Shown here: piece by piece, positions 1 to 40,616 of the stretch
Layout of the letters: every line of letters starts with the position of its first letter
Position numbering within the stretch: position 1 is the stretch's first letter
Origin: Bacillota bacterium
Lineage (GTDB): Bacteria; Bacillota; Sulfobacillia; Sulfobacillales; Sulfobacillaceae
NCBI GenBank assembly: GCA_021795465.1
Contig: JAJYPK010000011.1
Span: 1 to 40,616 of the forward strand
DNA length: 40,616 nucleotides
Reading direction: 5' to 3'
Notes under the pieces: generated by a model
Seen by the model: only the letters and a program-made list of their open reading frames with translations
What the model was told of the DNA's origin: nothing
The model's database searches: none
Program-made: the position numbers and the translations under genes

Positions 1-677
1 GCAGCGTCAATCCCAACTTCTTGAAGTGCAGATTCAAAAGCCGTAGCGGCTAAACGAGCCACTTCACTCACGGCGGCATTGAGTACGGTCGCATTTTCGC
101 GCTCCAGGAGTCCCACCGAACCGATTTCATGTGACAGCGAAACAGTCAGATGCGGATACTTCTGCATTATTAGATCTCGGATCGCGAGCTCGTGCTCGGC
201 GTTTACCGGAGAAAACACCGCCGTCACGGCAACCGATGAAACCTGGTTCGCATTGTCATCTAAAAATCTCCGTACATCATCCATCGCCAAACTACCCATG
301 GGTCGGCCATCAAATTCATGCCCCCCCCTAACCGTAGTACTCGCCCGGTTGACCACCTCTTTTAACTCCGTGGGCCATCCCGTCAGCGGAGGCACGGCGA
401 GGGTAGCCGGAGCTCCGACCCGAATCATGCCCACCTGATTTAGCCGCTGCCGCTCTATGATCGCGTTCGTTACCTGAGTCGTTCCCAACATCGCATGAGA
501 AATGGCATCCGGTTGAAGCTCTGAGTCCCTGAGGACCGTACGCACCGCATCTCGAATCGAACTCACCACATCACGTGTCACCGGCGTCTTAGTTTTGGCG
601 ACCACCCTATCCTTAGGAGTTAAGATAACAGCGTCGGTGTTAGTTCCCCCCACATCAATGCCCAATCGGTATTTCAT
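1..677 (-). CDS. Hydantoinase/oxoprolinase family protein, N-terminal part (cut by window edge)
   Basis: About 225 codons are visible, with the 3' end beyond base 1. The ATG at 675-677 has AGGAGG (684-689) six bases upstream on the minus strand, so the start is secure. The protein opens with a glycine-rich phosphate loop, DVGGTNTD at residues 8-15, typical of the N-terminal ATP-binding domain of HyuA/5-oxoprolinase-type proteins. GTTQVTNAI-like and REN-ATVLNA-like stretches further on fit the same family. Known members open lactam or hydantoin-type rings with ATP, often together with a HyuB partner that may lie off the left edge. It follows the DUF917 gene by 35 bases in the same direction and is probably in the same operon as the NCS1 permease. 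The family call is firm. The substrate is unknown. Confidence 0.88.
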   Translation of the reverse strand, partial: MKYRLGIDVGGTNTDAVILTPKDRVVAKTKTPVTRDVVSSIRDAVRTVLRDSELQPDAISHAMLGTTQVTNAIIERQRLNQVGMIRVGAPATLAVPPLTGWPTELKEVVNRASTTVRGGHEFDGRPMGSLAMDDVRRFLDDNANQVSSVAVTAVFSPVNAEHELAIRDLIMQKYPHLTVSLSHEIGSVGLLERENATVLNAAVSEVARLAATAFESALQEVGIDA

Positions 678-712
678 CGTTGACCTCCTAAAGAGATTGT
701 CGGTTCTCCATA

Positions 713-1789
713 CTAGACACCAGAGTAAAGGGAAGTATGGTCGACTCCATACCCAAAATAACGGGGTCCGACAGTGTCCATTCCCTTCGATGTATGCCAC
801 ACCGGGTCGCACGGAAACCCGTATACGGTGACCCGATGGCCGTAAGTCAGTGATTCAGTCGTGACGGGTATCAGTGTCTCTCGATCCATGACACAAATCA
901 GGTCAGGTACCGTCGCCACAACCTTTCCATCCAGGATGGCTATCAGATTCTCGTTTTGAAATTCAATCCTCAAGATGGAATCAGCGTATCGGCCTAGTCC
1001 CGTACAGGCTAGTGTCCCCCTGGCAAATCCGTCCCCACTGTGGCGTTCTACATCGGCCACCTTACCCGAAAAGAATTCGACCCCTCCGTGATCCTGTTGT
1101 AGGTGCTGACTCCTGTCTTCGACCGACATGCTTACGTCTCGCAATAGGCGGCCGAGCGCCATGGCTTTATTTATGGTCCCCCGAACCACTGCTGTTTTCG
1201 CTTGCCGTGTGGTCATGGGATATAGCGCAATGATGGCCGCCCCACCCATCGCGACAGTCGCGGTCCGTGCCAGCCTTTCCGTCCACGGATTATCGATAGC
1301 CTCAATAACCAAATGATTGCCTTTTTCGTCCACTAGAGCCATGGGCGTAGCCCGTATCCCATGCACATGAAATGATGTCATTTGAAGTTCGGGGAAAGCT
1401 CTTCCCATACTATCCCCGTCAATAACCGGAAGGCCCATCTGCGCCGCAACAGCAAGCGGGATCATGGAATTGATCCCGCCCGCTTCAATAGTCATAATGG
1501 CCACGGCTTTTTGACCTAAGGTTCGCTCCAAACTGGATACTGCCTTGAGAATTTCCCCACCATTAGGAATTTTTTCTACCATCACTGTCGGTGCACCCAT
1601 CATTGCGGCAGGAATAACTAATCCCTCATTGGGTAGTTCATCGACGTCCAGCAGTGTGATCGGTCCATATCGACTTATCGCCGCTTCTGCCATAAGCTTA
1701 CCGATATAGGGATCTCCGCCACCCCCGGTCCCTAACAGCGTTGCCCCCACCGATAAATCACCTAAATCTTTGATGGTTATGGTTCTCAT
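713..1789 (-). CDS. DUF917 family protein (S-methyl thiohydantoin desulfurase-like)
   Basis: A 358-residue protein of the DUF917 family. The N-terminal region reads DLGDLSVGATLLGTGGGGDPYIGK, split by a characteristic GTGGGGDP glycine-rich stretch near residues 20-27, followed by conserved GGINSM and DGDSMGRAFPELQM stretches around residues 103-137. Family members are usually encoded beside hydantoinase/oxoprolinase genes, and some are annotated as acting on S-methyl thiohydantoins, so the context here is typical. The ATG at 1787-1789 overlaps the stop of the permease gene by four bases (ATGA), implying translational coupling. The next gene, the hydantoinase, starts 35 bases downstream. The exact reaction cannot be read from the sequence. 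It may be a ring-processing subunit acting with the hydantoinase-like protein. Confidence 0.85.
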   Translation of the reverse strand: MRTITIKDLGDLSVGATLLGTGGGGDPYIGKLMAEAAISRYGPITLLDVDELPNEGLVIPAAMMGAPTVMVEKIPNGGEILKAVSSLERTLGQKAVAIMTIEAGGINSMIPLAVAAQMGLPVIDGDSMGRAFPELQMTSFHVHGIRATPMALVDEKGNHLVIEAIDNPWTERLARTATVAMGGAAIIALYPMTTRQAKTAVVRGTINKAMALGRLLRDVSMSVEDRSQHLQQDHGGVEFFSGKVADVERHSGDGFARGTLACTGLGRYADSILRIEFQNENLIAILDGKVVATVPDLICVMDRETLIPVTTESLTYGHRVTVYGFPCDPVWHTSKGMDTVGPRYFGYGVDHTSLYSGV

Positions 1790-3093
1790 GCAGTCTCCCC
1801 CACTATCGACTTGGGTCTCTTCTCGAGCCGACCGTCAATAACGGAACACACCCAGTACAACATCACAGCCGCTACTAACGAGTTAATCGATTGGATCCCC
1901 CATTGGACAAAATATCCTAATAAGAAGGACCCAACCCACGCCACGATCATGGGCCAATTGAAGAGCTCGGTACTGTCAGGTAGTCGACCTTTAGTCAAAC
2001 TGTCCCCAAGAGCCTGCCGTTGTCGGCCAAGGATCCAATAGTCGGTCATCATGATGCCAGAAATCGGCGGTATCGCAACACCAAGGATAATCAAAAAGCC
2101 CACAAAGTGCTGCAAGATCCCGACCGCAGCCAGGATCGTTCCAATTCCCCCAATAACCCACGTGGTTTTGGTACGGGAGACTTTTTTGTCGAAAAGCGTA
2201 TCAATGGCGTTGACAATGCCGAGCGTAGAGGAATAGAGATTCCAGTCATTAATCTTCAATGTTGCCATAATCAAGATAATCGTCCCGATAAATCCGGAGG
2301 TCGAATACACAATAGACACCACATTCGAGCTACGAATGGCATGAGCCAACAACACCCCCACCAAGCCGATGGTGTACTCGCCAAGCGTAATCCCAAGAAT
2401 CGTTTGTTTGACGACGTCTCCCGCCGTCCGATTAAATCGCGTCATGTCCGGTGTGATGACCGCACCGATAATGAATCCCCCCGCCACCAAGGTGGTCCCT
2501 TGACCGAGAGTCAAAAGAGGTCCCGGAGGGGCCATTGCAACCAGATGATGTAGTGCATGATGACTCAATCCGCTAATGATAGCCCAACCAGAAAGAATCA
2601 GGAATAACGGCACGGCAATATACGCCGTCCATCCCATCGACAAAAACCCAAACGTAACAATCGCAATAACCGCCGCCCCCGCCAGGACCGACCATAGCCA
2701 TACTGGCATGCCGCCAATCAATTGCGCCAATCCCGCCGCGAACACGGCATTTTGGATCCCAAACCAGCCAACCAGTCCGATCGCGATGACTATCCCGATT
2801 CCCGCAGACCCGTATCGGCCGAAGCCGGTCCACCGTGCTAAAAGCGAGGTCGACATTCCTTCTCGTTGACCTGCAATGCCCACAATAATGGACACGACCT
2901 CAAGTACTACAGCGCCGAGAGTCAAGGCCCAAAACGCGGACCAAAACTTCATCCCAAAACCTAGTGTCGCCCCCAATAAGAATTGAGACAAAGCCGACAT
3001 TTGACCAAACCTCTGGACGGCAACTGAAAACCAGCCATACCGCGCACTATTGGGCACACGACCTAATGGAAAATCTTCTCCGTGGTCTTCCAA
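1786..3093 (-). CDS. NCS1-type cytosine/hydantoin/purine permease
   Basis: A 435-residue integral membrane protein with about a dozen hydrophobic segments and the NCS1 (CodB-like) pattern. The N-terminal NSARYGW and GATLGFGMKFW stretches are followed by a glycine-rich second half, ending MMTDYWILGRQ near residue 350. NCS1 carriers import cytosine, purines, allantoin or hydantoins with H+ or Na+. Beside DUF917 and hydantoinase genes, a hydantoin-like substrate is the best guess. The start is TTG (3091-3093) rather than ATG. It is supported by GGAGGAG eight bases upstream and by the absence of a better in-frame alternative. The gene follows the PucR regulator gene after a 90-base gap that contains a small hairpin next to its ribosome-binding site. 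Confidence 0.87.
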   Translation of the reverse strand: MEDHGEDFPLGRVPNSARYGWFSVAVQRFGQMSALSQFLLGATLGFGMKFWSAFWALTLGAVVLEVVSIIVGIAGQREGMSTSLLARWTGFGRYGSAGIGIVIAIGLVGWFGIQNAVFAAGLAQLIGGMPVWLWSVLAGAAVIAIVTFGFLSMGWTAYIAVPLFLILSGWAIISGLSHHALHHLVAMAPPGPLLTLGQGTTLVAGGFIIGAVITPDMTRFNRTAGDVVKQTILGITLGEYTIGLVGVLLAHAIRSSNVVSIVYSTSGFIGTIILIMATLKINDWNLYSSTLGIVNAIDTLFDKKVSRTKTTWVIGGIGTILAAVGILQHFVGFLIILGVAIPPISGIMMTDYWILGRQRQALGDSLTKGRLPDSTELFNWPMIVAWVGSFLLGYFVQWGIQSINSLVAAVMLYWVCSVIDGRLEKRPKSIVGETA

Positions 3094-3105
3094 TCAGAAA
3101 TCTCC

Positions 3106-3126
3106 TCCTTTCTTTTCACGAAAGGA
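3106..3126 (-). promoter_or_regulatory. Hairpin abutting the permease ribosome-binding site
   Basis: On the minus strand TCCTTTC and GAAAGGA (7 bp, perfect) flank a 7-base loop. The 3' arm includes the first part of the AAAGGAGGAG Shine-Dalgarno sequence of the TTG-started permease gene. Folding would partly mask ribosome access, so it could tune translation. The stem is short and A/T-rich, so this is only a possibility. Confidence 0.3.
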
Positions 3127-3183
3127 TTTCCACATAGGATGGCCAAATTCATTCGACGGATTGCACAACGTTTCGCTTCACCA

Positions 3184-4653
3184 TTAGTGCAATTCATGGC
3201 GGGCTTTTAGTGCCAGTTGAAGAACCAGTTGGGTCGCCGCATCATCGAGGTCCAATTTCAGCAATTGCTGCGCCCGGTCTAGCCGGTATCGCAAGGTATT
3301 GCGATGCACGTGCAAGATTTGAGAAGAGGCAGCCATCCGCCCTTTGTTGTTTAAGTATACTTCTAAGGTTTGGACCAACTCCTGGTACATCGGATCGTTC
3401 AGAAGCGGTCGCAAGAGGCCTTCTGCCAATTCTCGGGATCGTGGTGAGTCCAACCATCCATAGAGAAATCTCTCCAGTCCCAAGTCTTTGAAATGCGCAA
3501 TTGTGCCAAACCCATAACGCGCCCGACCGACAGTCAAGGCTTCGTGGGCTTCTTCAAAACTCTTACGAAGTCCCGCGGGCCCATCGTAAGGAAATCCGAC
3601 GCCACAGGTAACGCCGGACACCCCATGGCATTCTAGCAACGGGATCAAGTGATCACGGATGGTAGCGGCCCCGCGGAGCGCGACCTCAGGTCGAATGCGT
3701 TCTCGACTCTCTATAATCAACACAAACTCATCGGAATGAGGCAACACCATGCCATGACCAAAAACCTTTATGGCAAACTCTTCAATGGCTCCCAAAACAT
3801 CGCCTTTTATCCGCAATATGGTGTCTTCGGTGACGGCTTGACCGACAAATTGGCGGAACTGGTCCAAGTCCCAAATAAAAGCCGTATGGGTTCGGCCAAG
3901 GTCCAAATTATACCGCTCAGCCGCGCGGATCACGGAGCCAGTAGGGACGTGCGGGTCAACCAGCAGTTCTAACAGAAATTCCGAACGGTGCCTGAGTGAC
4001 GACTCAATCTCTGCTGCACCGAGGTCGAGAAACACCCCGATCGCCAAGGCTACTTGCGCCACCACTCGTTCGGGTAGAGATTCGGGGCTTAAAGAAAATT
4101 GAGTCCCTCGTCCGCGACCCCATTCGACGGGATGTGAACGCCAATCCGCGCCCGGTGGCATGATAATGACCATCTCGTGGTCGTGCATTCTTTGGATAAA
4201 ATCTTCCAAGCTGCTACTCTCACGCCAGGAATTTTGCACATCCTGCAACTGCTCTAATTCATTTCGCATGCGATGATTATCCGCCCCTACCAGAAGCCGA
4301 TAAAGGACATCCATGACCCGTCCTAATTCATCAACCTGCGTCGTCATTAGTGGCAATTGCAACCGGTTCGCTAAGAGACGAGTCGCACTGGCAACCCGGG
4401 CGTCCGTCATGATGAGACCTGCAGCTCCCTCGCTGCTTAATTGCAAAAGCCACGGGTCCACAGCAACTTTCTCTAGCGTGGTACGCGTCGGGCAAATCCA
4501 CAAGATACCAGCACTATCTTGCGATCGCGGTTCTTCCGTTAGAAATTGAATACCGGTAAAATACCTATCTCCAACTCCCTCCTGCGATACCCATCGCACC
4601 AACGGACCCGCCGCATCAAGAAAACTATTTAAGGGAACCCGAACATCGTGCAA
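3184..4653 (-). CDS. PucR/CdaR-type transcriptional regulator
   Basis: A 489-residue regulator with the PucR-type architecture. An N-terminal sensory region (about 1-130) is followed by a central region (about 240-390) resembling the GGDEF-like CdaR domain. The C-terminal helix-turn-helix (about 430-480) contains the family signature HVHRNTLRYRLDRA. Such proteins activate purine, allantoin or sugar-acid catabolism in response to a ligand. Its position immediately upstream of the NCS1 permease and hydantoinase-type genes, on the same strand, suggests it controls them. The start is TTG at 4651-4653, with a modest GAGGGTGA ribosome-binding site about seven bases upstream. A candidate promoter lies at 4695-4723. 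The class is clear and the effector is unknown. Confidence 0.87.
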   Translation of the reverse strand: MHDVRVPLNSFLDAAGPLVRWVSQEGVGDRYFTGIQFLTEEPRSQDSAGILWICPTRTTLEKVAVDPWLLQLSSEGAAGLIMTDARVASATRLLANRLQLPLMTTQVDELGRVMDVLYRLLVGADNHRMRNELEQLQDVQNSWRESSSLEDFIQRMHDHEMVIIMPPGADWRSHPVEWGRGRGTQFSLSPESLPERVVAQVALAIGVFLDLGAAEIESSLRHRSEFLLELLVDPHVPTGSVIRAAERYNLDLGRTHTAFIWDLDQFRQFVGQAVTEDTILRIKGDVLGAIEEFAIKVFGHGMVLPHSDEFVLIIESRERIRPEVALRGAATIRDHLIPLLECHGVSGVTCGVGFPYDGPAGLRKSFEEAHEALTVGRARYGFGTIAHFKDLGLERFLYGWLDSPRSRELAEGLLRPLLNDPMYQELVQTLEVYLNNKGRMAASSQILHVHRNTLRYRLDRAQQLLKLDLDDAATQLVLQLALKARHELH

Positions 4654-4694
4654 AATTGGTCACCCTCTTGATCCATAGTATTTAAATGGCCATA

Positions 4695-4723
4695 ACAATA
4701 CGAGATCCACCACCATAAATCAA
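4695..4723 (-). promoter_or_regulatory. Candidate promoter of the PucR-type regulator
   Basis: On the minus strand TTGATT (4718-4723) and TATTGT (4695-4700) are separated by 17 bases. Each matches the sigma-A consensus at four of six positions. It sits about 40 bases upstream of the TTG start. The match is moderate and no operator was recognised next to it. Confidence 0.35.
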
Positions 4724-4925
4724 GTTCGTGTACCAGGAGAGGTCAGACGAGACTTAGTACAGAAGTCCACCGATACCAAGCCAATTCACGTCTAACTTTG
4801 TGAGCGCCTTTACCAGGCGCCAAGTCTTTCTCTAATCGATACGCCACCGCCATGCTCTCGACCAGAACGATTTCGGTGCGGTAATACCTCGTCATGCACC
4901 GTTGCAAGCGCTACAGTGGAAGTGG

Positions 4926-4965
4926 AAAAAAAGGGGAAGGCTGCCCTTATCTAGCAGCCTTCCCC
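4926..4965 (-). terminator. Rho-independent terminator of the MFS operon
   Basis: On the minus strand a perfect 12-bp G/C-rich stem (GGGGAAGGCTGC at 4933-4944 in plus-strand terms, pairing with 4954-4965) closes a 9-base loop. It is followed directly by seven T residues (4926-4932). It lies 32 bases after the MFS stop codon, so it ends the four-gene operon that starts at 9910. It also has a weaker T-rich tail on the other side. Confidence 0.92.
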
Positions 4966-4997
4966 TTCATATTTTTTCTGGCACTAGATTCACGTTC

Positions 4998-6416
4998 TTA
5001 CACGCTCCGTATCGATGCCTGTGTGCCGCCCTCAAAATCCTCTTCCTCTTGGTCTACGTCCCTTCCGGTAGGGTCCCACTTCACCAACAGGGTCACAATT
5101 AATCCTCCCAAAGGCACAATGCCAATAAGCAGTAATGTGTGTTGCAATCCGAATAGCGCCAGGATTATTGGGAAAAAGTAAAATCCCAAAATGCTACCTA
5201 TCCGTATCACACCTTGGGTGAAACCTGCCCCAACGCCACGGATTTCTGTGGGGTAGGATAAGGCCCCCATACTCATCCCGGTCGATCCTTGCCCCATCGA
5301 ATGCATCGTGATAAAGAGAGCAATAAATAAAGCCACGACGAGTGCCGGTAATACCTGCCCTAGTAGCCCAATCACCAACAGAGAGACTAAAACGCCGCAG
5401 TAGCCCATGATCGCGAGCTTTCTAATTCCTACCCTTTGCGTGACTCGGACATTGATCCCTCCGCCTAAGATCCCAAACAAATTGAAAATCGCCGCACCAA
5501 GGATTGCCAGAAGGAACTTCTTTCCAAAGATCAGAAGGCTGATGGTGGGTAAATAGAATCCTACGGCAAAATATTCCATGCTTTGCGTAAACCCTATCAC
5601 GGCCGCCAACAAGGTCCGAGCACGATATCGCGGGGAAAATAGTTGTGCATATTCCTTAACAGACGTCAACTTTGGCTTAGCCGTATGCACCGTTTCGGCA
5701 TCGACTACCGCGTCAATTCCGTAAGAGTCTCGAAGAACCTGGGCCGCCAATTCCAAGTCGCCTTTACTGGCCGCCCACAACGGACTCTCAGCCATGTAGC
5801 GGTATCGGAGAATCAACACAATAATTGCGGGCAGTGCCCCTATCCCCACCGCCCATCGCCATAGGTCAGCTCCAACTCCAGCAAAGTAAATGGGCAAGAT
5901 GATGATAAAACCAATCGCTGCCGCGGTATACCACATAACTTGCCACATCTGTACCGATCGACCTTTGCGTTGAACCCCCGTGTATTCGGCAACAAAACTT
6001 AAGGCAGCCGGAAAATCTAAGCCAACGCCGACACCCATTAAGAATCTAAAGACTAGCAACCACCCTAGATCGGGAGCAAATGCGGCTGCAATCGCTGCGA
6101 CAACGAAAAAGATTAAATCCAACATGAACATTTTCAGACGACCAATGCGGTCAACATAGTACCCACCAACAAAAGCTGCCAATAAGGCACCAAAAGCCAT
6201 CATGGCGGTAAGGCTTCCCAGTTGAAATGCCGTAAGATGAAATTGCGCCTTCAGTTGGACCGCACCAATTCCGAGACTCGTAAAATCATACGCGTCAATA
6301 AACGTCCCACCTAGTGCAATGAAAATGATCATTAGACTGCGTGGGGATACCACGGTGCCGGAGTTCACAAGCGAAAAAACATCGTGTTTACTGCGTATGA
6401 CCACTGGTTTCTCCAT
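4998..6416 (-). CDS. MFS transporter (sugar porter / metabolite:H+ symporter type)
   Basis: A 472-residue major facilitator with about 12 predicted membrane helices. Loop 2-3 carries the MFS signature GGYYVDRIGRLKMF (about residues 84-97). The FIDAYDFTSLGIG stretch in helix 1 is typical of aromatic-acid, sialate or sugar-acid H+ symporters, and GVGVGLDFPAALSFVAEY fits helix 4-5. It probably imports the carboxylate substrate handled by the enzymes encoded just upstream. The ATG at 6414-6416 follows AAGGAGGAG with good spacing. The gene starts 42 bases after the aldehyde dehydrogenase stop and is closed by a strong terminator, so it is the last gene of that operon. Its substrate cannot be derived from the sequence. 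Confidence 0.88.
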   Translation of the reverse strand: MEKPVVIRSKHDVFSLVNSGTVVSPRSLMIIFIALGGTFIDAYDFTSLGIGAVQLKAQFHLTAFQLGSLTAMMAFGALLAAFVGGYYVDRIGRLKMFMLDLIFFVVAAIAAAFAPDLGWLLVFRFLMGVGVGLDFPAALSFVAEYTGVQRKGRSVQMWQVMWYTAAAIGFIIILPIYFAGVGADLWRWAVGIGALPAIIVLILRYRYMAESPLWAASKGDLELAAQVLRDSYGIDAVVDAETVHTAKPKLTSVKEYAQLFSPRYRARTLLAAVIGFTQSMEYFAVGFYLPTISLLIFGKKFLLAILGAAIFNLFGILGGGINVRVTQRVGIRKLAIMGYCGVLVSLLVIGLLGQVLPALVVALFIALFITMHSMGQGSTGMSMGALSYPTEIRGVGAGFTQGVIRIGSILGFYFFPIILALFGLQHTLLLIGIVPLGGLIVTLLVKWDPTGRDVDQEEEDFEGGTQASIRSV

Positions 6417-6458
6417 AAAAGCTCCTCCTTGTCAGAGACAACTTCTTCATTAGACGGT

Positions 6459-7892
6459 CTAGAGCCCTATCGACACAAACTTCCAATCCAGGTAATCATC
6501 CAATCCCTGATGCCCACCTTCGCGCCCAAAGCCACTATGCTTAACACCGCCAAACGGTGCTTGTACAACCGTAGGAACGGGATCATTGACCCCGATGATG
6601 CCATACTCCAATTTTTCATACATTCGAACGATCCGGCCCATATCTCGCCCGTAGAAATAGGCGGCCAATCCATACGGGGTATCGTTAGCCCATGCGATCA
6701 CCTCCTCATCGGTCGAGAACTTCCACATCCCTAACAAAGGGCCAAAAGTCTCCTCGCGAGCCACCAACGCATCGTGGGGAACATTAGCGACCAACGTGGG
6801 GGCGTAAAACCAGCCACGCTCAGCACCCGCAACCGACAGAGGCTTCCCGCCGGTGAGGACAACGCCGCCTCGCGCTACACTGTCATCTACCTGCCGACTC
6901 ACCTTGTTTAAGGCGCCTTCATCAATCATGGGCCCTACATCGACCGTAGGGTCCGTCCCTAGTCCTACAGTGAGCGCACGAATTTTTGCAGCGAGACGGT
7001 TCGCGAACTCATCATAGATAGCGTCTTCCACGTAAAGCCGATTGGCACAAATGCACGTCTGCCCTGCGTTGCGATATTTGGAAGCAATGACTCCTTGCAC
7101 CGCGAAGTCTAAATCGGCATCAGCCATCACAATGAACGGCGCATGGCCGCCCAATTCGAGGGAAATTTTTTTAAGGTCTTGGGCTGCCCCAACCATCAGC
7201 CGCTGTCCGACTTCTGTAGACCCCGTAAAGGATACTTTCCGCACCCGTGGATTGGATAAGATTTCATCGGCAATCGGACCGGCTGGCCCGACTACAATGT
7301 TGACGACTCCTTTGGGGAGACCGACGGCATCGAACACACGACCCATCTCCAAGGCGGATAACGGCGTGGAACTTGCTGGCTTAATCACCACCGTGCACCC
7401 CGCGGCCAACGCCGGTGACACCTTGCGAGCAATCATCGATGCCGGGAAATTCCACGGTGTAATCGCCGCCACCACACCGACTGGCTGCCGAATGGCGAGA
7501 AGACGCTTAGAGTTCGACGAGGCTGGAATGGTCTGTCCGTAGATACGTTTGGCTTCCTCGGCATTCCACTCAAAATAATCGGCGGACATCATAATCTCCG
7601 CCTTCGCTTCACGTAAAGGCTTACCTTGTTCAGCGGTGAGGATTTCTCCCAAGTAGTCCACTCGAACCCTGATTTCATCCGCAACTTTGTTAAGTAGCTG
7701 TGCCCGTTCCCGTGCGGGCATGGCGGACCAAATCACAAAGGCGTGGGATGCCGACTCAATAGCCAAGCGCGTTTCGTTCACGCCAGCTTGCGATACGTGC
7801 GCAATGGTTTCTCCGGTTGCTGGATTAGTCACGGGTAGGAGGTTTTCGGTTGTCATCCATTCCCCGCCTACATATAAAGCATATTCACTCAT
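6459..7892 (-). CDS. NAD(P)-dependent aldehyde dehydrogenase, succinate/2-oxoglutarate semialdehyde type
   Basis: A full-length 477-residue aldehyde dehydrogenase. Visible landmarks are the catalytic asparagine in PWNFP (N149), the cofactor lysine in KPASSTPLSA (K171), the FTGSTEVGQ loop (222-230), the general base in LELGGHAPF (E246) and the nucleophile in GQTCICANR (C280). The overall sequence is closest to the succinate-semialdehyde dehydrogenase (GabD) group, which also contains 2-oxoglutarate semialdehyde dehydrogenases of sugar-acid pathways. The ATG at 7890-7892 overlaps the preceding gene's stop by four bases (ATGA), showing tight coupling with the beta-hydroxyacid dehydrogenase. Next to a mandelate-racemase-type enzyme, a semialdehyde arising from an acid sugar or hydroxy acid is the more likely substrate than GABA-derived succinate semialdehyde. 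Confidence 0.9.
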   Translation of the reverse strand: MSEYALYVGGEWMTTENLLPVTNPATGETIAHVSQAGVNETRLAIESASHAFVIWSAMPARERAQLLNKVADEIRVRVDYLGEILTAEQGKPLREAKAEIMMSADYFEWNAEEAKRIYGQTIPASSNSKRLLAIRQPVGVVAAITPWNFPASMIARKVSPALAAGCTVVIKPASSTPLSALEMGRVFDAVGLPKGVVNIVVGPAGPIADEILSNPRVRKVSFTGSTEVGQRLMVGAAQDLKKISLELGGHAPFIVMADADLDFAVQGVIASKYRNAGQTCICANRLYVEDAIYDEFANRLAAKIRALTVGLGTDPTVDVGPMIDEGALNKVSRQVDDSVARGGVVLTGGKPLSVAGAERGWFYAPTLVANVPHDALVAREETFGPLLGMWKFSTDEEVIAWANDTPYGLAAYFYGRDMGRIVRMYEKLEYGIIGVNDPVPTVVQAPFGGVKHSGFGREGGHQGLDDYLDWKFVSIGL

Positions 7893-8758
7893 CGGTCATC
7901 CCCGCTTTCTTCAAACAACTTGTAGATAGCTCCCGTGTCTTCCTGCCCCCATCCTCGGGCCTGGGCCTCTTTGAACATGTCGAGCGACAATTGACCCAGC
8001 GGCGCTCTGGCACCCAAAGTCTCCGCCATGGCGACGGCCAACCTAATATCTTTGGTGGTAAGGTCAATCGCAAAGCGCGGCGCATAATCTCCGTCAACCA
8101 CCCAGGGCCCGCGAAGCTTTAACTGGTGGGATTGAGCCCCGGTATCGGCAAGAAGACGCACCAGCACATCCAGGGAAATTTTAGCCCGAGCTCCAATAGC
8201 CAGTCCTTCGGCAAGTACGGCCATGTTGGTCATTCCAATATGGTTGCTAATAAGCTTGAAGGCTGTCGATTGTTCCACATCGCCTAAGTAGTGGACCGGA
8301 TCTCCAATTTGCTCTAACAGCGGTTTCCATTGGGCATATACCTCAGGGTCCCCTCCCGCAAAGATGGGTTCCGTGCCTTCTTCGGCTTGTGCAGGCCCTT
8401 TCCCGAGAGGACAAGCCAGAAAATGATGACCCGATTTGCGAAGGCCGTCAGACACCAGTCGGGCCGATGCGGGGTCAATGGTACTGACATCGATGACAGC
8501 CGAATCGGGAGCCAAGTGCGGGCCAATCTCGTCTAGCACGACATGAATGACGTCAGTCGGCATTGGTAGACTCGTAAAGATCACTGAAGAGCTTGCTGCC
8601 AGAGTCGATAAAGAGTCTGCCTTGTGAGCTCCCCATCCCACAAATTGATCCACGACGGCAGGACGCACGTCATAAACCAAGAGTTCATGGTTATTTCGCA
8701 GCAAATTACGCGCCAATCCGCCACCCATTTTTCCTAATCCAACAAATCCGATCGTCAA
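7889..8758 (-). CDS. NAD(P)-dependent beta-hydroxyacid dehydrogenase (3-hydroxyisobutyrate dehydrogenase family)
   Basis: A 289-residue member of the family containing 3-hydroxyisobutyrate dehydrogenase, tartronate semialdehyde reductase and 6-phosphogluconate dehydrogenase. It starts with the Rossmann motif GFVGLGKMGGGLARNL (residues 4-19). It has the STIDP substrate segment near residue 95, a GKGPAQAEEGT stretch in place of the usual GG-A-AGTL region, and the catalytic lysine in STAFKLISNH (about residue 168). Members interconvert 3-hydroxyacids and semialdehydes. Immediately upstream of an aldehyde dehydrogenase, it may supply or remove a semialdehyde intermediate. It begins 12 bases after the enolase-superfamily gene and overlaps the dehydrogenase gene by four bases. 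Confidence 0.9.
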   Translation of the reverse strand: MTIGFVGLGKMGGGLARNLLRNNHELLVYDVRPAVVDQFVGWGAHKADSLSTLAASSSVIFTSLPMPTDVIHVVLDEIGPHLAPDSAVIDVSTIDPASARLVSDGLRKSGHHFLACPLGKGPAQAEEGTEPIFAGGDPEVYAQWKPLLEQIGDPVHYLGDVEQSTAFKLISNHIGMTNMAVLAEGLAIGARAKISLDVLVRLLADTGAQSHQLKLRGPWVVDGDYAPRFAIDLTTKDIRLAVAMAETLGARAPLGQLSLDMFKEAQARGWGQEDTGAIYKLFEESGDDR

Positions 8759-8770
8759 TCCATCGCCTCC

Positions 8771-9910
8771 CTAATCACTGTGAATCACGTCGTGGTACAT
8801 TCGGAGCTCTGGTGCCACAAAATTCCCCAGTCGTGCCGTGTCAACCTCGATTCCAAGACCGGCTTGGTCGGTTAATCTGGCACGTCCCTCGGAGAGGGTC
8901 CACGCCGGTCGGAAAGCCGACCGTATAGCGTTTTCGTTCCTATCGACCTCTACCCACTTCACCTTTGGATACCATGCAGAGGCAACCTGTAGTGCGGCCG
9001 TTTGGGCAATCGGTCCGCTCAGGACATGAAACGCCACCCAATCCGCCGCCTGATTGTCACTGAGAAAGGATTTTGCCGCCTGAATTCCCCCGATTTTGCA
9101 TAAGTCCGGCTGCAAAGCTTTTAATCTTATGGACTGGGATAATGCGCTGTGTTCTAAATACCAATTTTCTCCTGCCGCCATGCGAGAAAATTGTTCCCCT
9201 AATCGGGTGTACCCAGAAAAGTCCCATGCAAAAATCGGTTCTTCAACCCAACCGGCCTGCGCCTCTTCGTAAAAGGCTAATTCTTTTGAGGCCTCTTCAA
9301 CGGTCCACGCCTGATTGGCATCCACCATAGCCACCGTAATCCCGTCCACCCGTTGCACCTGACGGAATCGACGGTGGTCCTCTTCCGGCACAAAACCGAC
9401 TTTAATTTTTGCAGCCACGAAGCCGTCTTGCACGGCTTGTTCCACTTTACTCACGGCCTCGTTGGGTCCGATGCCGCTCGCATAAACCGGTACGGACATC
9501 GCTGGGTTGCCGTCTGGCTCCAGCAAGAGGTTTCTCAATGGGAGTCGTTCTTTTTTCGCCTTCAAATCCCACAACGCCAGTTCGATCGCACTCAGCGCAT
9601 GATAAAATGCGCCAAACGATCCCGATTGAATCACTTCAATGCTAAACCGGTGGCGAATATCCGTGATGGTCGATGGATCCGTTAAGTCATGAAGATGAGA
9701 CTTCAGAAGGTTATGAAGCACCAGAGTACGTTCGGCTAGTGCCCAATGCGGAAAGTTAACCCAGGCTTCCCCCCACCCCTCTACTCCGTCTTCATCCACG
9801 AGTTGCAACAGTAAAGAGGGGCGTGCCTGCATGAATCCGAATGACATCCGAATCGGTTCATGAAGCGGTGTTAGTAAGGGCCATATCTGTGCGCTAGCGA
9901 GTCTGAACAC
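8771..9910 (-). CDS. Enolase-superfamily enzyme, mandelate racemase/muconate lactonizing type
   Basis: An enolase-superfamily barrel enzyme of about 379 residues. Counting from the GTG at 9908-9910, the base K170 lies in AKIKVG, metal ligands are D197 (VDANQ), E223 or E224 (VEEP) and E248 (AGEN), and a D269-H295 pair lies in QPDLCKIGG and AFHVLSGPI. The D-H pair points to the mandelate-racemase subgroup, which contains acid-sugar dehydratases, more than to o-succinylbenzoate synthase, although K272 resembles the latter. An open frame extends to TTG at 9937 with an ATG at 9922, but neither has a ribosome-binding site. The GTG has GGAGG (9916-9920) five bases upstream and gives the usual family N-terminus. 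It is the first gene of the operon running to 4998. Confidence 0.82.
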   Translation of the reverse strand: MFRLASAQIWPLLTPLHEPIRMSFGFMQARPSLLLQLVDEDGVEGWGEAWVNFPHWALAERTLVLHNLLKSHLHDLTDPSTITDIRHRFSIEVIQSGSFGAFYHALSAIELALWDLKAKKERLPLRNLLLEPDGNPAMSVPVYASGIGPNEAVSKVEQAVQDGFVAAKIKVGFVPEEDHRRFRQVQRVDGITVAMVDANQAWTVEEASKELAFYEEAQAGWVEEPIFAWDFSGYTRLGEQFSRMAAGENWYLEHSALSQSIRLKALQPDLCKIGGIQAAKSFLSDNQAADWVAFHVLSGPIAQTAALQVASAWYPKVKWVEVDRNENAIRSAFRPAWTLSEGRARLTDQAGLGIEVDTARLGNFVAPELRMYHDVIHSD

Positions 9911-9955
9911 GGTTACCTCCATCCAGCTTTTAGACAATATTGTGATTCTTGTGGT

Positions 9956-9984
9956 ATTCTACATCATATAGAATCTTTGAACAA
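9956..9984 (-). promoter_or_regulatory. Promoter with overlapping palindromic operator for the enolase-superfamily operon
   Basis: On the minus strand TTGTTC (9979-9984) and TAGAAT (9956-9961) are spaced by 17 bases, a plausible sigma-A promoter about 46 bases upstream of the GTG start. A perfect inverted repeat, ATTCTA-N7-TAGAAT (9956-9974), covers the -10 box and part of the spacer. A bound repressor there would block initiation. The divergent GntR/FCD-family gene starts about 105 bases away and is the obvious candidate regulator. Assigning the site to that protein is inference. Confidence 0.5.
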
Positions 9985-10078
9985 GCTATTCAGGTAATTC
10001 TGTTTTGATACCGCTGTCGATTTGTTTAGTTGCATTGACTAATCGATTGTGATATTACCCTAGATAATGGAGGGGCCT

Positions 10079-10738
10079 ATGAATTCAACACTGTCGGGAA
10101 CGCTGTCCGAGCAACTATACTTAGTGTTGCGACGAAAAATACTTGCGGGTGAGTACCCGCCTGCCTACCATTTGCGCGAAGTGTCCATTGCCCATGAATT
10201 TCAGACCAGTGCCACGCCGGTACGCGAAGCCATACGTAGGCTTACGCAGGAAGGCCTGATTGAAACCGAACGTTACCGTGGCGCCGTGGTCAAGTCCTAC
10301 AATGTGGAGGAGTTTCTTCATCTCTATCAAATTCGCGAAATTCTAGAGATCCCTGCCGCCAGGCTCGCCGTTACTCAGGTGACCGAGGCCGGCATCGTGT
10401 ATATTCAAGAGGTGATTGATCAATCCGAAGAGGCACTATTTGCGCAAGATGCGCAAGCGCTGATGTCGCTTGACCTGACATTTCATGAGCGGCTCGTAAA
10501 CGCCGCCGGCAACCCTATGCTATCAGGGATCTCGCGAGGCATCCATGAAAAACTTCAAACCATTCGTAAGATGACGATCCCAGCTTCAATCGTCGGAGAC
10601 CAGTCTCACGCCGAACACAAACGGATTCTTGCGGACTTACAGCGCCGAGATGCAGAGGCCATCGCAGACCATCTCACGAATCACATTCGGCGCAATCAGG
10701 CAGAAGTTCTGGCATATCTCCAGGCATCCGAGGACTGA
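10079..10738 (+). CDS. GntR-family transcriptional regulator (FadR/FCD subfamily)
   Basis: A 219-residue regulator with an N-terminal winged helix (about residues 8-72, including LREVSIAHEFQTSATPVREA and the wing LIETERYRGAVV). A C-terminal all-helical FCD ligand domain follows, with the YQIREILEIPAARLA opening and metal/ligand histidines in DLTFHERLVNAAGN and DQSHAEHKRIL. FCD-type regulators usually repress operons for organic or sugar acids and respond to an acid intermediate. The longer frame begins at an ATG at 10067 that has no ribosome-binding site. The ATG at 10079 has GGAGGGG directly upstream, so it is preferred. It is divergent from the enolase-superfamily operon and 34 bases upstream of the SDR gene, with which it is probably cotranscribed. 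Confidence 0.9.
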   Translation: MNSTLSGTLSEQLYLVLRRKILAGEYPPAYHLREVSIAHEFQTSATPVREAIRRLTQEGLIETERYRGAVVKSYNVEEFLHLYQIREILEIPAARLAVTQVTEAGIVYIQEVIDQSEEALFAQDAQALMSLDLTFHERLVNAAGNPMLSGISRGIHEKLQTIRKMTIPASIVGDQSHAEHKRILADLQRRDAEAIADHLTNHIRRNQAEVLAYLQASED

Positions 10739-10772
10739 TTGACGGTTACCTATTCGAAAAAGGAGGAACACG

Positions 10773-11543
10773 ATGATCCCCATTGATCTCTCAGGAAAAG
10801 TCGCCCTGATTACGGGCGCCTCACGAGGTATCGGCCACCAAACTATGATGACACTCCAAGAGGCCGGTGCGCACTGCATTGGGGTGTCCCGGTCCATGGT
10901 GACCGAAACGGCGGGGTCTTCGGAGTCCATTGCCGCCGATGTTAGCCGAGAAGATGACATCGACCGGGTCGTGGATCGCGTCAAAACATCCCACGGCGCC
11001 CTAGATATCTTGGTGAATTGTGCTGGATTTAATATCCGAGAATCGGTTGATGAAGTGCAGTCTCAACATTTTGATGATATCATTGCCACGAACGTTCGTG
11101 CGCCGTTTCTTTTGATGAAGAAATTCTTCCCCTTGTTAAAACTCCGACAGGGCTCCATCGTCAATATCACCTCACTGGCCTCCCACGTGGGCAATCCCTA
11201 CCAAGGCGCCTACGCCGTATCTAAAGGGGGCCTAGCCATGCTCACCAAGGTGGCCGCCACCGAATTTGGGGCATACAACGTGCGCGTTAACGCGATTAGC
11301 CCTGGATACATCAGGACACCCTTAACGGAACCGTTATGGAAAGATCCAGCCTTTTTCAGTCGGGTGGTGGAGCACACGGCGTTAAAACGCCTCGGATCCC
11401 CGGAAGAGATCGCGGGGGTCGTCGCCTTTCTCGCCTCACCGTTCGCTCGTTACATCACCGGCGAAGTCATTGTGGTGGATGGTGGCTATCTTGCGGGTGA
11501 CCAGGGATTGGTCCCCACTAGCACCTCATATCGCGTCGACTGA
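10773..11543 (+). CDS. SDR-family oxidoreductase (gluconate 5-dehydrogenase / 3-oxoacyl reductase-like)
   Basis: A 256-residue classical short-chain dehydrogenase. The sequence shows the cofactor loop TGASRGIG (14-21), the NCAG motif (82-85), and the catalytic residues N107, S134, Y147 and K151 (YAVSK). It also shows the PGYIRTPL segment after the active site and the C-terminal VVDGGYLAG. It would oxidise or reduce a hydroxyl group with NAD(P). Because it sits behind the GntR regulator and opposite the acid-sugar-type operon, it is probably a further dehydrogenase of that pathway. The start has AAAGGAGG nine bases upstream. The fold is certain and the substrate is not. A long imperfect inverted repeat follows the stop codon. 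Confidence 0.9.
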   Translation: MIPIDLSGKVALITGASRGIGHQTMMTLQEAGAHCIGVSRSMVTETAGSSESIAADVSREDDIDRVVDRVKTSHGALDILVNCAGFNIRESVDEVQSQHFDDIIATNVRAPFLLMKKFFPLLKLRQGSIVNITSLASHVGNPYQGAYAVSKGGLAMLTKVAATEFGAYNVRVNAISPGYIRTPLTEPLWKDPAFFSRVVEHTALKRLGSPEEIAGVVAFLASPFARYITGEVIVVDGGYLAGDQGLVPTSTSYRVD

Positions 11544-11551
11544 AGCCCAAA

Positions 11552-11623
11552 CCTGCCCTAGGTGGTGAGTCCCCTCAATGGCTCTGGTGTAAACTCGAGC
11601 CATTGAGGGACCACCAGGACAGG
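11552..11623. terminator. Long imperfect inverted repeat between convergent genes (possible bidirectional terminator)
   Basis: A perfect 13-bp stem (CCCTCAATGGCTC at 11572-11584 with 11597-11609) closes a 12-base loop. Outside it, further complementary segments (GGTGG with CCACC, CCTG with CAGG) extend the arms to about 30 bases each with bulges. It lies between the ends of the SDR gene and the convergent phosphodiesterase gene. There is no T-run, so classic intrinsic termination is uncertain. It could also be a palindromic repeat element. Confidence 0.5.
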
Positions 11624-11681
11624 CCCTATTGGACATCGTGATACCTACCCCAATTTAAGGGTGTTGCCCAATCGCATTAGG

Positions 11682-12431
11682 CTACGAGGGTAACACGTGC
11701 TCTTTCCAATCCGGATCATCAATAAAGACCGCATCAACCTCCGCCGCAAGACACCGATCTACGTCGTCGGCATTCTTTAGTCCCCAGACGGCAACCGCCG
11801 ATGTCGGTAGCCGCCAATCCCTTATCTCGAATTGTTCAATCCATCGCACGGGTACGTGCATCACCGGGCTTAAATCTTGGCTGGCTTGGCGGATCAATTC
11901 GGTCGATGGTTCCCCCTCCCACAGCACGGCCAGAGGCATGTTTGGCGCAACCTTCTTAACCCGGTACAGATGTTGTGGTTGAAACGAGGACACCAACGTG
12001 CGTTGGAGCACGCCATAGTCCTCCAGGAGTCGCAACATTCGCGTTAGATTCTCCTCGGTGAGCATTCCTGGGTGCTTTAGTTCGAGATTGATGAACCGAG
12101 ACGTAGGAACCACTTCCAGCACATCTGCCAAGCGGGGGATCTTCCCTTCACCCAGTTGAGGTCGCTTGGGATCGTGGATGGCGATGCGTTGCAATTTGTC
12201 CCGAGACAGTCTGCTAGGAGTTTTATGGATGTGGGCTAGGCGGTCTAAGTCGTCATCGTGGAAGACGAAAGGGATTCCATCCCGAGAAAATTGCACATCA
12301 AATTCGACCCCAAGGAGTCCCATCGCAAAGGCTTTTTGGAACGACGTCACCGTGTTCTCGACGGCTAGCGTCGGAGCTCCCCGGTGTCCCCAAAAAAACA
12401 ACGGCGCGGCTTTTCCCTCATATGAGAACAT
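11682..12431 (-). CDS. Cytoplasmic glycerophosphodiester phosphodiesterase (UgpQ-like)
   Basis: A 249-residue GDPD-family TIM-barrel protein. The signature is clear: H16 and R17 in WGHRGAP, E25-N26 in VENT, E43 and D45 in VEFDVQ, H58-D59 in FHDD, and NLELKHPG near residue 120. These bind Ca2+/Mg2+ and the diester. The enzyme hydrolyses glycerophosphodiesters to sn-glycerol-3-phosphate and an alcohol. It has no signal peptide, so it acts inside the cell on imported substrate, like UgpQ. It is the last gene of the ugp-like group, 21 bases after ugpE, which fits coupled uptake and hydrolysis. The C-terminus is slightly short compared with some homologues, but all catalytic residues are present. 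Confidence 0.92.
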   Translation of the reverse strand: MFSYEGKAAPLFFWGHRGAPTLAVENTVTSFQKAFAMGLLGVEFDVQFSRDGIPFVFHDDDLDRLAHIHKTPSRLSRDKLQRIAIHDPKRPQLGEGKIPRLADVLEVVPTSRFINLELKHPGMLTEENLTRMLRLLEDYGVLQRTLVSSFQPQHLYRVKKVAPNMPLAVLWEGEPSTELIRQASQDLSPVMHVPVRWIEQFEIRDWRLPTSAVAVWGLKNADDVDRCLAAEVDAVFIDDPDWKEHVLPS

Positions 12432-12452
12432 AACATACCGCCCCCCTCCCCA

Positions 12453-13295
12453 TTAATTCATGCCCGCCGTGAGTCCTTTGACGAACCATCGTTGCATCAC
12501 CAGCACCACAATCACGGGTGGCGTCAAAGCTAAAATAGCGGCAGCCATCACTAAATTCCATTCGGGGACAGCGAAACTGGTGGCCGACGATATCATTCCC
12601 TGCATGCCCATAACCACCGTTTGATAGTGTTGGCTAGAGGTTGCCAAGAGTGGCCATAGATACTGATTCCAGCCATAGACAAACTCGATGACTGTGATCG
12701 CCGCCAAATTGGGCTTAGACAAGGGCAACACTATCTTCCAGAGAAATTGAATCGGTCCCACCCCATCCATCCGTGCCGCATCCATTAATTCGACGGGGAT
12801 CGTCATGAAAAACTGCCGAAACAAAAATGTTGCGGTCGCTGAGGCAATAAGGGGAATGATCAGGCCCGTGTACCCGTTTAGCATGCCTAATTGAGCGGTT
12901 ACCTGGTATGTAGGATAAAACCTGACCTCTACCGGCAGTAGCAAGGTCACGAAAATCAGCCAAAAGGCGGCCATTCGACCCGGAAATCTAAAGTAGACCA
13001 CCGCATAGGCGGCGGGGATGGATACGACAAGCTTACCCAGGGTAATACCTAACGCCATCACAAAGCTGTTGAGCAACATCAAGCCAATAGGGGCGCTACT
13101 GGGAAATCCGACAAACAACACATGCATCATGTTCGGGATAAATTGGCCTCCTGGAAGTACTGGAAACGCTCCTAACAACGATCGAGCGCTATGACTGGCC
13201 GCCACAAAGGCCACATACAACGGAATCGCAAAGAGCGAAGCCATCCCTATCAGGAGTGCATGTCGGACAATAACCGTAAGCCGCTCATCCCTCAT
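12453..13295 (-). CDS. ugpE: ABC transporter permease, UgpE/MalG type
   Basis: A 280-residue binding-protein-dependent transport permease with about six membrane helices. The cytoplasmic EAA loop that docks on the ATPase is visible as ELMDAARMDGVGPIQFLWKI (about residues 168-187), and the typical C-terminal RWFVKGLTAGMN is present. It would pair with the UgpA-like permease to move glycerol-3-phosphate or glycerophosphodiesters. The ATG overlaps the ugpA stop by four bases (ATGA at 13292-13295), and its own Shine-Dalgarno is weak, so it probably depends on translational coupling. The ugp assignment rests on neighbours (phosphodiesterase, GlpP, GlpABC). By sequence alone it is a carbohydrate-uptake (CUT1) permease. 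Confidence 0.85.
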   Translation of the reverse strand: MRDERLTVIVRHALLIGMASLFAIPLYVAFVAASHSARSLLGAFPVLPGGQFIPNMMHVLFVGFPSSAPIGLMLLNSFVMALGITLGKLVVSIPAAYAVVYFRFPGRMAAFWLIFVTLLLPVEVRFYPTYQVTAQLGMLNGYTGLIIPLIASATATFLFRQFFMTIPVELMDAARMDGVGPIQFLWKIVLPLSKPNLAAITVIEFVYGWNQYLWPLLATSSQHYQTVVMGMQGMISSATSFAVPEWNLVMAAAILALTPPVIVVLVMQRWFVKGLTAGMN

Positions 13296-14260
13296 TGGTA
13301 ATGCACCCGCCTATTGATCGACCGGAATTGTACCACAGTGAGCGCAGAGACAAAGATGATAAGCAACACGGTTTCTGCCGCCGCAATGGAGGTGTTGGAA
13401 TTTTGGAAGGCATCTTGGTAAATTCGGTAGACCAACGTATCCGTACCATTATGAGGGCCTCCTTGGGTCGCGATATCGATAATCGAAAAGGTGGAAAAGA
13501 AGACATAGATGATATTCATCACCAAGAGGTAAAAAGTGGTCGGTGATAATAGCGGAAAAATCACCTGCCAAAATCGTTTGAAGGCACCGGCTCCATCCAG
13601 TGAAGCCGCCTCCAAGACCTCGCGCGGAATGGCTTGAAGCCCCGCGGTGAAGAAGAGAAAGTTATAAGCCGCCTGTTGCCACACGGTAGCGATGACGATT
13701 AAGGTCATAGCATCGGTCAGGTTGACGGTAAAGTTCCACGGAATATTAAGTGACGCCAATAACTGGGATCCCACCCCGATCTGGGGGTTGAAGACAAAAA
13801 GCCATAATGACCCCGACACCGCTGCGGGTACGGCATAGGTCCACGCAAAGATTGTGCGATACACCGCGCGGCCTTTTAATATTTTGTCGACTTGGCTTGC
13901 CACCAACAATCCTATCCCCATACTTAAGAGTGTTGTCAACAACGAATAAACGATGGTGACTTCGACCGAATACAGATAGGTCCCACTCGTCAATACAAAG
14001 ATGAAATTACTAATTCCCGAAAATCGTGCGCCTAGGCCAAAAGCATTGACCTGATAAAAAGACTCCACCAAGGCTTGCAAAGCGGGCCAGATGAAGAAGA
14101 CGACGACGACGAGAAGCTGCGGCAACAAGAGAAAATAAGGTAGCCACCGATTAGAAAACAGGCCCCGCTGAGAGGTCCGGGTTTTCCGCCGCCCGCGGTC
14201 CGACCCCTCATTACGGCCTGGTTCTTTAATACTGGGAAGCGAAGTTTGCAAGAACCGCAT
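13292..14260 (-). CDS. ugpA: ABC transporter permease, UgpA/MalF type
   Basis: A CUT1-family permease of about 322 residues with six membrane helices and the EAA loop EVLEAASLDGAGAFKRFWQV. The N-terminal 35 residues are highly basic before the first helix. The start is uncertain. The frame is open to an ATG at 14314, which would overlap ugpB by 89 bases, while the ATG at 14258-14260 overlaps it by 35. A TTG at 14249-14251 has AAGGGA nine bases upstream. None has a strong Shine-Dalgarno, so translation is probably coupled to ugpB. It forms the translocation channel with the UgpE-like protein for a glycerol-phosphate-type solute, an assignment based on context. Confidence 0.82.
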   Translation of the reverse strand: MRFLQTSLPSIKEPGRNEGSDRGRRKTRTSQRGLFSNRWLPYFLLLPQLLVVVVFFIWPALQALVESFYQVNAFGLGARFSGISNFIFVLTSGTYLYSVEVTIVYSLLTTLLSMGIGLLVASQVDKILKGRAVYRTIFAWTYAVPAAVSGSLWLFVFNPQIGVGSQLLASLNIPWNFTVNLTDAMTLIVIATVWQQAAYNFLFFTAGLQAIPREVLEAASLDGAGAFKRFWQVIFPLLSPTTFYLLVMNIIYVFFSTFSIIDIATQGGPHNGTDTLVYRIYQDAFQNSNTSIAAAETVLLIIFVSALTVVQFRSINRRVHYQ

Positions 14261-15602
14261 TCCCTTGAGCTTCGGCGGCATTGAGAGCGGTTTGCGCCGA
14301 TTCTTTGCCAGCAAATACAGCAGTTATAGCAGCGTTCTCGATGTTGCGAATTTGTGGGAGGTCTCCCAAACGAATTCCTCGTGTCCAACTATTAGCCGGC
14401 TTATTCGTCAACTCTTTAATGGCCACCTTGGCATCGGGATGTGCTTGGTAATAGCCATTATTGGTTAAATGGGTTACCCCAGCATTTGTCACAGGCACAT
14501 ACCCCGTATGCGTCGCCCAATATGCTTGCACCGAACCCGACATCAAATAGTGCAAAAAGGCGGCGTCTCCAGGATAGGTGGCGGAGGGATTCCCACTCAT
14601 CACCCAAAGTGAATTTCCACCAACCACGGTGTTTTGCGGGGCACCCGGTGCGCCTGCCACATACGGCAAGGCGGCTTCGCCAAATCCAAACTTGGCGCCG
14701 CTGGCGATGGCCGAGTATTCTGCCGAGCTATCAATGTACATGCCCACTTTACCGTCAATGAATAGCGTGGCTGGCGTGCTTTCTCGCCCATCATACGTGA
14801 ACACCCCGCTCTTTTGCCAACTCGCCAACTGCGCGATGTGATTGACAAACGGCGGCGTATTAATGAGGAGTTTCACACCTTTAATCCCGGTGTAGCCATT
14901 ATGATGGGTGGCATAGTGATAGTTGTTCCACACCGCAAATTGCTCGAACTGCGACCAGTCCGGCCATCCAATGGTAAAACCGTTTTTGGCTTTTCCGTGA
15001 CTGACCAAGGCCTGGCCTACGGTGCCCATTTGTTGCCAGGTAGTAGGGACTTTCGCTCCCACGGACGCTAACATGGCTTTGTTGTAATAGAGGACGGGTG
15101 TCGAGCTAGCAAAAGGTAGCGAATCAAGATTGCCGCTTGCCGTTTCGTAGTAGCTTCCGGCTGCCCCGATAAAGTTTGAGGTCGCAAAGGGGATATGATT
15201 TTGTTTCATCAGCTTATACACGGGCACGTAGACACCCGTCGAATCCATCATCGTTGCGGTCCCTACATCAAATACCATCGCGATGTTCGGAGCCCGATGA
15301 GCGCGATAGGCGGCAATGGTTGCGGATAAGACTTCCGGATACGTACCCTTATAGACCGCCTTAACCTCGTATTTCTTTTGCGATGCATTAAATTGGTTGA
15401 CAATGTGCTGAATATCGCTGCCAAGCTGCCCGCTATAGGCAGTCCAAAACGTAATCTGAATCCGACCATGCGATTTGGTTGGGGTCCCGGTATTGCCTGG
15501 GGTGGCTGTCGCGCCACATCCTGCTAAAATGCTTGCGCTTCCTGCCAGGGCTAAGGCACTGGCTCCCACTCGCATCCTTCGACGATGTTTCGTTTTCTCC
15601 AT
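14226..15602 (-). CDS. ugpB: ABC transporter substrate-binding lipoprotein, UgpB-like
   Basis: A 458-residue extracellular solute-binding protein (family 1). A basic N-terminus and hydrophobic stretch end in the lipobox LAGC (cysteine at about residue 29), so it should be a membrane-anchored lipoprotein. The mature part begins with a Thr/Gly-rich linker and shows the usual ITFWTAYSG strand and FPFASSTPVLYYNKA-like hinge region. It is likely to bind glycerol-3-phosphate or a glycerophosphodiester for the two permeases encoded downstream. The ATG at 15600-15602 has AAAGGAG nine bases upstream. The 300 bases before it are unusually rich in repeats. The ligand is inferred from neighbours only, and a sugar cannot be excluded. 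Confidence 0.85.
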   Translation of the reverse strand: MEKTKHRRRMRVGASALALAGSASILAGCGATATPGNTGTPTKSHGRIQITFWTAYSGQLGSDIQHIVNQFNASQKKYEVKAVYKGTYPEVLSATIAAYRAHRAPNIAMVFDVGTATMMDSTGVYVPVYKLMKQNHIPFATSNFIGAAGSYYETASGNLDSLPFASSTPVLYYNKAMLASVGAKVPTTWQQMGTVGQALVSHGKAKNGFTIGWPDWSQFEQFAVWNNYHYATHHNGYTGIKGVKLLINTPPFVNHIAQLASWQKSGVFTYDGRESTPATLFIDGKVGMYIDSSAEYSAIASGAKFGFGEAALPYVAGAPGAPQNTVVGGNSLWVMSGNPSATYPGDAAFLHYLMSGSVQAYWATHTGYVPVTNAGVTHLTNNGYYQAHPDAKVAIKELTNKPANSWTRGIRLGDLPQIRNIENAAITAVFAGKESAQTALNAAEAQGNAVLANFASQY

Positions 15603-15902
15603 GGGTTATCGCTCCTTTATGACAATTCTCCTACCAACAGTGAGATGCAATGGTGAATCGGTTCGTGGCGGATCGTCTAAGGCCGCTAGAAGTCGCCAAT
15701 CGCTACAATACAGCCACTTTATTAAGGATTGACGAATTTTTGCGGATCGTCGCGAGAAGAATTCTCTCGCGACCCATTTTGTCGAAACGACAGAAGACAC
15801 GACAAAATAGCCGACGGCTATCTCCTAGTGTCTCCTGCCTGTCTCCTCAAAATTCGCTGTCAAAGTAGGATTCTCCTGCTATAGGATCGTGATTTAAAAA
15901 AT
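15603..15902 (-). promoter_or_regulatory. Repeat-rich upstream region of ugpB
   Basis: No gene is visible in these 300 bases. In the direction of transcription they contain four AGGAGA copies (plus-strand TCTCCT at 15872, 15842, 15831 and 15821, spaced 30, 11 and 10 bases). A palindrome follows at 15807-15821 (ATAGCCG-A-CGGCTAT). Next is an inverted repeat CGACAAAAT/ATTTTGTCG (15776-15784 and 15800-15808), then a 9-bp stem GTCGCGAGA/TCTCGCGAC (15749-15773). A 10-base direct repeat, GCGGATCGTC, occurs at 15668 and 15742. I could not settle on a promoter: one TTGACA is present upstream of the repeats without a convincing -10. The hairpins lack U-tracts. Confidence 0.5.
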
Positions 15903-16514
15903 TTATTCGTTCCCGCTTTTCGGATTCACGAAATCCGAACTCGACTCCGAATGCTTCGGCCAGAGCTTTTGATTGCTGGTGGATATCCCCCTGACGCCTG
16001 CGGCTTGCATTAATGTCACCTCTTCGGATGTAGAAACCAAGCCGCCGGCTATCACCGGGCAGGGAACACCCTTTACAATCCGACGGGTTGCTTCGGGTAA
16101 GGTGCCGGGCAAGGTTTCCACCGCATCAGGTCGGGTCGAGAGAACCTGCTGAATGCCCGTGGTGATGGATTGACTATCGAGTAAAAAGATCCGTTGAATG
16201 GTCCAAAGATCCGCCCGCTTCGCATGGGTAATCGTGGTAGAGTGGGTGCTAATAATTCCATCGGGGCTCGCATAGTCCGCTAAAAATCGGAGTCCTTCCG
16301 CATCGTTGGCTAGTCCACGCACCATATCCACGTGAATGAAGACGATCCAGCCATGTTTTTGCAAAATCGCAGTCGACTGTGCCACGGCATCCACGGTTCC
16401 GCCTAACAGGAACACCCATTTCGGTGCAATCCCGCGCCCGCGCAGGGTCTGCCAATCGTCAGGATTCCGTAACACAGGAATTACTGGGGGAACCTCACGA
16501 AGTCTTGGTTTCAT
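15903..16514 (-). CDS. glpP: Glycerol-3-phosphate-responsive antiterminator GlpP
   Basis: A 203-residue protein of the GlpP family. Recognisable stretches are IVFIHVDMVRGLANDAEG (about 57-74), DGIISTHSTTITHAKR (about 85-100), TIQRIFLLDSQS, PDAVETLPG and VIAGGLVSTSEEV, ending with GISTSNQKLW. In Bacillus, GlpP with bound glycerol-3-phosphate prevents termination in the leaders of glp transcripts. Here it is encoded inside the operon it probably controls. A terminator sits in the glpA leader at 20353-20386. The ATG overlaps the glpC stop by 20 bases and has GAGGAGGG upstream. The C-terminal 17 residues (SESSSDFVNPKSGNE region) extend beyond the conserved barrel. Confidence 0.93.
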   Translation of the reverse strand: MKPRLREVPPVIPVLRNPDDWQTLRGRGIAPKWVFLLGGTVDAVAQSTAILQKHGWIVFIHVDMVRGLANDAEGLRFLADYASPDGIISTHSTTITHAKRADLWTIQRIFLLDSQSITTGIQQVLSTRPDAVETLPGTLPEATRRIVKGVPCPVIAGGLVSTSEEVTLMQAAGVRGISTSNQKLWPKHSESSSDFVNPKSGNE

Positions 16515-17679
16515 GCGTTTCGCCCTCCTCGAGATATCTTAGGTATCGAGCATATAGCCAATAGGCAGGATGCCTAGCTGGAATGGATGCGGCCTGCTCC
16601 ATGTGGATAGCGCACGTGCCGCTATCTGTAATAATTCCTTTCGCCTCAGAAGAAAGGGCTTGTTCCCGCACCCGAAATGCCAGCTGTTCGGCGGTGCTTT
16701 CATGCTCTGCTTTAAAAGCATAAGATCCTCCGGCCCCACAACAGACCGCGTCGGATGGTTCAGCATCCCAAAACCCCGCCCGTTTCGCCAATTCCCACAA
16801 CTGACCATCACCGCGAGCCACCTTGCCGCGACATGTGGTGTGGGTTATCCATGCCCCGGGTTCCGCCGGCAGGCTCGCCAGTTGTTCCCAAAATAATTCT
16901 GGAGCCTGGTTGGCGATTTCGTCGAACGGGATCACGGGCACGGTAATTTGGAGGCCGTAGAATTCCGGCCATTCGTCCCGGAGTGTCCCGTCACAGGTTG
17001 CATTCAAAGTCACGATGACATCATAGTCACTTTTTTTACGGTTCAAGGTTCTAAACATAGCATGGCCCGTGCTCTTTGCCAATCCCGGATTCCCCGCCGC
17101 GTAGGCGGCGGCCCCACAACATTGAGCCTCACCCGGCACCAACGTCACGCTAAATCCCCAGATGCGCAAAAGCTCTCTCGCTCTCATCACTAACTCTTGA
17201 TCATACCCGCTGCTATAGCAATCTACAAAGAGTCCGATGCGACGCGGGTCGGCCCCTAAGGGCTCTCCCAGGGTTCGCACTTGACCTTTTCGTGGTTTGG
17301 GCAACTGAACCCCGGGAGAAATCTTGCCTAGACGCCGCATCGGTTCCGGAATGGCACCAAGCCAGGCCATCCGAGCTACCCATTGGGGCCGGGCTAAGAT
17401 TTCATCGCGGAGCCAAACACGGAGAGAATGTTTCTTTTCTGCTTTTTGTTCCGCAATCAGGTGCGCAATCGGAACATCAACAGGGCAGACAGATTCACAA
17501 ATCTGGCAGAAGGTACAATCATCAACATGGGGCAAGGGAGCCGTCATCTGCGCCTGATTTTGACGATACCATTCGGGTCCCAAGGCCTTGGGGCCAGGAA
17601 AATCAGGGTTCACAGACATCACCGGACATTGGCTCACGCAAAGCGTACATTTTAAGCAGGCATCAAAAGCGTCCCGCAT
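16495..17679 (-). CDS. glpC: Anaerobic glycerol-3-phosphate dehydrogenase subunit C (iron-sulfur/CCG protein)
   Basis: A 394-residue protein with two N-terminal [4Fe-4S] motifs, C8-C11-C14-C18 and C55-C58-C61-C65, each ending in CP. Two CCG domains follow, with AQCCGAAAYAAG near residue 160 and AVCCGAGGSYAFK near 310. This is the GlpC layout (related to HdrD and lactate-utilisation proteins). It would take electrons from GlpA/GlpB and pass them to the quinone pool at the membrane. The ATG at 17677-17679 overlaps the glpB stop by 17 bases and is preceded by GGGGAGG. It overlaps glpP downstream, confirming one operon. No hydrophobic anchor is evident, so membrane association is probably peripheral. 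Confidence 0.9.
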   Translation of the reverse strand: MRDAFDACLKCTLCVSQCPVMSVNPDFPGPKALGPEWYRQNQAQMTAPLPHVDDCTFCQICESVCPVDVPIAHLIAEQKAEKKHSLRVWLRDEILARPQWVARMAWLGAIPEPMRRLGKISPGVQLPKPRKGQVRTLGEPLGADPRRIGLFVDCYSSGYDQELVMRARELLRIWGFSVTLVPGEAQCCGAAAYAAGNPGLAKSTGHAMFRTLNRKKSDYDVIVTLNATCDGTLRDEWPEFYGLQITVPVIPFDEIANQAPELFWEQLASLPAEPGAWITHTTCRGKVARGDGQLWELAKRAGFWDAEPSDAVCCGAGGSYAFKAEHESTAEQLAFRVREQALSSEAKGIITDSGTCAIHMEQAASIPARHPAYWLYARYLRYLEEGETHETKTS

Positions 17680-18835
17680 GCTCCAGCCTCCCCTCTTGTC
17701 CAGAGACGGCCGAAAATACTGCGTGACTAGTCAGGAGCATCATCGCGCCACCGTCCCCATGGCGATTGGGATCACAGCCCGCAAGCGCACTACCGGCGAC
17801 CCGTGTGGGTTCAAGCCACGACCGATATCCTATTGAGGCTAGGTCCTCGGGTTCTTTCACCACCCCCAGTGATAGGCCCATGAGCCGATCGCGAACCTGA
17901 CCGTCGATGAGGACTTCTAGGCCGCCTCCCAACACACCGCCCGTAGCCAACACCACATGTCCCCCATGAATGCGACGTCCCTCAAGCGCCGCGAAATCGC
18001 CCCCGATTTCTTTGACTCGCCCCTGGACTAATCGTACGCCTTTTCGTCTGAGCCAACGCTCCCAACGACGTTGCAGACGGAGTCCACCCACGGAAGGGGG
18101 CGGTAGAGGTATTTCCGCAACGCCGCGACCCCATAATTCCCCGAGAACCTCAATCAACGATTCGGTGTGGTCAACCCCAAGAATTTGCGGAAAAACTAAC
18201 GGTGCAGATCCTCTTCGAAAGCTCTTCACTTGCTCCCAGAGCCAACGCCGCCCTTCCTCTGTATCTAAATACCATGCCCAATTGAGGCCGTTCCACCCCG
18301 GCCGCCAGGATGGGGACCGTTCTAGCCAGCGAATCTCCGCCGTCATTCCCGTAGTCCACGTGTACACGCGGGCCATGGCCTCGACGGGGAAGTCTACGAG
18401 GTCAGGTACCCCCACCAGGGTAATCGCCCCCGCGTATTCTTGGGTAAATTGCCAGGTGGGGACCAAAAACGCGGGTTTGATGCGGCCGAGCGGCGTTACC
18501 GTTCCTCGATTCTTCGTAGGAAGCAATTTTTCTGTCGGTATCTCCATGGTGAACCATAGATCCCGCAGGTGTTGCCACCAGCTACGCCACATCTGGGCAC
18601 TTACACTACCACCGGGATGGGTATCACCGAATCGGTGCCACCAAGCCCACGGATCCGCTACGGGCTTTCGGTCATTATCATAACTGCGAAAGTCGAATTG
18701 CCCTCCCCACAAGGGTAGCGTGCCGAGACCATCCGCTATCATATCGACTTGGCCTCCCTGCTCCACGACGAGACTACTAACCAGAAGACCAGCCGGTCCC
18801 CGACCTATGACAATCACATCGGAGGCTCTACTCAT
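17663..18835 (-). CDS. glpB: Anaerobic glycerol-3-phosphate dehydrogenase subunit B
   Basis: A flavoprotein subunit of about 390 residues. From the ATG at 18833-18835 it begins with a Rossmann FAD fold, VIVIGRGPAGLL (7-18), in which the usual second glycine is replaced by arginine. A second dinucleotide-type strand, GGHVVLATGGVLGGGLEVL, lies at roughly 280-300, and the C-terminus has AGSALAGCDP. This matches GlpB, which links GlpA to GlpC. The longer open frame to 18901 lacks a ribosome-binding site, while the chosen ATG has GGAGG nine bases upstream and overlaps the glpA stop by eight bases. Sequence identity within GlpB is low, so the name rests partly on the glpA-glpB-glpC gene order. Confidence 0.86.
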   Translation of the reverse strand: MSRASDVIVIGRGPAGLLVSSLVVEQGGQVDMIADGLGTLPLWGGQFDFRSYDNDRKPVADPWAWWHRFGDTHPGGSVSAQMWRSWWQHLRDLWFTMEIPTEKLLPTKNRGTVTPLGRIKPAFLVPTWQFTQEYAGAITLVGVPDLVDFPVEAMARVYTWTTGMTAEIRWLERSPSWRPGWNGLNWAWYLDTEEGRRWLWEQVKSFRRGSAPLVFPQILGVDHTESLIEVLGELWGRGVAEIPLPPPSVGGLRLQRRWERWLRRKGVRLVQGRVKEIGGDFAALEGRRIHGGHVVLATGGVLGGGLEVLIDGQVRDRLMGLSLGVVKEPEDLASIGYRSWLEPTRVAGSALAGCDPNRHGDGGAMMLLTSHAVFSAVSGQEGRLEHAGRF

Positions 18836-20297
18836 CCGACCAGGCCTCCTCCGCCAACGTTTGATGTCGTAACGCCTGACCCAATGCCCATTGCCGCGCA
18901 TTGTCGCCCCATGTGGTGGGCCACCAACCCCGCTCGCGTTCGTGGCGCAGTTGTGAAAGCTCCCTAAGGGCTGTCGATGGGGTCTGTACCGCCATGGCCA
19001 AGAGCGCTCCTCGATGCCCGCACATAGTGCCTTGACAAGGCCCCATGGCGAACCAACTTCGGGTACGCCATTCGGTTAAGGAGGCACATGGCCATCGGGC
19101 CAATTGGCCTAATGAAACTCTTTCGCATTCGCAGATCGTAGGCCCAGGCCTTAAATCCATCTCTACCGCCGTCTGAAGCGGAACTTCAGCCGTTCTACTC
19201 GACCTCTTCACTTTCAAATATGCCGCCACGGCATCTGCCATGTGTTCTGCCATAAGCCGATACGTCGTCCATTTTCCCCCGACCAATGAGAAGGCTCCCA
19301 CTAAGCCTCGTCGCTGCCCATGGTCAATTACCGTGAAGTCTCGCGATATATAGCGAGAGTCACGAATTTCTTGACCATCCTGATACAACGGTCGCACTCC
19401 GGTAAAGGCCCGCAGAACACGCCAACGATCCATATCGGCAAAGAGCCGCTGCCCGAGTTGCATCAAATATTGGGCTTCCTCGCGCGTGGCTCGTGTAGAT
19501 CCGGGGTCCTCTTGCAGAACATCCGTGGTGCCCAAAATCGCCGTTTCACCATGGGGCACAATGATGTCGCCATCTCCTGGCGGTGCGAGTCTATTAATCA
19601 CATAAGGCACCCTCCGATTAGCAAAGATAAGCATGGTTCCGCGTGAGAGTTGCATGGCGATGCCGTCATGAAACAGACGGGCCACCTCACCTGCATAAGG
19701 TCCCGCTGCATTCACCACCGCATCACAGGCGATGACACGTGGGCCATCCTTATCCATCACTTCCACTCCCACCACTCGACCATTTTCATGGCGAATATCC
19801 GTTACAGTGGTGTGAGTCAAAATTTCGCCACCTAAATTCTCAATGTTTAATCGTAAAAGGTGTAAGAGCGTAAATCCTTCGAGCACCCCATCCGGAACCG
19901 AAAATCCTCGTCGCACCCATGGCCCCAGGTTCTCTACCGTTTCCCTGATTTGGCCGACTGCCACTTCTTTGACCGGAAGTCCAATCGCTTCCGCACCTTT
20001 GACCCAGTCCTGCACATAGGCATCCCCTTCATCATCCACCGACAGGAAGTATCCTCCCGTCGCTTTAATCGCTGCACCAGCCACTCGCTTTAGGATCCGA
20101 TTTTCTTCCCAGCATTCCCGAGCAGCCTGAACGTCGGACACGACGTAACGACCTCCACTATGTAAGAGCCCATGGAATCTTCCCGACGTTCCGGACCCGA
20201 TATCGCCCATCTCCACAACCATAACCGGGATCGACCGGAGTAAGAGGTCCCATGCCAATCCAAGTCCCGAGGCACCACCGCCAATAACAATGACCAT
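18828..20297 (-). CDS. glpA: Anaerobic glycerol-3-phosphate dehydrogenase subunit A (FAD, [2Fe-2S]-type C-terminus)
   Basis: A 489-residue catalytic subunit that oxidises sn-glycerol-3-phosphate to dihydroxyacetone phosphate. FAD motif IGGGASGLGLAWDLL starts at residue 5. The GTSGRFHGLLHSGGRYV stretch is the glycerol-3-phosphate oxidase signature, and VNAAGPYAGEVARL and GGKWTTYRLMAEHMAD mark the later parts of the fold. A BFD-type iron-sulfur domain follows, with C389-x-C391 and C421-x4-C426. The open frame extends to 20426, but those codons run through a terminator hairpin. The ATG at 20295-20297 is correct because GGAGGAG precedes it and the protein then begins at the FAD motif. It is the first gene of glpA-glpB-glpC-glpP. 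Confidence 0.93.
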   Translation of the reverse strand: MVIVIGGGASGLGLAWDLLLRSIPVMVVEMGDIGSGTSGRFHGLLHSGGRYVVSDVQAARECWEENRILKRVAGAAIKATGGYFLSVDDEGDAYVQDWVKGAEAIGLPVKEVAVGQIRETVENLGPWVRRGFSVPDGVLEGFTLLHLLRLNIENLGGEILTHTTVTDIRHENGRVVGVEVMDKDGPRVIACDAVVNAAGPYAGEVARLFHDGIAMQLSRGTMLIFANRRVPYVINRLAPPGDGDIIVPHGETAILGTTDVLQEDPGSTRATREEAQYLMQLGQRLFADMDRWRVLRAFTGVRPLYQDGQEIRDSRYISRDFTVIDHGQRRGLVGAFSLVGGKWTTYRLMAEHMADAVAAYLKVKRSSRTAEVPLQTAVEMDLRPGPTICECERVSLGQLARWPCASLTEWRTRSWFAMGPCQGTMCGHRGALLAMAVQTPSTALRELSQLRHERERGWWPTTWGDNARQWALGQALRHQTLAEEAWSDE

Positions 20298-20352
20298 GTA
20301 AATCTCCTCCAGTACGGCGAGACACGCATTCTTAAAGGTGAAATCGACCAAC

Positions 20353-20386
20353 AAAAAACCCCGCAACGCACTCGCGTTGCCGGGTT
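20353..20386 (-). terminator. Intrinsic terminator inside the glpA leader (candidate GlpP-controlled attenuator)
   Basis: In the minus-strand transcript AACCCGGCAACGC and GCGTTGCGGGGTT pair around a GAGT loop with a single G-G mismatch, followed by six T residues (20353-20358). It lies between the glpA promoter (start site near 20431) and the glpA start codon at 20297, so it can only act on the operon's own transcript. In Bacillus glp leaders, an equivalent terminator is overridden by GlpP. Here glpP is the fourth gene of the same operon. The structure is seen directly; the control mechanism is inferred. Confidence 0.85.
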
Positions 20387-20437
20387 TCTCCTCGTCTCTC
20401 CCAGCTACTCTATCGCCCACATTCAATTGTTAGCTAT

Positions 20438-20466
20438 ATTATGACCGATTATACGATGGATGGCAA
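20438..20466 (-). promoter_or_regulatory. glpA promoter
   Basis: On the minus strand TTGCCA (20461-20466) and CATAAT (20438-20443) are separated by exactly 17 bases. Each box matches the sigma-A consensus at five of six positions. Transcription would start near 20431, giving a leader of about 134 bases that contains the terminator at 20353-20386. Confidence 0.7.
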
Positions 20467-20475
20467 CGCTGCCTT
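20460..20475. promoter_or_regulatory. Possible cre-like (CcpA) site overlapping the glpA -35 box
   Basis: The 16-base stretch ATGGCAACGCTGCCTT fits the loose cre pattern WTGNAANCGNWNNCAW except at two symmetric positions. It overlaps the -35 hexamer, where CcpA binding would repress. An outer inverted repeat GATGGA (20455-20460) / TCCATC (20477-20482) surrounds it. Two mismatches make this a weak call. Confidence 0.3.
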
Positions 20476-20510
20476 TTCCATCTGGAGGACAACTACCCAC
20501 TTACGCACGA

Positions 20511-20538
20511 AGAGAATTCTCTATGGGACAGCGCTGTC
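20511..20538. promoter_or_regulatory. Two adjacent perfect 12-bp palindromes upstream of the glpA promoter
   Basis: AGAGAATTCTCT (20511-20522) and GACAGCGCTGTC (20527-20538) are each perfectly self-complementary and only four bases apart. They lie about 45-75 bases upstream of the glpA -35 box, in the divergent interval with the helicase gene. They look like transcription-factor sites. Ten bases of the first (AGAATTCTCT) recur in the ugpB upstream region at 15758-15767. Confidence 0.45.
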
Positions 20539-20673
20539 GTATAGAATGCGCTCTCGGTGCCTACATCATCCCTTAGTGCACAAGAAATGAAAGTCACTTC
20601 TGCCAAATATCCGCACCTCTACGTCTTAGCTCCATCTGACGCCGAATATCGACACGATTCCTGCCAATTAAGA

Positions 20674-20679
20674 TATAAT
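20674..20679 (+). promoter_or_regulatory. -10 box of the helicase gene
   Basis: A perfect TATAAT lies 27 bases upstream of the helicase start codon. The only -35-like sequence, TCGACA, is 19 bases upstream, so the promoter is plausible but its -35 element is poor. GTAGGAGGT follows as the ribosome-binding site. Confidence 0.45.
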
Positions 20680-20705
20680 CCCATCAGAAACGTAGGAGGT
20701 TCGCA

Positions 20706-23700
20706 ATGTCGTACCGTGTACCCAACCCGCAACAAATCCAAACCATATCCGATCACTTTAATTATCTCGAAGGTATGCGTTTGGCGTCGACAGGCAAGGT
20801 GTCTGCAGTTCACGCCGGATCCAAACAGGGACAATTTAGCGCCACAGTAAAAGGCAGTGACGGCGCCTACCATACCTCGGTTACTATCACGCTGACGACG
20901 GTTAGTGTCCTTTGCAGTTGTTCTAAATGGCCGCCTGTCAGCCCCTGTCCACATGGTGTGGCCCTATTGTTGACCATTAACGACCTCTCCCAATCGGGGA
21001 GCCTTTCGATAACACCAAAACCTTCGAGTGTGCCTCCCTCGGTACCGGGTACACACCATCTAACCAAACGACTATTAGGAGCATTCCGCCAAGCGTCCCG
21101 ACCTGATCAGATTGCCATAGCTGCCAGCCAAGAGCTCGTTGTAGAGTTTGGCCTGACTGCAGTATCCGAGCGTTATCAACCTCGTCTCGCTTTGAGCCTT
21201 AAAATCGGGACCAAGCGAGTGCAATATATTCCAAAAATTAGAGAGTTTTTGAACGATATTCTGGGACAAAACACCTATCCATTGTCCAAGACCTTCACCT
21301 ACGATCCTAAACTCCACGTCTTTTCCACCGAAGTCACGGAATTTTTAAGCGAGCTCCAGATGATCGTAAGAAAAGGAAACCTCGTCGAGACCAGCACCCA
21401 CTATCATGGCTTTTCCCATGACTCGCGCCATCGCTATCTCGTCATCCCCCCACTCGCGTTTGAACGGATTAAGCCCTTGTTGCAGAGGGTCCGCCTATTG
21501 CTTCGGCATGAAACCTTATTAGAGATCTCCCAATCCCATCTCCCCATCGATGTGACCCTCGGAGCCGCAGATCAAGACTCGTACCACTTGAATATTGCGG
21601 GATTTAAAAATCTCGACATTTTCCCGGCTTACGGCGCCGTCCGCGCGGGTTCCACCCTGCACTTTCTAGACGAGGTGCTAACAGAACAATTGTACCAAAT
21701 GAAAAACCTGGCGGGATCGCATACGACCATCGAATTGCCTGCCTCGCGAACCGACATCGAGGCTATCATGGAGCACGTTGTTCCGGTCTTGAGAAAAGTT
21801 GCCACCGTCACGATTGATAAGTCCATCCAAGACAAGGTTATCGACACCCCGTTCCACGGAACGATCTACCTGGACTACCAGAATGACGCGCTCTTGGCGC
21901 AAGTGAAGTTTCAATATGGAGCGGCCACCCTCGATGCCTTGGCACCAAGCCCGTCGGCCGAGACCGCAGAAACCATTATTATCCGGGATACGGGTCACGA
22001 AGAAGAGCTATTACGACACCTTTATGTTTCAGGTTTTGAAGTGTCGGGTAGGCGTTTGTGGCTCCGTGACGAAGCCTCTCTGTTTGCTTTTTTGACGGAT
22101 GAGCTACCTGAATTACGGCAGCGCTACACCGTCTATCTTACCGAGGCTCTGGAACCGATGATGCGTTCAGCCATATTTTCGCCCAAGGCCTCCGTCGACC
22201 TCACGGTCGACATGAATTGGCTCGAAGTGAACTTCGATATGGACGATATCGATCCCAAAGAGGTTAGACAAGTACTCAAATCTCTCATTGAAAAAAGGCC
22301 CTATCACCGACTTAAAAGCGGTGCCTTTTTAGGACTCGAACAACCCGGATTTAAGGAACTGGGGGGGCTCTTAACCGACCTTGATGTAGGAGCGAAAGAT
22401 GTCTCTAAAGATGCTAAACTCCGGGTACCAGCACTGCGCGGCATCACGCTCATGGATCAATCGGGTAGGACAAGTTCGGTAGCCTTAGGCAAGTCCCTTC
22501 GACGCTTTATCGACGATTTAATACATCCCGATAACTTAGATGTCGCGCCACCTCCATCGCTGACGGGCGTGTTACGGGATTATCAGCGATTTGGCTTCGA
22601 GTGGATGACCACGCTCACCCGCTATAATTTTGGTGGCATCTTGGCGGATGATATGGGGCTCGGCAAAACGCTGCAGAGCATCGCCTTTTTGCTATCGGAA
22701 CGTGAAAAAGGGCCTTTTAAATCGCCCGCCCTCATCATTTGTCCCGCCTCTTTAATGTATAACTGGGGACATGAAATCACACGGTTTGCTCCCGCCTTAG
22801 AGACCCGCATTGTCGCCGGCAACCGCGAGGAACGCGAAGCGATCCTCAAAGACTCATCCGGAGTCGATGTACTCATCACCAGCTATCCCATTCTACGCCG
22901 GGATAGCGACCTCTATACCGACCGGAACTTTCATGCCCTCATCATCGATGAGGCACAAGCCATAAAAAACCACGCCACCCAGACGGCGCAATCTGTCGCT
23001 GCATTACACAGTAATAAACGCTTTGCACTCACCGGGACCCCCATTGAAAACTCGTTGGATGACCTTTGGTCTATCTTAAACGCGGTATTCCCCACCCTAT
23101 TTTCTAATCGAGAGGCTTTCCGCCGAATGTCGCCGGAGACGGTAGCCCGCCGGGTTCGTCCCTTCATCTTGCGACGCCTGAAAAAAGATGTCCTTAAAGA
23201 ACTACCGGATAAGATTGAGACGGTAGAATCTGCCGATCTGACCTCCCATCAGAAAAAAATCTACCTCGCTTATCTCGAGCAACTACGAAAAGACACGGTC
23301 GACGAACTGTCGGAATCTGACTTTCAAAAAAACCGCTTCAAAATATTGGCAGGTCTCACCCGGTTACGCCAAATTTGTTGCCATCCCGGTATGTTTACCG
23401 AAAACTATGAGGGTGGATCAGGGAAGCTTGACCTCCTTTTGGAAATCGTGGATGAAGCCCTTTCAGCCAATAAACGAATGCTCATCTTTTCGCAATTCAC
23501 ATCGATGCTAGCCATCATTGAAGAAGCCCTTCAAGAGCGGCACAGTGACTACTTTTATCTTGACGGAGACACACCAGTAAAAGACCGATTAGAACTTACC
23601 CAAAAGTTTAACCAGGGCGAGCGCCCCATCTTCCTGATTTCCCTCAAAGCCGGGGGTACGGGACTCAATCTGACGGGGGCAGACACCGTTATCTTATATG

Positions 23701-23930
23701 ATTTGTGGTGGAATCCCGCCGTCGAAGAGCAGGCGGCGGATCGGGCCCATCGCATCGGTCAACGCAATGTGGTGCAAGTCATCCGCCTTCTCACCGAAGG
23801 CACCATCGAGGAAAAAATGTATGCACTGCAACAGAAAAAACGCGACCTCATTCACCAGGTGATAAACGCCAATGACGAAGGACTCGAATCGTTGAGCGAG
23901 GAAGATGTACGTCAACTCTTGGCGCTTTAG
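20706..23930 (+). CDS. SWIM zinc-finger SNF2-family helicase
   Basis: A 1074-residue protein. An N-terminal SWIM zinc motif, C70-x-C72-x8-C81-x-H83, probably binds nucleic acid or protein. A long middle region (about 100-610) has no motif I recognise, apart from general resemblance to bacterial SNF2 accessory regions. The C-terminal SNF2 ATPase contains DDMGLGKT (648-655), DEAQ (748-751), LTGTPIENSLDDLWS, a FSQFTSML strand, GGTGLNLTGAD and the motif VI RAHRIGQ near residue 1015. Such proteins translocate on double-stranded DNA and remodel bound proteins, as in transcription or repair. The ATG has GTAGGAGGT upstream. It appears to be a single-gene unit, divergent from the glp operon and closed by an inverted repeat. 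No defence partner is adjacent, so a specific role is not assigned. Confidence 0.92.
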   Translation: MSYRVPNPQQIQTISDHFNYLEGMRLASTGKVSAVHAGSKQGQFSATVKGSDGAYHTSVTITLTTVSVLCSCSKWPPVSPCPHGVALLLTINDLSQSGSLSITPKPSSVPPSVPGTHHLTKRLLGAFRQASRPDQIAIAASQELVVEFGLTAVSERYQPRLALSLKIGTKRVQYIPKIREFLNDILGQNTYPLSKTFTYDPKLHVFSTEVTEFLSELQMIVRKGNLVETSTHYHGFSHDSRHRYLVIPPLAFERIKPLLQRVRLLLRHETLLEISQSHLPIDVTLGAADQDSYHLNIAGFKNLDIFPAYGAVRAGSTLHFLDEVLTEQLYQMKNLAGSHTTIELPASRTDIEAIMEHVVPVLRKVATVTIDKSIQDKVIDTPFHGTIYLDYQNDALLAQVKFQYGAATLDALAPSPSAETAETIIIRDTGHEEELLRHLYVSGFEVSGRRLWLRDEASLFAFLTDELPELRQRYTVYLTEALEPMMRSAIFSPKASVDLTVDMNWLEVNFDMDDIDPKEVRQVLKSLIEKRPYHRLKSGAFLGLEQPGFKELGGLLTDLDVGAKDVSKDAKLRVPALRGITLMDQSGRTSSVALGKSLRRFIDDLIHPDNLDVAPPPSLTGVLRDYQRFGFEWMTTLTRYNFGGILADDMGLGKTLQSIAFLLSEREKGPFKSPALIICPASLMYNWGHEITRFAPALETRIVAGNREEREAILKDSSGVDVLITSYPILRRDSDLYTDRNFHALIIDEAQAIKNHATQTAQSVAALHSNKRFALTGTPIENSLDDLWSILNAVFPTLFSNREAFRRMSPETVARRVRPFILRRLKKDVLKELPDKIETVESADLTSHQKKIYLAYLEQLRKDTVDELSESDFQKNRFKILAGLTRLRQICCHPGMFTENYEGGSGKLDLLLEIVDEALSANKRMLIFSQFTSMLAIIEEALQERHSDYFYLDGDTPVKDRLELTQKFNQGERPIFLISLKAGGTGLNLTGADTVILYDLWWNPAVEEQAADRAHRIGQRNVVQVIRLLTEGTIEEKMYALQQKKRDLIHQVINANDEGLESLSEEDVRQLLAL

Positions 23931-23971
23931 GAGGTCTCACGATCGCGAAATTGTCATCGCATCCCGGTGTA

Positions 23972-24003
23972 GAGAACTCCCACCGCCATGGATGGGAGTT
24001 CTC
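23972..24003. terminator. Inverted repeat between convergent genes, candidate bidirectional terminator
   Basis: A perfect 11-bp stem, GAGAACTCCCA (23972-23982) with TGGGAGTTCTC (23993-24003), closes a 10-base loop. It lies 41 bases after the helicase stop and 29 bases before the end of the convergent Rpn-like gene. No T-run follows on either side, so termination efficiency is uncertain. Confidence 0.55.
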
Positions 24004-24032
24004 ATGTCACACTGGTATCCCTTTTGGTTCCG

Positions 24033-24986
24033 CTAACCTCGCTCCAATAGGCTCTGCAACGCATCGACTGTTTCTATCTTGGAGATTTCTCGTATTACCT
24101 GGAGCATTTGCTCTTCCGTGAGTTCTAGTAGAATCGGTGCTATGGTCGCCGGGATCGATCCGAACCGAGCAATGATAAACATGTGCAATGCGGCTAAAGT
24201 GCCTTCTTGTCGGCCTTCTTGTCGGCCTTCTTGTCGGCCTTCCTCAAGCCCTGTCTTCTTTCCTTCTTCGAAGCCTTTGCTCTCGCCGATGGTCAATCCC
24301 CGTTGGATGGCCTCTTCTTCCAGTTCCCGGATCAAATCGTTCATCTCCAACACCCCTTTCACTAAGTGTATCACCTCTTTATCGAGGAAGGTACTAGTCA
24401 ATCCCAAAATCATGGCCACCACGCGGCGTTGCATCGGTCGGGGTAATATCGTGGCCAACTGAGCGGCCTTGACCGCCCGTTCCGCCCGCGTCTCGACATC
24501 GTCCATGAACGGGTAAAAGGTCAAATCGAGAATATCGCTATCGGTCCATTCCTCGGCGACCAATCGACTTAACCGCTTCCACGTGACCGGTCCCGATTTC
24601 TCCGCGATCATGACATTTTCTACATCAAACACCACCGATCCTCGATCGTAACGCGATGGCACCTGCGGTGCCGGATACAGATAGACCACAACCGTACGAA
24701 TGCGGCATTGATACCGATCGATTAAGGCGACCGCATACGTGAGAAATCGGTGCAAATCTGTCTCCGGATCCGATTGGAATTCCACATGTAGCACCTCTCC
24801 GGATGCTGTCAGAAAGACCCGGTCCAACAGATGTTCGTGGATGCTCACCGTAGGCACACTCGAGGGCAACACATCGACCACGTCTACATCGGACAATCCA
24901 TACCAACTCGTCAGAGCATTCATGTGAACATCCGCGATGAGTTTTTGCACCACGTCTTTCGCCGTACGAGGAATCCCATCCGTCAT
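24033..24986 (-). CDS. Rpn-family PD-(D/E)XK nuclease-like protein (transposase_31 relative)
   Basis: About 317 residues. The N-terminal half holds a PD-(D/E)XK-type core: GEVLHVEFQSDPETDLHRFLTYAV, broken here as GEVLHVEFQSD followed by a basic/helical segment, matches the EFQ motif of Rpn/transposase_31 proteins. RTVVVYLYPAPQ is the following strand. The C-terminal part is charged and coiled, with three EGRQ repeats encoded by a 12-bp tandem repeat. Rpn proteins are DNA endonucleases that stimulate RecA-independent recombination, and related families are common as multi-copy genes. The ATG at 24984-24986 has AAAGGAG eight bases upstream and is preferred over the longer frame to 25037. It is convergent with the helicase gene. 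Whether it is catalytically active cannot be told. Confidence 0.75.
   Translation of the reverse strand: MTDGIPRTAKDVVQKLIADVHMNALTSWYGLSDVDVVDVLPSSVPTVSIHEHLLDRVFLTASGEVLHVEFQSDPETDLHRFLTYAVALIDRYQCRIRTVVVYLYPAPQVPSRYDRGSVVFDVENVMIAEKSGPVTWKRLSRLVAEEWTDSDILDLTFYPFMDDVETRAERAVKAAQLATILPRPMQRRVVAMILGLTSTFLDKEVIHLVKGVLEMNDLIRELEEEAIQRGLTIGESKGFEEGKKTGLEEGRQEGRQEGRQEGTLAALHMFIIARFGSIPATIAPILLELTEEQMLQVIREISKIETVDALQSLLERG
24201..24242. repeat. 12-bp tandem repeat within the Rpn-like gene
   Basis: The unit GCCTTCTTGTCG occurs three times head to tail (24201-24236), followed by half a copy. It is in frame and encodes repeated EGRQ residues in the C-terminal helix. Because the unit is a multiple of three, slippage would change protein length without shifting the frame. 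Confidence 0.9.
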
Positions 24987-25529
24987 GGACAATTCTCCTT
25001 TTTGGAAAACATTTGTTTCCAAGTCATAGAATACCATTGGTTAGTTGCCTGGTCGATACCGAAAACATGTCAAGTTGAACCCAGCGGGGAGGGACGATGG
25101 GACTACCGAGAACCCCGTGACTCCGTAGCGGGCATATAACCGGAGGCGCGGTTTTCTCGTTCCATTTCCAAAGAAGTCATGGTGGCACCGTCAAGCGAAT
25201 GATGGGTTTTTGGTGGGAGCGGTTCTTCTTTCCTCGAACCCCTCAGATTGATGCAGATGTTCCACCCAGTTAAAACCGCTCTGTCGTGTACAGCGGACGG
25301 CCTTGGGGTGTCTTTCTGATCACAAGTCTTCTTGGACGCAGTAACCGTCGTCCGAAGCCATTAGTGTCCTCATCAAAGCGGATGGGGATTACGGCGTATG
25401 CCATCGAAATAGTGTTTTGGGGCGGGTAACACCTATCCCAAACATTGGGGCCTTTCTCGGGTCTTCGGCGAAGCGAGCCGTTCCATGTGAACCGATTCGC
25501 GCACCTTCCTCGCCCCTTTTCATTTCTGG
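24987..25529. other. Gene-poor interval upstream of the Rpn-like gene
   Basis: About 540 bases with no convincing gene. A 7-bp inverted repeat (TTGGAAA 25002-25008 with TTTCCAA 25016-25022) sits just upstream of the Rpn-like ribosome-binding site. At 25107-25159 two nested inverted repeats occur: CGAGAACCCCG with CGGTTTTCTCG (two internal mismatches), and inside it CTCCG with CGGAG. A startless plus-strand frame at 25121-25273 encodes a Trp/Phe-rich tail ending in a stop, which could be a decayed 3' end of a mobile-element gene. A minus-strand frame at 25270-25539 has no ribosome-binding site. I cannot name a specific element. Confidence 0.45.
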
Positions 25530-26981
25530 TTAGTCCCACAAGGCATTTAATCTCTCTGCCCAGTGGATATACTCTTTGGTTAAACGGGCATAGGTGGTTG
25601 TGTCGGCATTAGGTTTTACGACCTTGTGCGATGCTGTCGCATATTCACTGGCACGGACTGGAGCCATACCCCGAAAAGCCAGTAAGGCGGCTCCTACAGC
25701 CGCCCCCGGATCGTCAACCACCGTTATCGGGTGATTGAATACCGAGGCCAACATAGTCATCCAGAGCGTGCTTTTGGCGCCTCCACCCGTGGCTACAATG
25801 CGATCCAAATCTCCTAGGGTCTCAAGACCCATAACCGACCAGGCATGAAACAGGCTGAAAACCACACCCTCCATGACAGACCGTGCAACCTCACGCCACG
25901 TATGATCGGGACGGAGACCCATTAGAGTGCCCTCGGCCGATGGATTAGTGATGGGTGCCCTTTCTCCTTGAAGATAGGGAAAAAAGAACAAGTCTCGGGC
26001 CCCCGATGGAACCGACTGGGCACCTAGTTCGATGTCATCAAACGATGCCTGAGGATTAAACGCATCGCGAAACCAACGCATCGACAACGCAGCGGATTGC
26101 GTAACGGCCATCCAGTGCCATTGACCCAACAGTGCATGGCAAAATGAATGCACCGAGGCGTGAGGGGCCGGGAAAAACTCCTGCGTCGGCCAAAACAGGA
26201 CCCCTGACGTGCCCAGGGAAACCCCTAAATCTTTGCCTGCGCGTAGTCCACTGCCGACTGCACTGGCTGCCTGGTCTCCAGCACCGGCCACGACGGGAAT
26301 TCCTTGCAGCCGTTTCGGTCCTCTGGTTAAGGCTCCCACGACCGCTGTCGACTCTACTGCCGTGCCCCACCACCGATAGGGAAGATTTAAGATGTTCATC
26401 CAATCGTGATCCCACCGGCGTTCCCGAATATTGAAGAGATAGGTACCCGATGCATCACTAACATCCGTAAAGAAATTCCCGGTAACAGCATTACGTATCC
26501 AATCCTTGGCCAGCTCTACCTTATGGATACGATGGTAGATAGCGGGCTCATGCTCTCGTATCCATAAGAGCGCCAACAAGGAAAAATTAGGCAGTATGTC
26601 GTTGCCGGTTGTGGTGCGGAGCCAATCCGTGCCATATTCCGTACGAAGCTTGTCGGCATAGCGAGCGGCTCTGGCATCGGACCATAGAATGGCAGGACGG
26701 AGCCAACGCCCCCTGTCATCCGACACCACGACGCTGTGCATTTGTCCGGTAAATCCGATCCCCCGTATGTCAAACGATGGGGCTTGCGCCTCAAAGTTTG
26801 CCATGATTCCACCATAGGCGTCCATCCAGTCGCCTGGATTTTGCTCGTGCCATCCAGCTTGGGGACTGGTGGTAGGATAGGCGCACGTATGGGACCAAAT
26901 AACCTGCCCCGACTCGTCGATGACGACCCCTTTCATCGCCTGGGTCCCGACATCAATCCCGAGATAGCCCGCTCCCACCAT
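25530..26981 (-). CDS. xylB: FGGY-family carbohydrate kinase, xylulokinase type
   Basis: A 483-residue sugar kinase. It begins YLGIDVGTQAMKGVVID (ATP-binding phosphate-1 motif) and carries the xylulokinase-like stretches HEQNPGDWMDA, GIGFTGQMHSVVV, LRPAILWSDARAARYA and DILPNFSLLALLWIREHEP. GAGDQAASAVGSG and the C-terminal adenosine motif VATGGGAKSTLWM follow. It would phosphorylate D-xylulose or a related ketose. The frame stays open for 70 codons upstream, but the ATG at 26979-26981 places the first motif at the usual distance from the N-terminus and has a modest GATGGGA site five bases upstream. It is the last gene of the polyol operon, 95 bases after the aldolase. No terminator is obvious after it. 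Confidence 0.87.
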   Translation of the reverse strand: MVGAGYLGIDVGTQAMKGVVIDESGQVIWSHTCAYPTTSPQAGWHEQNPGDWMDAYGGIMANFEAQAPSFDIRGIGFTGQMHSVVVSDDRGRWLRPAILWSDARAARYADKLRTEYGTDWLRTTTGNDILPNFSLLALLWIREHEPAIYHRIHKVELAKDWIRNAVTGNFFTDVSDASGTYLFNIRERRWDHDWMNILNLPYRWWGTAVESTAVVGALTRGPKRLQGIPVVAGAGDQAASAVGSGLRAGKDLGVSLGTSGVLFWPTQEFFPAPHASVHSFCHALLGQWHWMAVTQSAALSMRWFRDAFNPQASFDDIELGAQSVPSGARDLFFFPYLQGERAPITNPSAEGTLMGLRPDHTWREVARSVMEGVVFSLFHAWSVMGLETLGDLDRIVATGGGAKSTLWMTMLASVFNHPITVVDDPGAAVGAALLAFRGMAPVRASEYATASHKVVKPNADTTTYARLTKEYIHWAERLNALWD

Positions 26982-27076
26982 GATTATCCCATCTTTCTCG
27001 GCTCGATTTTGGCGTCCGTGAATGCCACAGGGCGACGATCTACCACCGTGCCCCAGGCAGTAGACGCACCAAATAA

Positions 27077-27895
27077 CTACGCTCGCGACAATACCCGAAT
27101 TTTGTGCTCCACATAGCGAGCGATGGCTCGAGATGCCTCGTGTAACGCCAACCGGGTTTTGGCCCCACGAGCCTGATCCACCGATCTCCACCAGATTCGC
27201 CGCAGTTCTGTGCCAATATTGACCTTACTGATGCCCAATACGATGATTTTCCCGAGAAGCTCATCGGGCACACCACTCGCTCCATGGAGTACCAAAGGGC
27301 ATGTGACCAACGTCTTAATCTCTTCTAAGGCCTTAAAGTTAACCCTGTCAGGATGCGTTAATTTACCGTGGCGCGTTCCGATGGCAACCGCTAAGCTATC
27401 TACCTCGGTAGCTTCGAAGAACTCTAGAGCCTCCGATGCGGTAGTCACCGCCTCCCAGTCGGGAGGCTCTCCACTTCGGCCCACGTGTCCGAGTTCAGCT
27501 TCTACCATGACGCCGTGCTTATGGGCCATCTCGACAATTGTTCGGGTGTTTTTAATATTTTCATGCACGGGAAGGACCGATCCATCGTACATGACCGAGG
27601 TAAACCCTAAATCAATGGCCTTCAAAATATCATCGAGACGCGTCGAATGGTCCAGGTGTAGTCCCACCGAGACCTCCGCGTTTTCTGCTTCTTTGATGAG
27701 GAGTCCGGTAAATCGGGCCCATCCCCACAGGTCTAAAGTGTCACTGGTCACCTGAATGATAATCGGAGAGCCGCCCGCTATAGCGCCATCAATGACGCCC
27801 GCCTGCATATCGAGGGAGTCCACATTAAAAGCTCCCACGGCTCGGCCTGTGGCATAAGCCTGGGCCACTGCCTCTTTTGGATTGATAAGACTCAT
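27077..27895 (-). CDS. Class II (zinc) fructose/tagatose-bisphosphate aldolase
   Basis: A 272-residue class II aldolase. Zinc ligands and active-site residues are visible: H80-x-D82-H83 in GLHLDHST, E132/E134 in VEAELGHVGR, H176 in AIGTRHGKLT and H204 in LVLHGASGVP, with the phosphate-binding NIGTELRR near residue 226. It would split fructose-1,6- or tagatose-1,6-bisphosphate into dihydroxyacetone phosphate and glyceraldehyde-3-phosphate. With a PfkB-type kinase in the same operon, a ketose-bisphosphate route is likely. The ATG at 27893-27895 follows GGAGGAGG. The 14 extra codons upstream have no such signal and are left out. It lies 64 bases downstream of the third dehydrogenase gene in the operon. 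Confidence 0.9.
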   Translation of the reverse strand: MSLINPKEAVAQAYATGRAVGAFNVDSLDMQAGVIDGAIAGGSPIIIQVTSDTLDLWGWARFTGLLIKEAENAEVSVGLHLDHSTRLDDILKAIDLGFTSVMYDGSVLPVHENIKNTRTIVEMAHKHGVMVEAELGHVGRSGEPPDWEAVTTASEALEFFEATEVDSLAVAIGTRHGKLTHPDRVNFKALEEIKTLVTCPLVLHGASGVPDELLGKIIVLGISKVNIGTELRRIWWRSVDQARGAKTRLALHEASRAIARYVEHKIRVLSRA

Positions 27896-27959
27896 ATTGC
27901 CTCCTCCCCTCATGGACCGATGGCAGAACCCCACCAAGGCATCGCGGTCATTCGCAACC

Positions 27960-28973
27960 CTAGGGTGTCAGTTGAATCTTCATGGTTTTGCCCTGTTTCA
28001 GCATCTCCATGGAGTCCCGGTACTCGACCAGGGGTCGGGTATGGGAAATCAGGGGGGCCAATTCCGATCGCAACGTCTCGGTCATGGTCAAACCGCGATC
28101 ATAACTATGATTGATCGCCATAGAACTAGAGATCGTGATCTCCTTATGATAAATCACGAAGGGTTCGATTACCGCCGTAGCCCCTTTGGGGGCTACGCCA
28201 AAGAGAAACACTTGGCCGTTTTTTCTTACAAGGGACACGGCACTACTAAGCACTGCCGGATTGCCTGTCGCATCGACCACTACATGGAATCCGTAGGGAT
28301 GGGTCTCACCTAGCTGGGATAAGTCTCGCGTTGGGATAGCATGGGTTGCTCCTAGCGTCTTGGCCAATGCCACCCGGTCGAGACTCCTATCTACCATGAT
28401 CGGATCAATGAATCCCGCGGACTGTAACAATTGTCTTATGATTAATCCCATAGGTCCCGCACCAAACACCAGAGCGGATCCCCCCAGTTTCACATGAATG
28501 CGCTCCATCGCCCACACGGCACACGCTACGGGTTCTACCAACGCACCTAAATTAAACGACAGAGAGTCGGGCAAGGCATAAACGTTGGCCACCGGGACGG
28601 ACACAAACTCCGCAAATCCGCCATCCCGGGTATCGCCGATCGCTCCCCAGGACTCGCAGTGATTAAATTCCCTATTCCGGCAGAATGGGCAATGCCCACA
28701 AAAGAGTGTGGGGTCCACTCCCACCCTCATCCCTAGATACGCATCATTGACCGCTGATCCGAGGCTCACAATAGTTCCGGCGAACTCATGGCCTGGGATG
28801 AGAGGGTAGGGCGAGAGGTAATCGCCATCATAAATTTTTAAATCGGTACCACAAATACCGCACGCCGCGACTTGGACGATGACGTCATGAGGTCCCGGAT
28901 CGGGCCGTTCTACCGATTCTACAAAGGCCGCTTTCGGCTCATGCAATACGACCGCCTGCATGGACATTGTCAT
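27960..28973 (-). CDS. Zinc-dependent alcohol/polyol dehydrogenase (MDR family), third in operon
   Basis: A 337-residue medium-chain dehydrogenase. The catalytic zinc site is C41 (CGICGTD), H62 and E63 (PGHEF). The structural zinc lobe is C92-C95-C98-C106. The Rossmann motif reads VFGAGPMGLI near residue 178. The family includes sorbitol, galactitol, xylitol and threonine dehydrogenases. Its ATG overlaps the stop of the previous dehydrogenase by four bases (ATGA at 28970-28973), with GGGGGGAG as ribosome-binding site. It is one of three consecutive paralogues, which suggests oxidation of several polyols or successive steps. Individual substrates cannot be assigned from sequence. Confidence 0.88.
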   Translation of the reverse strand: MTMSMQAVVLHEPKAAFVESVERPDPGPHDVIVQVAACGICGTDLKIYDGDYLSPYPLIPGHEFAGTIVSLGSAVNDAYLGMRVGVDPTLFCGHCPFCRNREFNHCESWGAIGDTRDGGFAEFVSVPVANVYALPDSLSFNLGALVEPVACAVWAMERIHVKLGGSALVFGAGPMGLIIRQLLQSAGFIDPIMVDRSLDRVALAKTLGATHAIPTRDLSQLGETHPYGFHVVVDATGNPAVLSSAVSLVRKNGQVFLFGVAPKGATAVIEPFVIYHKEITISSSMAINHSYDRGLTMTETLRSELAPLISHTRPLVEYRDSMEMLKQGKTMKIQLTP

Positions 28974-29947
28974 TCTCCCCCCTCGTACCCGATAAAGGTC
29001 TTAAAACCCTGCGGCACGCCACTCAGTGCTTCGGGCACTTCGTGAATGGCAATGCGATCCGTCAACAGTGCGTCGAGTGGCAGCATCCCGCTATTAATCA
29101 TGTTGACCGCCCTTTGCATCGTAAACGGGTTGGTGAACGCCGACACCATCGAGAGTTCTTTTTCATAGAGCGTATAGGGCCGGATGCGGGCTATCTCTTG
29201 GGGTTTGGCCACCCCGAATACCAAGAGTTGACCGCCTCTCCGTAAAGCATCTTGTGCCCATTCCATGATCGATCCGCTACCGACGGCATCCACAACAATA
29301 TCGAACGTATTGGGGGCGTCCTCCCATTCCCTGGCATCCAACCCTAGGGCTTTCGCCGCGTCCCGGCGCACGGCACTCTTCTCCAGACAAATCGTTTCCT
29401 GCACGCCCCAACTCTTTAATATCAAGGCCAGCATCGTGCCAATTGGGCCGAGCCCTACCACGGCCACCCGACTGTCCGCTTGAATGGCTAAACGGTCGAG
29501 GCCATGAAGACAGCACGACAAGGGTTCCGCCAGGACGCCGATTTCCGCCGCCACATTGGCCGCTAGTTCATAGATCTGGCTCTGGGGAACCAAAACATAC
29601 TCTTGGAAACCGCCATCCCAATCAATTCCGATGGCTTTTCGATGCCGACAGAGGTGAACCCGGCCTGCCCGGCACTCGCTACACGAGAAACAGGGCATGT
29701 TGGGATCGACCACCACCCTTTTCCCCGAAAGATTGCTCGGTTCGGCCTCCGCTTCGACAATTCCCACCATCTCATGCCCCAAGACTCGGGGCAAGGCGGC
29801 GGGAAATTCACGTTGAACAATGTGGCGATCCGTTCCACAAATGCCGGCGGCCACCATTCTGACCCGCACCCCGTGCGGTTCTAGCTTCGGGACTTCTTTC
29901 TCAATCACCTGGGTTCTTCCTGTCTCATCGGTTACTGCTGCGTACAT
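28970..29947 (-). CDS. Zinc-dependent alcohol/polyol dehydrogenase (MDR family), second in operon
   Basis: A 325-residue medium-chain dehydrogenase, the shortest of the three. The catalytic zinc residues are C37 (GICGTD), H58 and E59 (LGHEM). The structural zinc cysteines are C86-C89-C92-C100. The cofactor motif VVGLGPIGTMLAL lies around residue 163. A conserved GGFQEYVLVP stretch follows the zinc lobe. The ribosome-binding site (GAGGG) is weak and the gene begins 27 bases after the first dehydrogenase gene. It is translationally coupled to the third. Sequence differences between the three copies are large, so they are not a recent tandem duplication. Confidence 0.88.
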   Translation of the reverse strand: MYAAVTDETGRTQVIEKEVPKLEPHGVRVRMVAAGICGTDRHIVQREFPAALPRVLGHEMVGIVEAEAEPSNLSGKRVVVDPNMPCFSCSECRAGRVHLCRHRKAIGIDWDGGFQEYVLVPQSQIYELAANVAAEIGVLAEPLSCCLHGLDRLAIQADSRVAVVGLGPIGTMLALILKSWGVQETICLEKSAVRRDAAKALGLDAREWEDAPNTFDIVVDAVGSGSIMEWAQDALRRGGQLLVFGVAKPQEIARIRPYTLYEKELSMVSAFTNPFTMQRAVNMINSGMLPLDALLTDRIAIHEVPEALSGVPQGFKTFIGYEGGE

Positions 29948-29974
29948 AGGACTCAGCCCTCTCTGTCTTTATGC

Positions 29975-31003
29975 CTACATTTCCACAAGAACCTTAAGGT
30001 CACTGCGGGAACCGTCCAGCAGTTGGCGAAAAGTTTGTGGCACCGATTCAAATCCGACCTTGCGAGTCACCAGGTCTAAAACCTGCAGACCCTTGGGTCG
30101 ACTTATTAGTTGGATTGCACGCTCAAAGTCTTGGACTTGATACATGAGCGTACCCACCAGTTGCAACTCTCGATCTTGAATGAAAATCGCATCCATTAGA
30201 AGAGGCCCTTCGGGAACCCCGACCAGGACAATGGCGCTCCCTTTTCGGGCTATGCGCAACGCCAAGTTGACCGTACTGGGCTTGGCCACACAGTCGAACA
30301 CTGCATCGGAACCCTGGGGATATACCGCTTGCAACTTATGCTCCCGGTCGGGGTCCTCGCTATGAATCACGGAGTCGATGCCAAGGCGCCGAGCCATGGC
30401 CAACCGATCCGGCCGAATGTCCATAATTGTCACCGGTCCGACGGCATAGGCCTGGGCGACCAATGCCGTAATCATGCCAATGGGGCCAGCGCCCATCACG
30501 ACCACCCCCGCTTGATGAAGAGGTGTTCGACCTAGAGCATGGATGGCCACCGCAGTCGGTTCGACTAACGCGGCTTCGGCCAAGCTCATGCTCGGAGGAA
30601 TCTTGAGCAGACGGTCGGTAGGTACATCAATGTAGCGCGCCAACGCCCCCGCGATTCCGATATTGCCGATAATTTGGAGGTGCTCGCAGATGTGTTCGTT
30701 CCCCTGTCGGCACGGATAACAGTCGCCACACGGGACGGATGGCACCACCACCACCGATTTACCGACCCAGGCTCTATCCGCTTCGTCTCCTACCTCGGTC
30801 ACGATGCCGCTAAATTCGTGTCCGAGCACGATCGGAGGATGCACATTGGGGTGTAATCCTTGATAGGAATGCAGATCCGATCCACAGATTCCGCAATACG
30901 CCGTCTTGACACGCGCCCAATGCGGGCGCACATCTCCCAAATTTGACGCTTCCCAGGCAAATGTTTCGCGCCCTGTTAGGACCCATGCGACATTTTCGGT
31001 CAT
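29975..31003 (-). CDS. Zinc-dependent alcohol/polyol dehydrogenase (MDR family), first in operon
   Basis: A 342-residue medium-chain dehydrogenase resembling L-iditol/sorbitol and galactitol-1-phosphate dehydrogenases. The catalytic zinc site is C40 (CGICGSD), H62 and E63 (LGHEF). The structural lobe is C92-C95-C98-C106 with VPSVPCGDCYPCRQG around it. The cofactor motif VMGAGPIGMI lies near residue 170. The start codon at 31001-31003 uses GGAAGGA located inside the end of the upstream kinase gene, only four bases away, so the two are tightly linked. It would oxidise an alcohol group of the imported polyol to a ketose. Confidence 0.88.
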   Translation of the reverse strand: MTENVAWVLTGRETFAWEASNLGDVRPHWARVKTAYCGICGSDLHSYQGLHPNVHPPIVLGHEFSGIVTEVGDEADRAWVGKSVVVVPSVPCGDCYPCRQGNEHICEHLQIIGNIGIAGALARYIDVPTDRLLKIPPSMSLAEAALVEPTAVAIHALGRTPLHQAGVVVMGAGPIGMITALVAQAYAVGPVTIMDIRPDRLAMARRLGIDSVIHSEDPDREHKLQAVYPQGSDAVFDCVAKPSTVNLALRIARKGSAIVLVGVPEGPLLMDAIFIQDRELQLVGTLMYQVQDFERAIQLISRPKGLQVLDLVTRKVGFESVPQTFRQLLDGSRSDLKVLVEM

Positions 31004-31007
31004 GCCT

Positions 31008-32408
31008 TCATTCCTTCCCCCGCCAATTGGCTAGAAATTCGTCAAACACTCTATTGTAATAGGACGCGCGGCTTGAATCCGGATTGACCGTGTGTCGGGC
31101 AATCGCTAGGTTCTCTCTGCCGGTTAAGGATTTCCGGGCGATTTGCGCGGCCCCCAACGCCACAATTTCCGTGCCTCGAACCGCATACACCGGTCGTTGC
31201 AAAATATCCGCCTTTAATCGGAGCGAAAGCGGAGTTGCCCCTCCCCCAATCACGACCAGGGCCGGATCGACCGATGCTGCCCCCGGTATATGCTCGAGCG
31301 CCCAGCGTATCACCATGGCGCTCGAAACCAGTGCGGCCAGCATGATATCCTCCGAGGTGGTGCCAGGTGTGAGCCCTCGAATATCAAAACCCGGCTTTTC
31401 CCCGAGATGGTTAGGCATCACAAGCAGAGAAGGTTCTGGTATTGCTGTCGTCGGCGCGCCGCTGAGACGGCCAAGGTCCACGGCAAAGAGTCGACTGAGG
31501 GTCGTCGTCATCATGCCGGTATACGTGCCACTCGCGATGTAATAGGGACCCGATGGGTATCCGGTATATCCATATTCGAATGCTCCTTGCATGCTGACTC
31601 CAGACAACGTCGCCACCGGCCAATAGAGGAGTTCCGCGGTCCCCATCGAATCAAGCATCGCAGAAGAATCTACAACGCCCGCGCCAATGGCTCCCACCGG
31701 ATGATCGTGTCCCCCGACCACGACGGCTACATCTGGGCCGAGACCCCAATCTTGGGCCGACGTCCCCGTATAGCCTAGTATCTTGCCCGAGGGGACAATG
31801 GGCGGTAATTGCTTGACCCCATCCGGCAGGACTTCTTGCACCCAAGACGTGATCCAGTCGCGGTGTGCCGGATCAAACACGTAGGTACGCGCGGCTTGTG
31901 AATAACTGATACATAACTGACCCGTAAGCAGGAATCCAATGTACTCGCTGACGGGGACCCACATGCGGATACGGTCCCATAAGCCTGGAATGGTGTCTTT
32001 CATCCACAGCCATTTGAAGAGCGAATAGCTAGGCTTCGCCACAAGTCCGGTCCGAACCCTGGCATCCGGATGGCGCGTGCGCCAGTCCTCGTGACTGGCG
32101 GTCATTCGATGTTCAAACCAGGCGATGGCAGGATAGATGGGAATGCCGTAATCATCGAGAAAAAATCCCTCTTCCCCGATACTGGCCACCGATAGGCCTT
32201 GGATTGTCGCATCACCGACCTGGCTTACGACTGCTTTAGTGATGTTCTTAGCCGCAATGACTAAGGCATCCGCTTCATGGACCACACCCCAGGAATCGGT
32301 GCTCACGGGGGTATCGGTCGCACTTTGCGCGAGGATCTCGCCCGCTTCGTTCACGATTATCGCCTTCATGTGCGTGGTACCAATGTCTAGCCCTAGATAG
32401 GCATTCAC
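31008..32408 (-). CDS. FGGY-family carbohydrate kinase (gluconokinase/ketose kinase-like)
   Basis: A 466-residue second FGGY kinase. It starts LGLDIGTTHMKAIIVNEAGE (nucleotide motif) and carries GLSVASIGEEGFFLDDYG, AIAWFEHR, VVVGGHDHPVGAIGAG and the C-terminal VIGGGATPLSLRLKADIL. It is clearly diverged from the xylulokinase-type kinase in the same operon, and the EEG and HDHP segments resemble less well characterised members. The start is GTG at 32406-32408, overlapping the PfkB gene stop (GTGA). Possible substrates are a ketose or a polyol. The sequence does not decide between them. Confidence 0.85.
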   Translation of the reverse strand: MNAYLGLDIGTTHMKAIIVNEAGEILAQSATDTPVSTDSWGVVHEADALVIAAKNITKAVVSQVGDATIQGLSVASIGEEGFFLDDYGIPIYPAIAWFEHRMTASHEDWRTRHPDARVRTGLVAKPSYSLFKWLWMKDTIPGLWDRIRMWVPVSEYIGFLLTGQLCISYSQAARTYVFDPAHRDWITSWVQEVLPDGVKQLPPIVPSGKILGYTGTSAQDWGLGPDVAVVVGGHDHPVGAIGAGVVDSSAMLDSMGTAELLYWPVATLSGVSMQGAFEYGYTGYPSGPYYIASGTYTGMMTTTLSRLFAVDLGRLSGAPTTAIPEPSLLVMPNHLGEKPGFDIRGLTPGTTSEDIMLAALVSSAMVIRWALEHIPGAASVDPALVVIGGGATPLSLRLKADILQRPVYAVRGTEIVALGAAQIARKSLTGRENLAIARHTVNPDSSRASYYNRVFDEFLANWRGKE

Positions 32409-33394
32409 AAGAATTTCTCCACTTCAACCAACACGTTCACCGCCACGGATCGGGCCAAATCTCGAATGGCCTCTCTCTTTTCTATCTCGGGGAAAATATT
32501 CATCGCATTGCTAGAGGCCGCGGCGGCACCGCAGCAGAGCGCCTCGCGATAGTCTTGGGATTCCGCAAACTCCCCTACAAACCCCGCCAAAAATGCATCG
32601 CCGGATCCCACTGCATTCCGCACCCTAATCGGCAATGAGGCCACCGTCCAATAGCCGTCATGGGTCCACGCCGCCGCCCCTTCCTGGCCATTGGTAACCA
32701 CCACATTGGTGCCCTGCTTTTCGAGGGCGGCACAGAGTGGTGCAATCGACCCATACCAGGTCTGCGGGTTGTCAGCCAGCGGAACCCCGTACGCAGTGGT
32801 TAAGTCGAGGGCAATCTCCATAAATTCAGCCAGGTTAACCTTAACCAACCAGGGACGCTTCGCGACGGCTAACGTGAGTGACGTCCCGGTGGCATCCACT
32901 ACGGTACGAACTTTTTCCCCCTGGGCCTGTTCGACAAGCCTTGCGTAAAAATCTGGCGGGGTGCCGGGCGGGAGGCTCCCTGTAAGCACCAGATATTCGG
33001 CATCCGGGCTTTGGTCGTGGATCCGATCCGCCAGGACAGCAAGCTCATCCCGGGTAATCTGGGGTCCCACCGAGTTTACTACGGTTGACGCCCCGTTTTC
33101 GGGCGTCACGAAGACGTCACAAATCCGTGAGGAGTCCTTAATGGTCACCACTGAACAGAGGCTCCCGACACCCTCATGGTTCAAGAGTTCATGGATGATG
33201 CGCCCCGTCAGATTTCCCACGGCAGTAATGGCATGCGCCGGTATTCCTAGGGTATTCATCATCTTTAAGACATTGAGCCCTTTACCGCCGCTGACCCACC
33301 GCTCTTGGTGCACCCGGTTCACAGCGCCTAGGGTGAAGTCATCTAACACCAGGATGCGGTCGAGCGATGTATTAAGGGACAGAATCAGTATCAA
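32405..33394 (-). CDS. PfkB-family sugar-phosphate kinase (1-phosphofructokinase / tagatose-6-phosphate kinase type)
   Basis: A 329-residue PfkB/ribokinase-family kinase of the FruK/LacC branch. It begins LSLNTSLDRIL. The N-terminal substrate motif is SGGKGLNVLKMMNTLG (35-50), LTGSLPPGTPPDFYARL lies near 137, and the C-terminal signature NAVGSGDAFLAGFVGE contains the catalytic D266. It would phosphorylate fructose-1-phosphate or tagatose-6-phosphate to the 1,6-bisphosphate, the substrate of the class II aldolase encoded downstream. The start is TTG at 33392-33394, supported by AGGAGG seven bases upstream. It overlaps the next kinase gene by four bases. Confidence 0.88.
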   Translation of the reverse strand: MILILSLNTSLDRILVLDDFTLGAVNRVHQERWVSGGKGLNVLKMMNTLGIPAHAITAVGNLTGRIIHELLNHEGVGSLCSVVTIKDSSRICDVFVTPENGASTVVNSVGPQITRDELAVLADRIHDQSPDAEYLVLTGSLPPGTPPDFYARLVEQAQGEKVRTVVDATGTSLTLAVAKRPWLVKVNLAEFMEIALDLTTAYGVPLADNPQTWYGSIAPLCAALEKQGTNVVVTNGQEGAAAWTHDGYWTVASLPIRVRNAVGSGDAFLAGFVGEFAESQDYREALCCGAAAASSNAMNIFPEIEKREAIRDLARSVAVNVLVEVEKFL

Positions 33395-33406
33395 AAGAAC
33401 CCCTCC

Positions 33407-34225
33407 TCATTTAACGGCGCCAGCCGTTAGCCCCCGGACGATGTGTCGCTGAGCATATAGCCCCAAAACAATCGGGACCACCCCGATCAAGACCCCTAAT
33501 GCGGACACTTTAGCGAGGAATAGGCTTTCACTGCTCATAAACGACGACATCATAATGGGCAGAGTGGTCGACTTGGTAAAAGTTAGGTTGACCGCGAAGA
33601 AAAAATCATTCCACGAGAAGATTATCGCTAAGAGTGCGGATGCCGTGAGGCCCGATGAGGAAAGCGGCACCGCAACCCGTAACAAGGTTTGATACGGGGT
33701 GCATCCGTCAATCCGCGCCGCTTCAATAATGCCCACCGGCAGGTCCATAAAGTACGACCGCGCCATCCAAATGATGAGGGGTACATTCATCGCTGTGTAC
33801 ACGATGATAAGACTTTGCAGGGTATCGAGCAGATGAAGATGCAAAAAGATGATATACAGAGGAACAATAATCGCTGCAAAGGGCATGAACCGTGTGGACA
33901 AGACGAAGAACAGCATATTTTTCGAGGCTTTCTTAGGTAAGTGAAACACCATGGCGTAGGCCGCCGGAATCCCCAAGACAATGGCAATTGCGGTCGACAC
34001 CAGCGAGGCGGTGACGCTGTGACCTAGATAAAACAAAAAGTTAGAATGCCAGGCGAGTGCGAATTGGGTCAAGGTTGGCTTGAAAAGCAACGATGGCGTA
34101 GACGAATAAGCCGCTCGTTCCGTCTTGAGTCCCGTCAACAGCATCCAAATGGCGGGAAAAATGAAGAGAATAACGATGAAATATGTGACCGATGTGAGAA
34201 TAGATGCTTTCCACCGCACCCGCAT
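33407..34225 (-). CDS. ABC transporter permease (MalG/SmoG type)
   Basis: A 272-residue CUT1-family permease with six membrane helices. The EAA loop GIIEAARIDGCTPYQTLLRV lies near residues 160-180, and the C-terminus ends RHIVRGLTAGAVK. The chosen ATG (34223-34225) sits one base after the stop of the preceding permease gene and uses AGGGAGTTG from that gene's end. The longer frame to 34303 overlaps the neighbour by 77 bases and is rejected. It pairs with the upstream permease. With polyol dehydrogenases downstream, a mannitol/sorbitol-type importer is the likely role. Confidence 0.88.
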   Translation of the reverse strand: MRVRWKASILTSVTYFIVILFIFPAIWMLLTGLKTERAAYSSTPSLLFKPTLTQFALAWHSNFLFYLGHSVTASLVSTAIAIVLGIPAAYAMVFHLPKKASKNMLFFVLSTRFMPFAAIIVPLYIIFLHLHLLDTLQSLIIVYTAMNVPLIIWMARSYFMDLPVGIIEAARIDGCTPYQTLLRVAVPLSSSGLTASALLAIIFSWNDFFFAVNLTFTKSTTLPIMMSSFMSSESLFLAKVSALGVLIGVVPIVLGLYAQRHIVRGLTAGAVK

Positions 34226-34226
34226 A

Positions 34227-35162
34227 TTATTCAACTCCCTCTGTTCCTTGGGCGAAATACCGCACCATAATTTGAGCAAAAACAATCGCCAAGATAACGC
34301 CAAAGACCCCTATCGCGGCCGCTTGTCCTACCTGCCAGTATTGAAACGCTACTTTGTATGTGTAGTAAGGTAGGGTGGTGGTTTGGATCCCCGGGCCACC
34401 GCCTGTCGCCAAATAGGTCTTGCCGAAGGTTTGGAAAATAAATATCGTCCCCAGGAGGATCGCCACCTCATAGTAGTGTTGCAGGTGTGGCAGCGTGATG
34501 CGCCACCAGACAGTCCAGCGTCGCGCACCATCGACTTGCGCTGCCTCCAGTACCTCGTCCGACACCGATTGCAACCCGGCAATGAGTACCAGTACGAAGA
34601 ATGGGGTCCATTGCCATGACGTCATAGCAATCATACTCAACATAGGGAACCGCGACAGCCACGGCACCGAGGCGCCTCCAAAAATCCTTACCACCCAGTC
34701 CAACAGGCCAAACGACGGGCTTAAGATCAGGTTCTTCCATACCACCGCACTGACTACCGGCGTGACCAAGAAAGGGATGAGGATCGCGGTTCTCAAAAGC
34801 GCCCGGCCTCGGAATTGGCGATGGAGCATCAAAGCTAATAAAGTCCCCAAGACCACCGATACGATAAGCGCCCCAAAGACCAGTTTAGCGGTATTCGCGA
34901 CGGACGGCCAAAAGGCCGGATCATGAAACAATTCATTGGCATAATTGCCAAACCAAATCAAGGGACGTCCAAGAGCCGGTTCCATGAGATTCCACGCGTG
35001 TAAGCTAATCCATAAGGCGTAAACAAAAGGTAACTGAGTAGCCAGCAGCAAAAACAACAGGGAGGGTAGATGCATGACGGTCCGTCGTTGGATAGACGCA
35101 CCAGCCTTGACTAAAGACCTTCCGACATTAGAGTTGTCTGACTTTGTTGACACTTGAGCCAT
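34227..35162 (-). CDS. ABC transporter permease (MalF/SmoF type)
   Basis: A 311-residue CUT1-family permease with an N-terminal basic segment and six membrane helices. The EAA loop is EVLEAAQVDGARRWTVWWRI near residues 200-219. LPSLLFLLLATQLPFVYALWISL forms the first helix region. The ATG at 35160-35162 has GGGAGG eight bases upstream. A TTG one codon earlier is less likely. It is 29 bases after the binding-protein gene and one base before the second permease. Resemblance to polyol (mannitol/sorbitol) permeases together with the operon context supports sugar-alcohol uptake. Confidence 0.88.
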   Translation of the reverse strand: MAQVSTKSDNSNVGRSLVKAGASIQRRTVMHLPSLLFLLLATQLPFVYALWISLHAWNLMEPALGRPLIWFGNYANELFHDPAFWPSVANTAKLVFGALIVSVVLGTLLALMLHRQFRGRALLRTAILIPFLVTPVVSAVVWKNLILSPSFGLLDWVVRIFGGASVPWLSRFPMLSMIAMTSWQWTPFFVLVLIAGLQSVSDEVLEAAQVDGARRWTVWWRITLPHLQHYYEVAILLGTIFIFQTFGKTYLATGGGPGIQTTTLPYYTYKVAFQYWQVGQAAAIGVFGVILAIVFAQIMVRYFAQGTEGVE

Positions 35163-35191
35163 CAAGCAGTCCTCCCTGTGATATTGCCTTG

Positions 35192-36559
35192 TTAGAATCC
35201 TTTGGTGTTTTGCGCGTTAACAAGCGTTTTGGCTTGCTGTTGAGCTTGTTGCAGGGCGCTCTTGACACTAATCCGACCCGCAATGGCCGAAGACACATCT
35301 TGACTGACTTGGTCTCCAAGGGTAGAAAATTGAGGGATTTCCACGAACTGCACGCCCGTGTAGGGGACCGGTTTTAAGGTCGGGCTGTCTGGTGTCGCGG
35401 TGTCGATCGATTTCAAGGTAATATGCGCAAACGGTGCCGCCTTCTGATAGTGCGGATTGCTGTAAATCGAGTACCGCGTGCCGGGAGGAACATTGGCCCA
35501 TCCAAAGGTTTTCCCGGCCAGTGTCAAGTATTGGGGACTGGTGGCCCAGGTCATGAATTTGAACGCAGCGTTAGGATGCGGACTGTTCTTTACCATGGCG
35601 AGTGCCCAAGACCACAACCAATGACTCCCATGGGACGTCTTGGCAACCGGTGCATAGGCAAATCCCACATTGCCCGCGATAGACGATTGCGAGGGTGTTT
35701 CTAAGACCCCCGCTTCCGAAGTAGCATCGTAATACATTGCCGCTTTTCCGTGCGACATAAGGCTTAGAGCCGTCTGCCATCCCGTCGTGGCCGGTGAGGG
35801 TTCTCCGTACTTTTGCAATAGGTTGGTGTAAAATGATACAGCCTGGTTAACCGCCGGGCTGGTCAATCGAGGTTGCCAGTGCCGGTTAAACCATCGACCC
35901 CCGAAGGTATTGATCACCGTATCCAATGGCGCTAAATTCATCCCCCAGCCGGATTGGCCACGCAACACGATGCCAGCGATACCCTGACTCGGGTTATTGG
36001 CTTTCCTGGCCAATGTCTGGATTTGGGCCCAGGTCGGATGCAAAGGCATAACTAAGTGATCTTTCTTAAAGATCGCCTTGTTGTACATGATCATACTGCT
36101 TTCTGCATAGAACGGCACCGCATAGGTGCTATGGTTATATTGGAGTGACTGCATCACCGGCTTGATTAAGTCACTGTACTTATACGAGGCCTTGGCATTG
36201 GCGGACATGGCGTTAAACTTCGGTGTCAGGTTGGTAATCCACCCGTTTTTCGCCCAAATTGGCGTCTCATAGTTGCCAATCGTGACTAAATCAAACTGCC
36301 CGGAATTCGTGGCCACGTCTTCGGTAATTTTTGGACGCAATTGGTTTTCCGGCAAGGTATCGAACTTGACTTGGATATTTGGGTATTTCTTTTCGAATAC
36401 CTTCTTCGTCAATTGTTCCATTTGCACCATCTGGGAGTTGTTGACCGTCGCGACAGTCAACACAACCTTACCACCCGAGCCCGAGGTAGACGTACCGCAA
36501 CCGGCCAACCCCATTCCCACGAGGGACGTAGCCCCCATCAACGCAAGTACTTTCTTCAT
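35192..36559 (-). CDS. ABC transporter substrate-binding lipoprotein (polyol/sugar type)
   Basis: A 455-residue solute-binding protein with a short lipoprotein signal ending LAGC (cysteine at about residue 21). The mature domain starts with KVVLTVATVNNSQMV, and the PFYAESSMIMYNKAIFKK segment is the typical hinge of sugar and polyol binders. The C-terminus is rich in Gln and Ala. It is the first gene of the operon running to 25530, so it would set the substrate of the whole pathway. The ATG at 36557-36559 has AAAGGAG about ten bases upstream. The DeoR-type regulator gene is divergent, 207 bases away. Confidence 0.88.
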   Translation of the reverse strand: MKKVLALMGATSLVGMGLAGCGTSTSGSGGKVVLTVATVNNSQMVQMEQLTKKVFEKKYPNIQVKFDTLPENQLRPKITEDVATNSGQFDLVTIGNYETPIWAKNGWITNLTPKFNAMSANAKASYKYSDLIKPVMQSLQYNHSTYAVPFYAESSMIMYNKAIFKKDHLVMPLHPTWAQIQTLARKANNPSQGIAGIVLRGQSGWGMNLAPLDTVINTFGGRWFNRHWQPRLTSPAVNQAVSFYTNLLQKYGEPSPATTGWQTALSLMSHGKAAMYYDATSEAGVLETPSQSSIAGNVGFAYAPVAKTSHGSHWLWSWALAMVKNSPHPNAAFKFMTWATSPQYLTLAGKTFGWANVPPGTRYSIYSNPHYQKAAPFAHITLKSIDTATPDSPTLKPVPYTGVQFVEIPQFSTLGDQVSQDVSSAIAGRISVKSALQQAQQQAKTLVNAQNTKGF

Positions 36560-36650
36560 GACATTCTTACTCCTTTCGGGGTTACCAAGTTCACTGTAAA
36601 CTCATACAATTCCCTTACATTGGTATCCTGTCATTCATTTTCTACGATGT

Positions 36651-36708
36651 CAATATATTACCAACCAATTATATTGGTTTTCCGGCTTAAAACCAAGTGG
36701 TAATATTG
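36651..36708. promoter_or_regulatory. Overlapping palindromes in the divergent promoter region (candidate DeoR operators)
   Basis: Three inverted repeats are nested here. AACCAAT-TAT-ATTGGTT spans 36663-36679, covering the operon's -10 box. TTGGTTTT-N7-AAAACCAA spans 36674-36696, covering the spacer and -35 box. An outer pair, CAATATATTACCA (36651-36663) and TGGTAATATTG (36698-36708), matches except for a two-base insertion. Their position on the promoter suggests repression by the divergent DeoR-family protein. The link to that protein is inferred. Confidence 0.55.
36668..36696 (-). promoter_or_regulatory. Promoter of the polyol operon
   Basis: On the minus strand TTGGTT (36691-36696) and a perfect TATAAT (36668-36673) are separated by exactly 17 bases. 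Transcription would begin near 36661, about 100 bases before the binding-protein start codon. An alternative TTGACA downstream on the same strand lacks a good -10 box. Confidence 0.6.
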
Positions 36709-36732
36709 TCATAAATAATTTCACCGTTGTTC

Positions 36733-36738
36733 TATAAT
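36733..36738 (+). promoter_or_regulatory. -10 box of the DeoR-type regulator gene
   Basis: A perfect TATAAT lies 28 bases upstream of the start codon. No good -35 box occurs 16-18 bases before it. A TTGTCA is present but 21 bases away, so the promoter may be weak or need help. Confidence 0.4.
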
Positions 36739-36766
36739 CGGGGTATCACCCCAGGAGGATCGAGAA

Positions 36767-37522
36767 ATGGTAGACGAGAGGCGTCGCGAGTTAGCCCAAC
36801 GACTAGTCCAAGACGGAAAGCTCGTGGTTAAAGACTTGGCTTTGCAGTATGATGTGACGACGGAAACGATTCGCAAGGACATCACGCATCTAGAAAAGAT
36901 GGGCGTGGCCAAAAAAACTCATGGCGGGGCCATCTATGTCAACGATCTGCGAGAGTTACCCTACTCAGAAACCAGCACCCTCCATCGGTCCCAAAAGGCC
37001 GCCATTGCCCGCGTGGCCGTCTCGTTAATTGGTCGGCATGTCACCATGCTCGACGGCGGCAGTACCAATTTAGCCATTGCCAAGCTATTGTCCTTGCGCG
37101 CCGACATCACGGTGGTCACGAACTCGCTGAGCATTGTCCCGGTCTTAGCCAGCGCGCCCGGGGTGACTTTGGTGATGACGGGGGGCGAAGTCCGCCAGAT
37201 CAGCCAAGATCTTGTGGGATATTGGGCAACCCGATCCGTCCATGAGGTCGCCAGCGACGTATGCTTTGTCGGCGCCAACAGTATCGCGCAATTTTCAGGT
37301 CCATCCACGTCCACGATGCAAGAGGTGGAAATCAAACGCTCGATGCTGGAAGCTTCCCGCTCGCGATATCTCGTGGTCGATTCGTCAAAAACCGGGTCGC
37401 TGAGTACCTTCCAGTTTGCTGAGTGGCGAGAATTTACAGCGATCATCACCGACTCCGGGATTGATTCTCATTTTGTTGACAATGTTGCTCCATACACGAA
37501 GGTCCTGATTGCCGAAGACTAA
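36767..37522 (+). CDS. DeoR-family transcriptional regulator
   Basis: A 251-residue regulator. The N-terminal DeoR helix-turn-helix (about residues 3-57) contains VKDLALQYDVTTETIRKDITH and the HGGAIY wing. The C-terminal DeoR effector domain shows MLDGGSTNLAIAKLL, VVTNSL and MTGGEVR, then DVCFVGANSI and VDSSKTG, the usual phosphosugar-binding segments. Such regulators normally repress sugar or polyol operons and are released by a phosphorylated sugar. It is divergent from the polyol operon, with palindromes between them, so it is the likely local repressor. The ATG follows AGGAGG by eight bases. Confidence 0.92.
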   Translation: MVDERRRELAQRLVQDGKLVVKDLALQYDVTTETIRKDITHLEKMGVAKKTHGGAIYVNDLRELPYSETSTLHRSQKAAIARVAVSLIGRHVTMLDGGSTNLAIAKLLSLRADITVVTNSLSIVPVLASAPGVTLVMTGGEVRQISQDLVGYWATRSVHEVASDVCFVGANSIAQFSGPSTSTMQEVEIKRSMLEASRSRYLVVDSSKTGSLSTFQFAEWREFTAIITDSGIDSHFVDNVAPYTKVLIAED

Positions 37523-37563
37523 CGAGTCGGGTTTCCTTCGCCAGCGACCGCGTTCCGTGCCCG

Positions 37564-38190
37564 TCACCTGGTCCTGGGCAACAAGATCTTTGCCAATTCC
37601 GCCGGCGATTCGGCAGCAGCAAGGTGACCCGCCCCTTGGATCACGACCGACTCGCAACCGTTTTGTAGCAAGAGGTGATGGGTGTCCAAGGCGCCAGGCA
37701 AGTCCATTTCGCCAAGGATGTTTCGGTATGTCCCGTTCCACGCCGTCAGCATGTTTAACACCCCGCCACGCATCTGGTTGACAATCAGAACGGTTCGGGC
37801 CGGTATGCGAGTACCGGTGTACAGCGTCGCGAGGACCTCGGGTTCGAGCGTCGAGGGGGGATATTCCCCCGCCTCCAAGGCACGATCGAAGAGGGACTGA
37901 CTCCAGACCACTAAACGTCCTAACATGGGTAAGGATTTCACACTCAGCGACAGCGTGACAACTTGCTTGACATTAGGATGTTTAGCGGCCAAATCCAAAG
38001 CCAAGACCGCCCCGGCAGAATGTCCGACGATGGTCCACGGCGTCTCATCCTCATGTAAGCGCTGGTCCCAGGTATGCCTCGAGCCTACGACGTCACTCGC
38101 TTCGACGAATACGGCATCGGGTGAGGCGAGCTGGGGTGAAAAAAATCGGTGGCTCATGAGATTAAATCCCGATATAAACAATACGTTCAT
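37564..38190 (-). CDS. Small alpha/beta hydrolase (RBBP9/YdeN-like)
   Basis: A 208-residue serine hydrolase-fold protein. The nucleophile elbow GHSAG (about residues 55-59) follows the strand WTIVGHS, and the likely catalytic histidine is in VIQGAGHLAA (about residue 189). The short N-terminus, VLFISGFNLMSHRFF, is typical of single-domain RBBP9/YdeN-type hydrolases. The acid member of the triad is not obvious. The ATG at 38188-38190 has GGAGAG seven bases upstream. It is 193 bases downstream of the BrxL-type gene on the same strand and convergent with the DeoR gene. Substrate and link to either neighbour are unknown. Confidence 0.8.
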   Translation of the reverse strand: MNVLFISGFNLMSHRFFSPQLASPDAVFVEASDVVGSRHTWDQRLHEDETPWTIVGHSAGAVLALDLAAKHPNVKQVVTLSLSVKSLPMLGRLVVWSQSLFDRALEAGEYPPSTLEPEVLATLYTGTRIPARTVLIVNQMRGGVLNMLTAWNGTYRNILGEMDLPGALDTHHLLLQNGCESVVIQGAGHLAAAESPAELAKILLPRTR

Positions 38191-38355
38191 ACGTCACTCT
38201 CCATTGATCAATTGATAAACCGATCCCGTCCAAAAGATGTTCATTGTGGTGCCGCGAATAGGAGATCGTTCATTTACGATGCCGGGGTCAAACCGCAAGT
38301 CTCCGTCTAAGCTGTCGTCACTCTCGCGGCAAGCAAATGCTTGGTTTGAGCGCGC

Positions 38356-38375
38356 GTCCCACTTTTTATTGGGAC
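38356..38375. other. Short inverted repeat after the BrxL-type gene
   Basis: GTCCCA and TGGGAC (6 bp) flank an 8-base A/T-rich loop in the 193-base interval between the BrxL-type gene and the hydrolase gene. It could be a weak terminator on the minus strand, but no T-run follows. I see nothing else in 38191-38383. Confidence 0.25.
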
Positions 38376-38383
38376 TCCTACAC

Positions 38384-40609
38384 TCAATGCACAAATGCCC
38401 ACCGTAGTGCCTGAGATGCGTTAGAGACAGGGACCCAATGAATCTTGCCAAAGGTTTCGACAAAGGTTTCCTCCAACAGCTCGATGGGACTTCCTTCTGG
38501 CAGTACGATAGTCTGGCGCCCTCGATTCAAAGCCGCCATCACCAATGCGACGATTTCCGCTGGCGCAATGACATCCCCGGCAAGCGTCAATCCTCCAATC
38601 ACGGCTAATGAGGATGCCAGAGGCTTTCGCAACCAGGTTGAGACCACCGCCATCACCAGTCCCAGTTCACCTCGCCCCTTAAGGTCACCAGGACCGCCGG
38701 TCCATTGCACACCTAACCCCTCCCAGCGTACCGCATTATCGAGGCCCAACCGATGCCCGTGAGAACTTAAAAAGAACTCGGCCACACGAAAGACCGCCTC
38801 CCCACCGCGCAAGCCATCGTCTGAAAACACCCGTGGTCTATGGGGACTTCTCTCGGCCATCACGACCTGCACTATAGCGACTTCGGTGCTCACCGTTCCA
38901 CTTGCCGGGTCAACCTCTGCCACCACGGTCGTGCATTCCCCTGGCCGCGGTGCCTGATTCAATTGCCGGTCGATGGGGGTTTCAATGCGTGTGCGCCCAT
39001 CGCTTCGTACCGATATTCCCTGATACGCTACGGGATACGGGGCGAACTCGCCCGGTTCCATCTTGATGAGTTGTTCATGGACACGCTGTCGTGACTCGGC
39101 CGCCATCCCCAAAAGGTCTTCAGCAACCGTGGTATCAATCACGCCATCGGGAAATACGAGTTTGAACAAAGCCCGACCGAGTCGGTCCAAAGCCGTGACG
39201 TCGCGTCGAGTCAGGTTGGAGGGTAGCGGCCAACGTTTTTGGATCCCCTCCCATACATCGTCATAGGGCCAATCACGGAGAGCCAACAACACTTCGCCGA
39301 AGTAATCAGACGCCAAGGATTGCGCTGGTTCGAGAGACTCGGGCGTCAATTTAGGAAATTCCCAGCCCGGGATGAATCCGTGTAAACGATCCAACACCGC
39401 AGTCTCTTGCAGTCCTCGTGGCAAGACCTCAAAGAGATGCCGATAGCGGGCCGAGGGGTGCCGTCCTTCAACCTCTAAGTTACCAAGAAAAACCAGCGAG
39501 GTGTCCGCGCCGTAGGAGGCGCGACCCCGAGAAAATTGCCCACTCTCCATATAGTCTTTTAAGAGGCTTAACGTGGCCGGGTTATGGCTAAACTGCACCC
39601 GTGAAACCTCGTCGAAAATGATCACCCGACGGCTTTGAATAAGGCCGGGGCGTCCCGTCGTTAGGTTCACAAAGAGGTTGGCGGGCGTCGATCCACCCCC
39701 AGCCACAGTAAATGCATACGGAGATAGATTGCGGAGTAAGTGTGTCTTACCGGTATTCTTTGGCCCTAATTCAAGAAGATTGACGTTCCTTTCGACCAAA
39801 GGGATTAATCGCAGAAGGTATAATCGAGTCAGGCGCTTTCCGTCTGGTCGATCCCGTATCCATTCCGGATTATATCCAGCGGCAGCCAGCAATATATCGA
39901 TCCATTCCTCGGTGGAAAAGTGTTGACGAGCCTTGACAAAACGTTCGACATCGACTGACGCCTGGTAAGGTTCAAACATCGTAATAATGGGACGATGCTG
40001 AGAAAACCACGCCGCACCATCGTCCTCCGAAAGCATCTCTTCATCTTCGTCTTCATCTATCGAGATGGGTACCGCGAGCGCTTCGCCGGGAGTGAGGACC
40101 GCCTGGGACAATCGGCTCACCCTAACCCGGCCCCAAAGGCCACCACTAAGCAAATCTGGGAACTCGTTCAGAATGGATGCTTGCACGGTAAAGGCGTGCT
40201 GAAATGCGACGAGATTTCCCGTGGTCTCTCCCGACTCGATATCGATCGAAACTTCGAGATAATCCAATAGGTCCACGGCACCATCATTCACCAGTTTATA
40301 TTTTAATATCTGCCGATTGCGCGTCGTAGGGAAGTGAGCCTCCACGATCCGACTGGCATCAGCCATGCCATAGAGGCCGAGGAGATATTCCGATAAGAAG
40401 TCCGGCAGTTGACCGCCGAGGCGGGCATGAGGGCTCGTCCGTCGATCTCGCATGACTTGGCCAAAGAGCCGACGCGCCTTGTCTTCTACACTGCCCCCCG
40501 AGCCTAACATCGACTCCACGATCTCTCCTCCGTTATTCAAAAAGTGGGCGACGCGCGATGAGTTCCGCTTCGTCGGTGTCCCGATCGACCTCTTCTGAGA
40601 GGTCGACAT
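38384..40609 (-). CDS. brxL: BrxL-type AAA+ protein with Lon-like C-terminal domain (BREX phage defence); 5' end may lie outside the window
   Basis: A 741-residue protein counted from the ATG at 40607-40609. The N-terminal part has FLSEYLLGLYG near residue 71, the BrxL pattern. An acidic linker covers 185-197. The AAA+ core shows AAAGYNPEW, LIPLVERNVNLLELGPKNTGKTHLL (Walker A 282-289), NLFVNLTTGRPGLI, FDEV (Walker B, 332-335) and KDYMESGQFSRG. The last 130 residues resemble the Lon protease domain, but the catalytic Ser and Lys positions (KGRGELG 644-650; IAPAEI 681-686) seem substituted. BrxL is often the last gene of BREX loci, so the remaining genes may lie to the right. No ribosome-binding site is visible before this ATG, and the frame is open to the edge, so the true start may be upstream. 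Confidence 0.88.
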   Translation of the reverse strand: MSTSQKRSIGTPTKRNSSRVAHFLNNGGEIVESMLGSGGSVEDKARRLFGQVMRDRRTSPHARLGGQLPDFLSEYLLGLYGMADASRIVEAHFPTTRNRQILKYKLVNDGAVDLLDYLEVSIDIESGETTGNLVAFQHAFTVQASILNEFPDLLSGGLWGRVRVSRLSQAVLTPGEALAVPISIDEDEDEEMLSEDDGAAWFSQHRPIITMFEPYQASVDVERFVKARQHFSTEEWIDILLAAAGYNPEWIRDRPDGKRLTRLYLLRLIPLVERNVNLLELGPKNTGKTHLLRNLSPYAFTVAGGGSTPANLFVNLTTGRPGLIQSRRVIIFDEVSRVQFSHNPATLSLLKDYMESGQFSRGRASYGADTSLVFLGNLEVEGRHPSARYRHLFEVLPRGLQETAVLDRLHGFIPGWEFPKLTPESLEPAQSLASDYFGEVLLALRDWPYDDVWEGIQKRWPLPSNLTRRDVTALDRLGRALFKLVFPDGVIDTTVAEDLLGMAAESRQRVHEQLIKMEPGEFAPYPVAYQGISVRSDGRTRIETPIDRQLNQAPRPGECTTVVAEVDPASGTVSTEVAIVQVVMAERSPHRPRVFSDDGLRGGEAVFRVAEFFLSSHGHRLGLDNAVRWEGLGVQWTGGPGDLKGRGELGLVMAVVSTWLRKPLASSLAVIGGLTLAGDVIAPAEIVALVMAALNRGRQTIVLPEGSPIELLEETFVETFGKIHWVPVSNASQALRWAFVH

Positions 40610-40616
40610 CTTTAAG

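Follow-up and report, generated by a model that had tools for sequence, protein, structure and literature searches.

A divergent candidate GlpP antitermination leader between glpP and ugpB

The 300 nt between a gene for the antiterminator GlpP and a gene for a glycerol-3-phosphate binding protein (ugpB) contain four copies of the hexamer AGGAGA followed by a stack of inverted repeats, which raises the question of what this arrangement controls. A sequence-only reading of the 40,616-nt stretch of DNA analyzed here (the window) attributed it to a PhoB/PhoP-type regulator bound to one face of the DNA. Rather than acting as a DNA switch, the AGGAGA blocks probably belong to an RNA hairpin that GlpP grips, and the DNA-phasing observation is recast here as a testable RNA switch. 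GlpP control is already known: PMC6225680 describes GlpP as preventing termination at the glpFK terminator, and PMC9604022 describes the same for the leader terminators of PglpD, PglpT and PglpFK. Its extension to ugp genes through an array of three blocks would be new.

Results

A glycerol-3-phosphate gene row on the minus strand

Profile matches identify a row of genes, all on the minus strand, in the order glpA, glpB, glpC, glpP, the 300-nt gap, ugpB, ugpA, ugpE and a glycerophosphodiesterase gene. The names of glpC, glpB and glpA (16495–20426) are best NCBIfam matches, each below its cut-off. glpP (15903–16514) encodes the glycerol-3-phosphate responsive antiterminator (PF04309, E 9.5e-52; related PDB structures 3kts and 1vkf). 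Past the gap are ugpB (14226–15602; NF008211, E 2.8e-114, 382 bits, below the cut-off of 411), the permease genes ugpA (13292–14314; NF007852, E 1.2e-88, 298 bits, below the cut-off of 335) and ugpE (12453–13295; NF008210, E 1.8e-101, the only one of the six NCBIfam names that passes its cut-off), and the glycerophosphodiester phosphodiesterase gene (GDPD, 11682–12431; Pfam PF03009, E 9e-35). A gene for a BrxL-like Lon protease ATPase (BREX-type) occupies the window edge (38384–40609, minus strand).

The glpA leader (20360–20412, minus strand) carries a canonical GlpP element as defined below, GAGA-CGA-GGAGA enclosed by the stem GCTGGG/CCCGGC, together with an intrinsic terminator, and a promoter-like site lies at 20466–20438. 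The called start of the glpA reading frame (20426) is probably too early, with the true start past the terminator at 20363. No promoter-like site was found near the repeats of the ugpB leader, and its RNA therefore likely arises by read-through from upstream.

AGGAGA blocks and inverted repeats in the glpP-ugpB gap

TCTCCT (AGGAGA on the minus strand) starts at plus-strand positions 15821, 15831, 15842 and 15872, which confirms the four copies and the spacings of 10, 11 and 30 bases that the sequence-only reading had reported. The repeats are on the sense strand of the gene row. Copy 1 (15872–15877), 26 nt past the glpP stop, is outlying and probably outside the core element. The triplet, 56 nt past the stop, consists of copy 2 (15842–15847) as its first block and of copies 3 (15831–15836) and 4 (15821–15826), which supply the first and second GGAGA of the proposed GlpP loop. 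The two GAGA-GGAGA pairs of the leader lie 58 and 69 nt past the stop.

Two TCTCCT pairs with 3–6 nt between the copies occur in the window versus 0.03 expected, and 0 of 100 shuffles gave two. Across the 3.58-Mb genome the AGGAGA pair occurs at three places, and it is not enriched on its own because the backwards control also gives three; the overlap of two pairs that makes the triplet occurs at this site only. The looser GGAGA pair occurs at 45 places versus 31 backwards; three of the 45 fall in the glp-ugp gene row, and overlapping pairs are found only at the ugpB leader.

All three inverted repeats described earlier upstream of ugpB are present. They are GTCGCGAGA/TCTCGCGAC (15749–15773, arms 15749–15757 and 15765–15773) and ATTTTGTCG/CGACAAAAT (15776–15808, arms 15776–15784 and 15800–15808), to neither of which a strand is assigned, and a small hairpin at 15807–15821 that sits within an imperfect 23-nt inverted repeat (15791–15837). 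The repeat at 15749–15773 is without a U-tract on the sense strand and is terminator-like on the plus strand. Taken as 15745–15777, an inverted repeat here has perfect 9-nt arms flanking GAATTC (−16.7 kcal/mol, sense strand).

A mobile or repeated element was rejected, as the 300-nt region has no other match at E < 0.05 in its own genome and 60 relatives. Triple AGGAG clusters with this spacing were not seen in the other GlpP/UgpB loci scanned. A leader peptide was also rejected: inspection by eye revealed no start codon at a suitable distance past the triplet copies.

A recurrent GGAGA element near GlpP genes

A recurrent RNA element occurs near GlpP genes and consists of a covarying stem around a GGAGA-N3/4-GGAGA loop, with the 3′ strand of the stem shared with a terminator. 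Hairpins with a GAGA-N-GGAGA loop and a closing stem of at least 4 bp were counted in 1.26 Mb of loci around GlpP and UgpB genes, some of them overlapping, plus the window. Linkers of 1 to 7 nt gave 2, 1, 37, 8, 2, 2 and 4 hairpins, and the reversed-sequence control gave 2, 0, 0, 2, 0, 2 and 2. Covariation was measured in 40 linker-3 sites picked by eye, with the window sites excluded. The 6-bp stem covaries with a score of 0.581 versus 0.238 for shuffled sites, 62 versus 29 double-changed cells and 0 of 500 shuffles as high, figures that are inflated because a stem-selected list supplied 32 of the 40 sites. All versions with the stem slid were lower on the score and on double-changed cells. 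Pairs with a double change and further pair types were also counted, and neither measure of covariation rose above the shuffles.

Among 87 GlpP genes, a fetched subset of those found that includes the window, 24 (window included) have an element in sense orientation no more than 400 nt 3′ of glpP, none has an antisense one, and 63 are without an element 3′. The linkers of the other 23 positive genes are 3 nt (19 genes) or 4 nt (4 genes). All 14 named loci of Bacillus, Metabacillus and Peribacillus have the element 63–77 nt past the glpP stop and a second copy 2.54–2.59 kb past it; they come from closely related species, and the contig from Peribacillus is that of G325, also among the 87. In locus L209 the two copies flank glpF and glpK. 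Elements in genomes G004 and G028 stand between glpP and genes for an MIP protein and an FGGY kinase (glpF-glpK-like). The element is thus usually placed with glpP on one side and a transport unit on the other, as exemplified by these two genomes and by G174, where the unit is ugpB-A-E-like. GlpP matches are also present in 39 plasmid records.

In the window, the glpA leader has similar blocks immediately ahead of a terminator, as do the glpA/glpD-like leaders of G019 and G004; in the corresponding leader of G028 the second of these blocks is changed. A strict joint search for antiterminator and terminator returned three candidates and did not recover the glpA leader of the window itself. An element model run against the whole genome gave 17 matches (E 0.007 to 9.3), and no terminator context was seen in those inspected by eye. 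Rfam at the gathering score had no match in the window, and in six element-bearing loci it had two matches only (a T-box and a tRNA), both away from the element.

By eye, the GGAGA blocks themselves at 9359 of L055 and 10012 of L042 appear to form the left arm of a terminator before a glpF-like gene, which would constitute a second architecture of GlpP leaders.

The ugpB leader as a probable variant of the canonical element

The ugpB leader agrees with the canonical element in position, orientation and loop blocks. glpP adjoins it directly upstream, and paired GGAGA blocks on the sense strand precede ugpB, a glycerol-3-phosphate gene. The leader deviates in several respects: its blocks number three, its stem is bulged, its U-tract is poor, its model score is insignificant and its linkers, at 5 and 6 nt, fall outside the 3–4 nt derived in the present analysis. 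It is filed as a variant and not as a typical member because it departs from the element as defined here on two of the defining features. In the window the element model gave the ugpB leader 9 bits (E 2), which is insignificant, and the glpA leader 16 bits (E 0.016). The model is weak by itself because even the glpA leader reaches only E 1.4 genome-wide. With 150 of 649 candidates scored and E values up to 10 admitted, the genome search did not list the ugpB-leader site.

Predicted folds of the ugpB leader

Beyond the three inverted repeats noted earlier, the transcribed strand from 15786 to 15843 is predicted to fold as one long hairpin (minus strand). Folding of a 63-nt segment gave −32.4 kcal/mol (z −6.1), and 0 of 200 shuffles were as good. 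AGGAGA copies 3 and 4 are within the 5′ arm, and copy 3 (CAGGAGACAC) pairs with the downstream GTGTCTTCTG.

Two smaller predicted hairpins compete within this segment. The proposed antiterminator hairpin, GAC(A)GGC-AGGAGACACTAGGAGATA-GCCGTC (15813–15843, minus strand), has 6 bp and one bulged A (−5.7 kcal/mol) and presents the loop sequence GGAGA-CACTA-GGAGA. The terminator-like hairpin, ATAGCC-GTC-GGCTAT (15801–15821, minus strand; −6.0 kcal/mol), is followed by TTTGTC, a weak U-tract, and a terminator scan reported no minus-strand site in the glpP-ugpB gap. The GAC(A)GGC/GCCGTC stem overlaps the ATAGCC arm, which makes the two predicted hairpins mutually exclusive. The antiterminator stem is absent from the minimum-energy folds of all nine nascent lengths. 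Its flank duplex (−8.7) beats chance only moderately: shuffling the flanks equaled it in 550 of 5000 cases, and of the 33 background GGAGA pairs compared, out of 45 places in the genome, 3 have an equally strong stem. The upstream GGAGA pair of the leader is without a stem (−0.3).

Other loci with glpP and ugpB

In G174 (locus L249), a canonical element separates glpP from a ugpB-A-E-like cluster, none of whose matches reaches its NCBIfam cut-off. This arrangement resembles the window in placing the element between glpP and ugpB-type genes, and differs in its linker of 3 nt, its stronger stem (−11.5 versus −8.7) and a HAD-type hydrolase gene after the ugp-like cluster in place of GDPD. No element was found between glpP and ugpB in G019, which has the closest ugpB (69% identical) and a glpK-like FGGY kinase gene between the two. 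Overall, 28 of 30 ugpB-type loci are without an element. In five further genomes (L124 and L250–L253) a ugpB-family gene lies no more than 6 kb from glpP; no element intervenes in any of them, and the two genes are adjacent only in G253.

Discussion

From these comparisons of sequence it appears fairly likely that the glpP-ugpB gap serves ugpBAE as a divergent GlpP antitermination leader. We infer GlpP binding at the ugpB leader, termination and ligand dependence. Without glycerol-3-phosphate, the leader RNA would form the terminator-like hairpin, which would extend into the long hairpin, mask one GGAGA block (copy 3) and end most transcription after glpP. With glycerol-3-phosphate, GlpP would contact the GGAGA blocks and stabilize the overlapping antiterminator stem, and with that stem held the polymerase would reach ugpB. 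A more ambitious version is doubtful: the three-block array with its longer linkers may be an expanded GlpP recognition element that seats several GlpP subunits on one RNA, as in TRAP, and through which a glycerol-3-phosphate ABC transporter was recruited into the GlpP regulon.

The great stability of the long hairpin (z −6.1) would also fit an unlikely alternative, a constitutive attenuator that works without GlpP. The hairpin would lower ugp expression relative to glpABCP, or stabilize a processed glpP mRNA, and the purine blocks would be a mere hairpin arm. The non-canonical linkers and the insignificant model score fit this explanation, but it leaves unexplained both the three AGGAGA blocks, whose overlapping pairs recur nowhere else in the genome, and the position that they have in common with GlpP elements. 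The excess of two overlapping pairs over the 0.03 expected in the window weighs against the blocks being an accident of purine-rich sequence or a decaying, inactive remnant of a former glpP-glpFK leader. The lack of a similar region in 60 relatives would suit either, and MIP (glpF-like) and FGGY kinase genes come after the element in G004 and G028, so that ugp genes may have replaced glpFK-like genes here. The long hairpin is nevertheless intact, and chance or decay is a very unlikely account.

Least probable is a DNA-binding regulator, of Pho type or other, on one face of helically phased direct repeats. The spacings of 10, 11 and 30 are indeed near whole helical turns. Pho boxes are tandem TTAACA-like or CTGTCAT-like repeats, and a search of 15603–15902 for Bacillus-type and E. 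coli-type boxes, allowing up to three mismatches to the consensus, gave no match. A promoter-like site was not found near the repeats, no such cluster was seen in the other loci scanned, and the blocks, which lie inside a sense-strand RNA hairpin after an antiterminator gene, are better matched by the RNA element of the neighboring regulator. The earlier expectation of a regulatory element with repeated protein-contact sites is likely to hold; that a PhoB/PhoP-type regulator binds one face of the DNA is unsupported.

The proposed GlpP leader shares with the glpFK and glpD leaders of Bacillus an adjoining regulator of the same family, sense GGAGA blocks, predicted competing hairpins and a glycerol-phosphate gene next in line, and its place 3′ of glpP is that of the glpF leader. 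It differs in preceding a glycerol-3-phosphate ABC transporter and not glpFK, in the number of its blocks (three and not two) and the length of their linkers (5 and 6 nt and not 3–4 nt), and in its poorer U-tract. In the TRAP leader RNA, repeated GAG/UAG triplets are the recognition elements and TRAP binding leads to termination. By analogy, the ugpB leader would likewise offer repeated short purine-rich blocks to a metabolite-sensing protein, although TRAP belongs to a different protein family and, unlike GlpP, causes termination when bound.

The comparison yields an explicit consensus for probable GlpP targets: a stem, GGAGA, 3–4 nt, GGAGA, and a closing stem strand common to a terminator. 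This consensus was not found in the open literature searched; key GlpP papers lie outside that search, and it may already be published.

A second, divergent GlpP paralogue is encoded at 9798–10394 of L039 (G000:C136), and the 400 nt on its 3′ side contain no GGAGA element. Its neighborhood contains DBI_PRT/nitroreductase, periplasmic-binding and FecCD-type transport genes, and weak GlpP paralogues like it occur in G021, G025, G011 and G031.

Follow-up and report, generated by a model that had tools for sequence, protein, structure and literature searches.

Which genes accompany the brxL gene that closes a 40,616-nucleotide contig of a Bacillota bacterium of the family Sulfobacillaceae, and do they make up a BREX phage-defense locus? 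The role of BrxL within BREX is unsettled, because BREX systems have many genes and only some of these systems need BrxL. A four-gene operon built on BrxL, with no methyltransferase, PglZ or BrxC, would allow the action of BrxL on invading DNA to be studied in reduced form, together with the way in which such a system distinguishes own from foreign DNA when there is no methyl mark to go by. An earlier note, made from the letters of the contig, had called the last right-hand gene BrxL-like, placed it at the end of a leftward operon, and expected brxC, pglX and pglZ just beyond base 40616; absence or replacement of those genes was to indicate a variant or stand-alone BrxL system. The whole contig, C218 of its genome, is called the window below.

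BrxL is the product of the last open reading frame of the window (minus strand, 38384-40609). Its translation matches the Pfam models BrxL_ATPase (PF13337; 9e-93, 310.9 bits against a cut-off of 25) and BrxL_N (PF20442; 5e-12, 46.4 bits against a cut-off of 28.2), the BrxL model of PADLOC (2.8e-98) and the NCBIfam model TIGR02688 (337.7 bits, cut-off 329.3), and a family profile matches the solved BrxL structures 8EMC/8EMH over nearly the full length (E 2.8e-104). With curated cut-offs passed for both the N-terminal and the AAA+ domain, the protein is a member of the BrxL family, and all four sources agree with the assignment in the earlier note. The competing possibility that the note had named, a better match to another AAA+ or Lon family, did not materialize: no such family outscores BrxL on this reading frame, and true Lon families reach at most 21 bits. 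The ATPase motifs are intact in the sequence. The C-terminal part is Lon-like without being a Lon protease, as the catalytic Ser-Lys dyad is absent; in a profile alignment to solved Lon domains, read by eye, the dyad positions hold an Arg and a hydrophobic residue. A dyad-less, Lon-like tail is in line with earlier work on BrxL (PMC10164562; PMC12839542). The GTG codon at 40519 is the likely start of the gene, since GGAGG precedes it, it fits the N-termini of relatives, and the ATG at 40609 falls inside the 3' end of the upstream gene, designated D2. Neither a promoter nor a terminator pattern turned up in the stretch that separates brxL from the next gene. The genes to the left, at 29975-37522, resemble a cluster for sugar uptake and catabolism (ABC transporter, kinases, dehydrogenase, DeoR-type regulator); on that side, therefore, brxL does not border a defense island.

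The sole other site in the genome that matches brxL is the end of contig C163 (3,494 bp; locus L003), which extends past the window edge. Window positions 40310-40616 overlap positions 3188-3494 of L003 with 304 of 307 bp identical; the three mismatches suggest strain variation in the assembly. Contig C163 contributes three genes, designated X, D1 and D2, which precede brxL in that order (Table 1). X and D1 overlap by 4 nt, D1 and D2 overlap by 7 nt, and the D2 stop lies 13 nt before the likely brxL start. Support for the join that is independent of the overlap comes from eight relatives (L026-L033, retrieved through BrxL), in which the same four genes occur in the same order on single contigs, with 47-69% identity per gene; the flanks of these loci are unlike one another. 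The gene brxL is thus the last gene of a leftward operon, as had been proposed, but the expected neighbors are not those found: none of X, D1 and D2 is BrxC, PglX or PglZ, and the data favor the fallback of a variant or stand-alone system. For the left end of C163 no overlapping contig was found, and the assembly stops upstream of X.

Table 1. Features of the X-D1-D2-brxL operon and gene order of the CRISPR-linked X-D1-D2 loci. Positions are those of the window unless prefixed by L003, the locus on contig C163.
Feature	Position	Strand	Remarks
brxL, 711 aa	38384..40519	-	GTG 40519 is the likely start; the longest ORF extends to ATG 40609
BrxL N-terminal domain PF20442 (DNA-binding region in known BrxL)	40118..40417	-	residues 65-164 of the 741-aa ORF
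BrxL AAA+ (MCM-like) ATPase domain PF13337	39041..39985	-	Walker A GPKNTGKT, Walker B FDEV (alignment columns)
Lon-like C-terminal domain without Ser-Lys dyad	38393..38662	-	PF05362 18.8 bits, below cut-off; profile alignment to Lon domains
D2, 3' end	40533..40616	-	rest on C163, L003:2042-3271; stop codon read; 307-bp overlap
D2, 432 aa as longest ORF, 409 aa from likely start	L003:2042-3271		PF10923 1.7e-22
D1, 398 aa	L003:852-2048		PF10923 4.1e-23
X, 271 aa	L003:40-855		no match above cut-off
CRISPR-linked trio	L170		Cas10d, Cas7d, Cas3-like helicase, trio, Cas1
CRISPR-linked trio	L171		Cas3, Cas8a, Cas7, Cas5a, trio, Cas4
CRISPR-linked trio	L172		trio, Cas6
CRISPR-linked trio	L173		Cas8b, Cas7b, Cas3, trio, Cas1

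If the assembly had cut through an ordinary BREX locus of Type 1 (or Type 4), only the 3' end of that locus would fall in the window. Such a locus would accord with the survey of BREX diversity in which BrxL is called specific to Types 1 and 4 (PMC12839542), and the genome does contain one PglZ fragment on another contig. That fragment, the sole match to PF08665 in the genome, is a 470-aa gene on contig C188 (L071, 1312-2724). It is truncated, matching the PglZ profile only from position 295 on, adjoins a transposase-like ORF, and is possibly a remnant of another system. Joining C188 to C163 was considered and rejected, as C188 has no 20-mer in common with C163 or the window. Relatives of this PglZ gene are missing from the L026-L033 loci, and PglZ is absent from six of the nine carriers in the family. 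Models for BrxC (NF033441) and for PglX, the BREX-1 methyltransferase (NF033452), found zero matches in the window's whole genome, which is rated 100% complete. The same searches found full BrxC in genome G057 and strong PglX matches in G012, G055 and G057, recovering both halves of the G057 protein. Because the genomes are mostly draft assemblies, absence of a gene is weaker evidence than presence. G057 has both arrangements, a canonical brxC-pglX-pglZ-brxL locus on contig C10 and, separately, X-D1-D2-brxL on C63. BrxP of BREX Type 4 (PAPS reductase/DUF4007) has no match in X, D1 or D2 by Pfam or PADLOC. With BrxC, PglX and PglZ all missing from it, the window operon is not BREX Type 1, and with BrxP unmatched in the three upstream genes it is not Type 4. 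The lack of PglZ in the locus also sets it apart from BREX of Types 1-6 in general. Since X, D1 and D2 occupy the upstream positions both in the overlapping contig and in the eight near relatives, the split-locus explanation is largely refuted, and we give it hardly any weight.

Of 154 genomes of the class, 41 have X; in a sample of the phylum the figure is 15 among 398. Besides the window's own, 19 loci from seven families of the class have X-D1-D2-brxL, tightly packed and with unrelated flanks. In 18 of the 19, D2 and BrxL share a strand and lie -26 to +18 nt apart; the remaining case is an ORF-calling artefact. Pairwise identities of the four proteins across the 20 loci correlate with r of 0.92-0.97, to which shared species history contributes. 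The anatomy of the operon, meaning its gene content, order, tight spacing and conservation across families, is firm. One genome, G096, has X-D1-D2-brxL twice, on different contigs (L113, L114). A search of viral contigs yielded nothing beyond two distant relatives of BrxL (28-31%), and X was absent. In phage and plasmid collections the matches listed were all to BrxL, with identities of about 30% or lower; X was not found in plasmids, nor D2 in plasmids or phages.

The trio X-D1-D2 also occurs apart from brxL. The 51 trio loci examined comprise 20 with BrxL (that of the window's genome included), 5 with Shango, 4 with CRISPR-Cas, 16 with none of these and 6 cut by a contig end; BrxL loci were fetched partly through BrxL, so these counts are not frequencies. 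The five Shango-linked loci (L118, L119, L120, L125, L126) all belong to family f40, and in each the genes sngB and sngC, matched at 409 and 561 bits, come directly before X. Before sngB stands a gene (298 aa in L125) for which neither a TerB model nor any other gave a match. In four loci (L170-L173; Table 1) the trio sits on the same strand within a type I CRISPR-Cas locus of subtype I-D, I-A or I-B, placed between cas3 or cas5 on one side and cas1, cas4 or cas6 on the other. The D1 Walker A motif is kept in 46 of 50 loci, and the four exceptions, which lack the Walker A lysine, are exactly these CRISPR-linked ones. One further copy of X-D1-D2 adjoins a type I-C CRISPR locus, and another adjoins genes for SNF2 and DpdF-like helicases. 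Recurrence with Shango and with type I CRISPR-Cas suggests an accessory step common to defense systems.

In 16 trio loci the stretch fetched contains no BrxL, Shango or Cas genes; the trio may therefore work by itself or serve some other purpose. This leads to a different explanation, in which X-D1-D2 is a functional unit of its own, with a part in DNA repair, replication or the upkeep of the chromosome, and the genes of BrxL, Shango and CRISPR-Cas are chance neighbors in defense islands. The loss of the D1 Walker A motif in the CRISPR-linked clade fits such a role, as does locus L110 (3440-15063), where the trio lies on one strand between an SbcC-like gene and a gene for an SNF2 helicase with a SWIM finger. 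Chance adjacency accounts poorly, however, for the packing of D2 and BrxL within about 26 nt across seven families, for same-strand insertion into runs of cas genes of three subtypes, and for the patchy distribution of X in class and phylum. We consider this explanation unlikely.

D1 and D2 both match the Pfam model BrxC_BrxD (PF10923), and BrxD is the nearest named relative of each. Neither reaches the BrxD equivalog model NF033438, which requires at least 350 bits; D1 scores 82.3 and D2 scores 56.3. In D2, both Walker A and the Asp-Glu pair of Walker B are retained in all aligned loci where the region is present. In D1 an Asp-Glu pair at Walker B occurs in one locus only, and D1 proteins of BrxL-linked loci retain Walker A while lacking the Walker B glutamate. 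From these motifs, D1 is probably an ATP-binding, non-hydrolyzing partner of D2. Quick trees were built from mechanical gene calls. In the BrxL tree every X-linked BrxL falls on one side of a branch, with weak support (41). BrxL-linked D2 proteins had been expected to form a single clade, but on the D2 tree they do not: it takes four changes to account for the BrxL label there, and one for the Shango label. The four changes indicate that partners were swapped or lost several times.

Could the operon instead be a relative of Shango (SngA-SngB-SngC) in which BrxL replaces the SngC helicase? Both are compact operons that combine a BrxD-like ATPase with a DNA motor and have no modification gene, a similar trio adjoins sngB-sngC in family f40, where it follows these genes directly, and there is a weak match to SngB in D1 (38 bits) and in D2 (32 bits). 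The score of 409 bits for true SngB, however, belongs to a separate gene that co-occurs with D1 and D2; these two are not SngB. In addition, X matches no TerB model in Pfam or PADLOC, and the window operon lacks any TerB match and any SF2 helicase or SngC, having BrxL as its motor. We regard such a kinship with Shango as distinctly improbable. The operon, then, has a true BrxL, yet is not BREX Type 1 or 4, does not contain a BrxD equivalog, and is not Shango. We found no description of the X-D1-D2-brxL gene set in the open-licence literature, and it falls outside the range of contexts, Types 1 and 4, described for BrxL (PMC12839542).

Protein X has no match above cut-off in Pfam, PADLOC or NCBIfam. 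Against sequences of solved structures it finds mainly designed coiled coils and helical proteins. The AlphaFold model (mean pLDDT 79.7) contains a helical hairpin and a small alpha/beta part, and closes with a helix-and-hairpin part at the C terminus; X is predicted, with medium confidence of the model, to consist of a coiled coil, an alpha/beta middle and a helix-and-hairpin end. The C-terminal part, modeled with a mean pLDDT of 77.3, looks like a winged helix. Foldseek searches of solved and viral structures, with the whole of X and with its C-terminal part, gave no match at E of 0.001 or below, though X may nonetheless have a known fold; VIA Z values for the structure are in the range of common arrangements.

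In the reading we prefer, and hold to be fairly probable, the gene at the window's end closes an operon of four genes, X-D1-D2-brxL, which is distinct from BREX and most likely directed against phage or other mobile DNA. We read this operon as a stand-alone BrxL system without methyltransferase, PglZ nuclease or BrxC scaffold. Genomic context makes the defense role itself quite likely. How the parts might work together is suggested by published studies. BrxL forms rings on DNA, requires ATP hydrolysis for restriction and resembles MCM, while BrxC and BrxB resemble ORC/DnaA; helicase activity of the studied BrxL was not demonstrated (PMC10164562). BrxD has been suggested as the loader of the helicase BrxHI in a 2026 survey (PMC12839542). 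By the same logic, and by way of these resemblances, D2 together with a probably non-hydrolyzing D1 could act like ORC/Cdc6 ATPases that load the MCM-like BrxL ring onto invading DNA or gate it, a mechanism we put forward tentatively. X would serve as an adaptor that targets or couples the complex, and the loaded ring would block or unwind incoming DNA so that replication of the invader fails. Because the operon has no modification gene linked to it, it would have to recognize DNA by structure or by replication state instead of by a methyl mark. The data establish the parts alone; how BrxL is loaded, what in the DNA gives the signal and what results are inferred. More broadly, X-D1-D2 may be a portable AAA+ module, an active and an inactive ORC/Cdc6-like ATPase with a new adaptor, that has become coupled to three unrelated defense systems, BrxL, Shango and type I CRISPR-Cas. 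It would act by loading or regulating the DNA motors of these systems, or else by sensing something that invading DNAs share, and with BrxL it would make a complete methylation-free defense system; we think this generalization somewhat less likely than not.

Comparison with known systems places the operon among several without assigning it to any. It has in common with BREX Type 1 a full-length BrxL, including the dyad-less Lon-like tail, and the presence of ORC-like ATPases, but it has two short BrxC/D-family ATPases plus X where Type 1 has brxC, pglX and pglZ. The BrxD-BrxHI pair of BREX Type 2 likewise joins a stand-alone ORC/Cdc6-like ATPase of PF10923 to a DNA motor, whereas the motor here is BrxL rather than the SF2 helicase BrxHI, D1 and D2 are two divergent paralogs below the BrxD equivalog cut-off, and PglW, PglX, PglY and PglZ are lacking. 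The proposed plan of an initiator-type AAA+ loader with an MCM-like ring is that of archaeal and eukaryotic ORC-Cdc6 and MCM loading; the analogy is one of parts only, and as far as known the operon does not serve a replication origin.

Other non-BREX contexts of BrxL, beyond X-D1-D2, may exist. BrxL relatives occur in Planctomycetota, at 33-39% identity, and in Thermus/Meiothermus (L034-L046 and L047-L050), where the neighbors checked match no PADLOC BREX model. In one of these loci, L040, an SMC-like gene of the LmuB type adjoins brxL.
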